Part shown: one piece after another, positions 1 through 64,000 of the stretch | How the letters are laid out: each line of letters starts with the position of its first letter | Position numbering within the stretch: the first letter of the stretch is position 1 | Assembly: GCF_000155775.1 (NCBI RefSeq) | Contig: NZ_DS989814.1 | Coordinates: forward strand, 40,265 to 104,264 | DNA length: 64,000 nt | Direction: 5' to 3' | Origin: Glaciecola sp. HTCC2999 | GTDB taxonomy: Bacteria > Pseudomonadota > Gammaproteobacteria > Enterobacterales > Alteromonadaceae | Program-made: the position numbers and the translations under genes | The notes under the pieces: generated by a model | Database searches by the model: none | What the model was told of the DNA's origin: nothing | What the model saw: only the letters and a program-made list of their open reading frames with translations

Positions 1-188
1 AAAAAGGCGAGTTTGTGTTGATGGTAGGCCCTGCCAGTAAATCGACAAGTGAAATTTCGTTAGAGGCACAATCCTTATTTATTCAGCTTCAAGCACATTT
101 ACCACCTAAAAAAGCGGCTGGGATTGTCGCAGAGCATTATGGACTGAAAAAGAATGCTATTTATCAGTGGAGCTTAAGTCTCGAATAA
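1..188 (+). CDS. rsmI: 16S rRNA (cytidine 2'-O)-methyltransferase RsmI, C-terminal end (5' truncated by window)
   Basis: Reading from base 3 gives an open frame of 61 codons to the TAA at 186-188. The tail contains a GEFVL strand and the motif PPKKAAGIVAEHYGLKKNA, which matches the C-terminal helical domain of RsmI (E. coli has [22 protein letters not shown]). RsmI methylates the ribose of C1402 in 16S rRNA using S-adenosylmethionine. The catalytic part lies upstream of the window. The gene converges on the leftward polyamine genes with a gap of 50 bases, in which I see no clear terminator. Confidence 0.85.
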   Translation, partial: KGEFVLMVGPASKSTSEISLEAQSLFIQLQAHLPPKKAAGIVAEHYGLKKNAIYQWSLSLE

Positions 189-238
189 AGTATTGAAATC
201 ATTATGGATCTTTAAATTAAGCGAATAGCCACTATGAC

Positions 239-1375
239 TTAAGACAGTCTCGCTAAAAAGTCATCATAGGTGAATTCTCGTACCAACTCAAACTCGCCAT
301 TTTGTCTCAAAATACCAATACCTGGATGCTGTACACCATTAAAGAACGTTGTTTTGACCATCGTATAATGCATCATATCTTCAAACACAATGCGTTGGCC
401 TACTGCTAATGGTTCAGCAAAACTATATTCAGGTAACATATCACCCGCCAGACAAGAATTACCTCCTAAACGATAGGTATACGCTAGTACATTGGCTTCT
501 TGGGCATCTTTGATCATTGGACGGTAAGGCATTTCGAGGACATCTGGCATATGTGCGGTGACCGAAATATCTAAAATCGCGATCGGGCCATTATTTTCAA
601 CAATATCTACCACTTCGGCGATTAAGGGGCCGGTTTGCCAAGCGACAGCTGAACCCGGCTCTAGAATCACATGTAAATGTGGATATTTGGCTTTGAAGCG
701 ATTTAACACATTAATTAAATGATCAATATCATAATCCGCTTGGGTCATTAAATGGCCGCCACCTAAATTCAGCCATTTAAGTTTGGGAAAATAGGCAGAA
801 AATTGTTGTTCAATGGCATTGAGCATTCGCTCGGTAGCATAAGAGTCACATTCACACAGTCCATGTATATGAAAGCCTTCAATTCCCGATAAGTCTTGGT
901 GTTGGAGTTGAACAGCAGTAATACCTAAGCGCGAACCTGGCGCACAGGGATCATACAGTGGCGTCTCAGCCTCTTGATGCTCAGGGTTAACCCGCAAACC
1001 CATGCTCACATTGCCACGTTCACAGGTATCCTTATGCATTAAATATTGGGCCAGACTGTTAAAGGATATATGGTCCACTTCGTTGACGATAGCGTCCATT
1101 TCAGCAGTTTTGAATGCAGGAGAAAAGGCATGAACTTGTTTGCCTAATCGTTTGGCCAGTTTGGCTTCCCATAATGCGCTAGCGGTACCACCTTGTAAGT
1201 ACTTGCTGACTAAATCAAAACATGACCACATTGAAAAGCCTTTTAAGGCCAAAATAATATCGACACCAGTAGCCGCTTGCACATGTGCCATCAGCTTTAA
1301 GTTATCAATTAATTTTGCTTCTTCTAATACATAGCATGGGCTAGGAATATTAGGATTATTGCTCCAATGTGGCAT
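239..1375 (-). CDS. nspC: Carboxynorspermidine decarboxylase
   Basis: A 378-residue protein of the alanine racemase-fold PLP decarboxylases. LALKGFSMW around K45 is the expected PLP-lysine site, the HIHGLCE segment is characteristic of the family, and LGGGHLMT and LEPGSAVAW are the glycine-rich phosphate-binding and active-site segments. The family decarboxylates carboxynorspermidine or carboxyspermidine to norspermidine or spermidine in the cytoplasm. It lies 25 bases downstream of the matching carboxynorspermidine synthase on the same strand, so the two steps are almost certainly co-transcribed. Whether the main product is norspermidine or spermidine cannot be told from the sequence. Confidence 0.93.
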   Translation of the reverse strand: MPHWSNNPNIPSPCYVLEEAKLIDNLKLMAHVQAATGVDIILALKGFSMWSCFDLVSKYLQGGTASALWEAKLAKRLGKQVHAFSPAFKTAEMDAIVNEVDHISFNSLAQYLMHKDTCERGNVSMGLRVNPEHQEAETPLYDPCAPGSRLGITAVQLQHQDLSGIEGFHIHGLCECDSYATERMLNAIEQQFSAYFPKLKWLNLGGGHLMTQADYDIDHLINVLNRFKAKYPHLHVILEPGSAVAWQTGPLIAEVVDIVENNGPIAILDISVTAHMPDVLEMPYRPMIKDAQEANVLAYTYRLGGNSCLAGDMLPEYSFAEPLAVGQRIVFEDMMHYTMVKTTFFNGVQHPGIGILRQNGEFELVREFTYDDFLARLS

Positions 1376-1400
1376 GGTAATGTTCCGTCTTTAAATCAAA

Positions 1401-2603
1401 TTATTGAGTAAATGGGCTGCTATCGCATTCCATTACATGCCAAGGTAAACCATGCTCATTTAACATTGCCATAAATGGATCTGGATCCATTTGTTCCATG
1501 TTAATGACACCCTCTTGATGCCATGTACCATTGAGCATTAACGCTGCACCAATCATCGCCGGTACACCTGTGGTGTATGACACTGCTTGTGCACCCACTT
1601 CTTCATTACACACAGCATGATCACAGTTGTTGTAAATAAAGATAGTTTTCGTTTTACCATCTTTGACACCGGTGATGTAGGTACCAATACATGTCATGCC
1701 TGTATAGCCTTCAGCTAGTGAACCTGGATTAGGTAAAACCGCTTTTAAAAACTCTAGTGGGGCAATTTGCTGACCATTAAAATCGATGGGCTCGATACTT
1801 GTCATACCAATGCCTTCAAGCACTTTTAGATGATTCAAATAAGCATCACCAAAGGTCATCCAGAAACGTGCACGCTTGATGGTTGGGAAGTGTTTTACGA
1901 TGGACTCAAGTTCTTCGTGATACATCAAATATGATGCACGGGTGCCGATATTTTGATAATGCAGATCTTCTCGAACGCTAAGAGGTTCAGTTTCTAACCA
2001 TTCACCATCTTGCCAATAACGACCGCGCTGTGTAATTTCACGAATATTAATTTCAGGATTAAAGTTCGTTGCAAATGCTTGACCATGATCACCACCATTG
2101 CAATCGACAATGTCTAAATAATGAATTTCATCAAAATAATGTTTAGCAGCATATGCGGTATAAACATTAGTTACACCAGGATCAAACCCGCTTCCTAATA
2201 AAGCCATTAAGCCTTTCTCAGCAAAACGTTCTTGGTAAGCCCACTGCCATGAATATTCAAATTTAGCGACATCTTTAGGCTCATAGTTAGCAGTATCAAG
2301 ATAATTAACGTTACAAGCTAAACATGCATCCATAATAGCAAGATCTTGATAAGGTAGTGCTAAGTTCACCACTAAATCAGGTTGGCAGTCATTGATGACA
2401 GCCTCGACTTCATGGGCAAAATCTGCGTCTACAGCGTAGACTTTCTTTACTCGCTCAATACCGACTTCGGCTTGCAATGCTTCACATTTTGAAACAGTCC
2501 GAGAGGCAAGATAAATTTCTGAAAATAATGCCGTTAAACGGGCACATTTTTTAACAGTAACGGCAGCAACACCGCCAGCACCAATAATTAATACTTTTGA
2601 CAT
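1401..2603 (-). CDS. Carboxynorspermidine synthase (saccharopine dehydrogenase family)
   Basis: A 400-residue NAD(P)-binding protein starting MSKVLIIGAGGVA, a clean Rossmann glycine motif at the N-terminus. An in-frame ATG 57 bases upstream exists, but the start at 2603 is preferred: it is preceded by AAGG about 8 bases away and puts the Rossmann strand at residue 3 as in the family. Family enzymes (CASDH, Lys1-like) reductively condense aspartate semialdehyde with diaminopropane or putrescine. GSGFDPGVTNVY and GGDHGQAF fit the saccharopine dehydrogenase C-terminal domain. It is the upstream gene of the pair with nspC. Confidence 0.92.
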   Translation of the reverse strand: MSKVLIIGAGGVAAVTVKKCARLTALFSEIYLASRTVSKCEALQAEVGIERVKKVYAVDADFAHEVEAVINDCQPDLVVNLALPYQDLAIMDACLACNVNYLDTANYEPKDVAKFEYSWQWAYQERFAEKGLMALLGSGFDPGVTNVYTAYAAKHYFDEIHYLDIVDCNGGDHGQAFATNFNPEINIREITQRGRYWQDGEWLETEPLSVREDLHYQNIGTRASYLMYHEELESIVKHFPTIKRARFWMTFGDAYLNHLKVLEGIGMTSIEPIDFNGQQIAPLEFLKAVLPNPGSLAEGYTGMTCIGTYITGVKDGKTKTIFIYNNCDHAVCNEEVGAQAVSYTTGVPAMIGAALMLNGTWHQEGVINMEQMDPDPFMAMLNEHGLPWHVMECDSSPFTQ

Positions 2604-2679
2604 AGAAAGTGACCTTATCTGATTTTCGCGCATCGTAGCAGAAGATATAATATTCTCCAACTAGCAAATTTGTTAATAC

Positions 2680-3147
2680 TTATAATTGCAGGTGCGTAAA
2701 CGGCGTCCCAATAGTCACATGGTCCAATTGCTCAATCACTGGGAAATAAAATTGGTGGCTGGAGCCATCAAATAAATTCACATCGGCCACAATGACATCA
2801 GTAAACTCATTGCGCTTCGTTTCAATGAAGCCAGCATACAAAAGCACAGAGTTGGCTTTGGACACATTGAGAGTACAATTAAGGATATTGGTTTCAAGCT
2901 GTTCAATCATACCCATATTTTCACCTTCCCCGAGAATATGTTCGAAGGAAGCCGCATTAATAAAGTTATCATGGTGATCACGTTCACATGGTTCATAACT
3001 GAATATGGGTTGTAAATCACCATCTAAATCAACCGCAGCAAATGGATAAAAAGTATCGGTATGATTTAACAACGATTGACACAGCACTAAGCTGGTATCA
3101 ATCATGGTTAATGCGCTTTCAGGTAAGTCACAATAGGATACAGACAT
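2680..3147 (-). CDS. Conserved-looking hypothetical protein of the polyamine gene cluster
   Basis: A 155-residue acidic protein with no signal peptide or membrane segment, and I do not recognise its family. It starts with ATG at 3147 preceded by AAGG about 9 bases upstream. It sits 76 bases upstream of the carboxynorspermidine synthase start on the same strand, so it may be the first gene of that operon. Visible features are several histidines and cysteines (a CERDHHDN stretch) and a predicted alternation of strands in the second half. A role in polyamine metabolism would be inference from position only. Confidence 0.6.
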   Translation of the reverse strand: MSVSYCDLPESALTMIDTSLVLCQSLLNHTDTFYPFAAVDLDGDLQPIFSYEPCERDHHDNFINAASFEHILGEGENMGMIEQLETNILNCTLNVSKANSVLLYAGFIETKRNEFTDVIVADVNLFDGSSHQFYFPVIEQLDHVTIGTPFTHLQL

Positions 3148-3209
3148 TCACAGCTACCTTATGAGCAATTAAGTCATTTAAACGTTAGAATGATAAATAT
3201 AGTTCATGT

Positions 3210-4190
3210 TTACGATTTGCGAAGTCCTTGGAGACCGCCAGTATGCAACATAATAATGTTGTCATAATTTAATAATACTTGGTTTTCAATGAGTTGTTTG
3301 ATGGCAAATGCAACTTTACCCGAATATGTCGGTTCTAATTTATTTTTAGACGCGTTTATTTTTGTACAAAATTCCAACAATTCGGGTGTTGTTTTGGCGT
3401 AGCCGCCCGCATGGTATGCATGATTAATCGTCCAATTTGGAATGCAGCTCTTGTCTAGATGTTGAGTTGCTATTAATTGAGATAGATGCGTGTTTGTAAG
3501 ACTTTCCAGATAATCAAGGGCTTCTTTAGGATGACCTTTTAAAACAGCGATGCCTAGTATGTCGATATTGAGGTGTGGGCAGCTTTCTTTTTGTTCAGCA
3601 ATGCCATAGATAAGACCTGCTAATGTCGCTGCTGTGGCCACGGGTGTCACAATCACATGACGCTGAAGTAAGATAGGCTTGATAGTGCCTTTGATGTTAT
3701 GACTAACCTGTTTGAGTTGAGTGACTATTTCCTGGATACATTGAGCAACGCCAATGGGGGCATGCTCATTAGAACCCCCTTCAGGTATGATTAATGCTTG
3801 AGGATACTCAGACTGTAATGCGCTAAGATAGGGTAACTGATGGCGCTGTTTATATTGGATTTTAGTTAGCCAGTGGAAAGTCGTCCCCCATTCATGAAGA
3901 TCGGCTAAACAGGGTGTTAAGCGCTGTGCATAATTCCCACGGATGAACGCATGAAACTCGATGTTGAATATTTTACAAATATAACCCAGCGCATGAAGGT
4001 GATTAGAGTACCCGCCACCAAAGCTGATAATTTGTTGTGGTAATTTTTGCTGTGAGGTCAAATACTGATCTAAGGTTGGCGCGAGTTTTCGCCATTTATT
4101 TCCTGAGATAATCGGATGGATAGCATCATCCTGTTTCAGCCACAATGAAATGTCATTAGGTACATGGATATCAAGCTCCCTAGGATCCAC
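3210..4190 (-). CDS. PLP-dependent 1-aminocyclopropane-1-carboxylate deaminase / D-cysteine desulfhydrase family protein
   Basis: A 326-residue tryptophan-synthase-beta-fold PLP enzyme. SGNKWRKL at residues 29-36 gives the Schiff-base lysine K32; FGGGYSNHLHALGY is the substrate-binding loop and IPEGGSNEHAPIG the family signature. Family members release H2S, pyruvate and ammonia from D-cysteine, or deaminate ACC; which reaction applies here is not decidable by eye. The only in-frame start before a stop is GTG at 4190, with no Shine-Dalgarno match, and the N-terminus is a little shorter than in relatives, so the start is uncertain. It is divergent from the chalcone-isomerase-like gene. Confidence 0.82.
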   Translation of the reverse strand: MDPRELDIHVPNDISLWLKQDDAIHPIISGNKWRKLAPTLDQYLTSQQKLPQQIISFGGGYSNHLHALGYICKIFNIEFHAFIRGNYAQRLTPCLADLHEWGTTFHWLTKIQYKQRHQLPYLSALQSEYPQALIIPEGGSNEHAPIGVAQCIQEIVTQLKQVSHNIKGTIKPILLQRHVIVTPVATAATLAGLIYGIAEQKESCPHLNIDILGIAVLKGHPKEALDYLESLTNTHLSQLIATQHLDKSCIPNWTINHAYHAGGYAKTTPELLEFCTKINASKNKLEPTYSGKVAFAIKQLIENQVLLNYDNIIMLHTGGLQGLRKS

Positions 4191-4315
4191 TTGACTAGAG
4201 GAGAAGGAGCTGTAATGCTAGGCGTTCTTTGATATTTGTTAATGTCAATGTGATCAATGCGTCTATATAAACGGTAATAATAATTATAATGTGCAAATAT
4301 TGAAACGAGGTCAAT

Positions 4316-4879
4316 GTGTCTTTTAGTACGACAAGTCATTCCCCGAGATTATACGGTTTTATCTTAATGATGTATTTATCTTTAAGTCTATTTAGTCACT
4401 CGGTTCAAGCCAGTACAATAATGGTGCCGAATTATGTCAAAGATAAAGTGCCAAATGCGACGGTGCAAGGCCAAAGCCGGTTGACCATGTATTTTTTCAA
4501 AGTCTACGATGCCACCTTGTTTAGTCCAATGGGACAATATCAGGAAGAGCAGCCTTTCGCGTTAAGTCTTGCTTATTTACGTGATTTAGATGGAAAAGAT
4601 ATTGCCGAGCGTTCCATTGATGAAATGCGGGATCTCGGTTATCGCGATACGACGATGCTGGCACAATGGCTGGTGGAAATGGAAACCGCCTTTCCTGATA
4701 TTAAAGAGGGGGATGTCTTAACCGGTGTAGTCGATAAGCAACAACACACCACCTTTTATTTTAACGGTCAACAGCGACATACCATTTCAGATCCGTTATT
4801 TACTAAAGCGTTTTTCGCGATTTGGCTAGCCGAAGGCACCTCACAACCACGTATGCGTAAAGCTTTATTAGGAGAGTAA
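4316..4879 (+). CDS. Chalcone isomerase-like domain periplasmic protein
   Basis: A 187-residue protein with a GTG start at 4316, set by GAGG at 4307-4310 five bases upstream. The first 32 residues form a signal peptide (hydrophobic LYGFILMMYLSLSLFSH, then VQA before the cut). RLTMYFFKVYDATLFSP is the hallmark of bacterial chalcone-isomerase-like proteins. The bacterial family has no well-established reaction; some members bind fatty acids. It is followed after 3 bases by a DUF3833 lipoprotein, a pairing common in marine gammaproteobacteria, which suggests a shared envelope or lipid-related role (inference). Confidence 0.85.
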   Translation: MSFSTTSHSPRLYGFILMMYLSLSLFSHSVQASTIMVPNYVKDKVPNATVQGQSRLTMYFFKVYDATLFSPMGQYQEEQPFALSLAYLRDLDGKDIAERSIDEMRDLGYRDTTMLAQWLVEMETAFPDIKEGDVLTGVVDKQQHTTFYFNGQQRHTISDPLFTKAFFAIWLAEGTSQPRMRKALLGE

Positions 4880-4882
4880 TTG

Positions 4883-5425
4883 ATGACAAAGCAGTTCACA
4901 AAAATAATCAGCATCATAATATTATTTACCATTAGTGGGTGCTCACTGACAATTGATGGTAGTGATTATGAGCAACAAGCGCCTCAATTTGACTTAGTCG
5001 AATTTTTTGATGGTAACGTAACGGCCTGGGGGATTGTCCAAAATCGTTCGGGTGAAGTGGTCCAACGATTTATTGTCGATATTGAGGGGAGTGTCCAAGA
5101 CGATGTGCTTGTCTTAGATGAAACCTTTGAATACATTGTGGGTGAGGGGGTGACCAAAAGAGTATGGCGCTTAACTCAAAATCCAGATGGCTCGTTTACT
5201 GGCTCGGCAGGGGATATTGCTGGTGAAGCCACAGGAAAGCCCCACGGTAATGCATTTAATTTTGTCTATGAAATGGATCTTGAGGTCGATGGAACGAGTT
5301 ACCGTGTGGCATTTGATGATTGGTTTTTTGCAATGGATGAATCGACCTTAATGAACCGTTCTTACATTAAGAAGTTCGGTATAGTGATGGCCGATGTCAC
5401 CATTTTTATGCAACGCCAACCATAA
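4883..5425 (+). CDS. DUF3833 family lipoprotein
   Basis: A 180-residue protein beginning MTKQFTK, with hydrophobic residues 8-17 and a lipobox ISGC whose cysteine is C20, so it is probably a lipoprotein. The ATG at 4883 is preferred over the TTG at 4880 because GGAG at 4871-4874 is well spaced. FFDGNVTAWGIVQNRSGEV and the DDWFFAMDE block match DUF3833, whose function is unknown. It is coupled to the preceding chalcone-isomerase-like gene (gap of 3 bases). The related gene pair in other marine bacteria often accompanies unusual fatty acid genes, but none of those are visible here. Confidence 0.85.
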   Translation: MTKQFTKIISIIILFTISGCSLTIDGSDYEQQAPQFDLVEFFDGNVTAWGIVQNRSGEVVQRFIVDIEGSVQDDVLVLDETFEYIVGEGVTKRVWRLTQNPDGSFTGSAGDIAGEATGKPHGNAFNFVYEMDLEVDGTSYRVAFDDWFFAMDESTLMNRSYIKKFGIVMADVTIFMQRQP

Positions 5426-5501
5426 TGGGGTTAGTATTTATTACTGGACTTTACATGCTAATCTATTTTGTCTCACTGATTAAAGGCAATAATTGCCTCA
5501 A

Positions 5502-7232
5502 TCATAAATATGCGATTTTCTTTTTGCCCGGCTCATAGAAAAAACTCTTAGTCGGGTTATAAGGGGTAAAATTAATTGTTTTACCCTCTTTGCAAACTGC
5601 TTGTAGTTGCCGCCAATACTCTGGCGTCATTAGATCCCCATGTAATTCTTTTAAGCAGTCTTTAAGATGCTTTTTGCCAACAATAAAATGTTCGAACTGC
5701 TCAGGAAAGACATCATTGGGAGCGACTGATAATGTGTCTAATGCATATGGGTCATCCGATTTAGGAATTTCTCTGAAGTTACGCTCATCCATGAAACAAA
5801 TTTCATCATAGTCATAGAAAATGACTCTGCCATGCTTTGTGATCCCAAAGTTCTTATGCAACATGTCACCGGGAAAGATATTGGTCAAGGCTATTTGCTT
5901 GATGCATAGTCCCAACTCATCAATGGCATGACGTATTTTTTCTTCGTCAGTTTCATCGCGCAGGTAAAGATTTAACGGGGTCATCCGCCGTTCAATATAT
6001 AGATGCTTGATAATTAATTTATTTTCACGGATCTCAATGCTTCCCGCACAGGTCTCTTTTAAGTAGGTAAGTAATTCATCATCAAATCGGTCAAGTGGAA
6101 ATGTAAAATTGACATATTCATGGGTATCCGCCATCCGCCCGACACGATCAGAGGTTTTCACTAATCGATAGCGATCTTTGACATGTTCACGCGTGATTTT
6201 TTTACTTTCAGCGAATTCATCTTTAATCACTTTAAACACCACACCATAACTAGGTAGATGAAAAACGGTCATGACGAGACCTTTGATACCAGGAGCAAGT
6301 GCAAATAAGTCGTTTGTTGCCTCAACATGGTCTTTATAATTACGATAAAACTCAGTTTTACCATGTTTATAAAAACCTAATGCCATATATAGTTCAAATT
6401 GTTTTTTGTTAGGTAAGAGCTCTTGGAGAAAAGCCACAACTTCTGCCGGATATTGGGTATCTGCCATGAAATATGACCGTGCAAAGCCAAAAATGATACT
6501 TAAGTCTTTTCGATCAGTGAGTAGTGCATCGACAAAGATTTCATGAAAACGGTTGATACGTAAAGCAATGACAAAGGGGATGGTTTCATCAGGCATACAA
6601 ATGCGTCCGATAAAGTAAGCAGCCTTACCTCGATAAAACACAGCTTTGAGCATCTCTACTGTATGGACACTGCCAAGTTGTGCTGGGGATAATATGTGAC
6701 GTAAACCGTCATCTAAATGACCTAAATCACGAATTAGGTCAGCAAATGGCGTATTAAATCGGTACACCCTAAAGATCTCTTCAAACATATTAAGTACAGT
6801 GCCGCTGGTATCAAAGGCGTTCACGACTTTCAAGCGATCTTGGCCAGGTAAAAAACAGCGCGTTGAGGTGACATACATCATGGAGTCATCGATTTGTCCA
6901 TGTTTAAAAATACGGCAAATGATCGAATTATAAAACGTTTCAGCGAGTTCAAACTGTGGATGGGTCGCCAACAGCTTAGTGTAGGCCTGTTTCATTTCAA
7001 CCCATAGCTCAAGGGGTTCTTGTGAGGGCGTCATCACATCAAATAGTTCCGCTACCACATCTGAAACACTTTGATCATAGTCATTAATACGTTCACGGAT
7101 AGACTGCTGGCATTCATTCCACAGGCGTTTTTCAAATCGCTCTTGAGCGCCTTTAGTGATCCTTGTATATCTGCGGTAATTTTTATCAAAACCCCCCATA
7201 ATTAAATAAGCAATTTTTTTAGCGCGAACCAT
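5502..7232 (-). CDS. aceK: Isocitrate dehydrogenase kinase/phosphatase
   Basis: A 576-residue bifunctional enzyme that phosphorylates and dephosphorylates isocitrate dehydrogenase and so sets the branch between the TCA cycle and the glyoxylate shunt. The N-terminal GAQERFEKRLW and FYNSIICRIF segments, the IKHLYIERRMTPLNLYL kinase strand and the catalytic region FPGDMLHKNFG with VIFYDYDE agree with AceK over its full usual length. The start has GAGG six bases upstream. The usual partners aceB and aceA are not adjacent: the neighbours are a lipoprotein gene and the thr operon, so it is a stand-alone gene. Confidence 0.95.
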   Translation of the reverse strand: MVRAKKIAYLIMGGFDKNYRRYTRITKGAQERFEKRLWNECQQSIRERINDYDQSVSDVVAELFDVMTPSQEPLELWVEMKQAYTKLLATHPQFELAETFYNSIICRIFKHGQIDDSMMYVTSTRCFLPGQDRLKVVNAFDTSGTVLNMFEEIFRVYRFNTPFADLIRDLGHLDDGLRHILSPAQLGSVHTVEMLKAVFYRGKAAYFIGRICMPDETIPFVIALRINRFHEIFVDALLTDRKDLSIIFGFARSYFMADTQYPAEVVAFLQELLPNKKQFELYMALGFYKHGKTEFYRNYKDHVEATNDLFALAPGIKGLVMTVFHLPSYGVVFKVIKDEFAESKKITREHVKDRYRLVKTSDRVGRMADTHEYVNFTFPLDRFDDELLTYLKETCAGSIEIRENKLIIKHLYIERRMTPLNLYLRDETDEEKIRHAIDELGLCIKQIALTNIFPGDMLHKNFGITKHGRVIFYDYDEICFMDERNFREIPKSDDPYALDTLSVAPNDVFPEQFEHFIVGKKHLKDCLKELHGDLMTPEYWRQLQAVCKEGKTINFTPYNPTKSFFYEPGKKKIAYL

Positions 7233-7291
7233 ATCCTACCTCAATGCCTCATGTGTATATGAATAATGCGTGTTTTGAGCGATAAACATCA

Positions 7292-7371
7292 GCTAGACAT
7301 TAGTCTATATAAATTTAACAAAATGAGTGTGATAGCGATTTAGCGGTTGACATTTAGACGTCTATACGGCA
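7292..7371 (+). promoter_or_regulatory. thr promoter region with MetJ-like operator boxes
   Basis: AGACGTCT at 7356-7363 is a perfect MetJ half-box. It is flanked in the same 8-base register by TGACATTT (7348-7355) and ATACGGCA (7364-7371), each matching 5 of 8 positions. A second AGAC...GTCT pair lies at 7295-7306. Two promoter candidates are visible: TAAACA 7283 with TATATA/TATAAA near 7306-7313, or a perfect TTGACA at 7347-7352 with only weak -10 matches. The same box type sits before metK in this window. MetJ is the methionine repressor; its control of thr genes is inferred. Confidence 0.55.
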
Positions 7372-7381
7372 AATTACAACC

Positions 7382-7450
7382 ATGAATATAAATATAAAAA
7401 CCAACGACATGATTATTATTACCACCCTTGTCAGGGCGGACGTTGGTTAG
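7382..7450 (+). CDS. thrL: thr operon leader peptide
   Basis: A 22-codon frame, MNINIKTNDMIIITTLVRADVG. It holds clustered isoleucine and threonine codons (att att att acc acc), the amino acids that control thr attenuation. The context ACAACCATGAA resembles the weak E. coli thrL start. CCAACG at 7401-7406 and CGTTGG at 7441-7446 bracket the control codons and can form the pause stem. The frame ends 22 bases before the terminator hairpin of the attenuator. An internal ATG at 7409 would still retain the control codons. Confidence 0.85.
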   Translation: MNINIKTNDMIIITTLVRADVG

Positions 7451-7472
7451 TGCATGTTCACAAATCATCTGA

Positions 7473-7504
7473 AGCCCGCTAAAGTAGCGGGCTTTTTTGT
7501 TTTA
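7473..7504 (+). terminator. thr operon attenuator terminator
   Basis: Perfect 8-base stem AGCCCGCT (7473-7480) / AGCGGGCT (7486-7493) with a 5-base loop and a T-rich tail. It lies between the leader peptide stop and thrA, exactly where a transcription attenuator belongs. Ribosome stalling at the Ile/Thr codons should favour read-through into thrABC. Confidence 0.92.
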
Positions 7505-7535
7505 CCAGTATCAATTTTTCGAACTAGGAGTTCAC

Positions 7536-10004
7536 ATGAAAGTATTAAAGTTTGGTGGTTCATCGCTTGCCGATGCAGTGCGTTATCAAAACGTCGCAAC
7601 GATTGTCGCAAGCATTCACCAAACCGATGGTGCTGCAGTTGTATTATCTGCGCCTAAAGGAGTCACTAATGCACTTTCATTACTCACAGAACAAGCCGAA
7701 CAAGGTCAAGATTTTGGTGAATTACAAGCCAAGCTTTCGATGACCCTTAATAGTATTGCTGATGAACTTGCTGAGGCCATTGCAGGTTATGATGTCACTG
7801 CGGTAAAAGCGATGATTGAAAGCACGTTAAACTATTTAGATCAGCGTTTACGCGGTATTCAATTATTAGGCTGTGCGCCAGAAAATACGGCTGCCGAGCT
7901 CATGAGTCTAGGCGAATATGTCTCGGTGAATTTACTTAGTCATATTTTTAAAGCCCAAGGCGTGAAAAATACCATTATTGATCCGGTTGATTATGTCGTT
8001 GCCAACGGCCCTTTCTTGGATGCATTAGCTGATGTTGCCGAATCTAAAGCACGCTTTGTGGATGTTGATAACTCCGGTGCTACGTTATTAATTATGCCTG
8101 GATTTGTCGCGGTAAATTCTGACGGAGAAAAAGTGACCTTAGGGCGTAATGGTTCAGATTACTCAGCTGCTATTTTAGCTGCTTGTATCGATGCGTCAGT
8201 ATGTGAAATTTGGACGGATGTGGATGGCGTGTATAACGCCGATCCGAACCAAGTCGAAGGCGCCGTCTTGATGGACAAGTTGACTTATGAAGAAGCAATG
8301 GAATTATCGTACTTTGGTGCCAAAGTGTTACACCCTAAAACGATTGGGCCAATCGCTCAGCATCATATTCCTTGTTTAATTAAAAATACCTTAAACCCTT
8401 CAGCACCCGGCACTCTTATCAGTTCTGAAAAGAGCGAAAAATGGACCAGTGTGAAAGGGATCTCCAACTTAGACGATGTGGCGATGTTCAACATTGCGGG
8501 CCCAGGAATGAAAGGTATGGTCGGTATGGCGACGCGTATTTTTGATTCGTTAGCCAATGCCGCCATTTCAATTACGCTGATTACCCAATCATCGTCTGAG
8601 TACAGTATTTCATTTTGTATTCAGGCCAAGGACCAGCAAAAAGCCCTTGATGTGCTTCATGATGAGTTTACCTTAGAATTACATAACAACCTACTTGAGC
8701 CGATCGATGTGCGTGAAGGTCTATCGATTGTGACACTAGTAGGGGATGGGATGAAACAATCGCACGGTACTGCAGCGAAATTTTTCCAAGCGCTTGCTCA
8801 AGCGCGTATTAATAACATTGCAATTGCCCAAGGTTCTTCAGAGCGTTCTATCTCAACAGTCATTGAAGCGGGTAAAGCGAAAAAAGCCATTAAAGTGGTA
8901 CACCAGAACTTTTTCTCAGAGCTACAGTGCATCGATGTGTTTTTGATTGGATGTGGTACAGTAGGCGGCGAGTTATTACGTCAAATCCATAAACAGCAAC
9001 CGGTGTTAGCTGAAAAATCGATCCGCTTAAGAGTATTTGGTATCGCCAACTCGCGTCAAATCTTGTTCAACGATAACGGTGTTGATTTATCAAATGATAC
9101 CCAATGGCGTGATGATTTAGTGGCTCATGGGGTTGATTATGGTCTAGCTGAGTTACAAGCATTTGTGGTCAAAAATAGTTTAACTAACCCAGTGTTTGTC
9201 GATTGTACGAGTTCTCAGAGTGTGGCCAGTCAGTATGTCGATATCATTAACGCTGGTTTCCATATCGTAACACCAAATAAGAAAGCCAATACCGATACGG
9301 CTGAATACTACGCTCAAATTAAAGCAGCTGCACAAAACCATAAACGTCAGTACTTATATGAAACGACTGTGGGCGCAGGTTTACCGGTGATTGATAATTT
9401 ACAAAAACTGGTGACGGCAGGTGATCAACTGCACACCTTTGAAGGGATCTTATCTGGTTCATTGTCATACGTGTTTGGCAAATTAGAAGAGGGGTTAAGT
9501 CTTTCAGAAGCCACGCTTGTCGCTAAGAAAAATGGGTTTACCGAACCTGACCCACGTGATGATTTAAGTGGTATGGACGTAGCGCGTAAGTTATTGATTA
9601 TGGCGCGTGAATCAGGCATTGAATGCGAATTATCAGACATTGAAATTGAGTCAGTATTACCACCAGGTTTTGATGATAGTGGTGATATAGAAACGTTTTT
9701 AGCTAACCTACCCAGTGCCGATGCACATTACGCACAGTTATCGGCGGATGCCAAAGCGAAAGGTGAAGTACTGCGTTATGTCGGCCAAATTAAAGATGGT
9801 CAATGCAAAGTGGCGATCCAGTCTTGCCCAGCAAGTCATCCGCTAGCAGCAGTGAAAGACGGTGAAAATGCCTTAGCAATCCATTCTGATTATTATAGCC
9901 CGATCCCTTATGTTATTCGCGGTTATGGTGCGGGTGCGACAGTAACTGCCGCAGGTGTATTTGCTGATATTTTAAGAACCATGGCATGGACGCAAGAACT
10001 ATGA
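7536..10004 (+). CDS. thrA: Bifunctional aspartokinase I / homoserine dehydrogenase I
   Basis: An 822-residue fusion, the standard ThrA size. It catalyses the first and third steps from aspartate to threonine. The N-terminal kinase opens [13 protein letters not shown], with [11 protein letters not shown] and [11 protein letters not shown] as substrate and nucleotide segments; two ACT-type regulatory repeats ([10 protein letters not shown] and QGSSERSIS) follow, then the dehydrogenase Rossmann motif [10 protein letters not shown] near residue 470 and TPNKKANT. The ATG at 7536 is chosen over an upstream in-frame start because AGGAG lies at 7526-7530. Its last bases overlap thrB. Confidence 0.98.
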
Positions 10005-10942
10005 AATTAACTGCATTTGCGCCAGCCTCGATTGGTAATGTGAGTGTCGGCTTTGATGTCCTTGGCGCGGGCTTAGCGCCGGTGGATGGGACCTTGTTAG
10101 GTGATACGGTCTCGATTGAACCTGCAGAGAATTTTGCACTGACCGCATCAGGTCGTTTTGCCGATAGACTACCTGCTGGCATGGAAAACAATATCGTATT
10201 TGCTTGTCATGAATTTTTTAATTCTGCGTTAATGCTTAAAGGTATCGCGGTGAAGCCATGCAAAATGGCATTAAATAAAGCCCTACCTATTGGTAGTGGC
10301 CTAGGGTCAAGTGCTAGCTCGATTGTGGCAGCATTCTATGCATTGAACGCATTTTACGACTATCCTTTTGACAATAATGAATTGTTATACATGATGGGTG
10401 AGTGCGAAGGTGATATCAGTGGCTCTGTTCACTATGATAACGTGGCGCCAGCACTATTTGGTGGTATTACCCTGATGACGGGGCTAAAAGAGCCAATTTG
10501 TGAGCAAGTTCCGGTGTTTAAAGATTGGTATTGGGCGATGTGTTATTCGGGTATTAGTGTGTCGACCGCAGCGGCGCGTGAGATTTTACCTAAGCAGTTT
10601 GATATGGCTACGACACTCACTTTTGGACGCCAATTAGCCAACTTTATCCATGCTAGTCATACGCAAAATGAAGCATTGGCAGCGCAAGTGTTTTTTGATG
10701 TGTTAGCCGAAGAACACCGTCAAGTATTACTCCCGCATTTTGCACAAAGCCGTGAATTTGCAATGGCCAATGGTGCCATCGGTTTTGGGATTTCAGGCTC
10801 AGGCCCAACGGTGTTTGCAGCATGTAAGACGCAAGCTCAAGCACAAGTGATTGCTGATTATTTAGCAGCAGAATATATACAGAATGAAGATGGTTTTGCG
10901 CATGTTTGTCAAATAGACACGCAAGGCACTCGATTAGTTTAA
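10001..10942 (+). CDS. thrB: Homoserine kinase
   Basis: A 313-residue GHMP kinase. The start ATG at 10001 overlaps the thrA stop as ATGA, giving translational coupling; a longer frame from 9986 is rejected for that reason. It begins [19 protein letters not shown], and the ATP-binding loop [17 protein letters not shown] is intact, as is the C-terminal [13 protein letters not shown]. It phosphorylates homoserine to O-phosphohomoserine for ThrC. Confidence 0.98.
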
Positions 10943-10963
10943 GTACAAAGGAAATTAGATCCC

Positions 10964-12247
10964 ATGCATTTGGTGAATTTGAAAGATAATACGCAGCAAG
11001 TTGGTTTTAAAGAAGCAGTTAAGACGGGTTTAGGACGACAACAAGGATTGTTCTTTGTTGAAGAGATAACACCGTTAGATAATATTGATGCGCTATTGGC
11101 AATGTCATTACCTGATCGCAGTAAAGTGATTTTGCAGCACTTAATCGGTGATGAATTTAGCCCAGAAGAATTAGGTCAGTTAATTGATAATGCCTTTACG
11201 TTTCCTGCGCCAGTAGCAAAAGTGGATGACAACTTGTATAGCCTAGAGTTATTTCATGGTCCGACGCTGGCGTTTAAAGACTTTGGCGGTCGCTTTATGG
11301 CTCAGTGTCTGACTGACATCTCACAAGGTGCACCCGTCACTATTTTAACTGCGACCTCTGGTGATACCGGTGCTGCCGTTGCACATGCTTTCCATGGCAT
11401 TGATAACATCAATGTCGTGATATTGTTTCCACAAGGTAAAATCTCACCTCTCCAAGAAAAGTTATTCACTACATTAGGTGGGAATATTCATACTGTAGCA
11501 GTTGATGGTGATTTTGATGCGTGTCAGGCAATGGTGAAACATGCCTTTGATGATGAGCAAATGCGTAATGAACTGCATTTAAACTCTGCTAATTCAATCA
11601 ATATCTCACGTTTGTTAGCGCAAGTATGCTACTACTTTGAAGCGTTTGCTCAATTAGATGATGACGCACGCAAAGAATTAGTGATTTCAGTCCCAAGTGG
11701 TAATTTTGGTAACTTAACAGCAGGGCTAATTGCTAAAGCACTGGGCTTACCGATCAAACGTTTCATTGCTGCCACTAATTTAAATGATACGGTACCACGT
11801 TATTTAGAAGAAGGTGAGTGGTCACCTAAAGATACCATTGCGACCTTATCGAACGCGATGGATGTGAGTCGTCCAAACAACTGGCCACGTATTGAGGCAA
11901 TGATTGAAAAGGGCATTATCGACAAAGATATCTTAACGGGTATGGCGATCGATGAAGACTGCACCCAAATGGCGATGAAACAATTACAAGCGTTAGGTTA
12001 CACTAGTGAACCACATGCTGCTGTTGCATATCGTAGCTTATGTAAGTCATTAAAAGACGGTGAAACGGGGCTGTTTTTAGGTACCGCGCATCCGGCTAAA
12101 TTCCGTGAGTCTGTGGAAAACATCTTAGGTCAGCCGTTGTCATTACCTCAAGCATTAGCTGATGTGGCAGGTAAACACTCCTATGCGGTTGAAAAGCCTG
12201 CAGATTACGCAGTAATAAAACAACATATGTTTGATTTATTGAAGTAG
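10964..12247 (+). CDS. thrC: Threonine synthase
   Basis: A 427-residue fold type II PLP enzyme converting O-phosphohomoserine to threonine. HGPTLAFKDFGGRF contains the PLP lysine K105; TATSGDTGAAVAHAF and SVPSGNFGNLTAGL are the phosphate-binding and active-site loops. It starts 21 bases after thrB behind an AAGGA site and is the last gene of the attenuated thrLABC operon. I see no obvious terminator in the 36 bases before ung. Confidence 0.98.
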   Translation: MHLVNLKDNTQQVGFKEAVKTGLGRQQGLFFVEEITPLDNIDALLAMSLPDRSKVILQHLIGDEFSPEELGQLIDNAFTFPAPVAKVDDNLYSLELFHGPTLAFKDFGGRFMAQCLTDISQGAPVTILTATSGDTGAAVAHAFHGIDNINVVILFPQGKISPLQEKLFTTLGGNIHTVAVDGDFDACQAMVKHAFDDEQMRNELHLNSANSINISRLLAQVCYYFEAFAQLDDDARKELVISVPSGNFGNLTAGLIAKALGLPIKRFIAATNLNDTVPRYLEEGEWSPKDTIATLSNAMDVSRPNNWPRIEAMIEKGIIDKDILTGMAIDEDCTQMAMKQLQALGYTSEPHAAVAYRSLCKSLKDGETGLFLGTAHPAKFRESVENILGQPLSLPQALADVAGKHSYAVEKPADYAVIKQHMFDLLK

Positions 12248-12283
12248 ACTTAATTGTAGAACTGTCTTACTTATTGAGTGACT

Positions 12284-12952
12284 ATGCAGACTTGGTCAGC
12301 GTTTTTAACAACACAGCAAGCTTCGCCTTACTATCAGGATATCCAAACCCAAGTAGCCGCGAAGCGTCTAGCAGGTGAGGTGGTGTATCCACCTCCAGAG
12401 TTAGAATTAAATGCACTTAGTCAGTGCCCGTTAGATACGGTGAAAGTGGTTATTCTCGGCCAAGATCCTTATCATGGCCCAGGGCAAGCCCATGGTTTGA
12501 GCTTCTCAGTGCCACCTGGCATCGCTATCCCACCTTCACTCCGTAATATTTATAAAGAACTCGATAACAGTCTGCCTGACTTTAACATACCTGAGCATGG
12601 GTGTTTGTTAGAATGGGCACAGCAGGGCGTGTTGTTACTTAATACCGTGCTGACAGTAACAGAATCCAAGGCGCATTCGCATGCGAAGTTGGGTTGGCAA
12701 ACCTTCACCCACGCCGTCATCGCAGAGGTCGCTCGTACTCAACCGCATGTCATCTTTATGTTATGGGGATCGCATGCGCAAAAGTTCACGCATGATATAT
12801 TGAACACCGATTGTCAGCACCACTTGATATTAAAAGCTCCCCATCCCTCGCCCCTATCAGCGCACCGCGGATTCTTGGGCTGTCAGCATTTTGTAATGGC
12901 CAATGAGTGGTTAGCGAAAAAAGGGCTAGCGGTAATTGATTGGCAGGTTTAA
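12284..12952 (+). CDS. ung: Uracil-DNA glycosylase (family 1)
   Basis: A 222-residue repair enzyme that removes uracil from DNA. The catalytic water-activating loop GQDPYHGPGQAHG (D61) and the DNA-intercalation loop HPSPLSAHRGF are both complete, and the length is typical. ATG at 12284 is chosen; a GTG two codons earlier is possible, and both ribosome binding sites are weak. It follows thrC closely and ends with a 4-base tail-to-tail overlap with the leftward serine hydrolase gene. Confidence 0.97.
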   Translation: MQTWSAFLTTQQASPYYQDIQTQVAAKRLAGEVVYPPPELELNALSQCPLDTVKVVILGQDPYHGPGQAHGLSFSVPPGIAIPPSLRNIYKELDNSLPDFNIPEHGCLLEWAQQGVLLLNTVLTVTESKAHSHAKLGWQTFTHAVIAEVARTQPHVIFMLWGSHAQKFTHDILNTDCQHHLILKAPHPSPLSAHRGFLGCQHFVMANEWLAKKGLAVIDWQV

Positions 12953-13974
12953 TCGCCGGCCTTATTTAATATATCGAGTATTCGGGCATAAATAATTTGT
13001 GTCAGTAGAACGCGGTCATCGCCAGTGGTATTCGTGAATTGAATAACGACAGTATCCGTATCTTTATGATAACGAGCGATACTGGAGTACCCAAGGACCC
13101 AACCTGTGTGACCATAGTCATAGAGTGATGCATAAATATCAGCTTCCTCAGCGGTAAACAATGTTCCCTCATTAAGTGCGCGAATAAACACACCAACATC
13201 GCGTGCTGACGCAACATACCCTTGATCTAAATACTTTAGGTCATCATCGTAACCTACATAGTAGCCACTCATTAACTCATCCATATCCACGTCATGAATA
13301 GAAAAGAAGGTGTGCTTTAATGCTAATGGCTTAAGGATATTAGCTTGAATAAATTGTGTATAGTCATAGCCCAACACATTGTTCATGATCTGGGTGAGTA
13401 ACAAATAGTTAGAGTTGGAATAAGCATAGTCGGTATCGGGCTTGAAATCGGCAGGTTTATCTAACATTAATGAGAAAACATCGATGTCATTTGACGCCCA
13501 ATCAAACCCAGGTTGATCAGTAAAGTTAGGCACACCGCTGCGGTGCATGACTAACATTTTTATCGTAATTTGGTCTGCATATTCAATACGAGAGGCTAAC
13601 TGAGGGAGGTAGTGAGCAACGCTTTGATTAGCATCGAGTTGATTTGTCGCAATGAGTTTGGTGATCGCAGCGGCTTCATATAACTTAGCAATGCTCGCAA
13701 TTTTAAATAACGCCTGCCCATAAGCGGGTATCGCCGCAGCACGGTTATGCCAACCTCGCGCGACTGTTTGCCCTGGCTCATTTCCGGTTTGTGTATAGAT
13801 GATAATGCCGTCTATACCATTTTCAGACGCTAATTGCGCTTCTGACTCGACACTCGAGGATAACGGCTTTAAGTAATACACACCATACTCCCAAGGGGCG
13901 AATATATAGATACTCGAGGTTGTTAAGGTTAACGCAAGGAGTATTTTAAGGATTGCTTTGTGCCATTTGCTCAT
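12949..13974 (-). CDS. Beta-lactamase-fold serine hydrolase (class C/PBP-like)
   Basis: A 341-residue protein with an N-terminal hydrophobic segment (residues 8-26) that acts as a signal or membrane anchor. The penicillin-recognising motifs are present: SIAK at 94-97 (SxxK), YSN at 185-187 (YxN), and GHTG in place of KTG near residue 290. This set defines the serine beta-lactamase-like superfamily, which includes esterases, D-aminopeptidases and carboxypeptidases. The natural substrate is unknown, and a resistance role should not be assumed. Confidence 0.85.
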   Translation of the reverse strand: MSKWHKAILKILLALTLTTSSIYIFAPWEYGVYYLKPLSSSVESEAQLASENGIDGIIIYTQTGNEPGQTVARGWHNRAAAIPAYGQALFKIASIAKLYEAAAITKLIATNQLDANQSVAHYLPQLASRIEYADQITIKMLVMHRSGVPNFTDQPGFDWASNDIDVFSLMLDKPADFKPDTDYAYSNSNYLLLTQIMNNVLGYDYTQFIQANILKPLALKHTFFSIHDVDMDELMSGYYVGYDDDLKYLDQGYVASARDVGVFIRALNEGTLFTAEEADIYASLYDYGHTGWVLGYSSIARYHKDTDTVVIQFTNTTGDDRVLLTQIIYARILDILNKAGD

Positions 13975-14156
13975 GTGTCATATACATTATCAATTTATTC
14001 ACGTCTATCATGACACATGTGCCTCATGGGTCAATTTAGATAATGTAACCTTGTGTGAATTGAGCATTGAATTAATCGCCTGGGTGAAAGGTAATATGAG
14101 ATAGAGCTTCATCTTATGACAAGCTATAATCGAATTCCAAATGAGTTGTGTGAGCG

Positions 14157-14936
14157 ATGCTTGTGTTTTTTGATGCGTTTTCATTGATGCCACTATGGGC
14201 ATTATTAGCAGCAATCGCGGTGACGCTTGTTGCCGGGTTTGTGAAGGGGGCAATAGGCTTTGCGATGCCGTTGATTATGATTTCGGGATTGTCGCTGTTT
14301 TTAGATCCTGTGATTGCCATATCAGGCATTATTCTTCCAATTGTGTTATCTAATTTTTTGCAAGTGGCGCGCTTTGGCAAAGATGAGGCCATGATTGCCG
14401 TTAAAGAATATTGGCGCTATATTTTGATCGTCTGTTTGATGATCCTGATCGTGGCCCAATTTGTGATGGCCATTCCCACCCAAACATTTTACCTTATCTT
14501 AGGTATACCGGTTGTGGTGTTATCGGTGATCCAGTTACTGGGTGTAACCTTCCATATACCGACTCACCACAGGCGATTATCTGAGTGGGTTATTGGCACC
14601 TTTGCAGGCGCATTAGGTGGATTAACGGGGACATGGGGACCACCAACGGTTTTGTATTTAATTGCATTACAAACACCAAAAGCGAAGCAAATATTGGTAC
14701 AAGGTGTTGTGTATGGACTTGGTTCAGTGAGTTTATTGGCAGGTCATCTCAAATCCGGAGTATTGACTTTAGAGACTGCTCCTTTTTCTGCATTGTTACT
14801 TATTCCTGCATTCTTGGGGATGCACATGGGATTTCGTTTTTCAGATCGGCTCGATCCTGCTTTGTTTAAACGTATTACTTTGATCGTGTTGATTTTAGCT
14901 GGGGCAAACTTAGTAAGGCGAGGAGTTATGGGCTAA
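14157..14936 (+). CDS. TauE/SafE-type anion permease
   Basis: A 259-residue integral membrane protein with about eight hydrophobic segments arranged as two similar halves. The first half has GFVKGAIGFAMPL and the second GTFAGALGGLTGTWGPPTVLYL, the two loops typical of the sulfite exporter TauE/SafE family. Members export or import sulfite, organosulfonates or related anions; the substrate here is not predictable. It is a single gene, divergent from the serine hydrolase gene. Confidence 0.87.
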   Translation: MLVFFDAFSLMPLWALLAAIAVTLVAGFVKGAIGFAMPLIMISGLSLFLDPVIAISGIILPIVLSNFLQVARFGKDEAMIAVKEYWRYILIVCLMILIVAQFVMAIPTQTFYLILGIPVVVLSVIQLLGVTFHIPTHHRRLSEWVIGTFAGALGGLTGTWGPPTVLYLIALQTPKAKQILVQGVVYGLGSVSLLAGHLKSGVLTLETAPFSALLLIPAFLGMHMGFRFSDRLDPALFKRITLIVLILAGANLVRRGVMG

Positions 14937-15008
14937 GAAGTTCTGACAGCCAATGCCTAACTTAAACCACAAAAGATAGACGAAACCAAATGGAGCAGAA
15001 AATACATA

Positions 15009-15041
15009 GAAAAAAGGGTAGATACCTAAGTAACTACCCTT
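15009..15041 (-). terminator. Terminator of the small acidic-protein gene
   Basis: AAGGGTAG (15014-15021) pairs with CTACCCTT (15034-15041) across a 12-base loop. On the minus strand the stem is followed by a T run (plus-strand A run 15009-15015). It lies just downstream of the minus-strand gene ending at 15050. Confidence 0.8.
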
Positions 15042-15049
15042 CGAAATTA

Positions 15050-15295
15050 TCATTCCTCGTCGAAGAAGTCGTAATCATAATCGAGCGTATTGAGCTCTCT
15101 TTTTAAACGTTTTTCTTCATTGATGGCTTCTATTTCACGCCATTTATGCCTTCTATTTTTACGTTGCAATTTATTAGACTGATACTCGCTTTCCAACATG
15201 GTTAATTCTTCCATAAAAAATTCCGTATAAGAGTCGCTTCCATCGTCATCTTGTAGATCATTACTATCTTTGTATTTACTGTGTGCAAATGACAT
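15050..15295 (-). CDS. Small charged protein, resembling the PA3496-type putative envelope integrity family
   Basis: An 81-residue, very hydrophilic protein. The N-terminal half is rich in Asp and Ser, then a basic Arg/Lys stretch (LQRKNRRHKWREIEAINEEK) and an acidic tail ending DYDYDFFDEE. The order of a basic helical block, an EEKRLKREL motif and an aromatic-acidic tail recalls the small PA3496-like proteins, but this is recognition from memory only. It has its own terminator and no operon partners. The function is unknown. Confidence 0.6.
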   Translation of the reverse strand: MSFAHSKYKDSNDLQDDDGSDSYTEFFMEELTMLESEYQSNKLQRKNRRHKWREIEAINEEKRLKRELNTLDYDYDFFDEE

Positions 15296-15589
15296 AAGCA
15301 GGTTACCTAAAAAAATAGACTACTTTTAAAAAAATTTAACTAGGTTGCATGATATTGCATCCACGTTAAAATCACACTTTGGTGATTTTTGGAGTATTTA
15401 TTAATCATCATAAAATTACCAGATTATCTATAGAAAAAATGGTTATATAAACCTAATAATAAGTTTTAATTTCTTCTATGTTAAATCACACACAGGTAGT
15501 AATTAGAAGAATCAAATATGTTTGTTGTTCAGATAGTGAATAGCCGCTCTGTGATGCCTTGTGTGAATTAGTTTGCATGGTGGAATCGC
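15296..15589. other. Intergenic stretch between the small-protein gene and pgi
   Basis: About 300 AT-rich bases upstream of the 81-residue gene and downstream of pgi. One perfect 8-base inverted repeat, AAAATCAC (15368-15375) / GTGATTTT (15382-15389), has a 6-base loop and T residues after the stem on the plus strand. No good coding frame, tRNA or known RNA was seen. It should hold the promoter of the small gene on the minus strand; a small RNA is possible but unproven. Confidence 0.4.
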
Positions 15590-15621
15590 AAAAAAAAGGG
15601 TAATGCCAACCGACATTACCC
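15590..15621 (-). terminator. Terminator of the tal-pgi operon
   Basis: GGGTAATG (15598-15605) / CATTACCC (15614-15621) with an 8-base loop. The A run at 15590-15597 reads as a T run on the minus strand after the stem. It lies 26 bases past the pgi stop. Confidence 0.88.
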
Positions 15622-15647
15622 TTCTTATATCATCATTCAGATGACAA

Positions 15648-17285
15648 TTATTTTAAGCTGTCTCTAAATTGATTAATGAGTGCTTGAGTTGAGCTGTCCA
15701 TGGAAGCGTGCATGTCACCTGAATGAATCGCATCAAGGACTTGATTACCTAACACCTTACCTAATTCAACGCCCCACTGATCAAAGCTATTAACGCCCCA
15801 TACAACACCTTGCACAAATACTTTATGTTCATATAAAGCGACCAAAGCACCTAATGTAAACGGGTCTAACTGTTCAAATGTAATCGTGTTAGACGGTTTA
15901 TTACCCGGCATAACTTTGTGTGCTGCAAGTGTATCTTTCTCGGCGTCACTGAGCGCATCAGGCAGCTCTGCACGACATTCATCAAAGGTTTTACCTTGCA
16001 TCAGTGCTTGGGTTTGACCAAAACAATTCGATGCGAGCATCGCATGATGGGTATCATCTTGGTTTGGCACTCGCAGTGGCATGATAAAGTCCGCAGGGAT
16101 TATAGTATCGCCTTGATGGATCAACTGATGGAATGAATGCTGCCCATTGGTCCCTTCTGAACCAAAAATTATTGGGCCGGTCGCGTAGTCAACTGCACTA
16201 CCGTCAGCTACGTTACGTTTTCCGTTAGATTCCATATCTAATTGTTGTACATAAGCTGGGAAGCCACGCAAATAATGATAATACGGTAATAACACATGAC
16301 TTTGCGCATCTTGGAAATTACGATACCACACGCCTAGCATGCCTAAGATCATGGGTAGGTTTTGCTCAGCTGGTGCACTTTGGAAATGTTGGTCCATCGC
16401 GAAAGCCCCTTTTAATAAGGCTTCAAAATGCTCATAACCAATCGCTAGCGCAATCGGCATTCCGATGGCAGACCATAAAGAATAACGACCACCGACCCAA
16501 TCATCCATTGGGAATACCAGTTCAGGGTTCATCCCAAACTCAACGGCAGCAGGCACATTCGATGAAATGGCTGCGAAATGCGTTGCAATCGCCTCTGCGG
16601 GAGCACCTGTGCCTAAGAACCAAGCTTTCGCTGTTAAGGTGTTTTGTTTTGTTTCTTGAGTACCAAATGACTTCGAAGACATCAAGACTAATGTCGTTTC
16701 AGGATCACGTTGCGCTAGGACATCTTGGATATGACAGCCATCCACATTGGCGACAAAGTGCACCTTTAACTTATTAGCATGATAAGGCAACAATGCCTCT
16801 GTCATGATTTTAGGCCCTAAAAATGACCCACCAATGCCAATACTGACGACATCCGTAATCGCTTTGCCGGTGTAACCTGTGTGTGTACCATTGTGTAATG
16901 ACTCAGTAAATGCTTTGATTTTGGCTCGCGTCGCTTGAACCGCAGGCAGCACATTTTCGCCATCAACATAAATAGGTGCATCACCAAAATTACGTAGTGC
17001 AGTATGCAGCACGGCACGATTTTCGGTGTAATTAATCGGCTGACCAGCAAACATGTTCGCGCGAGCTTGAACGACATTCGCTGTGTCTGCTAATGCAAGT
17101 AATTGGTCAAAGATACCTTGGGTAATCGTATTTTTTGAAAAATCGATATTGATGCCACATGCACTTTGCGTAAATTGTGCGGCTCGATTCGGTTCGTTAT
17201 TAAACCAATCGCGCATATGCTCATTTTTGTGTGCTGTAGCTAATGTTGCCAATGCCTGCCATGGCGCGCTGCTAGTGATACTCAT
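15648..17285 (-). CDS. pgi: Glucose-6-phosphate isomerase
   Basis: A 545-residue enzyme interconverting glucose-6-phosphate and fructose-6-phosphate. SIGIGGSFLGPKIMTEAL, MSSKSFGTQET and DWVGGRYSLWSAIG are the sugar-phosphate site segments, and FGSEGTNGQHSFHQLIHQG holds the signature with the catalytic histidine. The length is that of the gammaproteobacterial form. It starts 4 bases after the tal stop, so the two are one leftward operon joining glycolysis to the pentose phosphate pathway, ended by the hairpin at 15590-15621. Confidence 0.98.
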   Translation of the reverse strand: MSITSSAPWQALATLATAHKNEHMRDWFNNEPNRAAQFTQSACGINIDFSKNTITQGIFDQLLALADTANVVQARANMFAGQPINYTENRAVLHTALRNFGDAPIYVDGENVLPAVQATRAKIKAFTESLHNGTHTGYTGKAITDVVSIGIGGSFLGPKIMTEALLPYHANKLKVHFVANVDGCHIQDVLAQRDPETTLVLMSSKSFGTQETKQNTLTAKAWFLGTGAPAEAIATHFAAISSNVPAAVEFGMNPELVFPMDDWVGGRYSLWSAIGMPIALAIGYEHFEALLKGAFAMDQHFQSAPAEQNLPMILGMLGVWYRNFQDAQSHVLLPYYHYLRGFPAYVQQLDMESNGKRNVADGSAVDYATGPIIFGSEGTNGQHSFHQLIHQGDTIIPADFIMPLRVPNQDDTHHAMLASNCFGQTQALMQGKTFDECRAELPDALSDAEKDTLAAHKVMPGNKPSNTITFEQLDPFTLGALVALYEHKVFVQGVVWGVNSFDQWGVELGKVLGNQVLDAIHSGDMHASMDSSTQALINQFRDSLK

Positions 17286-17289
17286 AAAA

Positions 17290-18243
17290 TTATAACTTTG
17301 CCTCTAATAACGCTTCTAATTTGATTTGGTCTTTGGTGAAGTTACGAATACCTTCAGCGAGCTTCTCAGTCGCCATTGCATCTTCATTCATATCCCAACG
17401 ATATTCACTTTCAGTGAGTGCTGCAGGTGGAGTTTGAGTTGCTCCGTTATCCGTTAATTTAACAGTTAGCTCGCCTGTGGTATTGGCTAATTCTTCTAAT
17501 AATGCTGGCGCGATAGTTAAACGATCACAACCTGCTAACTCGATGATTTCATCGGTGTTACGGAAACTTGCTCCCATAACAACCGTTTTATAGCCATTCG
17601 CTTTATAATATTCGTAAATTTTTGATACCGATTGCACACCTGGATCTTCAGCACCCGGGAAGCTATCTTTACCGGTAGCATTTTTATACCAATCTAAAAT
17701 GCGGCCTACAAATGGTGAGATTAAGAAGACACCGGCTTCAGCACATGCACGTGCTTGGGCAAAAGAAAACAATAATGTCAGGTTACATTGAATACCTTGT
17801 TGTTCAAGTTGCTCAGCGGCTTTGATGCCTTCCCAAGTGGACGCGATTTTAATTAAAATACGGTCTTTACTGATCCCTTCATCTGCGTACATAGCGATAA
17901 GTTTTTGTGCTTTTGCCACAGTCGCTTCAGTATCAAAAGATAAACGCGCATCGACTTCGGTGGATATACGTCCTGGAATAACACCCACGATTTCTTTACC
18001 AATTAATACTGCTAATTTATCTGATGCATCGGCCACTTGTTGTGCCGTATCCGCACTTTGGCTTTTAGCCCAAACAATCGCATCATCAAGGATAGCTGTA
18101 TATTGGGGAATATCTGCGGCTTTGAGTAATAATGATGGGTTAGTAGTAGCATCGACAGGTGCATATTTTTTGATAGCATCGACATCGCCAGTATCGGCGA
18201 CTACAGTAGTCACTGCGCGTAATGCACTTAGTAAATCAGACAT
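17290..18243 (-). CDS. tal: Transaldolase
   Basis: A 317-residue class I aldolase-fold enzyme of the non-oxidative pentose phosphate pathway. Motifs are [13 protein letters not shown] near the N-terminus, [15 protein letters not shown] with the Schiff-base lysine, and [12 protein letters not shown] with [16 protein letters not shown] precedes the start. It is the first gene of tal-pgi. The nearby order thrABC, yaaA, tal echoes the start of the E. coli map. Confidence 0.98.
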
Positions 18244-18445
18244 AATTTTCCTTGAATAGTAACAATGACTATAGGTTACCTTGCTGATGCTAAAATGGCT
18301 AGGATCTATTAAGGTTTTTTGGCCATAAGATAACCGATTATGTTGATTGTTTTATTTAATTAGCACAAGCTCAAGATAGGTCGCATAATTATTCCGTCAA
18401 ATGTCATAATGCATTTGAAAATAAATAAGTAAATAGGTGACTATC

Positions 18446-18604
18446 ATGAAAAAATCAGTGACAACAAATGTGCGTTTAAGTGTAATTGAGTTAGTATTGC
18501 CTCAAACAAAAAACGCATCTAATGCAGTAAAAATTGAATGTAATTATGCAAATAATTATTATGGTGATCAGATGTGCCTGGTATCGAGTAAAAAACCACA
18601 ATAA
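18446..18604 (+). CDS. Small hypothetical protein, 52 residues
   Basis: An ATG at 18446 with AGGTGA at 18435-18440 five bases upstream opens a 52-codon frame ending at TAA 18602-18604. The product begins MKKSVTTNVRLSVIELVLPQ, has two cysteines and a CNYANNYYGDQM centre, and no signal or membrane segment. It lies between the tal promoter region and yaaA on the yaaA strand, 71 bases upstream. I do not recognise it; the good ribosome site is the main support. Confidence 0.45.
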   Translation: MKKSVTTNVRLSVIELVLPQTKNASNAVKIECNYANNYYGDQMCLVSSKKPQ

Positions 18605-18675
18605 GCATCCTATTTAGTTTGCTTATATCAATACTCATCAGTACTTTCACCAAAATCGCTTAAGGAAATATCAGT

Positions 18676-19458
18676 ATGTTAATGGTCGTCTCACCAGCAA
18701 AAAATTTAGATTATAAAACGCCTTTGAAGGTGAGTGCTCATTCACAGCCTGCTTTAATGGCGCAGACTGAACCATTATTGGCTCGCTGCCAACAATTAAC
18801 GCCAGCCGATTTATCATCATTAATGGGGATTAGCGATAAGCTTGCGCTCTTAAATGCGGAGCGTTTTGCCTCATTTGAGTTGCCTTTTACCGCAGATAAT
18901 GCGCGACCGGCAGCATTTGCTTTTAATGGTGATGTGTATGCCGGACTCGATGCTGGCTCGATGAGTGAAGCTGATATTGAATTTGCTCAGGCGCACCTGC
19001 GGATTTTATCTGGACTTTATGGCGTGTTGAAACCGCTGGATTTGATGCAACCTTACCGCTTAGAGATGGGGACAAAATTAGCTACCGAGAGTGGTAAAAA
19101 TCTGTATGAATATTGGGGTCACACGATCACAGATCACCTGAATGAAACATTAGCGACCCATGACACACAAGTAGTGGTGAATTTAGCATCGACCGAGTAT
19201 TTCTCAGCAGTTAAACCTAAGGGCTTGAATGCACACATTATCACCCCTGTTTTTAAAGACGAGAAGAATGGCAAAGTGAAAATCATCAGTTTCTATGCCA
19301 AAAAAGCACGAGGAATGATGGCGCGTTATATTATTGACAAGCGCATTGATACAGTAGACAAACTCAGTGAATTTGATGAGGCTGGTTATCGTTTTGCGCC
19401 TGAGCAAAGTAGTGACACTGAACTGGTCTTTGTCCGCTTGGAAAAAGACCGTCTCTAA
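18676..19458 (+). CDS. yaaA: Peroxide stress protein YaaA (DUF328/UPF0246)
   Basis: A 260-residue cytoplasmic protein starting [13 protein letters not shown], the family signature, with [35 protein letters not shown] and [15 protein letters not shown] also conserved. AAGGA precedes the start. In E. coli YaaA is induced by OxyR and limits free iron and Fenton damage during peroxide stress. An oxyR gene is found about 25 kb away in this window, but I saw no OxyR site here. Confidence 0.96.
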
Positions 19459-19503
19459 TTATCACATGAAAAAAGAACGCGACAATGTTGCGAAATGATG
19501 AAG

Positions 19504-19935
19504 TTAATCAACAAACATTTCTTGTTTAAAGGTCAGCTTTTCAGAAATGTCGCGTTGCTTAATTTCAATATCAAACGTGTAATTTTCTTTATGTCTAAAT
19601 GATAGAGGAGCAAGATAATAGATAGCGTCTCCATCAATCACACGTTTAAATTTTAATTCTTTCGTGGTACCAATTAAATTACGAGCGGTACCATTGATAT
19701 CAATGCGTTGTGCTGCTTGGGAATTTTTATCTAATACTGAAATGTTGATAATAGCGTTGTATTTACTCCGAATAAATCCATTTGCTTTGGCAATTTCAGG
19801 GGTTAAAAAGGTCGTAGGGAAAGCAATATAATGGACATCCCAAGGGCCTAATGTCACCTTTTGTTCAGCATTGACAGATGAGCTGCAAAACAATAAAAAC
19901 GCACTCATTACACCCCAAATATACATCTTATTCAT
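19504..19935 (-). CDS. DUF4426 periplasmic protein
   Basis: A 143-residue protein with a signal peptide (MNKMYIWGVMSAFLLFCSSS, cut after VNA). VTLGPWDVHYIAFPTTFLTPEIA is the recognisable N-terminal block of DUF4426, and the rest is beta-rich. The function is unknown. It is the last gene of the yggS-proC-yggT-DUF4426 run, 9 bases after yggT, with AAGGA before its start. This location is typical for the family in Vibrio-like bacteria. Confidence 0.82.
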   Translation of the reverse strand: MNKMYIWGVMSAFLLFCSSSVNAEQKVTLGPWDVHYIAFPTTFLTPEIAKANGFIRSKYNAIINISVLDKNSQAAQRIDINGTARNLIGTTKELKFKRVIDGDAIYYLAPLSFRHKENYTFDIEIKQRDISEKLTFKQEMFVD

Positions 19936-19944
19936 ATGTTTTCC

Positions 19945-20487
19945 TTAAAACGGTCCGAGAAAATCAGTCAACAATAATTGTATGAATTGTAGGGCTAAGA
20001 TTGCAATCAACACCGATAAATCTAATCCGCCCATTGGAGGGATGATTTTACGGATCGGTGCTAGCATCGGTTCAGTTAATTGCGATAAGACGTATTCAAA
20101 CGGATTACTGCCTTGCGATACCCAGCTTAAGATGGCGCGCAGTATAAGCATCCAAAACACCAGTGATAAGAATTCTTTTAATAATGTCATCGCGCCTAAA
20201 ATCAGCACTGCCACTGGATTAAACGCTGAGTTTGAAAAGAACAGACTAATCACGGCGACTTTAGCGCAGGCGATAATCAATGCCAGCACAAAAGTGGCAG
20301 TATCGAATTTACCCAGTGATGGAATGATTCGGCGTAAAGGCCCAATAATAGGCTGAGTCGCTTTCACCACAAACTGAGAAAATGGATTGTAGAAATCTGC
20401 TCGTACAAATTGTAACCACAAGCGAAGTATAACCACCATGAGGTAGAGGTTAAATAAAGTATCAACTAAAAAATAAGTAGCGCTCAT
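19945..20487 (-). CDS. yggT: YggT family membrane protein
   Basis: A 180-residue membrane protein with two YggT repeats, each a hydrophobic hairpin followed by a conserved arginine/proline loop: FVVKATQPIIGPLRRIIPS and LSQLTEPMLAPIRKIIPPMGG. YggT proteins are implicated in osmotic stress tolerance and, in other lineages, membrane organisation, but no precise activity is established. It lies 20 bases downstream of proC. Confidence 0.93.
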   Translation of the reverse strand: MSATYFLVDTLFNLYLMVVILRLWLQFVRADFYNPFSQFVVKATQPIIGPLRRIIPSLGKFDTATFVLALIIACAKVAVISLFFSNSAFNPVAVLILGAMTLLKEFLSLVFWMLILRAILSWVSQGSNPFEYVLSQLTEPMLAPIRKIIPPMGGLDLSVLIAILALQFIQLLLTDFLGPF

Positions 20488-20507
20488 AGGTATCCTGTTA
20501 TAAAAAA

Positions 20508-21344
20508 TTACATGCTAGATTGCATTTCAATGGCACGATCTACTGCCGCTTGCATCGCTCCGGCTATTATATCGGCAAGTTGAGCTTGATTGAAGTGCTC
20601 AATTGCTTTAGCCGTGGTGCCGCCTTTTGACGTCACGTTTTCTCTTAAGGTACTAAATTCTATTTCTGGCTGAGCAATCAACATCGCACCTGCGCCAGCT
20701 AATGCTTGGCCAACTAAGCGTTTAGCATCTTGTGCAGGTAACCCAAGTGCTTGTGCTTTTGCTTGCATTGCCTCGGCGAATAAGAACACGTAAGCCGGTG
20801 ATGAGCCTGCTGCTGCAATCACCGTATTAATATCACTTTCTTGTTCCACCCATAAAACGTCACCTACCTGAGCTAAGGCAAATTCAGCTGCCTCTTTTAA
20901 TGCGATAGGCGTGTCTATATCGGCATATAACCCTGTCATCCCCATACCAATGGCCGATGGTGTATTAGGCATCGTACGTACGATTGGGCGATCTGCTTGG
21001 AGCATTTTTTGAAGTCGTTCAACCGTGACTCCTGCCGCGATCGAGATGAATGAACATGCTGCTATTGCTTCTTCCGGGAGTGCCGTACATACGCTTGCAA
21101 GCATTTGCGGTTTTACTGCTAATACAATGGTCTTGGCAAAAGTCAGAGCCGCTTGGTTATCTTGACTAATATGGATACCAGTAGCCGCTGTTAATTCATC
21201 AAGTTTAGTGCGACTCGGGTTTGTCGCCATGATTAAGTTACTTGGATAACCACCAGCAACCATGCCCTTGATAATGGCTTGGGTCATGTTGCCGGCACCG
21301 ATAAAAGCGATAGGTTGAGGCGTAAAATCGTGTGAAATTGTCAT
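20508..21344 (-). CDS. proC: Pyrroline-5-carboxylate reductase
   Basis: A 278-residue enzyme making proline from pyrroline-5-carboxylate with NAD(P)H. It opens with IAFIGAGNMTQAIIKG (Rossmann motif), then AVKPQML, VRTMPNTPSAIG and the C-terminal ENVTSKGGTTAKAIE signature. The start at 21344 (MTISHD) is chosen over an upstream in-frame codon that would overlap yggS, and AAGGA lies 8 bases before it. It follows yggS after 4 bases. Confidence 0.97.
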   Translation of the reverse strand: MTISHDFTPQPIAFIGAGNMTQAIIKGMVAGGYPSNLIMATNPSRTKLDELTAATGIHISQDNQAALTFAKTIVLAVKPQMLASVCTALPEEAIAACSFISIAAGVTVERLQKMLQADRPIVRTMPNTPSAIGMGMTGLYADIDTPIALKEAAEFALAQVGDVLWVEQESDINTVIAAAGSSPAYVFLFAEAMQAKAQALGLPAQDAKRLVGQALAGAGAMLIAQPEIEFSTLRENVTSKGGTTAKAIEHFNQAQLADIIAGAMQAAVDRAIEMQSSM

Positions 21345-21348
21345 ATGT

Positions 21349-22056
21349 TTAATCCTTTTTCGGTGATGGCGTGCGTTGCCCAAAAATGCCAGTACCCACT
21401 CTTACCATTGTCGAACCTGCTTCAATCGCTGGGCCAATATCGCCGCTCATCCCCATGGATAAGATATCTACATCGGGGAAATTAGTTTGTAATGCCTGAT
21501 ATAAGTGTGCCAAACGTTCAAAGCTATCTCGTTGCTCTGTGATGATTGACGTTGCTTTTGGTATGGCCATGATCCCGCGTAGTGTTAGTTGTGGCATCTG
21601 GGCGATTTGTGACGCAATGGCGGGTAATTCTTCTGGAGTAATACCTGCTTTTGTTACCTCATTATCGATATTGACCTGAATGCATACTTGTAAAGGCTTC
21701 TGGTCCACAGCACGTTGGTTATTCAAACGTTGGGCTATCTTTAAGCGATCAATGCTATGACACCAATCAAAACATTCTGCGATAAATTTACTTTTATTGG
21801 ATTGTATAGGGCCGATAAAGTGCCATACCAAGTCGGATAAATGGGCTAACGCGTGCACTTTTTCTACGCCCTCTTGTACGTAGTTTTCGCCAAAGTGGCG
21901 TTGTCCAGCATCATATGCTTGGATGACATCAGATATAGGTTTAGTTTTGCTAACGGCCAATAATTGAACCGAAGCAGGTTCACGGTCTGCGTCTTGGGCT
22001 AAAACTGTTATTTGAGACAGTATGTTTTCAATGTTCTGTGCAATAGTATTCGACAT
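21349..22056 (-). CDS. yggS: Pyridoxal phosphate homeostasis protein YggS
   Basis: A 235-residue alanine-racemase-fold protein. LLAVSKTKP carries the PLP lysine K37, and FGENYVQEGVEK, WHFIGPIQSNKSKFIAE and LSMGMSGDIGPAIEAGSTMVRVGTGIFG are all family segments. YggS/PLPBP binds and buffers pyridoxal phosphate without a known catalytic reaction. It leads the operon with proC, whose upstream pathway uses PLP-linked amino acids, and is divergent from pilT with only 36 bases between. Confidence 0.97.
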   Translation of the reverse strand: MSNTIAQNIENILSQITVLAQDADREPASVQLLAVSKTKPISDVIQAYDAGQRHFGENYVQEGVEKVHALAHLSDLVWHFIGPIQSNKSKFIAECFDWCHSIDRLKIAQRLNNQRAVDQKPLQVCIQVNIDNEVTKAGITPEELPAIASQIAQMPQLTLRGIMAIPKATSIITEQRDSFERLAHLYQALQTNFPDVDILSMGMSGDIGPAIEAGSTMVRVGTGIFGQRTPSPKKD

Positions 22057-22092
22057 AGTCTTATTTTAATGTGTTCCCAATAAATTAACGAT

Positions 22093-23121
22093 ATGAATAT
22101 TACCGAACTTTTAGCCATTAGTGTCAAAAATAACGCATCAGATTTACATTTATCTTCAGGTTTACCGCCGCTGATAAGAGTCGACGGTGATATCAGGCGA
22201 TTAAATATGCCATCACTGAATCACCAACAAGTCTTAGCATTAATCTACGAGAGCATGAATGATAGGCAGCGTGTAGAGTATGATACACATATGGAAGTAG
22301 ACTTTTCTTTTGAAAAGGAGGGCTTAGCTCGTTTTCGCGTAAACGCCTTTGTACAAAACCGAGGGGCGTCAGCGGTATTCAGAACCATTCCTAGTAACGT
22401 ACTTTCTTTGGATGAGATTAACGCGCCGCAAATATGTAAAGACATCATTAGGCAGCCTACCGGTATTATTTTAGTCACAGGGGCTACGGGTTCGGGCAAA
22501 TCGACTACACTGGCAGCTATGATAGATTATCTAAATACTCATGAACGGATGCATATCTTGACTGTGGAAGATCCGATTGAATTTGTTCATAAAAATAAGC
22601 AGTGTTTGATTCATCAGCGTGAAGTGCAGCGTGATACCAACAGTTTCTCTAAGGCTTTGAGATCAGCCTTGCGTGAAGATCCTGATGTGATTTTAGTCGG
22701 AGAGCTACGAGATTTAGAAACAATACGTCTGGCTATTACCGCGGCAGAAACGGGTCATTTAGTGTTTGCTACCATGCATACCAATTCAGCTCCCAAAACC
22801 ATTGATAGAATTATCGATGCCTTTCCTGCAGGTGAAAAGTCTATGGTACGTTCAATGCTCTCTGAAAGCCTACGAGCAGTGATTGCTCAACGTCTCATTA
22901 AAAGAGTAAACGGTGGCCGTATAGCAGCTCATGAAATTATGGTTGGCGTACCCGCTATACGGAATTTAATTCGAGAAGATAAAGTATCGCAGATGTTTAG
23001 CGTTATACAAACCGGGCAGCATCATGGGATGCAAACGATGGAACAATGCCTGCAACGCTTAATCAATCATGGGGAAATTACACAACAAGATGCAGGTAAA
23101 TTATTAAGCGCGGGTTGCTAA
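22093..23121 (+). CDS. pilT: Type IV pilus retraction ATPase PilT
   Basis: A 342-residue secretion ATPase. The N-terminal PAS-like domain starts MNITELLAISVKNNASDLHLS. The Walker A loop GATGSGKST is at 130-138, the Asp box is TVEDPIEFVH, the Walker B is LREDPDVILVGELRD, and the His box is TGHLVFATMHTNSA. The C-terminal AIRNLIRE motif is specific for PilT and needed for retraction. It powers pilus depolymerisation at the inner membrane. pilU, often next to it, is not present. Confidence 0.95.
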   Translation: MNITELLAISVKNNASDLHLSSGLPPLIRVDGDIRRLNMPSLNHQQVLALIYESMNDRQRVEYDTHMEVDFSFEKEGLARFRVNAFVQNRGASAVFRTIPSNVLSLDEINAPQICKDIIRQPTGIILVTGATGSGKSTTLAAMIDYLNTHERMHILTVEDPIEFVHKNKQCLIHQREVQRDTNSFSKALRSALREDPDVILVGELRDLETIRLAITAAETGHLVFATMHTNSAPKTIDRIIDAFPAGEKSMVRSMLSESLRAVIAQRLIKRVNGGRIAAHEIMVGVPAIRNLIREDKVSQMFSVIQTGQHHGMQTMEQCLQRLINHGEITQQDAGKLLSAGC

Positions 23122-23239
23122 ATACGAATCAACCATGGAAAGATGATGGGTACTTGATGAGATTGCCTAACATCGTCTACTATGACGTAATACACTTGTT
23201 GAATTGAGTGTCTACTCCATCCAATGATAAAGGAAAATG

Positions 23240-23557
23240 ATGCCCGTTTTTTATTATGATGCACAAGTATTTAAAGTCTATCAGGTTAAACAACTGCTCG
23301 ATGATGCGCATATTCCTTGTCTGGTAAAAAATGACTTTGCACAGGGTGCGGTGGGAGAAATAGCCCCTTTAGATAGTGCTCCGGAAATCTGGCTGGTAGA
23401 TGAGCAGTGGCGTCCGAAAGCGCAACAACTGGTCGATAACTTCCTCGCTGAACTACAGTCGGCAAGCGATGCTGGGGATTGGGTATGTGGTGAATGCCAA
23501 ACGGATAATGAAGCTAGTTTTGGCATTTGCTGGTCGTGTCAAAGTGGTCGTGAATAA
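23240..23557 (+). CDS. DUF2007-like protein with RanBP2-type zinc finger
   Basis: A 105-residue protein. The first part (FYYDAQVFKVYQVKQLLDDAHIPCLV, continuing to the LDSAPEIWLVDEQWRPKAQ block) resembles the signal-transducing DUF2007 fold. The C-terminal WVCGECQTDNEASFGICWSC has the WxCxxC...CxxC spacing of a RanBP2-type zinc ribbon. The second of two adjacent ATGs (23240) is better spaced from AGGA at 23231-23234. No firm function is known; PII-like or adaptor roles have been suggested for the family only. Confidence 0.75.
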   Translation: MPVFYYDAQVFKVYQVKQLLDDAHIPCLVKNDFAQGAVGEIAPLDSAPEIWLVDEQWRPKAQQLVDNFLAELQSASDAGDWVCGECQTDNEASFGICWSCQSGRE

Positions 23558-23567
23558 TGGCTCACAA

Positions 23568-23981
23568 TCAATATTGAGATTCACACCAAGCTTCAAAGAT
23601 GACACATGCAGAGACACTATCGACTTTATCTTTACTCAGTTTTTTATATCCGCCCAGTTCGAATAATCTTGCTTTAGCATCTGTAGTGGTGAGTCGTTCA
23701 TCGACTTCAAACACCTGGCTTTTACATCGAGCGCTAATACGCCGTCCGAATTTACGCGCCCGTAATGTCATTTCTTGTTCAGTACCATCCATATTTAAAG
23801 GTAATCCGACGAGCATCGCGGTGGGTTGCCATTGAGCATGTAATTCAGTAATGGTATCCCAATTTGGGATCCCATCGTTGGCTTTAATCGCTGCAAGTGG
23901 CTGAGCTGTGCCTGTGATCGTTTGTCCTACAGCTACGCCAATACTTTTTGTCCCAAAATCAAAAGCAAGGTAAGTACTCAC
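23568..23981 (-). CDS. ruvX: RuvX/YqgF Holliday-junction-resolvase-like protein
   Basis: A 137-residue RNase H-fold protein starting with GTG, overlapping the yqgE stop by one base. [16 protein letters not shown] carries the first catalytic aspartate, [15 protein letters not shown] the second motif, and [16 protein letters not shown] and [14 protein letters not shown] the remaining acidic sites. In E. coli YqgF acts in 16S rRNA maturation and transcription antitermination. It is the last gene of rsmE-gshB-yqgE-ruvX. Confidence 0.95.
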
Positions 23982-24541
23982 TATGCGTGACCTGCTTGTT
24001 CAGTCAGCTGCCACGGTTCGATACCTAATGCTTTAATTGCGCCGTTCCAACGCAAATGTAACGGAGTGCCAAACACCAATTCATGAGAGGCTGGGATAGT
24101 GAGCCATGCGTTATCCGCTAATTCTGTTTCTAATTGACCTGGTGACCAACCGGCATAACCTAATGCAATAATTTGCTTTTCAGGCCCTTTGTCATTGCCA
24201 ATGCATGCAACAATATCTTTAGAAGTGGTAACAGTAAAGTCATCATTAAGCCGTAAACTGCCTTCCCATTCACCATGCGGATAATGCAACACAAACCCGC
24301 GGTCGGGACTTACAGGGCCACCTTTGATAATGATTTGGCTAGCTTTATCTGGGTTGACTTCAGCTTCAGGGGCAGCTTGCTCGACCATTTCAGCAAGATT
24401 CATTTCAATCGGGATATTTAATACAATTCCCATTGCGCCTGCATCACTGTGTTCACAGATATAAATGACTGAACGTTTGAAAGAAGGGTCAAGTAGTGAC
24501 GGCATGGCAATGAGTAGATGATTGGCAAAACTGTTGTTCAC
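23981..24541 (-). CDS. yqgE: YqgE/AlgH family protein
   Basis: A 186-residue UPF0301 protein with a GTG start and AAGGA 6 bases upstream. [46 protein letters not shown] and [13 protein letters not shown] are all family hallmarks. The function is unresolved (AlgH was linked to alginate control in Pseudomonas). It is conserved between gshB and ruvX across gammaproteobacteria, as here. Confidence 0.95.
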
Positions 24542-24550
24542 AATAATTCC

Positions 24551-25510
24551 TTAACTCGCCTGGCTAAGCACACGTTGTTCAATGGCATCAAACAATTTAC
24601 CACAGATGTTGACGCCTGAAGCTTTTTCAATTTCCCGTACACACGTTGGTGAGGTGATATTAATTTCTGTCACACGATCGCCAATGACATCCAATCCAAC
24701 AAATAAAATACCGTGTGCCAATAATGTCGGTGCAATGTTTTCAGCTAATGCTCGGTCACTATCAGAAATAGGTTGTGGCCGTCCCACTCCTCCTGCCGCT
24801 AGATTACCTCGCGTTTCGGTACCTTGAGGTAAACGTGCTAAGCAATATTCCATGACTTCACCATTGACGATTAAAATCCGTTTATCACCGTCTTTAATCG
24901 CGGGTAAATAACGCTGAAACATCGCCAGTTTCTCACCATTATGGGTCAAGGTTTCAATCACGACCCCTAAATTATTAGCATCTTCTTTGATTCTAAAAAT
25001 GGAAGCTCCCCCCATACCATCTAAAGGTTTGCAAATAATGTCATGATGCTTTGCATGAAATGCTTTTGCTAATGCTTTATCGCGTGTGACTAATGTATCA
25101 GGGATTAATTCAGGAAAGTAAGCGGTAAATAATTTTTCATTAAAATCCCGTAAGGCTTGAGATTTATTCACCACTAGAACACCCAGCTTTTCAGCCAGTG
25201 AAAAAATATGGGTCGCATAAATAAATTGGTCATCAACAGGAGGGTCTTTACGCATGAGTAAGGCATCAAAATTTGCGAGAGGCTGTACCTTACTATCTCC
25301 TAGGGTATAGAAATCTTCGTTTTGATCTGTCACTTGGAGTGATTGTGTCTTGGCATAAGGTACACCGTTATCAATATACAAGTCCTGCATTTCGATGTAA
25401 TCAATATGATAGCCGCGACGTTGAGCTTCTAAACATAATGCAAAAGATGTATCTTTGTAGGGCGTAATATTAGCAATCGGATCCATAACAATAGCAATGC
25501 GTAAACTCAT
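24551..25510 (-). CDS. gshB: Glutathione synthetase
   Basis: A 319-residue ATP-grasp ligase joining glycine to gamma-glutamylcysteine. It opens RIAIVMDPIANITPYKDTS; LMRKDPPVDDQFIYAT, KPLDGMGGASIFR and GVGRPQPISDSDR are the nucleotide and substrate segments, and INITSPTCVREIEK closes the active site. Its ATG overlaps the rsmE stop as ATGA, indicating coupled translation. Confidence 0.98.
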   Translation of the reverse strand: MSLRIAIVMDPIANITPYKDTSFALCLEAQRRGYHIDYIEMQDLYIDNGVPYAKTQSLQVTDQNEDFYTLGDSKVQPLANFDALLMRKDPPVDDQFIYATHIFSLAEKLGVLVVNKSQALRDFNEKLFTAYFPELIPDTLVTRDKALAKAFHAKHHDIICKPLDGMGGASIFRIKEDANNLGVVIETLTHNGEKLAMFQRYLPAIKDGDKRILIVNGEVMEYCLARLPQGTETRGNLAAGGVGRPQPISDSDRALAENIAPTLLAHGILFVGLDVIGDRVTEINITSPTCVREIEKASGVNICGKLFDAIEQRVLSQAS

Positions 25511-26241
25511 AACGTGAGATCTCCATATGTTGCTTGAATAATCGCAATTGATGCAATTGCGGCGGTTTCCGTGCGAAGCACACGCGGTCCTATCTTAACG
25601 GTATTAAATCCGGTTTGCTCTGCACCATAAGTTTCAGCCTCGCTGAAGCCTCCCTCAGGACCGATTAGAATACGTATGCCATGCTGTGTAACAGGCAATG
25701 CCTGTAGATGCTGCTGAGCATGTGGATCAAATGTAATGCGATATTGCTCGGTTGATTGCTTACACCATTCACTCAATGTGATAGGCGGGTGTAATATTGG
25801 CAGTACATTGCGTCCTGATTGTTCACAAGCACCGATAATCACTTTTTCCCATTGCACGAGTTTTTTGGCCCAACGTTCAGGTGATAGTTTTACGTTACAC
25901 CGCTGCGTGATAATGGGAGTAATTTCGGTGACTCCTAACTCTGTCGCTTTTTGTAATACCGTTTCCATACGATCGCCTTTCGCGATCCCTTGACCTAAAT
26001 GAATCGGGAACTTAGATTCTGCACCAATGGCGAGTTTCGCATCGACATTCACAATGACTTTACGTTTATGTACTTCGTTAATTTGGGCTGAGTACTCATT
26101 ACCATCCCCATTAAATAATACTAAGGGTTGGTCTTGTTTAACACGCAGTACATTGATTAAATGATGGGCACTTTCATTATCAATCGTCAGTGCGGCATCG
26201 ACAATTAATGGTTCAGGAACAAAAACTCGGGTAATACGCAT
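25507..26241 (-). CDS. rsmE: 16S rRNA (uracil-1498-N3)-methyltransferase
   Basis: A 244-residue SPOUT methyltransferase with an N-terminal PUA-like domain (RITRVFVPEPL, HHLINVLRVKQDQPLVLFNGDG) and the C-terminal knot with ILIGPEGGFSEAE and GPRVLRTETAAIASIA. It methylates U1498 in 16S rRNA. It is the promoter-proximal gene of the four-gene operon and has only a weak ribosome site. Confidence 0.96.
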   Translation of the reverse strand: MRITRVFVPEPLIVDAALTIDNESAHHLINVLRVKQDQPLVLFNGDGNEYSAQINEVHKRKVIVNVDAKLAIGAESKFPIHLGQGIAKGDRMETVLQKATELGVTEITPIITQRCNVKLSPERWAKKLVQWEKVIIGACEQSGRNVLPILHPPITLSEWCKQSTEQYRITFDPHAQQHLQALPVTQHGIRILIGPEGGFSEAETYGAEQTGFNTVKIGPRVLRTETAAIASIAIIQATYGDLTL

Positions 26242-26420
26242 AATTATAAAGGTAGTTTATTTTTATTAATTGTAACAATACCTATGTTTGGTCGCTAGCA
26301 TAAACCTGAAGTTATTTATTTTACTTTGTAGTTTACTTGAACTAAGTTAGAAGTAAGTTATGAATGAGTTATTAACACATCACTTTTGTCAGGTAGATTA
26401 TAATTATAGGGAAACAAGTA

Positions 26421-27335
26421 ATGTCAATTTTAGATTTGTGGGTGGCGTTCTCACAAGATTCAACCCCAGTATCGCCTCAATCTTCTGAAACCCCAGTACA
26501 GCAGGTGCTTAATATGGGGGAGCAGATTGAAAATTTCGATGTACAACATTTTATTGATGTCTATGTCATGCCTTGGGGGATTAATATTATCCTGGCAATC
26601 GTCATTTATATTATTGGTAAAATGGTAGTAAAAACGCTGGTGGGTATATTTGGCAAAATTATGGCCAAATCGAAGTATGATGATATGTTGGTCGACTTCT
26701 TAAAATCCATCGTCAATGCGTTTCTAATGCTGTTTGTTATTGTGGCTTCGCTTGATCAACTCGGCGTGGATACAACTTCTCTAGTGGCTATTTTAGGGGC
26801 AGCCGGTTTAGCAATTGGTTTGTCATTACAAGGCTCACTTCAGAATTTTGCCGCAGGTGTTATGTTGCTGGTGTTTCGTCCTTTTAAAGCCGGTGACTTT
26901 GTCGAAGCCGGAGGTGTATCAGGTTCTGTCATCAATATAGGTATTTTCTCAACCATTATGAGTACCCCTGATAATAAAGAAATCATCGTGCCTAATGGCA
27001 ACATCTATGGTGATAATATTACCAATTACTCGGCAAAATCGACCCGTCGCGTGGATATGGTTTTCGGGATTGGCTATGGCGATGATCTACTCAAAGCGAA
27101 ACGCGTGTTAACATCCATGTTAGACGCTGATGAGCGTGTGCTTAAGGAACCGGCATATACTGTTGCTGTGGGAGAGCTTGGTGATAGTTCGGTTAATTTA
27201 GTCGTGCGACCTTGGGTGAAATCGTCAGATTACTGGGGCTTGAAATTTGATTTTACCGAAGCGGTTAAGTTACGTTTTGATCAAGAAGGGATATCAATCC
27301 CGTTCCCGCAAATGGACGTGCATTTAGATAAATAA
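26421..27335 (+). CDS. mscS: Small-conductance mechanosensitive channel, MscS family
   Basis: A 304-residue channel subunit. The N-terminal 45 residues are soluble and polar, followed by hydrophobic segments near 50-72 and 92-112 and the pore helix GAAGLAIGLSLQGSLQNFAAGVMLLVFRP (about 130-158), with its alternating Gly/Ala pattern. The beta domain has FKAGDFVEAGGVSG and the cytoplasmic cage IPFPQMDVHL near the end. It releases solutes on hypo-osmotic shock. A strong terminator follows at 27373. Confidence 0.95.
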   Translation: MSILDLWVAFSQDSTPVSPQSSETPVQQVLNMGEQIENFDVQHFIDVYVMPWGINIILAIVIYIIGKMVVKTLVGIFGKIMAKSKYDDMLVDFLKSIVNAFLMLFVIVASLDQLGVDTTSLVAILGAAGLAIGLSLQGSLQNFAAGVMLLVFRPFKAGDFVEAGGVSGSVINIGIFSTIMSTPDNKEIIVPNGNIYGDNITNYSAKSTRRVDMVFGIGYGDDLLKAKRVLTSMLDADERVLKEPAYTVAVGELGDSSVNLVVRPWVKSSDYWGLKFDFTEAVKLRFDQEGISIPFPQMDVHLDK

Positions 27336-27372
27336 TGTCATGCTCATTGCTCAAGAGTCGTGCTAAGCAAAC

Positions 27373-27404
27373 AAGGTCACTTCATTCATCAGTGACCTTT
27401 TTTA
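27373..27404 (+). terminator. Terminator after the mscS gene
   Basis: AAGGTCAC (27373-27380) / GTGACCTT (27392-27399), a perfect 8-base stem with an 11-base loop and a T run to 27403. It lies 38 bases past the channel gene stop. Confidence 0.9.
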
Positions 27405-27472
27405 TGCTTGAACATTAGGACATCACGCGCAATAGTAAACAAAGCCGTGATAACTCTGAACTTTGGTCAATA

Positions 27473-28267
27473 CTATTGAATACAATTCGGTTTGTTGGCA
27501 GCGGCGCGATAATCTGCCATCACTGATGGTATAGCGGCATTTAATGCTGCAATCCTCGTATCGTTTGCAGGGTGAGTCGATTGCCATTCAGGTGGCGCAC
27601 TGCCTTTGGCTGCTGCCGCCATATTTTCCCATAATTTGGGTGCAGCATGCGGATTAAACCCCGCTTTGGCCATAAGTTGTAAGCCAATGAGATCGGATTC
27701 TGATTCGTGGGCGCGACTAAATGGTAAATTAACACCATATTGTGCCAGTAACCCTGCACCAGCCATCATCAATGCTTGATTTTTGTTGGTGACACCGGCA
27801 CTTTTTAAGCCGACATTGGTAATTTGCAGTCCTAAATTAGATAAGGTCGCAATCGACATTCTTTCATTACCATGCTCAGCAATCACATGGCCAATTTCAT
27901 GCCCCATCACCGATGCTAATTGGTCAGGTGTTTCTGCTACTTTTAGGATGCCAGTGTATACACCTATTTTTCCACCAGGTAAGGCAAACGCATTGATTTG
28001 CTCGTCATCAAAGACCACGACTTCCCAGTCGCCATCAAAAGTGCCAGTGGGGATATGCGGTATTAATGCATCTGCAATACATTGTACATACTGATTTTCA
28101 ATGCGCTGAGTTGATACTTTTTGTTCAGACTTGAATGCGGCAAAGGTGTCATTGCCCATTGAGTTAAGGGTGTCGCTGGAAAATAATTTAACTTGATTTC
28201 TACCCGTAGGAGAAGTCGAGCAGGCAATAATACCTGACAGTAAAACCACATAAATAAAGATTCGCAT
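27473..28267 (-). CDS. M48 family metalloprotease, lipoprotein
   Basis: A 264-residue protein with a lipoprotein signal (hydrophobic 4-14, cysteine C16 in IIAC). The zinc motif HEIGH is at 123-127, with the third ligand expected in HESESDLIGLQLM, as in LoiP/YcaL and HtpX-related periplasmic M48 proteases. GGKIGVYTGIL and PPEWQSTHPANDTRI are conserved family blocks. It probably degrades damaged outer-membrane proteins at the inner face of the outer membrane (inferred from family). It is a single gene. Confidence 0.9.
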   Translation of the reverse strand: MRIFIYVVLLSGIIACSTSPTGRNQVKLFSSDTLNSMGNDTFAAFKSEQKVSTQRIENQYVQCIADALIPHIPTGTFDGDWEVVVFDDEQINAFALPGGKIGVYTGILKVAETPDQLASVMGHEIGHVIAEHGNERMSIATLSNLGLQITNVGLKSAGVTNKNQALMMAGAGLLAQYGVNLPFSRAHESESDLIGLQLMAKAGFNPHAAPKLWENMAAAAKGSAPPEWQSTHPANDTRIAALNAAIPSVMADYRAAANKPNCIQ

Positions 28268-28375
28268 AGCGTCATTCCTTGAAATTCTAATGAGTCTTTA
28301 TTTTAGTATCAGTGGCTTAAATAGCAATTAATGATTTAAAAATCATTGATTGCCAGTATTTGCCCAAATGTATAC

Positions 28376-28408
28376 AACAAAAAAAGGAGCATTAAGTTGC
28401 TCCTTTTT
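28376..28408 (-). terminator. Terminator of metK
   Basis: GGAGCA (28386-28391) / TGCTCC (28398-28403) with a 6-base loop. An A run at 28379-28385 reads as T's after the stem on the minus strand, and a T run on the other side makes it look bidirectional. It lies 30-60 bases past the metK stop. Confidence 0.85.
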
Positions 28409-28436
28409 AGGGTTAGATTACTTACGTTTCCGTCAC

Positions 28437-29582
28437 TTACAATGCTTTAGCAAGTAACTCCGCTCTATCCGTTTTTTCCCAAGGATAAGCTTCATGGCCA
28501 AAGTGACCGTAAGCAGCTGTAGGTAAATAAATCGGGCGTTCTAAATCAAGCATTTGAATCAACCCATATGGACGTAAGTCAAAATGTTCACGCACTAAAC
28601 GCGTAATGACGTCATCAGATACTTTGCCTGTTCCAAAAGTATTAATACTAATGGATGTCGGTTCGACTACGCCAATAGCATACGACACTTGAATCTCACA
28701 TTTATCAGCCAGGCCTGCCGCGACGATATTCTTAGCTACATAACGACCAGCATAAGCGGCTGAACGATCTACTTTTGAAGGATCCTTACCAGAGAATGCA
28801 CCACCGCCGTGGCGAGCCATACCACCGTAGGTATCAACAATAATTTTACGACCCGTTAGACCACAATCGCCCACAGGACCCCCAATCACAAAACGGCCCG
28901 TTGGATTAATATGGAATTGAGTCGCTGGCGTGATCCATTGTTCTGGTAAGACCGGTTTGATAATTTCTTCCATAACCGCTTCACGCAAGCTAGGTGTATC
29001 AATATTGTCACTATGCTGGGTAGATAATACGACGGCATCAATGCCAATCGGCTGGCCGTTTTCGTAAACAAAGGTGACTTGTGATTTAGCATCAGGGCGT
29101 AACCAATCCAGTTTGCCTGACTTTCTGACTTCGGCTTGCTTTTGCACAAGTTTATGCGAGAACATGATCGGTGCAGGCATTAGCTCTTGAGTTTCATTAC
29201 ACGCATAACCAAACATGAGACCTTGATCGCCAGCGCCTTGCTCTTCGCGTGAACCACGATCAACCCCTTGATTAATATCATCAGATTGCTTACCAATGGC
29301 ATTTAATACTGCACATGAATCGGCGTCGAAACCCATATCTGAACTAACATAACCGATGTCTCTTACCGTATCACGGGTGATTTTCTCAATATCAACCCAT
29401 GCATGGGTATTAATTTCACCACCAACCAGCACCATGCCCGTTTTGACGAACGTTTCACAGGCAACGCGTGCCATTGGATCTTCGGTTAAAATAGCATCGA
29501 GCACGGCATCAGAAATCTGATCGGCGATTTTATCCGGATGTCCTTCAGAGACTGATTCAGAAGTGAATAAATGTTGTGACAT
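28437..29582 (-). CDS. metK: S-adenosylmethionine synthetase
   Basis: A 381-residue enzyme making S-adenosylmethionine from methionine and [36 protein letters not shown] (methionine loop) and [19 protein letters not shown] (phosphate-binding) are complete. It is transcribed alone from a promoter overlapped by MetJ boxes. The product SAM is the corepressor of MetJ, so this is the classic feedback loop. Confidence 0.99.
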
Positions 29583-29654
29583 AGTGACCTCATAAAAGAG
29601 TTAACGAGTAGACTGTCGTTGTAACCGACTACAAGTTAGCGTGTTGGTGTAATT

Positions 29655-29683
29655 TTTATACTAGATGTTATTCTATAGTCTAA
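29655..29683 (-). promoter_or_regulatory. metK promoter
   Basis: On the minus strand TTAGAC (plus 29678-29683) and TATAAA (plus 29655-29660) are separated by exactly 17 bases, a good sigma-70 promoter. The predicted transcript start is near 29648, leaving a leader of about 65 bases before metK with no room for a SAM riboswitch. Confidence 0.65.
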
Positions 29684-29705
29684 CCATCTAGACGTCTATA
29701 CGTCT
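29674..29705. promoter_or_regulatory. MetJ operator of metK
   Basis: Tandem 8-base met boxes: AGACGTCT at 29690-29697 (perfect) and ATACGTCT at 29698-29705 (7 of 8), with weaker AACCATCT (29682-29689) and TATAGTCT (29674-29681) in register. The array covers and adjoins the -35 element of the metK promoter, the usual geometry for MetJ repression. Confidence 0.85.
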
Positions 29706-29942
29706 TTTACATAAGAAATGAAAATTAAGTTCATTAAGGCAAAAACTTTTATCCATTTATGTCGTCATGAGACACTGGTCTTATTACATGCTTTTAATCC
29801 ACGTTTTTGGACATTTGATATTGAACAAATGACACGGGTAGGCGACAATGGATGAAACTATTTTCTACAATCTTTAAGCAATTGTTTTGTTAGGAATATT
29901 TCTTAGCATTACGCCTCTGCTGTGATATCTCAGGAGTCATTC
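29706..29942. other. Intergenic region upstream of tkt
   Basis: The remaining 237 bases of the 360-base metK-tkt divergent gap. Apart from the tkt ribosome site AGGAG at 29932-29936, I see only very short frames of about 20 codons without ribosome sites, and no stable hairpin. It presumably carries the tkt-epd-pgk promoter. Confidence 0.4.
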
Positions 29943-31934
29943 ATGTCATCACGCCAACAACTCGCGAATGCAGTCCGTGCATTAAGTATGGACGCTGTTC
30001 AACAAGCTAATTCTGGTCACCCAGGTGCACCAATGGGGATGGCTGACATTGCTCAAGTATTGTGGACCGATTTTTTGTCCCATAATCCATCTGATCCTGC
30101 ATGGGCAAACCGTGACCGTTTCGTCCTATCCAATGGTCACGGATCAATGCTCTTATATTCACTACTGCATTTATCGGGTTATGCGTTGCCGATTGAAGAG
30201 TTAAAAAACTTCCGTCAATTGCATTCAAAAACGCCAGGCCACCCAGAGTATGGTTATGCTCCTGGTGTTGAAACAACCACCGGACCATTGGGTCAAGGGA
30301 TCAGTAATGCAGTAGGTATGGCGTTAGCAGAGAAAACTTTAGCAGCACAATTTAACCGTGAAGAGCATGCTATTGTTGACCATTATACTTACACGTTCTT
30401 AGGTGATGGTTGTTTAATGGAAGGTATTTCACATGAAGTATGTTCATTGGCAGGTACCTTAGGGTTAGGCAAATTAGTCGCGTTTTGGGATGATAACGGT
30501 ATCTCTATTGATGGTGAAGTCGAAGGTTGGTTCTCTGATGACACCCCTGCGCGCTTCAAAGCATATGGCTGGCAAGTGATTGATGGCGTTGATGGGCATA
30601 ACCCGGAAGAAATCGCTTCTGCGATCCGTACCGCTCAAGCTGAGACGCAAAAACCGACATTGATTTGTTGTAAAACCGTCATTGGTTTTGGTTCGCCAAA
30701 CAAACAAGGCACAGAATCATGTCACGGTGCGCCACTGGGTGCTGATGAAATTACGGCTACTCGCGCTGCATTAGGCTGGGAGCACGGTGCCTTTGAGATC
30801 CCTGATGACATTTATGCCCAATGGGATGGTAAAGCGAAAGGGGCAAAAGCTCAACAAGCATGGCAAGAGCGTTTCGCCGCTTACGCCGATGCATATCCTG
30901 AGTTAGCCGCTGAGTTTAATCGTCGTGTATCGGGTCAATTACCAGCATCGTGGGACCAAGCAGCTCAATCTTATATTGAAGAATTACAAGCTAATCCAGC
31001 GAATATCGCGACCCGTAAAGCATCACAAAATGCATTAAATGCTTATGGTCCTTTGCTACCTGAGTTATTAGGCGGTTCAGCCGATTTAGCGGGTTCAAAC
31101 CTCACGATTTGGTCGGGTTGTAAGGGAATCAGTGCCGATGATGCGAGCGGTAACTACATCTATTATGGTGTCCGTGAATTCGGTATGTCGGCAATGATGA
31201 ACGGCTTAGCCTTACACGGTGGTTTTAAGGCGTACGGTGCTACTTTCTTAATGTTTATGGAATATGCGCGAAATGCAGTGCGTATGGCGGCGTTAATGAA
31301 GCAACCTGCCATTTTTGTTTACACTCATGATTCAATCGGCCTGGGTGAAGATGGCCCAACACATCAACCAGTAGAGCAGCTAGTCGCGTTGCGAGCTACG
31401 CCAAACTTAGATAACTGGCGTCCGTGTGACCAAGTCGAGTCAGCGGTGGCATGGAAATCTGCGATTGAGCGTACAGATGGTCCTTCAACCTTGATCTTCA
31501 CTCGCCAAGGCTGTGAACAACAACCGCGTGACGCTCAACAACTAGCGAATATCGCTAAAGGTGGATATGTCTTAGTGGATTGTACGGCAACACCTGATGT
31601 GATTTTAATTGCAACCGGTTCTGAAGTTGAATTAGCCGTTGCGGCGGGTAAAGAGTTAAGTGCTGCAGGTCAAAACGTGCGTGTTGTATCCATGCCTTCA
31701 ACGGATGTCTTTGACGCGCAATCTGCTGAATACAAAGAAAGCGTCTTACCTGCAAATGTGACTAAGCGTGTGGCGGTAGAAGCACTAGCCAAAGACACTT
31801 GGTACAAATATGTCGGTCTTAATGGGGCGATTATTGGTATGGATAGCTTTGGTGAGTCAGCACCTGCAAAAGATTTATTTGAACACTTTGGGATCACAGT
31901 CAGCGCGGTAGTTAATGCTGCCAAGGCGCTATAA
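29943..31934 (+). CDS. tkt: Transketolase
   Basis: A 663-residue thiamine-diphosphate enzyme of the pentose phosphate pathway. [19 protein letters not shown], the ThDP motif [18 protein letters not shown], and the pyrimidine domain [21 protein letters not shown] are intact. ATG at 29943 follows AGGAG by six bases; an upstream GTG in frame is rejected. It heads tkt-epd-pgk, with 12 bases before epd. Confidence 0.98.
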
Positions 31935-31946
31935 AGGGATAACGCA

Positions 31947-32984
31947 TTGTTGAAAGTCGCGATCAATGGTTTTGGACGAATAGGGCGTAACGTGTTACGT
32001 GCGCTCTACGAATCTGGACGCCAACAAGCAATCAAGGTTGTGGCGATTAATGAAATAGCAGATGCCGAAGGGATCGCACATTTACTCAAATATGATACTG
32101 CGCATGGTCGTTTTGGTCATGAAGTTCGTTTGGCTAAAAGTGACGATTCGTTACCACAACCAGATACTTTACTTGTCGATAATGATGCTATCGCGTTATA
32201 TCACTCAGCTCAAATTGACGGTTGTCCTTGGGGTGAGTTAGGTGTTGACGTGGTGTTTGAATGTACCGGTAATTATGGTAATGCGTCGGATGCTGCAAGA
32301 CACCTTACTCAAGGCGCTAAAAAAGTGCTGCTTTCTGAGCCGGGTTCACCGGATGTCGACGCCACAATCATTTACGGAATTAATGAAGATACCTTAACCG
32401 TCTCGGATAAGGTTATCTCTAATGGTTCATGTACGACTAACTGCATTGTACCTGTAATCCAAGCGTTAGATGACGCTTTTGGTGTGCAAAGTGGCACCAT
32501 TACTACCATTCATTCATCTATGCATGACCAACAAGTCATCGATGCATTTCATCCTGATTTACGTCGAACACGGGCCGCCAGTCAATCTATCATTCCGGTA
32601 GATACTCGCCTTGCTCAAGGGATTGAACGGATATTACCCAAATTTGCAGGAAAGTTTGAAGCGATTGCCGTTCGTGTGCCGACGATTAATGTCACTGCCA
32701 TGGACTTAAGTGTCACGCTGCGCGATAACGTCACTATTGGTCAAGTGAATCAAGTATTACAACAAGCCAAGCTCGGCCAGCTCGCCGGGATTTTGGATTA
32801 CACCGAGCAACCGCTCGTATCAGTGGATTTTAATCACGACTCACATTCTTGTATTGTTGATGGGACACAAACCCGTGTAAGCCATGGACAATTAGTTAAA
32901 ACACTTGTCTGGTGTGATAACGAATGGGGCTTTGCTAACCGTATGCTAGATACGGCAATGGCACTTTATCCACTATGTAAATAA
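31947..32984 (+). CDS. epd: D-erythrose-4-phosphate dehydrogenase
   Basis: A 345-residue GAPDH-family enzyme. It shares the NAD motif [10 protein letters not shown] and the catalytic cysteine C162 in SNGSCTTNC, and is closest to Epd by the [23 protein letters not shown] and [21 protein letters not shown] segments. It makes 4-phosphoerythronate for pyridoxal phosphate synthesis; some relatives (GapB) work in gluconeogenesis. No ATG is available: the start is TTG at 31947 (or the next TTG), 8 bases after AGGG. Between tkt and pgk, as in many gammaproteobacteria. Confidence 0.93.
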
Positions 32985-33030
32985 AGACTAACCAGATTGG
33001 TTAATCACTGGAAATAATTTAAGGAATAGT

Positions 33031-34194
33031 ATGACTATTACAAACATGCAAGATATCGATTTACAGGCTAAACGTGTTTTAATACGCCAAGATCTTAATG
33101 TCCCGATTAAAGACGGCAGTATTACGTCTGATGCTCGTTTACGTGCTTCGTTACCGACAATAAAACAAGCATTAGAGATGGGGGCCGCCGTCATCTTGAT
33201 GTCCCATTTAGGTCGTCCGACAGAAGGCGAGTTTGCTAGTGAGTTTTCAATGCAACCTGTTGCCGATTATCTAACAGAGGCGTTAGGACAAAACGTTGCA
33301 TTGGCAAACGATTTAGATGAAGTTAGCTGCGTGCCTGGACAAGTCGTGTTACTGGAAAATGTACGTTTTAACGTGGGTGAGAAAAAAGACGCCGATGATT
33401 TAGCAAAACGCTACGCCGCATTATGTGATGTATTTGTGATGGATGCCTTTGGTACGGCTCATAGAGCCCAAGCTTCTACACACGGCGTTGCTAAATTTGC
33501 CCCTCAAGCGGTAGCTGGTCCCTTATTGAGTGCGGAATTAGATGCACTAGGTAAAGCGATGGATAACCCTAAACGTCCATTAGTGGCGATAGTTGGGGGC
33601 TCAAAAGTCTCGACTAAATTAACCGTATTAGAGAGTCTAGCGCCGTTAGTTGACCAACTCATTGTCGGTGGTGGAATTGCAAACACGTTTATCGCAGCAC
33701 AAGGACATAATGTAGGTCAGTCATTATATGAAGCCGATCTGATCCCTGCAGCGCAAAAGCTCCAAGCTGATGCTCAAGCCAATGGCGGTAGTATTCCTGT
33801 GCCTATCGATGTCGTGACAGGGCAGGCATTTAGCGCCGAGACCCAAGTCGATACCAAAGCAGTTGACCAAATAATCGATACCGATATGGTCTTTGATGTA
33901 GGACCTGAGTCAGCGGCTCAGTTATGTGAAATTTTGAAAAATGCAGGGACCATTGTTTGGAATGGTCCGGTAGGTGTGTTTGAACTAGCCCCATTTGCAG
34001 GGGGCACGAAAGCGATTGCACAAGCCATTGCTGATAGTGATGCGTTCTCGATTGCCGGTGGTGGTGATACCCTTGCTGCGGTCGACCAATTTGGCATTGC
34101 TGATAAGGTATCGTATATTTCAACTGGGGGCGGTGCTTTCTTGGAATTTTTAGAAGGTAAAACGTTACCAGCTGTTGCGATTTTAGATAGATAG
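33031..34194 (+). CDS. pgk: Phosphoglycerate kinase
   Basis: A 387-residue glycolytic kinase. [53 protein letters not shown] and the nucleotide loop [12 protein letters not shown] with [15 protein letters not shown] are complete. AAGGA precedes the ATG. It is the third gene of the tkt operon. The 149 bases before the aldolase gene show no clear terminator. Confidence 0.99.
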
Positions 34195-34343
34195 TCGTTA
34201 AGACGCTGAACATTTTTATATAGATTAATAGTTAATATAAACCTCATTATCGTGCAACACACAATAATAATAAGTACGAAATGGATCTTTGTAACCCTAC
34301 ACTAAGTGCTGAATAACAGACTTAGCAATCATGGAGAGATGAC

Positions 34344-35243
34344 ATGCCGTCAACTACCCAACGTGAGATGCTGGCTAAAGTAAACTCACAAACTGGCTTT
34401 ATTGCCGCGTTAGATCAATCGGGTGGCTCGACACCCAAAGCGCTTGCCCTTTACGGTGTTGATGCTGATAAATACAGCACTGATGAGGAAATGTTTGATC
34501 AAGTTCACGAAATGCGCACACGCATTATTACCAATAATGCGTTTACAGGTGAACGAGTACTGGGTGCGATTTTATTCGAAAACACCCTCGATCGTGAAAT
34601 AGAAGGACGCTCTACTGCACATTATTTGTGGCAAGAAAAACAGATTGTCCCGTTCTTGAAAGTCGACAAAGGCTTAGAAGATGAAGCCAATGGTGTTCAG
34701 CTAATGAAGCCAATCACTAATCTGGATGTGTTATTAGCGAAAGCTAATACTCAAGATGTGTTTGGAACCAAAATGCGCTCAGTGATTAAGCTCGCAAATC
34801 AGACGGGTATTGATGCTATCGTAGCGCAGCAATTTGCCGTCGGTCAGCAAATTTTAGATGCAGGTTTAGTTCCGATCATTGAACCTGAAATCGATATTCA
34901 CAGTCCGGAAAAAGCATTAGCAGAAGCTCAGTTACAAGCCGCTATTTTACGTCAACTAGACACCATTCCTGAGGGACAACAAGTGATGTTAAAACTGACT
35001 TTGCCAGAAGAAAATGGTTTTTACGCACCTTGTATAGCGCATCCTAAAGTGCTGAAAGTCGTCGCCTTATCAGGCGGTTATAGCCGTGATGAAGCTAATG
35101 AGCGATTAACTGCAAATGCTGGGATGATTGCAAGCTTTTCACGCGCACTGACTCAAGGGGTAAGTGCTCAACAAAGCGAAGTTGAATTTACAGCGATGTT
35201 AGATGAAGCGATTGCTGGTATTTACGCCGCGTCTAATACCTAA
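34344..35243 (+). CDS. fda: Fructose-bisphosphate aldolase, class I
   Basis: A 299-residue Schiff-base aldolase. FIAALDQSGGSTPKAL, LGAILFENTLDREIEG, VPFLKVDKGLEDEANGVQLMKPI, VPIIEPEIDI and VLSGGYSRDEANE match the class I enzymes of the Staphylococcus Fda type almost block for block. It is unrelated to the zinc-dependent class II FbaA that normally follows epd-pgk in gammaproteobacteria. It cleaves fructose-1,6-bisphosphate. GGAGAG upstream serves as ribosome site. Confidence 0.93.
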   Translation: MPSTTQREMLAKVNSQTGFIAALDQSGGSTPKALALYGVDADKYSTDEEMFDQVHEMRTRIITNNAFTGERVLGAILFENTLDREIEGRSTAHYLWQEKQIVPFLKVDKGLEDEANGVQLMKPITNLDVLLAKANTQDVFGTKMRSVIKLANQTGIDAIVAQQFAVGQQILDAGLVPIIEPEIDIHSPEKALAEAQLQAAILRQLDTIPEGQQVMLKLTLPEENGFYAPCIAHPKVLKVVALSGGYSRDEANERLTANAGMIASFSRALTQGVSAQQSEVEFTAMLDEAIAGIYAASNT

Positions 35244-35273
35244 AAAAGCGATTAAAATGATGTAGGAATAGAG

Positions 35274-36809
35274 TTAACCGAGCGTTAGCTCTATCCCTAT
35301 TGCTTTAAGGTATTTCTGTTCAGCGGCTAAATCAGCAGAAAATATTGGTTTTCCTGCTAACCAATTATCCCCAAATGTCACATCAATCTGTTTTTTGTTA
35401 GGGGTGAAGAAGATTTGAGGATGAATATCATCTTGGCGTTTAACATTGAGTAACACACTTAAACGTAAGATCACTAACATTGCTTGAATCTGTGCTTTGC
35501 TAAACTGATCAAAGTCATTAATAAGCTCAGGTCGAATTTTTTTACGAGAAAAGCGAACTAATAATGCTAATAACCGTTGTTCTTCAAGGTTAAATCCGGC
35601 AAGTTCAGTGTGTTCAATAATATACGCTGAATGGCGCTGAAATCCTCGAGAATTAATATGGATCCCTACTTCATGTAATAAGCAGGCCCAGCCTAATATA
35701 TTTTTGAGTAATTGTTTTTTTTTCAACCATTTATAAGGGCTTTGTGCAACCAGATCATGACAAGTCTGTAATACACGTCGAGCTTGCTCTGAATCAACAT
35801 GATATAGCTTAGCTAAGGATTGTGATGTCCGTTCTCGAGTATCGACTTTCCCGATACTCTCTTGCATTTCAAAAATTACACCCTCGCGTAATGCGCTCGA
35901 TGAAAAATCCATTTGCTTAATATCAAAACTTTTAAACACGCCGATTAAAATGGCTAAGCCTGCACAAAAGACCGACGAACGATCAGCTGCAATAGTGGCT
36001 ACTGGAAGTGCTTCTATTGTTTCAGCGTTAATTGCATCTTCCATCAATGCCTCTAAGGCGCATAGTGTGATAGGCGTATAGTCGCTTGATTCTTTATCAC
36101 GGATGAGTTGAATAATCGTTTTGATGGTTCCTGAAGTGCCAATCGCTGTTTGCCAACCTAATTTCGTGTACCGATTGGTAATCAGTGTTAGGGTTTGTTG
36201 AGTGGCAGTAATAGCACGTTTGAATTGTTTTTTTGAGATCTTTTTTTTGGTAAAAAACCGTTTTGTAAAGCTCACACAACCCATCTCTAGGGAACGACAA
36301 ACGAGTGGTTCAAAGCCATCCCCAATGACTAGTTCAGTGGAACCGCCACCAATATCGACAATTAAACGTCGTCCTTCATCAAAGGAAGTATGCGATACGC
36401 CGGAATAAATTAAGCGCGCTTCTTCCATTCCAGATATTATTTCTACCGGGTAAGGCAATATGTTGCGAGCACGATGGATAAATTCATGCGAGTTGCGCGC
36501 CTTGCGTAAGGTATAAGTGGCGACAATACGGACTTTTTCAGGTGAAAATCCTTGTAAGCTCTCACGCATAATATCAAGCGCATCGAGACCTCGTTGAATC
36601 GCTTCTGGTGAAAGCTGAAAATCTTCGTCTAAACCTTGCGCCAACGCTACCCGTTGTTTAACTCGATGTACAATTTGAACCGAGCCATTAACGATTCGAG
36701 TGACGACTAAATGAAAACTGTTTGAGCCTAAATCCAGCGCAGCTAAATGTTCATATTCAGTCGCAGGGAGGTCATTAACGACGCGTTCTGGCTTACTCAC
36801 TTTCTGCAT
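35274..36809 (-). CDS. ppx: Exopolyphosphatase (Ppx/GppA family)
   Basis: A 511-residue ASKHA-fold phosphatase. AALDLGSNSFHLVVTRI is the first phosphate loop, LIVDIGGGSTELVIGDG the second, and a C-terminal HD-like helical domain carries LLHEVGIHINSRGFQRHSAYII. It releases phosphate from polyphosphate ends. It overlaps ppk by 17 bases if ATG 36809 is used; GTG at 36800 with AGGA eight bases before is an equally good start. Confidence 0.95.
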   Translation of the reverse strand: MQKVSKPERVVNDLPATEYEHLAALDLGSNSFHLVVTRIVNGSVQIVHRVKQRVALAQGLDEDFQLSPEAIQRGLDALDIMRESLQGFSPEKVRIVATYTLRKARNSHEFIHRARNILPYPVEIISGMEEARLIYSGVSHTSFDEGRRLIVDIGGGSTELVIGDGFEPLVCRSLEMGCVSFTKRFFTKKKISKKQFKRAITATQQTLTLITNRYTKLGWQTAIGTSGTIKTIIQLIRDKESSDYTPITLCALEALMEDAINAETIEALPVATIAADRSSVFCAGLAILIGVFKSFDIKQMDFSSSALREGVIFEMQESIGKVDTRERTSQSLAKLYHVDSEQARRVLQTCHDLVAQSPYKWLKKKQLLKNILGWACLLHEVGIHINSRGFQRHSAYIIEHTELAGFNLEEQRLLALLVRFSRKKIRPELINDFDQFSKAQIQAMLVILRLSVLLNVKRQDDIHPQIFFTPNKKQIDVTFGDNWLAGKPIFSADLAAEQKYLKAIGIELTLG

Positions 36810-38901
36810 CCTGAGTTTGGTTATCTAGTATCGCCTGTTTTTCGACCTGCTTTAAGTACTCATAAATCGCCATTTGCGACCGTAGATGGCGACGATTACC
36901 ACGTTTGACATATTGGTTGCTTTGTTCTTGGTCGATAATCCTTGCTTTTAATGTATCTTGAAATTGTAAATTTAACGTCGTATCTATTTGTTCAATCAGT
37001 CGTTGTGAATAGATAGGCGCTCCGACTTCAATTCGGCCATCCATATTACGTGTCATCCAATCGGCTGAAGAAATAAAAACACGCTTATCACCAGCATTTT
37101 CAAATAACATGACTCGAGGGTGCTCTAAAAATCGATCGACAATACTGATAATGGTAATATTGTCGCTAAGTCCTGCTACTCCCGGAATTAAAGAACACAT
37201 TCCTCTAACAATAATACGGATATTAACACCTGCCTGACTCGCTCGATATAAATCATCAATTAACTCTTTATCGACTAAATTATTGACTTTTAACGTGATG
37301 CCCGAAGGTAAATCTTGGTTGTAGTTTTGTATTTCAGTACGTATAAAGGATTGGATTTTCAAGCGTGAATTCACGGGTGAAACTTGTAAGTGCTTGAACT
37401 TTACATTGCGATAGGGGTTAATAATAAAGTCAAATACGTCTAATGCTTCTTGAGCCAGTTCTTGGTTGCGGGTAAAAAGGGAATAATCAGTATATATTTT
37501 GGCTGTTTTTTCATTAAAATTACCGGTCCCAAAGTGTGCATAATGGACGGTTTGATTGCGCTCTTCTCGAGAAATGACACACAGTTTAGAGTGGATTTTG
37601 ATATTAGGATTACCAAAGACCACTTTAATCCCCGCATCGGTCATGCGTTTTGACCACTGTATATTCGCTTCTTCATCAAATCTTGCACGCAATTCAACAA
37701 CCACAGTGACATTTTTTCCGTTGTCTACAGCGTCAATTAGTGAGTTAATTATCCGAGATTGTGAGGCGACACGATAAATATTTAAGCGGATATGACTCAC
37801 ATTACGATCAAAAGCCGCTTGGCGAACAAACTCTGTGAAGTGTAAGAAACGATGATATGGGTAGTACAGTAAAATATCATCCGCGGTAATCGCCTCGAAT
37901 ACAGTGTTGTAATGATTAAATTGTTCAGTACTAATAGCGGGTAATTTAGGATTTTCTAAATAGGCACGACCAACATTAGGAAAACCGATAAAGTCTTTAA
38001 AGTTACGATAATGACCAGCCTCTTGTAGCGTTTCTGACGACTTTAACTTTAAGCGTTTGGCTAAATCTTGGATCATGTAATCGGGCATCTTATCGTCGTG
38101 GATAACTCGAACCGGTTCAGCGATCAGCCGCTGCTTCATACTTTCTGACATTTTATCTACGTAAGATTCGTCGATTTCCTCGTTTAGGCGGTATTCAGCA
38201 TCACGGGTTAATTTAAATGAATATGCCTCGATGTCATCATATTTGACAAAACCACGAAAGATTTGCTCTAAACAAAGTTGAATAATGTCATCAAGGAGAA
38301 TAATGTTTTTCTTTTTACGAGACTTCTCAGAAGGCAATTGAATAAAACGTGATACCTCTTCTGTGGGGATTTGTACGACTGCGTATTTAGGATTACGTCC
38401 AGCACGTTTCAAAGCGACATAAAAGTACACGGAAGAACCATTTAAGCGCTGTGATAAATCGATTTTATTATGCACTAATATTGGCGCAATATGACGTAAT
38501 ATTTTATTAAAGAACAGATCAGTAACCCATTTAGTATGGGTATCGGATAACTGCTCTGCTTTTAATATAAAGATATTGTAACGCCCTAGTTCCTTAATAA
38601 TACGTCTATGTATGAGGTCAAATTGCTTAGAAGCACGAATCACTTTATCTTGGATTTTATCTAATAAAATTCTACCTGCATCTATTTCTGCTTCATCGCC
38701 TGTATTTTCTGCGATAGAAATCATGCGTTGCACGCCAGCCACGCGGACTTTAAAAAACTCATCGAGGTTATTGGAGTAAATACCTAAAAAACGTAAGCGT
38801 TCAATCACCGGATTATTTTCATCAGCGGCCTCTTGCAAAACACGCTCATTAAAGGCTAACCAGCTTAGTTCTTTGGGGTAATAAATCGATGTGCTATTCA
38901 T
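36793..38901 (-). CDS. ppk: Polyphosphate kinase 1
   Basis: A 702-residue enzyme polymerising ATP phosphate into polyphosphate. The N-terminal domain opens KELSWLAFNERVLQEAAD with LRFLGIYSNNLDEFFKVRVAGV; the catalytic histidine is H437 in NIKIHSKLCV, and the second phospholipase-D-like motif is RVFISSADWMTRNMDGRIEV. First gene of ppk-ppx, divergent from the pst operon. Together they suggest linked control of phosphate uptake and storage. Confidence 0.98.
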   Translation of the reverse strand: MNSTSIYYPKELSWLAFNERVLQEAADENNPVIERLRFLGIYSNNLDEFFKVRVAGVQRMISIAENTGDEAEIDAGRILLDKIQDKVIRASKQFDLIHRRIIKELGRYNIFILKAEQLSDTHTKWVTDLFFNKILRHIAPILVHNKIDLSQRLNGSSVYFYVALKRAGRNPKYAVVQIPTEEVSRFIQLPSEKSRKKKNIILLDDIIQLCLEQIFRGFVKYDDIEAYSFKLTRDAEYRLNEEIDESYVDKMSESMKQRLIAEPVRVIHDDKMPDYMIQDLAKRLKLKSSETLQEAGHYRNFKDFIGFPNVGRAYLENPKLPAISTEQFNHYNTVFEAITADDILLYYPYHRFLHFTEFVRQAAFDRNVSHIRLNIYRVASQSRIINSLIDAVDNGKNVTVVVELRARFDEEANIQWSKRMTDAGIKVVFGNPNIKIHSKLCVISREERNQTVHYAHFGTGNFNEKTAKIYTDYSLFTRNQELAQEALDVFDFIINPYRNVKFKHLQVSPVNSRLKIQSFIRTEIQNYNQDLPSGITLKVNNLVDKELIDDLYRASQAGVNIRIIVRGMCSLIPGVAGLSDNITIISIVDRFLEHPRVMLFENAGDKRVFISSADWMTRNMDGRIEVGAPIYSQRLIEQIDTTLNLQFQDTLKARIIDQEQSNQYVKRGNRRHLRSQMAIYEYLKQVEKQAILDNQTQDAESE

Positions 38902-39099
38902 TTGACTCCATGATATTGATAGAGATAGGTATAACCAATATTACGATATTACAATAAGAACGAATACTTACAATCAATAATCGCCGCTTTATCTATAAAT
39001 ACACTAAAATTAGATTTAAAAGCATACATTTTCATGATGGGTTTGCACTTTACATTGGTGCTTTGTAGTATGAACAAATATCAACTGACTTGTACTCAC

Positions 39100-40902
39100 A
39101 TGAAATTAAGTCACCAACATAACAAACCATCGCGTTTTTTTACTGACCGGGTATTTCGTGGTGGAGTAAGGGCGTCTGCCTTGCTTGTCATTATGACATT
39201 TTTGGCTTTGATTTCGACATTGATTTATCGTGCTGCGCCAATACTCTATACACCAGAAGTAACATTTACTAAATTAGCCCCACAACAAGCTGTGACTATG
39301 TTAACGGATAATCCGCCAGCGCTCTCAACGATGCAGCCGCACAATGAGCATCTAGAAAATGTACGTTTAATGTCAAACCGATTTGAATTATCTCATCATG
39401 ATAATCAAATTGTGGTGCGTCAGCTGAAGACTGATTTTAAGATATCTTTTCCTGTTGATGGTGAGTTAATGGAGTGGCAAATCAGTCAGCAGCCTAATGT
39501 ATTTTATGTCCAAATACGACAACAGGAAAATGAGAGTCATATTCTCCAAATTAAACGTATCCAACTATTGAGTCAACCTAAGACGGGGCTAGCATTCCAA
39601 GAAGATTTATTATTTAAACAAGCGTACCAAAGCATTCCTCCACTTGCCGTAGTGGGTGAGAATGATATTCATAACATCATCCATGTTGTTTATTCTTTGG
39701 ATGGTCAAAAGCATTATTTAATGCTAAACAGTGTGACACTTGAACCGCTTAATCATCAACGTATTGAAGGCCTTCCTAAAGAGGTGAACTTGTCCGAGGT
39801 CACTGTCACATTTTATCGAAATAAGCTAGTACTGCATCATGACCAATTTGTGGTCCTTGGCGAATTTTCAGCATTACACTCCGCTATTACTATCGCTGAG
39901 CTATTCTCACCACAACAATATGTTGGGTACTATGATGCTGAATACCTGTGGCAAACTAACCCTTCTCTCGACTTCCAAGACCGTAAGTATAATATCATGC
40001 CTTTATTAATTGGTAGTGCAAAAGCAAGTTTACTGGCATTACTTGTGGCAATCCCTCTAGCGCTCGGAAGTGCTATTTATGTTGGGTATTTTGCCCCAAG
40101 AGTGATTCAACGCACATTAAAACCGATGATTGAAGTATTGGAAGCAATCCCCTCAGTTGCGATTGGTTTAATTGCTGCAATTTGGTTAGTACCACTTACC
40201 GAAGCGGCGTTACTTTCTTTTCTCCTATTTATTGTGTTATTGCCAGTGATGCTTTTAAGTGCGCATGGTGTATTTTTGCTAGCAAAATGGTTCGGCTTAA
40301 AGCACATTTTTGTGAGTATGGAATTAGGTCTTCAGGTATTCCTTATTTTAGCGCTAGTATGGTTTTGTTTTGAAGGAATTTCTGGGCCACTAAACGATAT
40401 GTTGCTGGTATTTGCCATCGACACAATCAGTCTTGATAAATCAACGTTAGTAGTGGCAGTGGCATTGGGAATTGCGATTTCTCCTACGATTTTCTCATTG
40501 GCGGAGGATGCCCTCAGTGGCGTCTCTAATTCAATGATCAAAGCTGCAGCAGCGTTAGGAGCCACGCGCTTACAAACGCTTCAGTATGTATTACTGCCTG
40601 CTGCCGCGCCAGGGATTATTGCAGCAGTTATGATAGGTTTAGGACGTGCGTTTGGAGAAACCATGATTGTATTGATGGTCACGGGTAATACACCTATTGC
40701 GCAATGGGACATTTTTGCAGGGTTGCGAGCACTTTCTGCAAATTTAGTGATTGAATTACCTGAAGCCAATCATATGAATAGCCACATGACGGTCTTATTT
40801 GTCACTGCCTTATTATTATTTTTATTTACATTTGTCCTCAATTCTGTGGCTGAGTTGATTAAGTATCGATATACAAAGTCCCTCAGAGGTTTATATGACT
40901 AA
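39100..40902 (+). CDS. pstC: Phosphate ABC transporter permease PstC, long form
   Basis: A 600-residue permease, about twice the E. coli PstC. The first hydrophobic segment lies near residues 25-47, followed by about 230 residues predicted to be periplasmic, then five or so C-terminal membrane segments with the permease loop AAAALGATRLQTLQYVLLPAAAPGI (EAA motif) and GRAFGETMIVLMVTGN. Start uncertain: ATGs at 39034, 39070 and 39100 are in frame and none has a clear ribosome site; 39100 (MKLSHQHNKPSRFF) fits the family best. It overlaps pstA by 8 bases. Confidence 0.92.
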   Translation: MKLSHQHNKPSRFFTDRVFRGGVRASALLVIMTFLALISTLIYRAAPILYTPEVTFTKLAPQQAVTMLTDNPPALSTMQPHNEHLENVRLMSNRFELSHHDNQIVVRQLKTDFKISFPVDGELMEWQISQQPNVFYVQIRQQENESHILQIKRIQLLSQPKTGLAFQEDLLFKQAYQSIPPLAVVGENDIHNIIHVVYSLDGQKHYLMLNSVTLEPLNHQRIEGLPKEVNLSEVTVTFYRNKLVLHHDQFVVLGEFSALHSAITIAELFSPQQYVGYYDAEYLWQTNPSLDFQDRKYNIMPLLIGSAKASLLALLVAIPLALGSAIYVGYFAPRVIQRTLKPMIEVLEAIPSVAIGLIAAIWLVPLTEAALLSFLLFIVLLPVMLLSAHGVFLLAKWFGLKHIFVSMELGLQVFLILALVWFCFEGISGPLNDMLLVFAIDTISLDKSTLVVAVALGIAISPTIFSLAEDALSGVSNSMIKAAAALGATRLQTLQYVLLPAAAPGIIAAVMIGLGRAFGETMIVLMVTGNTPIAQWDIFAGLRALSANLVIELPEANHMNSHMTVLFVTALLLFLFTFVLNSVAELIKYRYTKSLRGLYD

Positions 40903-42451
40903 GCTATATAAACCCGATAATAGCTTTATTACAATTAATTTAGCAGCGAGTGCTGCTGCGATGTTGTCATTGGCATTAATCGGATTGATTATGTTTGTTT
41001 TAATCAAAGGGTTGAGTTATTTCATAGTTTATCCAACGGTCAATGTGCAAATCACAGATAAGCATGGAAACGCGCTTGAATATTATGCTCAATTATACGA
41101 TGACAAAGAGGTCCAAGAGGAACATGTCCTATTGGTTTATCATCCAAATACACAAAAAAACCAGCAGTTATTTGTTCATGATGACAATATTATCTACCGA
41201 CCTATCATTCATCCTATTTGGACATTACATCTAAATGACGGCAGTAAAATATTCGCTAGCCACTTAACATTGCAGTCATCATCTGAGCCAAATAAGATTG
41301 AACGATATTCACGCGCTGCTTATTCTGATTTACGGGATGAAATTTATCAGCTACAAACTCAACTTCGCACATTAACAAAGACACTCATACCGTTGAATAT
41401 TGAATTGGCGACATTTACTGAAAGTGGCTCAATGAAAGATAAGATTCGATATGAAAAAACACATATGCAAATCATGTCACTGATGGCACAAAAACAGCAG
41501 CTTGAAACACAGTTAAATGGTATTCAAATTCACTATCAACAAGCGGATGGTACCCCGCTTTCAATACCGCTTTATCAAGTGGATTATCTTATTGATTCCA
41601 ATGGCTTATCTTGGCTTGAGAGAATGAGCGTAAGTGCGTTAAAAATATGGAATTTTATGAGTGATGATCCTAAGCAATCTAATGCTTCAGGAGGCGTATT
41701 TCCTGCATTGTTCGGTACGTTATTGTTAGTTTTTTTAATGACTATTTTGGTTATGCCATTTGGCGTTTTAACCGCATTATACTTAAATGAATTCGCCCCA
41801 TATAATTATTTTACGATAATTCTGCGTACTATCATCACTAATTTAGCCGGGATCCCTGCCATTGTTTATGGGGTGTTTGGATTGGGATTATTTGTGTTTG
41901 TGATTGGCACGACGCTAGATCAGTGGCTGTACTCAGACACGCTTCCAAGTCCAACCTTTGGCGCGCCAGGTTTATTATGGGCAGCGTTAACGATGGCATT
42001 ATTAACATTACCTGTGGTGATAGTGTCAACGGAAGAAGGTCTGAGGCAAGTCCCTGAAGGACTTAAAAAAGGAGCAATGGCATTAGGTGCGACCAAATTT
42101 GAAATGATCATTAAGATTGTTCTGCCCATTGCGAGTCCTAGTATTGTCACCGGTGGGATATTAGCCATTGCTCGAGCCGCGGGTGAAGTGACTCCGTTAT
42201 TATTAGTTGGAGCGGTCATGTCAGCACCTGTACTGCCCGTAGATAATGAATTTCCATTTATCCATTTAGAGCGTCAATTTATGCATTTAGGCGTATTGGT
42301 TTTTGATGGGGTATTTCACAGTCAAACTACTATCGATGAATCATCAATGATGTTTGCTACGTGTTTGTTACTAATTTTAATCGTCATAGTGTTAAACTCG
42401 ATGGCAAGTTGGCTACGTTATCGTTTGAAAAAACAATATGATTGGCAGTGA
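40895..42451 (+). CDS. pstA: Phosphate ABC transporter permease PstA, long form
   Basis: A 518-residue permease with an N-terminal membrane segment (about 15-40), a roughly 220-residue hydrophilic insertion with a coiled-coil-like stretch (LRDEIYQLQTQLRTLTKTL), then the usual permease core: ALYLNEFAP, NLAGIPAIVYGVFGLG, KGAMALGATKFEMIIKIVLP and ARAAGEVTPLLLVGA. It pairs with the equally long PstC. No PstS phosphate-binding protein is encoded nearby. Confidence 0.93.
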   Translation: MTKLYKPDNSFITINLAASAAAMLSLALIGLIMFVLIKGLSYFIVYPTVNVQITDKHGNALEYYAQLYDDKEVQEEHVLLVYHPNTQKNQQLFVHDDNIIYRPIIHPIWTLHLNDGSKIFASHLTLQSSSEPNKIERYSRAAYSDLRDEIYQLQTQLRTLTKTLIPLNIELATFTESGSMKDKIRYEKTHMQIMSLMAQKQQLETQLNGIQIHYQQADGTPLSIPLYQVDYLIDSNGLSWLERMSVSALKIWNFMSDDPKQSNASGGVFPALFGTLLLVFLMTILVMPFGVLTALYLNEFAPYNYFTIILRTIITNLAGIPAIVYGVFGLGLFVFVIGTTLDQWLYSDTLPSPTFGAPGLLWAALTMALLTLPVVIVSTEEGLRQVPEGLKKGAMALGATKFEMIIKIVLPIASPSIVTGGILAIARAAGEVTPLLLVGAVMSAPVLPVDNEFPFIHLERQFMHLGVLVFDGVFHSQTTIDESSMMFATCLLLILIVIVLNSMASWLRYRLKKQYDWQ

Positions 42452-42460
42452 TGAAGGGTT

Positions 42461-43264
42461 ATGAATTTATTTAGTCGTAAAACAACACCATTAAAAAAAC
42501 TGACACCAGAAAATATTGCCGTCAATATTGAATCGTTAAGTGTCGAGTTAAATAATAAAGTGGTACTCGATAATATTTCGATGCGAATTCCTGCTTATTC
42601 CATCACGTCTATAATAGGGCAGAGCGGCTGTGGAAAAACCACATTATTAAACTCGATGAACCGTATGAATGAACTCATCACCGATCATAAGATCACAGGT
42701 CATATCTGGATGGATAAGCGTGACATCAACCATAAACGCGAAAATGTCGCCCGACTCAGAACGAATGTTGGCATGGTATTCCAGCAACCCAATCCTTTTC
42801 CGATGACGATATACGAGAATGTGGGATTTGGTCTTAAATTACAACAGCAGTATTCACGTCGACAAATTGATGATGCGATTGAAAAAGCGCTTATTAATGC
42901 AGGTCTTTGGGATGAAGTGAAAGACCGTTTACATGAGCCTGCCATGATCTTATCAGGCGGGCAACAACAACGATTGATGATTGCGCGTGCCCTTGCGTTA
43001 AAACCTCAAATTCTACTATTAGACGAACCAACATCGGCATTAGACCCCTTAGCGACGTTATTTATAGAAGAATTAATGCAAAGTTTAAAACAGCATACTA
43101 CGATTGTAATGGTGACACATAATATGCAACAAGCCGCCCGAATTTCTGATTACACTGCATTTATTCATAAAGGTGAGTTGATTGAGTATACTGATTCTGA
43201 CAGCTTGTTTACTCAACCGAAGCATAAACAAACAGAAGATTATATTACCGGGCGGTATGGATAA
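42461..43264 (+). CDS. pstB: Phosphate ABC transporter ATP-binding protein PstB
   Basis: A 267-residue ATPase. Walker A is GQSGCGKTTLLNSMNRMN, the Q loop region is NVGMVFQQPNPFPMTIYENV, the signature is LSGGQQQRLMIARALA, and Walker B is ILLLDEPTSALDP. The NPFPMTIYENV segment is typical of PstB. It energises PstCA at the inner membrane. It starts 9 bases after pstA. Confidence 0.98.
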   Translation: MNLFSRKTTPLKKLTPENIAVNIESLSVELNNKVVLDNISMRIPAYSITSIIGQSGCGKTTLLNSMNRMNELITDHKITGHIWMDKRDINHKRENVARLRTNVGMVFQQPNPFPMTIYENVGFGLKLQQQYSRRQIDDAIEKALINAGLWDEVKDRLHEPAMILSGGQQQRLMIARALALKPQILLLDEPTSALDPLATLFIEELMQSLKQHTTIVMVTHNMQQAARISDYTAFIHKGELIEYTDSDSLFTQPKHKQTEDYITGRYG

Positions 43265-43269
43265 CGTTT

Positions 43270-43992
43270 ATGGCACATATTGATTTTAATACACATATTT
43301 CTGTTAGCTTTAATAAAGAACTTGAAGATTTACGCAATGCTGTTTTAGTGATGGGGGGAGAAGTAGAGCAGCAATTACTCAATGTAATTCAAGCCATTCA
43401 ATTTAATGAGGCCAGTCGTGCGGAAAAAGTGGTATTAAACGACATGAGAATTAATCAGTTAGAAGTGGAGATTGACAAAGAGTGTCTTCGAATTTTAGCC
43501 ACTCGAAATCCAACGGCCAGTGATTTAAGGTTAGTGATGACCGTTTCAAAAACGACCACAGATATTGAGCGAATGGGTGATGAAATTGCTCGGGTAGCCA
43601 AATATATTAGCCAGGGTATTTTTCAAATTGATGAGCAAATCAAACTTAATACTATTGTGTTGGGAGAGGAAATTATCAAAATGATGCAAAAAACATTTGA
43701 TGCTTTTGCGCGTCAAGATGTGCAGTCTGCAGCATTAGTGTTCGAACGAGATGATATTATCGACGCTAAATACGAGCATATTATGTTAATGTTAAAAGAT
43801 AGATTGCGGCATGAAGTGGAGCAACTTGATAATTGGTTAGCGATTATGTCTGGATTGCGAGCGTTAGAACGTATTGGTGATCACTGCAAAAATTTATGCG
43901 AATACATCATTTATTTAGCGGGGGGACAAGATATTAGACATACGAGTACCAAGAAGATGCAAAAAAAAATCAAGGCACTCATTTCACCCTAA
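43270..43992 (+). CDS. phoU: Phosphate signalling protein PhoU
   Basis: A 240-residue all-helical protein with two PhoU repeats: the first has TTDIERMGDEIARVAKYI and the second ALERIGDHCKNLCEYIIYLAGG, the metal-binding motifs. PhoU links the Pst transporter to the PhoR/PhoB system and restrains phosphate uptake. It begins 5 bases after pstB. phoB and phoR are not in this window. Confidence 0.97.
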   Translation: MAHIDFNTHISVSFNKELEDLRNAVLVMGGEVEQQLLNVIQAIQFNEASRAEKVVLNDMRINQLEVEIDKECLRILATRNPTASDLRLVMTVSKTTTDIERMGDEIARVAKYISQGIFQIDEQIKLNTIVLGEEIIKMMQKTFDAFARQDVQSAALVFERDDIIDAKYEHIMLMLKDRLRHEVEQLDNWLAIMSGLRALERIGDHCKNLCEYIIYLAGGQDIRHTSTKKMQKKIKALISP

Positions 43993-44022
43993 TTCCTTTT
44001 CTATTTGTGTTAGGCTAGCACT

Positions 44023-44928
44023 ATGAAGTTACCAAATTTAAATCACCTTTCTTATTTATTGATGCTGCACGAAGAACAGCACTTTAATCGGGCAGCTAAA
44101 CGTTGTTTTATAAGCCAATCGACCTTGAGCGCGGCTATTCAAAATTTAGAAGAGCAGTGTGGTAATCAGATTTTAGAACGTGATAATAAACATTTTGTTT
44201 TCACCTCCTTTGGCCTAGCGTTAGTCGAGCGCGCACAGAAGCTCGTCGAAGATGCGCAAGATTTTACTCAGTTTGCTGAGACCGGGGGAGATTGGCGAAA
44301 GTCAGTGTTGAGAATGGGGGTCATTCCGACTATTGCTCCTTTTATTTTTAATGACCTTCTAACGAGTGCAAAAGAACAATATCCTGAACTTCAATTATTG
44401 TTGAGTGAAGACACTTCAGCTAATGTCATGGCTGATTTAATGAGTGGCAAACTTGATGTTGTGCTATTAGCGCTGCCGTTTGCGACGCCGAATTGTCGTC
44501 AACGAATTTTAGGGCATGATCCATTTCATTTAGTCGGTCATCCTGAGCAAATAGCGAATTTACCACAGCCTTTTGAATACTCGAGATTACCTAAAGACAG
44601 TGTATATCTGTTGCAAGCTGAACATTGTATGACAGACCATGCTGTTTCAGCGTGTGAAATCGCTTATCAAGAACAAGTGAATGCCTTATCTGCAAGTAGT
44701 ATCCATACATTACTGCAGATGTCACAACACCATCAAGGTTTTACCTTTATTCCTGAACTAGCTAAGCGTCAAGGTATATTGAATAACACGGGGTTAACTA
44801 CATTACCTAGTGATGGGAATGCATACCGTGAAATCGCATTAGTTTGGCGCAATACGTCTCAGCGTGCAGACTTGTTCAACAGTATTGCTTCTATTCTCAT
44901 TCCTTTAATGCCGGTACCAAATATTTGA
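44023..44928 (+). CDS. oxyR: Hydrogen peroxide-sensing LysR regulator OxyR
   Basis: A 301-residue LysR protein. The helix-turn-helix region is HFNRAAKRCFISQSTLSAAIQNLEE; the effector domain has MGVIPTIAPF. The two redox cysteines C202 and C211 in HCMTDHAVSAC keep the exact 9-residue spacing of E. coli C199 and C208, and the later GFTFIPELAK fits OxyR. It lies only 30 bases after phoU on the same strand, so read-through from the phosphate operon is possible. Confidence 0.92.
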   Translation: MKLPNLNHLSYLLMLHEEQHFNRAAKRCFISQSTLSAAIQNLEEQCGNQILERDNKHFVFTSFGLALVERAQKLVEDAQDFTQFAETGGDWRKSVLRMGVIPTIAPFIFNDLLTSAKEQYPELQLLLSEDTSANVMADLMSGKLDVVLLALPFATPNCRQRILGHDPFHLVGHPEQIANLPQPFEYSRLPKDSVYLLQAEHCMTDHAVSACEIAYQEQVNALSASSIHTLLQMSQHHQGFTFIPELAKRQGILNNTGLTTLPSDGNAYREIALVWRNTSQRADLFNSIASILIPLMPVPNI

Positions 44929-44987
44929 CTGAATTGATATTATTTGAATTCATGATAAGCTGAAAAAAAATATAATAAAGAGCCTAT

Positions 44988-46112
44988 ATGAAAACATCAG
45001 TCGTTATTAGCGGTAGTGGCATGTTTGTCCCTCCTCACAGCATCACCAATGATGAATTAGTCGCAAGTTACAATGATTATGCCGATTTAACTAATGCACA
45101 ACACCAGGCTCAGATTGACGCAGGCACGTTTCAACCAATACCTCACTCTAGTGCTGATTTTATCGAAAAAGCGTCGGGTATAAAATCTCGCTATGTATTT
45201 GTGAAAGAAGGAACACTTGATATTCATCGAATGCGCCCTGATATCCCTGAGCGTAACGATGATGAGTTATCTCATCAAGCTGAAATGGCGGTTGCGGCAG
45301 CTAAAGATGCGATGCAAGCAGCTAACAAAACTGCGGCAGATATAGATGTTGTTATTGTATCATGTGCTTATACTCAGCGTTCCTATCCGGCTATTGCGAT
45401 CGAGGTGCAAGCTGCGTTAGGTATAGAGGGATTTGGCTTTGACATGCTTGTGGCATGTTCCGCTGCGACTTTCGGTATGCATCGTGCTTATGAAATGATT
45501 AAGTCACATACTGCCAAAACGGTGTTAGTCATTAACCCTGAGTTAGTATCACCACAAATTAACTACAAAGATAGAGACAGTCATTTTATTTTTGGTGATG
45601 TCGCTACGGCTATGATTTTAGAAGATGGAGCTCAAGCCGATAGTGAGCATGTTTATGATGTCCTCTCTACTCATGCGGTAACGTCTTACTCTAACAATAT
45701 ACGTTCTAATTTTGGGTATATGAGTCATGCTACGGATGCAGAGCCTTACGGTGCTGATAAGTTATTTCATCAAGCGGGTCGCAAGGTCTTTAAAGAAGTG
45801 TGTCCTATGGCGGCAGAGCATATTGAGACACATTTATCTCGTCATGACTTAACGCCTGATGATGTGAGTAAGTGGTTTTTACACCAAGCTAATATCAATA
45901 TGAATACCTTAATTTGTAAAAAACTATTAGGGCGAATGGCGACACCAACTGAGGCACCCATTATATTAGATGAATTTGCTAATACGGCCTCAGCGGGTTC
46001 CATTATTGCTTTTCATCAACATCAAAAAAATCTTCAAACAAATGATTATGCATTAATATGTTCATTTGGTGCTGGTTATTCTATTGGAAGTCTGGTTTTA
46101 CAAAAACGATAG
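44988..46112 (+). CDS. Beta-ketoacyl-ACP synthase III-like protein (FabH family, long form)
   Basis: A 374-residue thiolase-fold condensing enzyme with the KAS III triad: C157 in VACSAATFG, H299 in LHQAN and N332 in FANTASAGS. It is about 50 residues longer than housekeeping FabH because of an insertion near residues 30-60. Such long forms start fatty acid synthesis or condense special acyl groups; the substrate is not decidable here. There are no acyl-carrier or other fab genes beside it. It starts 59 bases after oxyR. Confidence 0.88.
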   Translation: MKTSVVISGSGMFVPPHSITNDELVASYNDYADLTNAQHQAQIDAGTFQPIPHSSADFIEKASGIKSRYVFVKEGTLDIHRMRPDIPERNDDELSHQAEMAVAAAKDAMQAANKTAADIDVVIVSCAYTQRSYPAIAIEVQAALGIEGFGFDMLVACSAATFGMHRAYEMIKSHTAKTVLVINPELVSPQINYKDRDSHFIFGDVATAMILEDGAQADSEHVYDVLSTHAVTSYSNNIRSNFGYMSHATDAEPYGADKLFHQAGRKVFKEVCPMAAEHIETHLSRHDLTPDDVSKWFLHQANINMNTLICKKLLGRMATPTEAPIILDEFANTASAGSIIAFHQHQKNLQTNDYALICSFGAGYSIGSLVLQKR

Positions 46113-46171
46113 TCGATTAAATATGATAATGCTCTCTAAATTCACTTAGTTGTAGCTACTTAGGTTCAAGG

Positions 46172-48202
46172 ATGATCTCTAATTTAGGATATTGTGTTGC
46201 CTCAGCAGGATTTGTATTCTTGCTGTTTTTATTATTGACAGTGCGTCAAGGTGGGAAAGTTAAACTTCTGCTCATACTTGCTGTTGTGTCTAATTTGGTG
46301 TGGACGTTAGGATACAATAGTTGGATTTTCCCTGAGTCTGGACTTGATCAACACCTAACATTTGATTTATTGAAACAAGTCAGTTGGTGTGTGTTCCTAT
46401 GTATGGTCCTGCATAATCAATTGTCGGATACATTTCATTCGCGTTATAAAAAATTTAGATGGCTCGGATGGAGCATTCTATTTCTTACCATCGCAATCGT
46501 ATGGCTAATCACGGTCCCTGTGTCTAAGGTTTATTTGATTTATACGATAACAGCGCTAACGTTAATCCTCTTGTTAGTCATTTTGCAGCAACAAGCTGCC
46601 GAGAAAAAATGGGCTTTCATACCATTGATGTTATACCTAGTGATCATCAATATCTTTGATGTCGCCTGGTATGCATACAGTACTGAAGAGGCTGTGCTAG
46701 ATGCGAATTATATCGTTGTCAGAGGTTATGTTTATGCCTTGATGATCCCGTTTCTATTCTTGGCTGTTCGGCGCATGGAGCACTGGGGGATCAAGATATT
46801 TATATCGCGAGATATTATATTACACAGCACGCTATTGAGTGTAGCAGTCATATATGTATTCATTATGATCGTGCTTGGGTATATTTTTTCAAACTCCAGG
46901 GAATTCTGGAACACTTCAATTTTCGTCGGCATGATCATTCTATCGCTCATTCCTATCATGATATTGTTTTTATCGAGTCATATCCGCAATACATTTAAGG
47001 TGTTTATTATTAAACACTTTTTTGCAAATCAATTCGATTATCGAGCACAATGGGTTGAGTTAACTAATATACTGGCTAAAGGGGATGGTGGTATCTCCGA
47101 AGTTTATCAAACTGCCTTGCAAGGACTGATGAACTCGGTAAATTACGATAATGGCATATTGTGTAAGTTGGCGGGTTCTCATTATCAAATAGTGGCGAAT
47201 TCTAAGGCGCCCCCCCCGAGTGTTCCGGATGATCATTTATTGATGCAAGCGATTGCTTTTTTAAAGCAAAAGTCTTGGCTGATTGATTTGCATGAATTAC
47301 AAGTTAAACCTGAAAATTACATCGGTTTAGATATTGAATTACATGAAATCAGTGCCACTCAATATCAGTTTATTTTACCCATTTATCGCAATAGTGAATT
47401 ATGGGGAATCGCTGTGTTGTTTACACAAAGTGGTATTATCCGAAAGCTAAACTGGGAATTACGAGATTATTTAAATGCGGTATTAGCGCAGGTGAGTAAT
47501 TATGTATTGCATTATGAGGCGTCGAGAGAAGTTGCTGAAAATATGCAATTTTCAGCATTCAATCGTATGTCGGCATTTGTCGTCCACGACTTGAAAAACG
47601 TGATGGCGCAAGTTGAATTGATTTTATGTAACGCTCAGCAACATAAATCTAATCCTGATTTTATAGATGATACGTTTGAAACATTGAAATTCACGCAATC
47701 TCGAATGCAAAATATGCTTAAACAACTGACCGAAAAACAGCTGACTTCCGCACATAAAATGCAGCCAATAGATGTATGTAAGATTATTCAAGCGGTTATT
47801 ACGCAAAAGTGCGCCGCCTACAAACCGATACCTAGATTAGAGCATGAGCTTGTGGAAGCGGTAAGAGGTGATAGTGAAAAATTGAGTAATGTGTTTTATC
47901 ACTTGATCAATAATGCTCAAGAAGCTTCACCCAAGGATGGTTGTGTCACAATCCATGTCACCCAAAGTGACAATATCAATATGGTTAAAATAGTGATTAA
48001 GGATACTGGACATGGCATGAGTAAGACGTTTATTGATGAATGTCTATTCACGCCTTTCTATACGACTAAAGGTAATGCGGGTATGGGTATTGGTGCATAT
48101 GACGCGAAACAATACATTGAAGGAATTGGCGGAAGTATTAAAGTGAATAGCCGAGAAAATTTAGGCTCTACTTTTACGGTGTTACTGCCGATATATACCT
48201 AA
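46172..48202 (+). CDS. prsK: PrsK-type membrane sensor histidine kinase
   Basis: A 676-residue kinase. About eight or nine hydrophobic segments fill residues 1-270, followed by a GAF-like sensor region (about 295-445), the phospho-acceptor H472 in FVVHDLKNVMAQ, and the ATPase boxes NNAQEAS, DTGHGMS and TKGNAGMGIGAYDAKQYIEGIGG. This build matches PrsK, the kinase found with XrtA exosortase/PEP-CTERM exopolysaccharide systems. The regulator PrsR follows after 23 bases. No exosortase, PEP-CTERM or EPS genes are in the window. Confidence 0.85.
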   Translation: MISNLGYCVASAGFVFLLFLLLTVRQGGKVKLLLILAVVSNLVWTLGYNSWIFPESGLDQHLTFDLLKQVSWCVFLCMVLHNQLSDTFHSRYKKFRWLGWSILFLTIAIVWLITVPVSKVYLIYTITALTLILLLVILQQQAAEKKWAFIPLMLYLVIINIFDVAWYAYSTEEAVLDANYIVVRGYVYALMIPFLFLAVRRMEHWGIKIFISRDIILHSTLLSVAVIYVFIMIVLGYIFSNSREFWNTSIFVGMIILSLIPIMILFLSSHIRNTFKVFIIKHFFANQFDYRAQWVELTNILAKGDGGISEVYQTALQGLMNSVNYDNGILCKLAGSHYQIVANSKAPPPSVPDDHLLMQAIAFLKQKSWLIDLHELQVKPENYIGLDIELHEISATQYQFILPIYRNSELWGIAVLFTQSGIIRKLNWELRDYLNAVLAQVSNYVLHYEASREVAENMQFSAFNRMSAFVVHDLKNVMAQVELILCNAQQHKSNPDFIDDTFETLKFTQSRMQNMLKQLTEKQLTSAHKMQPIDVCKIIQAVITQKCAAYKPIPRLEHELVEAVRGDSEKLSNVFYHLINNAQEASPKDGCVTIHVTQSDNINMVKIVIKDTGHGMSKTFIDECLFTPFYTTKGNAGMGIGAYDAKQYIEGIGGSIKVNSRENLGSTFTVLLPIYT

Positions 48203-48225
48203 TCAAAGTTCATCAAGGATAGAAT

Positions 48226-49584
48226 ATGAGTAAGGTATTAATCGTCGATGATGATTTAGGGATCCAAAAACAGTTAAAGTGGAGTTTATCTGATTTTGAC
48301 GTGGTATTTGCAGATAATCGAGAATCGGCTATTACGCAATTACGTCGTCACGAACCGGCCGTCATAACATTAGATTTAGGCCTGCCACCAGATCCTGCCA
48401 ATGCTTCTGAAGGCTTAAAAGTTCTCGAAGAAGTACTTATGCTTGCGCCCTACACTAAAGTAATCGTCGTGACGGGCAATAATGATAAAACACATGCGCT
48501 GCAGGCTATAGAATTGGGGGCTTATGATTTTTATCAAAAACCGATTGACTCAGATACCATTAAAATTTTAATTTCACGGGCGTTATACGTATCTAGCTTA
48601 GAACGAGAAAACCGCCGTTTAGCTCTCTCTCGACAGCATTTAGGTCCTATTATAGGCGTGTCTGAGTCTATCCAAAACGTCAGTAGGCGTGTTGAGAAAA
48701 TAGCTAAAACTGATATTTCGACTTTATTATTGGGTGAAAGTGGAACGGGTAAAGAGGTTTTTGCTAGGCTTATACATGAGGGAAGTTCACGGGTAGACAA
48801 ACCGTTTGTAGCGATTAATTGCGCCTCGATTCCAGAAAATTTATTGGAAAGTGAGTTGTTTGGGTATGAAAAAGGTGCATTTACTGGCGCTAATAAAACC
48901 ACACTAGGAAAGATTGAGACGGCGCAAGGTGGTACGTTATTTTTAGATGAAATTGGTGATATGCCTATCAGTCTTCAGGCAAAAATGTTGCGCTTCCTTC
49001 AAGAACGCGTCATTGAGCGGGTTGGTGGGCGGAGTGAAATTAGTGTTGATATCCGCGTAATATGTGCGACTCACCGTGATATCCAAACGATGGTTAGCCA
49101 CGAAAGCTTTCGTGAAGATTTGTTTTATAGAATCGGCGAAATAATCATTAACATTCCACCATTACGAGATCGTGAAAGTGACGTGTTGTTATTAGCAAAA
49201 ACTTTCTTAAAGCAGTATACCCATGATTATGGAAGCAAAGTAAAAGGATTTAGCGATTCTGCGATGGCAGCCATGTTACATTATCAATGGCCAGGTAATA
49301 TTAGGGAATTACAAAACAAGTTAAAGTCTGCCGTGATTTTAGCTGAGGGAACAATTATTCATGCCGATGACTTATCGATAATGCCTGGCAATGAAGATGA
49401 AGTCTTGGAAGTATTCAATTTACGCTCGGTAAGAGCCGAAGCAGAAAGTCGCGCTATTCGACGAGCGTTTACTCAAGCCGACAAAAATATGTCAAAAACA
49501 GCTGCATTATTAGGCGTGACCCGGCCCACCTTGTATACACTTTTGGATAAATATCATCTTGATGATTTGAAAAATAATGCGTAA
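48226..49584 (+). CDS. prsR: PrsR-type sigma-54-dependent response regulator
   Basis: A 452-residue NtrC-type activator: receiver domain with phosphorylation site D50 and K105, AAA+ domain with Walker A GESGTGKE at 170-177 and the sigma-54 contact loop GAFTGA at 217-222, and a Fis-type C-terminal helix-turn-helix (MSKTAALLGVTRPTLYTLLDKY). The receiver segment VITLDLGLPPDPANASEGL is characteristic of PEP-CTERM-box response regulators. It should activate sigma-54 promoters of EPS/PEP-CTERM genes located elsewhere (inference). Confidence 0.87.
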   Translation: MSKVLIVDDDLGIQKQLKWSLSDFDVVFADNRESAITQLRRHEPAVITLDLGLPPDPANASEGLKVLEEVLMLAPYTKVIVVTGNNDKTHALQAIELGAYDFYQKPIDSDTIKILISRALYVSSLERENRRLALSRQHLGPIIGVSESIQNVSRRVEKIAKTDISTLLLGESGTGKEVFARLIHEGSSRVDKPFVAINCASIPENLLESELFGYEKGAFTGANKTTLGKIETAQGGTLFLDEIGDMPISLQAKMLRFLQERVIERVGGRSEISVDIRVICATHRDIQTMVSHESFREDLFYRIGEIIINIPPLRDRESDVLLLAKTFLKQYTHDYGSKVKGFSDSAMAAMLHYQWPGNIRELQNKLKSAVILAEGTIIHADDLSIMPGNEDEVLEVFNLRSVRAEAESRAIRRAFTQADKNMSKTAALLGVTRPTLYTLLDKYHLDDLKNNA

Positions 49585-49712
49585 TAATTTCATATTAATA
49601 ACGCATGTTGCTAATGTTCTGATGACAGTGTCATAATACAAACAATTATGAGTGTGTTGCATCATATTTCAGGTATGGATTCTGTGTCATTTTAATATTA
49701 GGAAACACAAAC

Positions 49713-50759
49713 ATGTTGAGACTGTTAGTTCGGTTGAGTGTTATTGTCATTTGTGGTGTTAGCTTTAGCTCGTCTTCAACTGCAGACAGCAGCCTAGATA
49801 CGATATCTATGTCTTTTTCTCAATTACATTCACCCCGTTTAGGTGCAAATAAGACATGTGTTCAACCCATTGTGTTGAATGATAAAAATAGTCGTGTTAT
49901 TCAATATTGTGCCAACCAGCTTCGTAATGACGGTAATGCGCCATTTATGCTGTTGCATCAAGGTGTCACAACACAAGTCGTGGTATTATTACATGGTTTG
50001 AGTGACTCGCCTTATTACATGCGCTCAATCGCAACAACACTACATGAAGCAGGTTATAATGTCGTTGTGGGTTTATTACCTGGCCATGGCGTTGATGAGC
50101 CTATTAAGGTCTTACACTCAGCGGAATTAGCAACGCTTTGGCGTGATTATACCGCTCAGCTTATTCAGTTAGCTCAGCCGCTTGGAGATAACCTAGTCAT
50201 TGGTGGATTTTCGACTGGAGGAGCACTCGCAACCGATTACATGCTTGACAATTTATCACAGGTTGATGGGTTAATGTTGTTTTCGGGGGCGTTACGTCTG
50301 GCAGATAATGCTGAAACCTTATCCAAAATTCCATTTGCTAAGTGGCTGAGTCGAATGATAGATGGCGATTATGCGACTGCTTCTCTTAATCCTTATAAAT
50401 ATCCTGAAGTTTCCAATCATGCCGCTTTGGTGTTAATGGATATTATCCGTGATATTCGTCAAAAATTAGCCGATTCGACTGGGATTACTATTCCAATCTT
50501 CGCTGCGCATTCACAATCAGATCAAGTGACTCCAATAGCAGGGATCCAGGAATTAATTAGTTATGCTGTCGCACCGCATACTTTGTTTGAAATCGATGCT
50601 AGTATGAATGTATGCCATGCCAATCTTCCCTTGAATCAAGCACAAGTATCCCAAATAGGGGGCAATGATGCGAACCCTCTATCTAATTGTGATGCGCTAA
50701 AAGCTAACCCAGTACATCATCATATGATGGCGATGGCAGTGAATTTTTTATCAAAATAA
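49713..50759 (+). CDS. Secreted alpha/beta hydrolase (esterase/lipase-like)
   Basis: A 348-residue protein with a signal peptide (hydrophobic 3-20, cut likely before DSSLDT). The oxyanion region is VVLLHGLSDSPYYM, the nucleophile S167 sits in GFSTG, the acid is in AHSQSDQVTP, and the catalytic histidine is probably in NPVHHHMM near the C-terminus. Several cysteines suggest disulfides in the periplasm. The substrate is unknown. It is followed after 18 bases by a small membrane protein gene. Confidence 0.85.
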   Translation: MLRLLVRLSVIVICGVSFSSSSTADSSLDTISMSFSQLHSPRLGANKTCVQPIVLNDKNSRVIQYCANQLRNDGNAPFMLLHQGVTTQVVVLLHGLSDSPYYMRSIATTLHEAGYNVVVGLLPGHGVDEPIKVLHSAELATLWRDYTAQLIQLAQPLGDNLVIGGFSTGGALATDYMLDNLSQVDGLMLFSGALRLADNAETLSKIPFAKWLSRMIDGDYATASLNPYKYPEVSNHAALVLMDIIRDIRQKLADSTGITIPIFAAHSQSDQVTPIAGIQELISYAVAPHTLFEIDASMNVCHANLPLNQAQVSQIGGNDANPLSNCDALKANPVHHHMMAMAVNFLSK

Positions 50760-50777
50760 TTAAATAAGGATACGCCA

Positions 50778-51053
50778 ATGAGAGGTTTCTTTTGGATCAT
50801 TATCGCCATATATGTATTTTTATATTTTTATGCGGTGTGGTTGTATGAAGAGTTCAGTATATGGATGGCGCTAGCGATTGTAATCGCCATCGGGTTACAA
50901 GTTTACTTTATGAAAAAACGTAAAGAGGTGTTAGCTGAACAAGAACAAGCACCGGTAAAAGTTGAAATGAAACCGTTATCGTTTTGGAAATCACCTTTCC
51001 CTTACTTAGGAATCGCGTTTTTTACTTATATTGGGATCTTGATTTTGTTATAG
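50778..51053 (+). CDS. Small inner-membrane protein, function unknown
   Basis: A 91-residue protein with three hydrophobic segments (about 4-21, 28-45 and 75-91) and a short Lys/Glu-rich loop (MKKRKEVLAEQEQ). The ribosome site AAGGA is present upstream. I do not recognise the family. It is co-directional with the secreted hydrolase and probably in its operon. Confidence 0.65.
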   Translation: MRGFFWIIIAIYVFLYFYAVWLYEEFSIWMALAIVIAIGLQVYFMKKRKEVLAEQEQAPVKVEMKPLSFWKSPFPYLGIAFFTYIGILILL

Positions 51054-51061
51054 TCCCTATG

Positions 51062-51112
51062 AAGGATAAAACTGTGTATTTTATCTCCAGTTTTATCCTT
51101 GGGAGGATAAAA
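51062..51112 (+). repeat. Alternative hairpin element (three-arm inverted repeat)
   Basis: AAGGATAAAACTG (51062-51074) is fully complementary to CAGTTTTATCCTT (51088-51100), a 13-base stem. The second arm can instead pair with AGGATAAAA (51104-51112), a 9-base stem with a 4-base loop. The two stems are mutually exclusive. No T run follows the first stem, so it is not a simple terminator. It lies between the small membrane gene and the SapC-family gene. Confidence 0.6.
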
Positions 51113-51239
51113 TCTATCAATATAGACCCGCTTTGTTACAAATTTGTCACAAAATGATGTTTCTACATGACATCAAGGTTGTTTTTTCAGATAATCACAC
51201 CATAACTATATAATCTAAATAAACAATGAGAATATATCC

Positions 51240-52019
51240 ATGGCAATGAATTACGTACCACTAGATAAAGCAGTCCACAAAGATCTTAAACTTTCGACTC
51301 AAAATAACTTTGCATTTACCCAGAATACTCACTTAGCAGCAGCGTCTATCCGCGAATTTGCTCAGTTAGCGGGTGCTATCCCAATGGTATTCATCAAAGA
51401 TGAGCAAACCGGTAATCATCACACAGTATGTATGTTAGGTATTGAGAAAGAATCAAACTTATTCTTTGCTGAAGATCGTTGGCAAGCGCCTCAAGTCCCA
51501 ATGAATATTCAGCGTTACCCATTTGACATTCGTCCAGACAACGGCAATTTAGGCGTATTTATTGATGATGCTTCTGATTTGATCACTGACGATGGTGCTG
51601 CGTTATTCACTGAAGACGGTGAGGCTGCTGATCTATTGAAAAATCGCTTAGAGTTTTTAGATTATCTTGCAAACTCAGAGCGTTTAACACAAGAATTTAT
51701 CAAGAAAGTCGTTGAATTAGATCTATTAACTGAAATTGAAATTCGTATGGTTAACCAAGCTGGTGAGCGTCGAGCTATTACCGGCATGTTAAGTATTGAC
51801 GAAAATAAATTATTCAATCTTAAAGATGAAGATATTGTTGAGTTACATAAAAAAGGTTTCTCAGGTGCAATATACGCATTAATGATGTCATTAAGCCAAT
51901 TGAATCGTTTAGTTGAATTATCTAACAAAACGGATAAGCCGATTCGTTCATTACAGATTGTAAATTTAGCAGCAGAAGCAGCGGCTAAAGCAAAAGCAGA
52001 AGCTGAGCAAGCAGAGTAA
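51240..52019 (+). CDS. SapC family protein
   Basis: A 259-residue soluble protein. NYVPLDKAVHKDLKL, EFAQLAGAIPMVF and RWQAPQVPMNIQRYPFDIR are the N-terminal SapC-family blocks, and GLMLN-type sequences are replaced here by GNLGVFIDD. The C-terminus is Ala/Lys/Glu-rich. The family name comes from a surface-layer-associated gene, but the function is not established and no secretion signal is visible. It has a monocistronic layout with its own strong terminator. Confidence 0.85.
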   Translation: MAMNYVPLDKAVHKDLKLSTQNNFAFTQNTHLAAASIREFAQLAGAIPMVFIKDEQTGNHHTVCMLGIEKESNLFFAEDRWQAPQVPMNIQRYPFDIRPDNGNLGVFIDDASDLITDDGAALFTEDGEAADLLKNRLEFLDYLANSERLTQEFIKKVVELDLLTEIEIRMVNQAGERRAITGMLSIDENKLFNLKDEDIVELHKKGFSGAIYALMMSLSQLNRLVELSNKTDKPIRSLQIVNLAAEAAAKAKAEAEQAE

Positions 52020-52068
52020 TACGAACACAGAGAAGCTTAATACTTCTTCCCATCAAAGATGATGTGTA

Positions 52069-52104
52069 AAACCATTACATTAAATAATGTAATGGTTTTT
52101 TTTT
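52069..52104 (+). terminator. Strong terminator after the SapC-family gene
   Basis: Perfect 12-base stem AAACCATTACAT (52069-52080) / ATGTAATGGTTT (52087-52098), a 6-base loop and nine T's. It separates the SapC gene from the division cluster. Confidence 0.95.
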
Positions 52105-52187
52105 ACCTGCGGATTAGCCAAATCCATTGATGACTTTGATTGAAATTAAGTCTTATTCACAAACCTATTTTTTCTTTGTTTTTTGTC

Positions 52188-52216
52188 TTGACGTGGATCA
52201 AAGAACACCATAAACT
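52188..52216 (+). promoter_or_regulatory. mraZ (dcw cluster) promoter
   Basis: TTGACG at 52188-52193 and TAAACT at 52211-52216 are separated by 17 bases. The predicted start is near 52223, immediately before the MraZ boxes, about 140 bases upstream of mraZ. Confidence 0.7.
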
Positions 52217-52223
52217 GAAAAAT

Positions 52224-52248
52224 GTGGGGAAAAGTGGTGTAATGTGGA
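52224..52248 (+). promoter_or_regulatory. MraZ operator
   Basis: Three direct GTGG repeats at 52224, 52234 and 52244, spaced exactly 10 bases apart. This matches the E. coli mra operator (TGGG-type repeats with 5-base spacers just downstream of the promoter), where MraZ represses its own cluster. Confidence 0.85.
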
Positions 52249-52363
52249 TCAATTCATATAAGGATATACGAATGATTTGTCGTCTGTGACAACTTGATTA
52301 GCATTTTATGCCACTGTAATTATAAGAAAAAGTCTCAATTTATTATTATTATAGGGTCTGCAA

Positions 52364-52822
52364 ATGTTCCGCGGTGCTAATGCAATCAATCTTGATGTGA
52401 AAGGTCGAGTGGCTATACCAACAAGGTATCGTCAATCGCTCCTGGATGATTGTGCGGGACGAATGGTTTGTACTATAGATACAATGCAAAAGTGCTTATT
52501 GCTTTACCCACTCCACGAATGGGAAGAAATTGAGCTCAAGTTACAAAAATTATCCACTACCAATCCCCATGAACGACGTTTACGCCGTCTATTGCTAGGT
52601 TATGCAATGGAAGGTGATATGGACAAAAACGGACGTTTTCATTTATCCACTCCCTTGCGCCAGCATGCCAAACTAGATAAGCAAATTATGCTAGTTGGAC
52701 AATTAAACAAATTTGAAATTTGGGACGCCGATTTATGGCAACAACAAATTGAATTAGATGTACAAACAGAACAGTTGGGTGATTTTGAGCTCACTGAACG
52801 TCTACAGGACTTCTCCTTATGA
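52364..52822 (+). CDS. mraZ: Transcriptional regulator MraZ
   Basis: A 152-residue protein of two SpoVT/AbrB-like half-domains: [22 protein letters not shown] at the start and [19 protein letters not shown] in the second half. MraZ forms a ring and binds GTGG repeats in its own promoter, found here at 52224-52248. First gene of the dcw cluster; its stop overlaps the start of rsmH. Confidence 0.98.
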
Positions 52823-53751
52823 TGGATCCTGCACACACCTCTGTTTTACTACACGAATGTATTGAGGGTTTAGCCATTAAACCTGATGGTATATACATTG
52901 ATGCGACATTTGGTCGAGGAGGGCATTCTAGCTATATCCTTAATGCGCTGGGTGAGCATGGTCGTTTAATTGCATTTGATCGCGATCCTGCCGCGATTGA
53001 AGCCGCCCAAAAATTTGTTAATGACCCACGTTTTACGATAGTACATAGCGCCTTTGCACAGATGGATGAAGTGCCATTAACAGCTGGTTTAATAGATCAA
53101 GTAGATGGTGTACTAATGGATTTAGGTGTTTCATCGCCACAATTAGATGATTCTAGCCGAGGGTTCAGTTTTTTACGCGATGGCCCCTTAGATATGCGTA
53201 TGGACACAAGTACTGGTGTCAGCGCTGAACAATGGCTTGCGCATGCTGACGAACAAGATATTGCACAGGTCATCAAAGAGTTTGGTGAAGAAAAGTTTGG
53301 TAAGCGTATCGCACATGCCATTGTCAATACGCGTGTTCACACCCCGATTAATTCGACTTTACAACTAGCCGCCATCATTGCTGAAGCAATGCCGGTCAAA
53401 GATAAACACAAACATCCTGCAACCCGAGCCTTTCAGGGGATCCGAATTTATATTAATAGTGAACTCGATCAATTGCGCGATGGGTTAAAAGCCGCGGTTA
53501 AATTACTTAAACCGACCGGAAGATTGGCGGCGATAAGCTTCCATTCTTTGGAGGATCGTATGGTTAAGCGGTTTATGCGTGAACAAAGTAAAGGGAAAAA
53601 TGTCCCCCATAATATGCCTATTCTTCAAGCTGAGATTGATGCTGATAAAGTGCTCAAGTTAATCGGCAAGGCAATCAAACCTAGTGATGAAGAGGTGTCT
53701 AATAATCCACGATCCCGTAGTTCTGTGTTACGGGTTGCGGAGAAACTATGA
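52819..53751 (+). CDS. rsmH: 16S rRNA (cytosine-1402-N4)-methyltransferase
   Basis: A 310-residue SAM-dependent enzyme: [33 protein letters not shown] (SAM loop), [20 protein letters not shown] and [14 protein letters not shown]. It methylates the base of C1402, the same nucleotide whose ribose is modified by RsmI encoded at the left edge of this window. Two adjacent ATGs (52819 and 52822) overlap the mraZ stop. Confidence 0.98.
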
Positions 53752-54062
53752 CTTCTCAACGCCATAATTTAGTAGATATTTTGTTAACAGATTTAACCCG
53801 CAATTTTGTGCGGGTTTTGTTGTTTTTAGCCGTTATGGCCTCTGCCTTCGGTGTCGTGCTTAGCGCACAGTATAATCGTCAATTATCGATTCAAGTAGAA
53901 GCTTTAATGCAGGAACAGGATCGCCTTGATGTTGAATGGCGTCATCTGGTATTAGAACAAAGCGCACTTACCGAACATAATCGCATCGAGACGTTAGTCA
54001 ATAAAAAATTAAATATGAAGCGTCCAGATGTTGATAGTGAAATTGTGGTGAAAATAGAATGA
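53748..54062 (+). CDS. ftsL: Cell division protein FtsL
   Basis: A 104-residue bitopic protein: a short cytoplasmic tail, one membrane segment (about 20-40) and a periplasmic coiled coil ([22 protein letters not shown] region). It forms the FtsQLB complex activating FtsWI. Its ATG overlaps the rsmH stop (ATGA) and its own stop overlaps ftsI in the same way. Confidence 0.94.
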
Positions 54063-55801
54063 CAAAAAAACAAACATCACTTAAAGGCGCAACATCTAAT
54101 GTGCTACCTACTACGATTACGTGGCGTTTTACGCTAGTGATAGTTGCGATTGTATTTGTATTTGCAGGTATTGGTGCACGCGCAGCGTATATTCAGGTAA
54201 TTGAACCAGATCAACTGATTAAACAAGGTGATAATCGTTCTAAACGTGTGCGTCAGGCTGCGGTCCACCGTGGTCTAATTGTTGATCGAAATGGACAAGA
54301 ATTAGCTGTGAGTATTCCAGTGCAGGCAATTTGGGCTGATCCAAAAGTTATCGCTCAAAAGAATTCTCTACAAGACAAACGTCGCTGGGAAGCACTAGCA
54401 AAAGTATTGGATCGTGATACTGAAGCATTAATGGCCCGTGTTAGTAATCCAAAGCGTCGATTTGTATATTTGCAACGTCAAGTAACGCCTGCGATGGCTC
54501 AATATGTGGATGACTTAGATATTCCAGGCGTAAATTTAAAAGATGAATCACGTCGTTATTACCCCTCAGGAGAGGTCTCTGCGCATGTTATTGGCTTTAC
54601 TAATGTAGATGATAAAGGTATCGAAGGGATTGAATATTTGTTCAATGACTATTTAACAGGTACGCCAGATAAAAGACTTATTCGCCGTGATGGCCGTGGC
54701 AGACAAGTGGAAGTGATTGATGAAAAGGAAGGTGAAAAAGCCAGTGATCTAGTGTTAACTATCGACCAGCGTATTCAGTCTCTTGCTTATAAAGAAATTA
54801 AAAAAGCCTTAACCGTATATCAGGCACGCTCTGCGTCAGCCTTAGTGGTTGATATCGAAACTGCTGAAGTATTAGCGATGGTAAATGGACCATCATACAA
54901 CCCAAATAATCGTAAAAATACTGGCGCTCATCGCATTCGTAATCGTGTTGTCACTGATGCCTTTGAGCCTGGCTCTTCAGTCAAACCACTCGCGGTGTTA
55001 AGTGCGTTAGAGTTCGGTTCGGTCAATAAAGATAGCATTATTGATACGCATCCAGGCTGGATGCGTTTAGGCGGAAGCCGAGTGTCTGATCCACGCAATC
55101 TTGGTGAACTTGACTTACGTACCATTATTCAAAAATCGAGTAATATGGGCACCTCTAAATTAGCGCTGTCAGTGCCAAAAGAATTTTTACTCGACACTTA
55201 CTATAACATGGGATTAATGAGTGATACTGGGATGAATTTACTTGGAGAAAGCTCCGGTTTATTTCATGAACGTAGTCGCTGGTCGGATTTTGAATTAGCT
55301 ACGTTATCTTTTGGATATGGCATTTCGGTGACAACTGCTCAATTAGCCAGAATGTATACCACACTTGGTAATGGCGGGCTTCACCGTGAATTATCCATTA
55401 TCAAAAATCAACAAGTCAAAGAAGCAGAACAAGTATTTTCGCCAGAAAACACGCAAGCTGTGTTGGAAATGATGGAAACCGTCACGCAAAAAGATGGATC
55501 TGGCAGAAAAGCTGCCGTTAAAGGGTATCGTATTGCAGGTAAGACAGGAACCAGTAGGAAAGCTATTGCCGGTGGTTACGGTGATAACTATGTCAATATC
55601 TTTGCTGGTATAGCTCCGGTATCCGACCCACAAATTGTAGTGGTGGTACTCATAAATGAACCCGGCGGAGATCTGTATCATGCCGGTGATACTGCAGCAC
55701 CCGTGTTCTCAAAAATTATGGGTGGTGCGTTACAAATGCTAAACATTGCACCGGATGCGCAAGAAGCAACTCATATTGCGAATCTAAGTTTGAATGAATG
55801 A
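54059..55801 (+). CDS. ftsI: Septal peptidoglycan transpeptidase FtsI (PBP3)
   Basis: A 580-residue class B PBP with a membrane anchor near 22-44. The pedestal begins HRGLIVDRNGQELAVS. Catalytic motifs are SSVK at 306-309 (SxxK), SSN in IQKSSNMGTSK and KTG in IAGKTGTSRKA. It cross-links septal peptidoglycan with FtsW. In most relatives murE follows here; instead murF starts 12 bases after the stop. Confidence 0.98.
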   Translation: MTKKQTSLKGATSNVLPTTITWRFTLVIVAIVFVFAGIGARAAYIQVIEPDQLIKQGDNRSKRVRQAAVHRGLIVDRNGQELAVSIPVQAIWADPKVIAQKNSLQDKRRWEALAKVLDRDTEALMARVSNPKRRFVYLQRQVTPAMAQYVDDLDIPGVNLKDESRRYYPSGEVSAHVIGFTNVDDKGIEGIEYLFNDYLTGTPDKRLIRRDGRGRQVEVIDEKEGEKASDLVLTIDQRIQSLAYKEIKKALTVYQARSASALVVDIETAEVLAMVNGPSYNPNNRKNTGAHRIRNRVVTDAFEPGSSVKPLAVLSALEFGSVNKDSIIDTHPGWMRLGGSRVSDPRNLGELDLRTIIQKSSNMGTSKLALSVPKEFLLDTYYNMGLMSDTGMNLLGESSGLFHERSRWSDFELATLSFGYGISVTTAQLARMYTTLGNGGLHRELSIIKNQQVKEAEQVFSPENTQAVLEMMETVTQKDGSGRKAAVKGYRIAGKTGTSRKAIAGGYGDNYVNIFAGIAPVSDPQIVVVVLINEPGGDLYHAGDTAAPVFSKIMGGALQMLNIAPDAQEATHIANLSLNE

Positions 55802-55813
55802 GGCTATATTGAA

Positions 55814-57223
55814 ATGATTAACTTATCACTTATCGACATTGCCCAACAAGTCAACGGGACACTCCAAGGTAATGATCTCATCATTACTAACGTGTCGACG
55901 GATACGCGTGAGATTAGTGCTGATAGTTTATTTATTGCATTAGTTGGTCCTAATTTTAATGGTCACGTATTTGCTAATGAAGCCCGTCAAAATGGGGCGG
56001 TTGCGATGATTGCATCTGAACCGGTTGAAGCACATATGCCCGTCATCATGGTCGAAGATACTAAAGCTGCCTTAGGTGCATTAGGCGCATATGTTAAGCA
56101 AAAAGTTGCTCCTAAGACGGTTGGGATCACTGGTAGCTCAGGAAAGACGACAGTAAAAGAGATGACGACAGCTATCCTCAAAGAATGTGGAAGTGTGTTA
56201 TCGACTCAAGGTAACTTCAATAATGATATTGGTGTACCACTGACGTTACTCAGATTAGAAGCTGAACATGAATATGCGGTCATTGAGATGGGCGCAAATC
56301 ACATAGGTGAAATCGCTTATACCACAGGGCTGGTAAAACCGGATGTCGCCACGATTGTTAACGCTGCTGCATCTCATTTAGAAGGGTTTGGTAGTTTATT
56401 TGGTGTAGCCAGGGCGAAAAGTGAAATTTTTAAAGGATTGAGTAAAAGTGGTACTGCTATTCTGAATTATGATTCTCAGTTCTATGATTTTTGGCTAGGT
56501 AAATTAGATAATGAATTGATTTATTCGTTCTCATTAAATAGTGCGCCTGGTAAAGGCGCTGATTATAGTGCTTCTCAAGTTGGTTTAGCATTCAATGGTT
56601 GTGCGCATTTTATAATGCATACACCAATAGGTGAGATGAATATTGAATTGACTCTTCCAGGCATTCATAACGTAGGTAACGCGTTATTAGCTGCTGCCTT
56701 ATCCATTAATGTCGGTGCTAGCCTTGAAAATGTCCGAGATGGATTAGCAAAAATACAACACGTCAAAGGTCGTTTAGAGGTCAAACAGTTATCTGAAAAA
56801 GTGCGTTTACTTGATGATTCTTATAATGCCAATGTCGCTTCGGTGACCGCGGCAATTAAATTACTCAGTAGCTATGAAGGGCGTCGTGTATTGGTCCTTG
56901 GAGATATGGCTGAACTGGGCGATCAAGCTCGCCATTATCATGAACAAGTCGGTGAATTAGCGAAAAGCGAAAGCATTGAGATGTTCTATACATTGGGTGA
57001 GCTGAGTAAAAGTGCTAGTGACATGTTTGGCGAGGGTGGGCAGCACTTTTCTCATATTGAACCCTTACTAGATGCACTATACAAAGAATTATATGCAAAC
57101 GATAACGAGTTCACGATTTTAGTTAAAGGATCGCGCTCATCTAGAATGGATCGTGTTGTCACAGCAATAGAGGGAGCCCCACTAAGCAATGTTCAACATT
57201 ATGGGGGATTCACTGAATGCTAA
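55814..57223 (+). CDS. murF: UDP-MurNAc-tripeptide--D-alanyl-D-alanine ligase MurF
   Basis: A 469-residue Mur ligase. The ATP loop [14 protein letters not shown] is at 105-117; [33 protein letters not shown] and [12 protein letters not shown] identify MurF rather than MurE (no DNPR diaminopimelate motif). It adds D-Ala-D-Ala to the UDP-MurNAc-tripeptide. It sits directly after ftsI, the place where murE is normally found first. Its stop overlaps mraY by 7 bases. Confidence 0.97.
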
Positions 57224-58299
57224 TTTTATTAACCAACTGGTTAATGCAACTAGATATCGGGTTTAGTGTGCTGAACTATTTAACATTGCGGGCCATTTTG
57301 GCGACGTTAACTTCGTTGTTAATGGCGATTGTGATTGGACCTACCATGATCAAATGGTTGCAGCAATTACAAATTGGACAAACGGTTAGAGATGATGGAC
57401 CGCAAACGCATTTACAAAAAATGGGTACACCAACGATGGGTGGAGTACTGATTTTAGCAGCAATTATCACGAGTGTGATTTTATGGGCGGATCTATCTAA
57501 TAAATATGTCTGGGTGACACTGACGATTTTAATCGGTTATGGGGTTGTCGGATTCGTAGACGATTACCGTAAAGTCGTGAGAAAAGATTCAAAGGGTCTG
57601 ATCGCTCGTTGGAAATACTTTTGGCAAACTGTCATTGCATTAGCTGTCGCTATCTTCTTATATTCAACCACAACTCAAGCTGAAGAAACCCAATTAGTCG
57701 TGCCATTTTTTAAAGATGTAGTACCGCAGCTCGGATTAATGTATATCGCATTTGTGTATTTTACCGTGGTAGGCAGCAGTAACGCGGTCAACCTTACGGA
57801 TGGCTTGGATGGCTTAGCAATTGTACCCACTATTTTAGTGGCTGGTGCGTTGGCTATATTTGCATATGTAACGGGTAATATAAACTTTGCAATATATCTG
57901 CACATTCCATTTATCCCGCAAACGAGTGAGTTAGTCATAATATGCGGAGCTATTATTGGTGCTGGATTAGGATTCTTATGGTTTAACGCTTATCCTGCTG
58001 AAGTTTTTATGGGCGATGTTGGCTCTCTAGCGTTAGGTGGTGTTTTGGGGATTATCGCCGTTCTGGTACGTCAAGAAATAGTTCTAGTTATTATGGGCGG
58101 TATATTTGTTATTGAAACATTATCCGTCATCATACAAGTTGGCTCATTTAAACTACGTGGTAAGCGCGTGTTTAGAATGGCCCCTATTCACCATCATTTT
58201 GAATTAAAAGGTTGGCCTGAACCAAAGGTTATCGTTCGCTTTTGGATCATATCATTAATCTTAGTTTTGGTCGGCTTAGCCACCCTAAAGTTAAGGTAG
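57217..58299 (+). CDS. mraY: Phospho-MurNAc-pentapeptide translocase MraY
   Basis: A 360-residue integral membrane enzyme with about ten hydrophobic segments. [64 protein letters not shown] and [15 protein letters not shown] are the conserved loops and active-site aspartates and histidines. It makes lipid I. murD, expected next, is absent; ftsW starts 4 bases downstream with AAGGTAG overlapping the mraY end. Confidence 0.98.
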
Positions 58300-58303
58300 C
58301 ATA

Positions 58304-59590
58304 ATGAACTTCTCAGCCACCTCTTCAAATCTACAAGCGATGTTTGCTGCACGTCATGGTGATGCAAAAGCACCTATTGCTATGTATGATTTAGGTTTAG
58401 TGATGGTGGCATTAGCGTTAGTATCAATTGGTATTATTATGGTGGCATCAGCCTCCATGCCAGAAGGTATTGCGAAATATAACAATCAATATTTTTTCAT
58501 TATTCGACATGTTATTTTTAGTTGCCTTTCTTTCATCGTGGCTTTATTTGTACTCATGATCCCAATTAGTATGTGGCAAAAATATAATCCATATTTATTA
58601 TTTTTGGCTTTTGGATTATTAGTTGCAGTATTACTGGTAGGGCGTTCTGTTAATGGCGCTCAGCGCTGGTTAACCCTTGGACCGATTAATATTCAAGCTG
58701 CAGAACCGACAAAACTATTTTTCTTTTGTTTCTTAGCCGGATACTTGGAGCGTCGACATACCGAAGTAACCGAAAATATCAAAGGCTTCATCAAGCCTTT
58801 GCTTGTGTTTTTCGTTCTAGGATTATGTTTGTGGTCACAACCTGATTTAGGTACCACTATAGTGATGTTTATCACGACGATTGGATTGCTATTTTTAGCG
58901 GGGGCTAAACTATGGCAATTTATTGGTCTATTGTTAACAGGTGTCGTGTTATTTATTACTATGATCTTTCTAGAAGAATATCGTATGCGGCGGATAACTG
59001 CATTTCTTGATCCGTGGGCAGATCCTTTTGGTACCGGTTATCAACTGACTCAATCACTCATGGCTTATGGGCGTGGGGACTGGTTTGGACAAGGTCTGGG
59101 TAATAGTATTCAAAAATTACAATTTTTACCTGAAGCTCATACCGATTTTATCGTTGCTATTATTGCTGAAGAACTAGGTCATATTGGTATTATCGTATTG
59201 TTGGCATTACTCCTAACATTAGTCATAAAAGCCTTATTACTTGGTAAAAAAGCCTTAGATCAGCAAATGCCATTTGCAGGTTACATTGCTTATGGCATTG
59301 GCATTTGGTTTGCATTTCAAACATTTGTGAATATAGGTGGTAGCGCAGGTATGTTACCTACCAAAGGGCTGACTCTTCCTCTCGTAAGTTATGGTGGTTC
59401 TAGTATGATCATCATGGCAGTCGCAGTTGCATTGTTGATTCGTATAGATTTTGAATTACGATGTGCAGAAATTCACCTCCATAACAATACAACGAAAGCG
59501 AAAAAAACTAAGCAATCAAAAAAGACCAATGCATTAGCAGAATCTGATGCTGTATTTGACTCTTCAAATCCAGGAGGAGTCGATGCCTAA
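58304..59590 (+). CDS. ftsW: Septal peptidoglycan glycosyltransferase FtsW
   Basis: A 428-residue SEDS protein with about ten membrane segments. GRSVNGAQRWLTLGPINIQAAEPTK, SQPDLGTTIVMF, FLPEAHTDFIVAIIAEELG and KGLTLPLVSYGGSSMI are SEDS hallmarks. The cytoplasmic C-terminal tail is Lys-rich. It polymerises septal glycan with FtsI. Its 3' end overlaps the murG start by 8 bases. Confidence 0.97.
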   Translation: MNFSATSSNLQAMFAARHGDAKAPIAMYDLGLVMVALALVSIGIIMVASASMPEGIAKYNNQYFFIIRHVIFSCLSFIVALFVLMIPISMWQKYNPYLLFLAFGLLVAVLLVGRSVNGAQRWLTLGPINIQAAEPTKLFFFCFLAGYLERRHTEVTENIKGFIKPLLVFFVLGLCLWSQPDLGTTIVMFITTIGLLFLAGAKLWQFIGLLLTGVVLFITMIFLEEYRMRRITAFLDPWADPFGTGYQLTQSLMAYGRGDWFGQGLGNSIQKLQFLPEAHTDFIVAIIAEELGHIGIIVLLALLLTLVIKALLLGKKALDQQMPFAGYIAYGIGIWFAFQTFVNIGGSAGMLPTKGLTLPLVSYGGSSMIIMAVAVALLIRIDFELRCAEIHLHNNTTKAKKTKQSKKTNALAESDAVFDSSNPGGVDA

Positions 59591-60668
59591 CATACTTATT
59601 ATGGCTGGTGGCACAGGTGGTCACATTTATCCTGGATTAGCGGTGGCTCATCGACTAAAACAAGATAATTGGGATATTAATTGGTTAGGAACAGCAGACA
59701 AAATGGAAGCGCGCATTGTCCCTGAACAAGATATCCCTTTTCATACGATTAAAGTCAAGGGGATAAGAGGCAACGGGCTACTCAGAAAAATAGTCATGCC
59801 AGTGATGTTATGCCGCGCGGTATTTGATGCCTATCGATTAATTAAACGTATAAAACCTGATATCGTCTTAGGTATGGGAGGATATGCCAGTGGGCCTGGA
59901 GGCATCGCAGCTAAATTCTCATCAGTACCATTAATTGTACACGAACAAAATGCGATTGCCGGGATGACAAATCGTTATTTGGCAAAAATCGCGAGTCATG
60001 TATGTAGTGGATTTCCTCACACTGACTTTGGGGTACATCAAGATAAAGTAACCTATGTGGGTAATCCCGTAAGAGCCGCTATTGCAGCAATTCCTGATAT
60101 GCAAGAAAAGCCACAAACAGCATCGCTTAAGTTATTAGTCTTTGGCGGTAGTCTAGGGGCACGTATATTTAACCAAACACTTCCCAAAATATTACATGGT
60201 TTAAGTCAGAGCATACCGGGTCTCAATATTACCCATCAAGTGGGTAAAGGGAATCTAGCATCAGTACAAAATGCGTATTCACAATATAATTTCAAAGCGG
60301 ATGTGACATTACAGGTAACCGAGTTTATTGATGATATTGCAGCTGAATATGCCCAAGCTGATATGATTATTTGTCGAGCTGGCGCATCGAGTGTTGCTGA
60401 AATTGCTGCTGCGGGAAGAGTCGCTTGTTTTGTCCCCCTGCCTAGTGCGGTAGATGATCACCAAACCGCTAACGCTGAATATTTAACGAAAGCGGATGCA
60501 GGACGCTTGTGTCCGCAAGCTAACTTAGCCGAACTAGCACAGTATATTATGCCTTACTTAACCAATTCAAAAGCCCGGTTTCAGGCAGCAAAGCTTGCTA
60601 GGCAACTGAGTAAATCAGACGCGACCGAGCAAGTGTGCTTCATAATAAAAGGTCTATTAGATGAATAA
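59583..60668 (+). CDS. murG: UDP-GlcNAc--lipid I N-acetylglucosaminyltransferase MurG
   Basis: A 361-residue GT-B enzyme: ILIMAGGTGGHIYPGLAVA, GMGGYASGPGGIAA, VHEQNAIAGMTNRYLA, FGGSLGARIFNQ, ICRAGASSVAEIAAAG and PLPSAVDDHQTANA. It converts lipid I to lipid II. The ATG at 59583 follows GGAGG; an upstream in-frame codon is rejected. murC, normally next, is absent: ddl overlaps the murG end by 8 bases. Confidence 0.98.
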   Translation: MPNILIMAGGTGGHIYPGLAVAHRLKQDNWDINWLGTADKMEARIVPEQDIPFHTIKVKGIRGNGLLRKIVMPVMLCRAVFDAYRLIKRIKPDIVLGMGGYASGPGGIAAKFSSVPLIVHEQNAIAGMTNRYLAKIASHVCSGFPHTDFGVHQDKVTYVGNPVRAAIAAIPDMQEKPQTASLKLLVFGGSLGARIFNQTLPKILHGLSQSIPGLNITHQVGKGNLASVQNAYSQYNFKADVTLQVTEFIDDIAAEYAQADMIICRAGASSVAEIAAAGRVACFVPLPSAVDDHQTANAEYLTKADAGRLCPQANLAELAQYIMPYLTNSKARFQAAKLARQLSKSDATEQVCFIIKGLLDE

Positions 60669-61626
60669 AATCAAATTGGCTATTTTACTTGGCGGTCATT
60701 CAGCTGAACGGGAAGTATCTCTTGCATCAGGGGAGGCGGTATTTAAAGCTGTTCAAGCATTGGGAATAGAGTGCATTGCTTTTGATCCAAAACAACACCC
60801 TTTAACAAAACTGATAGATGAACAAGTCACTCACGCGATGATCATGTTACATGGTCGTGGTGGTGAAGATGGTACGATCCAAGGTGCTTTAGAATGGTTA
60901 AATATTCCTTACACAGGATCAGGTGTGCTAGGTTCTGCCATTGCAATGGACAAACTCCATACTAAGCATGTTTGGCAAGCATGCGGATTACCAACGGCTA
61001 AATATACTGAGATTAAAGCTCCGATATCGGTAGATGAGGCGCAAACTATTATGCTGAATATAGGTCCTGATTTGATGGTTAAACCCAGCCACGAAGGATC
61101 TAGTATAGGTATGTCAAAAACAGGCACTGCAGAAGAACTTATCTCCGCAGTCAATACCGCATTAACATATGATGAGCGAGTGTTAATAGAGCAGTATATT
61201 GTCGGTACAGAATATACTGTCAGTATACTTGGTGAAAACGCTTTACCAAGTATATCAATGGTCACACCAAATATATTTTATGATTATGAAGCAAAATATC
61301 AGACGAACACGACACAATATCACTGTCCGAGCGATTTAAATGACATAGATGAACGTGTCATAGGTCAATTGAGTTTAGATGCTTTTAAAGCGGTATCATG
61401 CAATGGCTGGGGTCGTGTAGATTTAATGCGAGATCAGAAAACTGACGAGTTCATATTATTAGAAGTTAATACGGTACCAGGGATGACAGCAAAAAGCTTA
61501 GTACCTAAAGCAGCAAAACAGGCTGGTTATGATTTCAATGAATTAGTTAAACAAATTTTAGTTTCTGCTTTTGGGACTGTTATTTTACCAGCGATACAGG
61601 CAGATACACAGGTGCCTTTGCAATGA
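60661..61626 (+). CDS. ddl: D-alanine--D-alanine ligase
   Basis: A 321-residue ATP-grasp ligase of the DdlB type. AILLGGHSAEREVSLASG, MLHGRGGEDGTIQGALEWLNIPYTGSG, VKPSHEGSSIGMSK and LLEVNTVPGMTAKSLVPKA are complete. It supplies D-Ala-D-Ala to MurF. Its stop overlaps the ftsQ start as ATGA. Confidence 0.98.
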   Translation: MNKIKLAILLGGHSAEREVSLASGEAVFKAVQALGIECIAFDPKQHPLTKLIDEQVTHAMIMLHGRGGEDGTIQGALEWLNIPYTGSGVLGSAIAMDKLHTKHVWQACGLPTAKYTEIKAPISVDEAQTIMLNIGPDLMVKPSHEGSSIGMSKTGTAEELISAVNTALTYDERVLIEQYIVGTEYTVSILGENALPSISMVTPNIFYDYEAKYQTNTTQYHCPSDLNDIDERVIGQLSLDAFKAVSCNGWGRVDLMRDQKTDEFILLEVNTVPGMTAKSLVPKAAKQAGYDFNELVKQILVSAFGTVILPAIQADTQVPLQ

Positions 61627-62345
61627 ATGAATTAGAACACCATCAATTAAAGATGCGCAAAGAAAAAGCCTGGGGGATGGGCTTTCTTATTGTGGTGTTT
61701 ACTAGTTTAATTATCGGCGGAACGGTATTAACAAATTGGATGGTAGATGAACAACAAGTACCTATCTCAAGTGTTCAAATATCTGGTCATTATACGTATA
61801 TAAAAGACCGTGATATTTCAAGACTGATTGCTAATGACATAGAGGGTAGCTTTTTTTCAGCAGATATTAATGATATCCATAGTGCGGTACTTAAACACCC
61901 TTGGGTCTATCAAGCATCGGTTCGAAAGAAATGGCCAAATACCATACAAGTCTATTTAGTTGAACAAACGCCTGTGGCAATTTGGAATGGCGATTTGTTG
62001 TTGAATGCAGAAGGTATTCCATTTGTTGGAAGTGTTGCTGGAGCTCAGCTCCCATTGCTTTTCGGTCCTAATGGCGCTGAAAAAACAGCATTATCAGGCT
62101 ATCAAGCTATGCAAATGATCTTATCTACAGGAACACTGACGGTAAAGAATTTAGTGTTGAGTGAACGTTTTGCTTGGCAGGTACAATTAAATAATGGGAT
62201 TAAATTAAATTTAGGACGACAAGAGTTTATTAATCGATTACAACGTTTTATTAATTTATACCCATTACTGCAACAGGATGAGCGCGATATTAATTACGTG
62301 GATCTACGCTATGATACAGGTATGGCAGTAGGTTGGCAGGCATAA
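61623..62345 (+). CDS. ftsQ: Cell division protein FtsQ
   Basis: A 240-residue bitopic protein: cytoplasmic tail, one membrane segment (about 18-40), a POTRA domain (ISSVQISGHYTYIKDRDISRL) and a beta domain with the HPWVYQASVRKKWPNTIQVYLVEQTPVAIW region. It recruits FtsL and FtsB to the septum. It is translationally coupled to ddl; ftsA follows after 37 bases. Confidence 0.96.
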   Translation: MNELEHHQLKMRKEKAWGMGFLIVVFTSLIIGGTVLTNWMVDEQQVPISSVQISGHYTYIKDRDISRLIANDIEGSFFSADINDIHSAVLKHPWVYQASVRKKWPNTIQVYLVEQTPVAIWNGDLLLNAEGIPFVGSVAGAQLPLLFGPNGAEKTALSGYQAMQMILSTGTLTVKNLVLSERFAWQVQLNNGIKLNLGRQEFINRLQRFINLYPLLQQDERDINYVDLRYDTGMAVGWQA

Positions 62346-62382
62346 ATAATGATGAATAATACCCAATTTATAGGAACAAACC

Positions 62383-63609
62383 ATGTCTAAAATAGACGAG
62401 TCTAATTTGGTAGTTGGATTAGATATAGGGACAAGTAATATTAAAGCCGTCATCGGTGAGATGTTGGATAATCATTTTGTCAGTATAGTAGGTGTTGGTA
62501 CCTATCCTGCAAAAGGGATGGATAAAGGCGGTGTTAATGATTTGAATCTCGTTACCCAGTCAATTCAACGTGCTGTTAATGAAATGGAATTGATGGCAGA
62601 TTGTAAAGCATCTTCGGTCCTTATGGCGATAACAGGCAGACACGTACAGTGTCAAAATGAGACTGGTATGGTAGCGATAAATAATGCCGAAGTGGATCAA
62701 GAAGATATTGATAATGTAATCCATACCGCCCGTTCTGTTCCGATTCCAGCTGAACGTAGAATGCTACATGTACTTCCTCAAGAATACACAGTTGATGTGC
62801 AAGAAGGGGTTAAAAACCCGATCGGCATGTCAGGTGTCCGAATGAATGCGAATATCCATATCATTACTTGTGCTGAAGATATGGCAAAAAATTATATTAA
62901 ATGTACTGATCGTGCTGAATTAGTCGTGGATACTATGGTGTTTTCCGCATTGGCGGCGAGTTATTCCGTATTGACAGATGATGAACGTGAATTAGGCGTG
63001 TGTGTCGTTGATATTGGTGCAGGCACGATGGACCTAGTGATATATTCTAATGGTGCCATTCGTCACTCAGCGGTCATACCGGTAGCAGGCAATCAAATTA
63101 CTGGTGATATAGCTAAAATATTTAGAACACCTGTGAATAATGCTGAAGCATTGAAGGTCCGTCATGCTTGTGCTTTAAAAGATATGGTCAGTATTGAAGA
63201 TACAATTAACGTTCCTAGTGTAGGTGGGCGTCCAGCGCGAACGATGTCACGACACACGTTAGCTGAAGTGATAGAACCAAGATATCAAGAACTCTTTGAG
63301 TTAATTCATGAAGAAATTAAAGCAAGCGGTTTAGAAGAGCAGATTGCCGCAGGGATAGTCCTCACTGGCGGGACGGTTAAAATGGAAGGCGCGGTAGAGT
63401 TTGCCGAGGAAATTTTTCAAATGCCTGTACGAATAGGTACACCAAATAATATCAAAGGACTAACGGATTATGTCAATGACCCAAGTTTCGCGGTAGCGAT
63501 TGGGTTATTACAATATGGACGACAATCAATAGAAGAACAAGTGTCACAAAAATTACCGACAGAAAGTATATTTAATCGCATAAAATCGTGGTTTAAAGGC
63601 GAATTTTAA
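62383..63609 (+). CDS. ftsA: Cell division protein FtsA
   Basis: A 408-residue actin-like ATPase tethering FtsZ to the membrane. LVVGLDIGTSNIKAVIGE and VDIGAGTMDLVIY are phosphate loops, ITGRHVQCQNETGMV lies in the FtsA-specific 1C (SHS2) domain, GIVLTGGTVKMEGA is the adenosine site, and the C-terminal amphipathic tail (FNRIKSWFKGEF) is the membrane-targeting sequence. Confidence 0.98.
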   Translation: MSKIDESNLVVGLDIGTSNIKAVIGEMLDNHFVSIVGVGTYPAKGMDKGGVNDLNLVTQSIQRAVNEMELMADCKASSVLMAITGRHVQCQNETGMVAINNAEVDQEDIDNVIHTARSVPIPAERRMLHVLPQEYTVDVQEGVKNPIGMSGVRMNANIHIITCAEDMAKNYIKCTDRAELVVDTMVFSALAASYSVLTDDERELGVCVVDIGAGTMDLVIYSNGAIRHSAVIPVAGNQITGDIAKIFRTPVNNAEALKVRHACALKDMVSIEDTINVPSVGGRPARTMSRHTLAEVIEPRYQELFELIHEEIKASGLEEQIAAGIVLTGGTVKMEGAVEFAEEIFQMPVRIGTPNNIKGLTDYVNDPSFAVAIGLLQYGRQSIEEQVSQKLPTESIFNRIKSWFKGEF

Positions 63610-63651
63610 TATATTAACCTGTATAATAACAAACATAACCGGAGAACAAAT

Positions 63652-64000
63652 ATGTTTGAATTAATGGATGATAACAGTGCAGAAGCAGTCATCAAAGTCG
63701 TCGGCGTTGGCGGTGGTGGTGGTAACGCGATTGAGCACATGGTCGTTAACAAAATTGAAGGTGTTGAGTTTATTACTATCAACACGGACGCGCAGGTCTT
63801 AAAGAAGTCACAAGCCGATACTATTTTACAGATCGGCAATAATGTGACTAAAGGTTTAGGTGCAGGTGCAGATCCTAATGTTGGTCGTGAAGCTGCTCAT
63901 GAGGACCGTGAAACGATCCGTCAGAGTATTGATGGTGCTGATATGATCTTTATCACTGCCGGAATGGGTGGTGGCACAGGCACTGGGGCAGCACCTGAAG
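63652..64000 (+). CDS. ftsZ: Cell division protein FtsZ, N-terminal part (cut by window end)
   Basis: An ATG at 63652 with GGAG at 63641-63644 opens a frame running off the window after about 116 codons. It begins [20 protein letters not shown], followed by the [10 protein letters not shown] loop, and reaches the tubulin signature [11 protein letters not shown] that binds GTP. FtsZ forms the division ring. The frame shows no defect. Confidence 0.98.

Follow-up and report, generated by a model that had tools for sequence, protein, structure and literature searches.

The marine genus that includes Glaciecola sp. HTCC2999 seems to have dispensed with murC, murD and murE since its last common ancestor. 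The best reading we can offer, which we hold about as likely to be right as wrong, is that these bacteria build peptidoglycan from salvaged murein peptide that is loaded by Mpl.

Junctions in the dcw cluster

In the window (the whole stretch of 64,000 nucleotides that we analysed), the dcw cluster lies on the forward strand. The ftsI gene for PBP3 (54059..55801) was named from its cluster position, as its best NCBIfam model, FtsI NF011685, gave 637 bits, below the cut-off of 737. It is separated by 12 bp (55802..55813), without murE, from murF (55814..57223; TIGR01143, 443.7 bits, cut-off 288.6), which encodes the sole stem-peptide ligase remaining in the cluster. Between mraY (57217..58299; TIGR00445, 490 bits, cut-off 192) and ftsW (58304..59590; TIGR02614, 417 bits, cut-off 337.5) are 4 bp (58300..58303), without murD. 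The next gene, murG (59583..60668; TIGR01133, 328 bits, cut-off 250), was scored on the longest open reading frame, which begins at 59547, and its start at 59583 was picked from the sequence; it overlaps ddl (60661..61626; NF002378, 386 bits, cut-off 243) by 8 bases (60661..60668), without murC. Downstream are ftsQ (61623..62345), also named from its position (NF008043, 223 bits, below the cut-off of 366), and ftsA (62383..63609; TIGR01174, 486 bits, cut-off 176). Gene coordinates and NCBIfam identities therefore bear out exactly the three junctions that a preliminary description of this DNA had reported. Junctions of this size leave no space for murE, murD or murC, which a canonical gammaproteobacterial dcw cluster carries at these sites.

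The three genes are also missing from all six further loci that we judged to be genus members (L195, from genome G004; L034 to L037; and L049). The first junction is 6–12 bp and the second 4–32 bp in all seven genus loci, and murG and ddl overlap by 4–8 bases in six of the seven, a count that leaves out L037, whose value of -945 comes from a wrong start. The remaining 75 of the 80 loci from a GTDB scan all keep murC, murD and murE in the full order ftsI-murE-murF-mraY-murD-ftsW-murG-murC-ddl. The preliminary description had proposed a concerted, scarless loss of the three genes as a functional set with murF retained, and these comparisons agree with it.

Absence of MurC, MurD and MurE across the genus

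We assigned the genus, the Glaciecola sp. HTCC2999 group, by similarity; it is represented by ten genomes, one of them a single contig (G004, 99% complete). Genomes in this group of marine bacteria are small. Whole genomes were searched with the PF08245 profile, a search that is not interrupted by stop codons and is broad enough to catch the distant FolC; it revealed only three Mur-ligase-fold proteins per genome in all ten. There were three matches in eight genomes and four in G000, where they include two FolC pieces in one frame, and in G008, where they come from three candidates; the 20 other relatives each had five to eight. MurF and Mpl were identified in every genus genome. The third protein was typed as FolC in all three genomes tried (G000, G004 and G007) and is FolC elsewhere by score and length only; in G008 it was not among the matches listed. 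With three fold proteins in each of the ten genomes, none of them MurC, MurD or MurE where typed, the genes are absent rather than relocated.

These results support the preliminary description only in part, because, of the other routes that it had offered besides concerted loss, only replacement by a non-orthologous enzyme, for which a candidate pair is described below, may still hold. Relocated, fused or divergent Mur ligases were found neither in the PF08245 search nor by NCBIfam models or typing: the three genes had not moved elsewhere as a set, and the window's MurF, at 469 residues, scores 441 bits against a cut-off of 1023 for the MurE–MurF fusion model. The MurD2/MurL bypass of Xanthomonas resembles what is needed here in being an alternative to MurI, but it requires a MurD-like ligase, and we set it aside because none was found among the Mur-ligase-fold proteins of the genus. 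Mpl as the sole entry point, the loss of MurI and the retained peptidoglycan-utilisation locus, all described below, had not been foreseen.

It is conceivable that murC, murD and murE escaped assembly or have diverged beyond detection, and the genome from which the window comes is 82% complete. We regard this explanation as close to refuted, with only a very slight chance of being correct, since the genes are absent from all ten genomes, including the single-contig one, the junctions are closed in seven of seven loci and the same search catches the far more distant FolC. Ten assemblies make an assembly error, which the preliminary description had named as a way to be wrong, very unlikely; its other such case, close relatives with ordinary dispersed murC, murD and murE, did not materialize, absence being the trait of the genus.

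In a draw from the family, three of 188 non-genus genomes had fewer than five PF08245 matches, and all three were 71–80% complete. None of seven other low-count genomes that we typed (G233, G255, G271 and G303 from a phylum draw; G052, G125 and G190 from the family draw) had the MurF, Mpl and FolC set, all having other incomplete sets; this typing left out genomes with four or five matches and G370 (0.9 Mb), which had no PF08245 match.

Mpl, MurF and recycling genes

Mpl joins tripeptide to UDP-MurNAc and is marked by the motif SAFFDKRSK, according to PMC3060825. The Mpl of G000 is canonical (TIGR01081, 763 bits against a cut-off of 389), and the motif is present in all five genus Mpls aligned. 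As MurC, MurD, MurE and MurI are absent, Mpl is the sole known enzyme left to load peptide on UDP-MurNAc, and it is probably the only loading step. The genus shares the Mpl, AmpG and AmpD families of E. coli murein recycling. In E. coli, however, Mpl is non-essential and supplements de novo synthesis by MurC, MurD and MurE, whereas in the genus there is no such synthesis for recycling to supplement.

To compare rates, we divided Mpl by MurF distances. The ratio had a median of 0.52 in the genus (range 0.33–0.81, 43 of 45 pairs) and 0.70 in the outgroups (range 0.51–1.05, 153 pairs), with overlapping ranges and pairs that are not independent, phylogeny being ignored; eight outgroup pairs of like divergence gave 0.64–1.05. 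The comparison covers pairs that differ by at least 0.05 in MurF and share 120 columns or more, without G014 and G029. Since MurF is incomplete in several of the outgroup loci, it was trimmed to 306 columns in common; untrimmed, it gave medians of 0.44 for the genus and 0.69 for the outgroups. These distances suggest that Mpl changes relatively slowly in the genus. Among 108 outgroup-invariant positions of MurF, one differs throughout the genus rows and four differ in some of them. As nearly all are kept, the MurF substrate is probably unchanged.

Unrelated enzymes might instead have replaced MurC, MurD and MurE stepwise on UDP-MurNAc, so that Mpl just recycles. Mpl was indeed recovered from all 18 relatives tried, in which 6–8 PF08245 matches are kept, and the ligase c2 (see below) is proof that the genome holds unassigned ligases. 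We nevertheless consider this improbable, because it would require three new ligases, MurI was lost as well and Mpl is relatively slower in the genus. Still less credible, to the point of being very unlikely, are cells with little or no ordinary peptidoglycan. The rates of murG and ddl relative to MurF are about twice the outgroup level in the genus, and alr1 is just 45% identical between G000 and G004; against this, no truncation is seen in FtsI, FtsW, MraY, MurG, MurF, Ddl, FtsQ and FtsA, which have for the most part retained the outgroup-invariant positions.

All ten genus genomes encode the AmpG permease above cut-off, the AmpD family (PF01510) and Alr, and nine encode MurB. In G000, the sole genome scanned for it, the AmpD equivalog scores 246 bits against 143. 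An AmpG swap confined to the genus was considered and rejected, as the same subfamily occurs in G010, G016, G017, G025 and G026. LdcA (PF02016), the L,D-carboxypeptidase of murein recycling, was found in none of the ten genomes, a point against salvage; it is uninformative as a marker because it is rare in relatives too (5 of 20). Each genus genome has one SBP_bac_5 protein. That of G000 was rejected as the tripeptide-binding protein of an MppA–Opp importer, as it is SapA-like (539 bits, cut-off 560) and is encoded beside pspF in a psp–sap locus shared by G012 and G015. The SBP_bac_5 search therefore found no dedicated tripeptide importer in the genus, which counts against salvage, as does the retention of dapF and lysA, although the need for lysine alone explains the latter.

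MurI and the peptidoglycan-utilisation locus

MurI scored above cut-off in none of the ten genus genomes and in 15 of the 20 other relatives. The five relatives in which it fell under the cut-off (G011, G013, G014, G016 and G025) retain sets of MurC/D/E size. The search gave no match whatsoever in G002, G007 and G008. Weak matches, typed in G000, include a TIGR00035-type Asp/Glu racemase rather than a MurI paralogue, with a homologue seen in G004. Such an enzyme could yet provide D-glutamate in some members, which counts against salvage.

Near alr1, we found NamZ in ten, MurQ in nine and a GH3 hexosaminidase in nine of the ten genus genomes; the two misses (G001 and G003) fall at the ends of the examined stretches. 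GH3 and NamZ of G000 and G004 have hydrophobic N termini, that of G004 NamZ being the weakest. We take NamZ, an exported GH3 hexosaminidase and MurQ to be a kind of peptidoglycan-utilisation locus. The genus matches such loci in these three components and, in some species, in an amidase and a TonB receptor; what sets it apart is that the locus occurs in cells that no longer have the known means of making their own stem peptide. The NamZ/MurQ locus is also present in G013, G016 and G017, relatives with a full Mur set, and G017 keeps MurI. As both the locus and MurI loss occur in relatives with sets of MurC/D/E size, neither alone means dependence. A long (more than 800 residues) Amidase_2 protein is encoded in three of the ten genus genomes, a sparsity that counts against salvage. 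Among the 20 non-genus relatives it occurs in G011, G013, G014, G016 and G017, and is associated with MurI under the cut-off (Fisher 0.005, not phylogeny-corrected). This link between a murein-eating locus and MurI loss offers a stepwise path to dependence.

A racemase and ATP-grasp ligase pair

All ten genus genomes carry two overlapping genes, c2, encoding a PurD-like ATP-grasp protein, and c3, encoding an Alr-type racemase. A c2 model, built from ten close sequences only (pLDDT 70), has the PurD fold (Foldseek 3.5e-22). The protein is not PurD by score (TIGR00877, 91 bits, cut-off 288), and the PurD loops DGLAAGKG and GPNTGGMG are replaced. In plasmids and phages, the c2 relatives among the matches listed (the best 25 and 20) share at most 28.3% identity with it and were named purD or phosphoribosylamine–glycine ligase where annotated as their own gene; neither c2 nor c3 had a match in viral contigs. 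c3 has the alanine racemase fold (TIGR00492, 326 bits, cut-off 168). A second Alr above cut-off is found in ten of ten genus genomes versus two of 20 relatives (G018 and G020), where it belongs to a different clade. In a tree, c3 is monophyletic (100/99), with a long stem that sets it apart from the Alr of the family. It retains the aligned Lys/Tyr/Arg positions, among them those of the PLP lysine and the catalytic tyrosine, and the adjoining residues differ in all ten (MSRWG, NTGG and GGNAMD). Identity between G000 and G004 is 65% for c2 and 60% for c3, resembling MurF (68%), Ddl (61%) and FtsW (59%).

A racemase and an amide ligase are exactly the lost activities, and we asked whether the pair could be a new de novo route, in which a free tripeptide, given its D-residue and one or more of its amide bonds by c2 and c3, is then loaded by Mpl. 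The genus-wide distribution, the foreign origin and altered residues of c3, the remodelled loops of c2 and the identities above all favour this, and we think it possible, if rather unlikely. A single ligase would have to make two different bonds, so that a second would be required; we know of no PLP racemase of c3's family that acts on glutamate; and the neighbours in G000 (a metY-like gene, a coiled-coil protein and rpsO-truB-rbfA-infB-nusA) show no link to peptidoglycan. That a free-living genus makes its stem tripeptide off the nucleotide through c2 and c3, with Mpl loading it and no earlier Mur ligase, we judge slightly more doubtful still. Enterococcus has a pair consisting of a racemase and an ATP-grasp D-aspartate ligase, likewise with the racemase gene beside that of the ligase, but both families differ from those of c2 and c3, whose function is putative. 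Our literature search found nothing relevant on such pairing.

A proposed model for dependence on borrowed murein

The reading based on salvaged murein peptide starts from the loss, shown by our searches, of the known de novo branch to UDP-MurNAc-tripeptide (MurI, MurC, MurD and MurE). Mpl would attach ready-made tripeptide to UDP-MurNAc, and MurF, MraY and MurG, whose genes are present, would continue as usual. Because the cell's own turnover through AmpG and AmpD gives no net growth, the tripeptide must come from outside; whether such external salvage is the main source seems to us evenly poised. It may derive from the murein of other bacteria, cut by the exported GH3 hexosaminidase and NamZ, in some species with the TonB receptor and amidase also in the old utilisation locus, and AmpG or a peptide carrier could bring the fragments into the cell. 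Murein eating would probably have come first, followed by loss of MurI and then of MurC, MurD and MurE, to yield an obligate murein-peptide auxotroph. Tannerella forsythia, a MurNAc auxotroph, similarly depends on murein parts of other bacteria, but there the amino-sugar branch was lost, whereas the genus keeps MurB and has lost the peptide branch.

This reading leaves the genus-wide racemase and ATP-grasp pair unexplained. According to PMC5243806, 57% and 44% of the clones from mesocosms with diatom blooms were HTCC2999-like, an abundance that would place a hard demand on borrowed murein and counts against salvage. Our literature searches found nothing on HTCC2999 and peptidoglycan or on seawater murein, no growth or muropeptide data on the genus and, in titles and abstract openings on Mpl/MurC auxotrophy, muropeptide cross-feeding and lack of MurC, no report of murC, murD and murE loss.

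MurC, MurD and MurE are held to be indispensable for wall-building bacteria, and hence are drug targets. The genus suggests that a bacterium can do without the central steps of the pathway, by way of others' walls or new chemistry: it appears that these bacteria must either live on the wall fragments of other bacteria or use an undescribed peptide route. If salvage is true, murein in the sea is a public good on which other bacteria draw. Either outcome would alter how the cell-wall gene content of environmental genomes is read.

Loss of murC, murD and murE is a genus-level trait

In the window, the dcw cluster has the order mraZ-mraW-ftsL-ftsI-murF-mraY-ftsW-murG-ddl-ftsQ-ftsA, up to the start of ftsZ (mraZ, mraW, ftsL and ftsZ were named from position and sequence, the other genes by model scan). 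The junctions where murE and murD are missing are 12 bp and 4 bp long, and where murC is missing the neighbouring genes overlap by 8 bases. Scanning GTDB contigs with the window MurF as the query returned 80 loci. Five of these (L034-L037 and L049; Glaciecola sp., one HTCC2999; 76-81% identity to the window MurF) lack the same three genes, as does the locus of G004, and the other 75 have the canonical order. Identity and gene order lead us to infer that these five loci come from the genus of our ten HTCC2999-group genomes (G000, that of the window, to G009). The comparison of junctions in relatives proposed in the preliminary description thus confirmed the absence at all three junctions and widened it to a trait of the genus. 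Gap sizes vary slightly among species (6-12, 4-32 and -4 to -8 bp, leaving out one wrong value), and no gene remnants were found at the three junctions in the genus loci compared. In a tree of six dcw proteins (38 rows) the genus loci form one group, whose sister contains Alteromonas, Aestuariibacter and other Glaciecola; a single loss in their common ancestor would therefore be the simplest history. Upstream of the cluster lies an XrtA/PEP-CTERM two-component pair (46172-49584; histidine kinase PrsK, 502 bits; response regulator, 692 bits; both above cut-off). A literature search at the level of titles and abstract openings found no report of such a loss.

It had been proposed that the three genes moved elsewhere as a set or were replaced by another Mur ligase, and neither idea was borne out by a census of PF08245, which covers MurC, MurD, MurE, MurF, Mpl, FolC and similar ligases. 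Three matches were found in eight of the ten genus genomes, including the single-contig G004 (2.53 Mb, 99% complete), and four in the other two (G000 and G008), compared with 5-8 in all 20 other genomes of the family and order. The matches in G000 are MurF, Mpl (L002) and FolC (L003) only, the fourth arising from a FolC split into two pieces in one frame; the four matches in G008 come from three candidates. MurF and Mpl were recovered from all ten genomes. Typing identified the third protein as FolC in G000, G004 and G007; in six others it resembles FolC by score only, and in G008 it is not among the matches listed. In a family draw of 196 genomes, eight genus members showed the same pattern, and the three of the 188 others with fewer than five matches were 71-80% complete. 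Among 299 genomes drawn from the phylum under a 95% completeness filter (for G000 the listed value is 82%), four outside the genus had three matches but different ligase sets, and one 0.9-Mb genome had none.

Wall genes lost and retained

MurI scored over the cut-off in none of the ten genus genomes and in 15 of 20 relatives. MurB is kept in nine (it is missing in G007, which is 89% complete), and Alr, AmpG and the AmpD family in all ten. Because MurI and murC, murD and murE are gone and these others are kept, the loss, as far as tested, is of D-glutamate supply and the tripeptide branch, with the sugar, D-Ala-D-Ala and lipid steps remaining. Weak matches to the MurI model occur in seven genus genomes, G000 encodes an aspartate/glutamate-type racemase (L197:8223-8957, minus strand; TIGR00035, 244 bits), and five relatives (G011, G013, G014, G016 and G025) have no MurI over the cut-off despite 5-8 PF08245 matches. 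LdcA is absent in the genus and likewise in 15 of the 20 relatives. Near mpl stand dapF and lysA, identified by Pfam in G000 and as homologues at all five genus mpl loci examined. Each genus genome has one SBP_bac_5 protein, SapA-like in G000. At L219 and L220 of G000, pspF adjoins a sapABCDF-type transporter, and homologous genes stand in the same order in G004, G012 and G015. Few outgroup-invariant positions of MurF are altered (of 108, one in all genus rows and four in some), so UDP-MurNAc-tripeptide is most likely still the substrate of this enzyme.

Mpl, the probable sole loading step

Mpl joins tripeptide to UDP-MurNAc, and tetra- and pentapeptide less well; it is normally dispensable, and in multicopy it rescues a murC thermosensitive mutant (excerpt of PMC3060825). 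G000 encodes a typical Mpl (763 bits, cut-off 389), and the Mpl-specific motif is present in all five genus sequences aligned. The ratio of Mpl to MurF change has a median of 0.52 in the genus (range 0.33-0.81; 43 pairs, not independent) and 0.70 in outgroups (0.51-1.05, overlapping the genus range; 153 pairs), and is 0.64-1.05 in the eight outgroup pairs with a MurF difference of at most 0.35; with uncut MurF the medians are 0.44 and 0.69. Genus MurF changes no faster than usual relative to mraW, mraY, ftsW and ftsA, and slightly faster relative to ftsI (1.24 versus 1.06). The relatively slow change of Mpl fits its having become essential, without proving it. Measured against MurF, murG and ddl (window 59583-61626) evolve in the genus at roughly double the outgroup rate. 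Between G000 and G004, the first alanine racemase gene, alr1, shares just 45% identity. Mpl is probably the sole step that loads peptide onto UDP-MurNAc.

A second racemase paired with an ATP-grasp ligase

Two Alr copies over the cut-off were found in all ten genus genomes and in two of 20 relatives (G018 and G020). The gene of the second, c3, overlaps that of c2, a PurD-fold ATP-grasp enzyme, and the pair is present in all ten (L253:9564-11989, minus strand, in G000; L252:8291-10671, plus strand, in G004). It is preceded by metY-like and coiled-coil genes in nine genomes, the G006 contig beginning near c2, and adjoined by rpsO-truB-rbfA-infB-nusA in G000, G001, G004, G008 and G009 (gene identities assigned from G000 alone). 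In the tree, c3 branches on a long stem as a clade of its own (100/99), distinct both from the native Alr of the family and from the second copies in G018 and G020, and its best-scoring solved structures are alanine racemases, which we take to be Firmicutes-type. We regard c3 as a foreign Alr-type racemase. The lysine (PLP), tyrosine and arginine positions of Alr are conserved in the alignment, but the sequence next to them differs, with MSRWG, NTGG and GGNAMD in all ten genomes. c2 scores 91 bits against the PurD model (cut-off 288); it keeps an E-x-N motif, presumably metal-binding, and has lost the PurD loops (model pLDDT 70). A replacement would need exactly these two activities, racemase and amide ligase, and the pair might serve a new de novo tripeptide route. 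However, both bonds would be hard to make with one ligase, and any tie of the pair to the cell wall would be hypothetical; we consider such a route unlikely.

Possible salvage of external murein

Murein recycling only returns existing material, and recycling alone does not support net growth. HTCC2999 has been isolated and is cultured in a seawater medium. Around alr1 the genus carries a peptidoglycan-utilisation locus with GH3, NamZ and MurQ genes (L258:1938-9328, L259:899-9456, L225, L226 and L307). NamZ is near alr1 in all ten genomes and MurQ and GH3 in nine each, both misses lying at ends of the stretches examined. MurQ scores 385 bits in G004 and 403 in G000 (cut-off 302), the GH3 beta-N-acetylhexosaminidase 214 bits in G004 (versus 207), and NamZ was assigned by Pfam; a hydrophobic stretch starts both GH3 and NamZ in these two genomes. 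G001, G005 and G006 add a TonB receptor, a long amidase/beta-lactamase-fold protein, GGT and an NhaC-type carrier; M14 and DUF885 also occur alongside GGT, the TonB receptor and the amidase/beta-lactamase-fold protein at the locus in some genomes. putA adjoins the locus, as does purA in several genomes.

Outside the genus, the long Amidase_2 protein occurs in G011, G013, G014, G016 and G017, four of which are among the five relatives with MurI under the cut-off (Fisher 0.005, kinship ignored). Against a tight link, G017 has both the locus and MurI, G025 has no MurI over the cut-off and no such locus near alr, and in G013 and G016 the locus coexists with at least six Mur-ligase matches. Around alr in G010, G012, G015, G018 and G025 the locus was not seen. 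In diatom-bloom mesocosms, HTCC2999-like Glaciecola accounted for 57% and 44% of the clones (excerpt of PMC5243806). This abundance speaks against salvage, since it would imply a large demand for foreign murein. We judge the chances that external salvage is the main tripeptide source to be evenly balanced. Because the long amidase and the absence of MurI co-occur in relatives, we propose that murein eating came first, followed by the loss of MurI and then of MurC, MurD and MurE.
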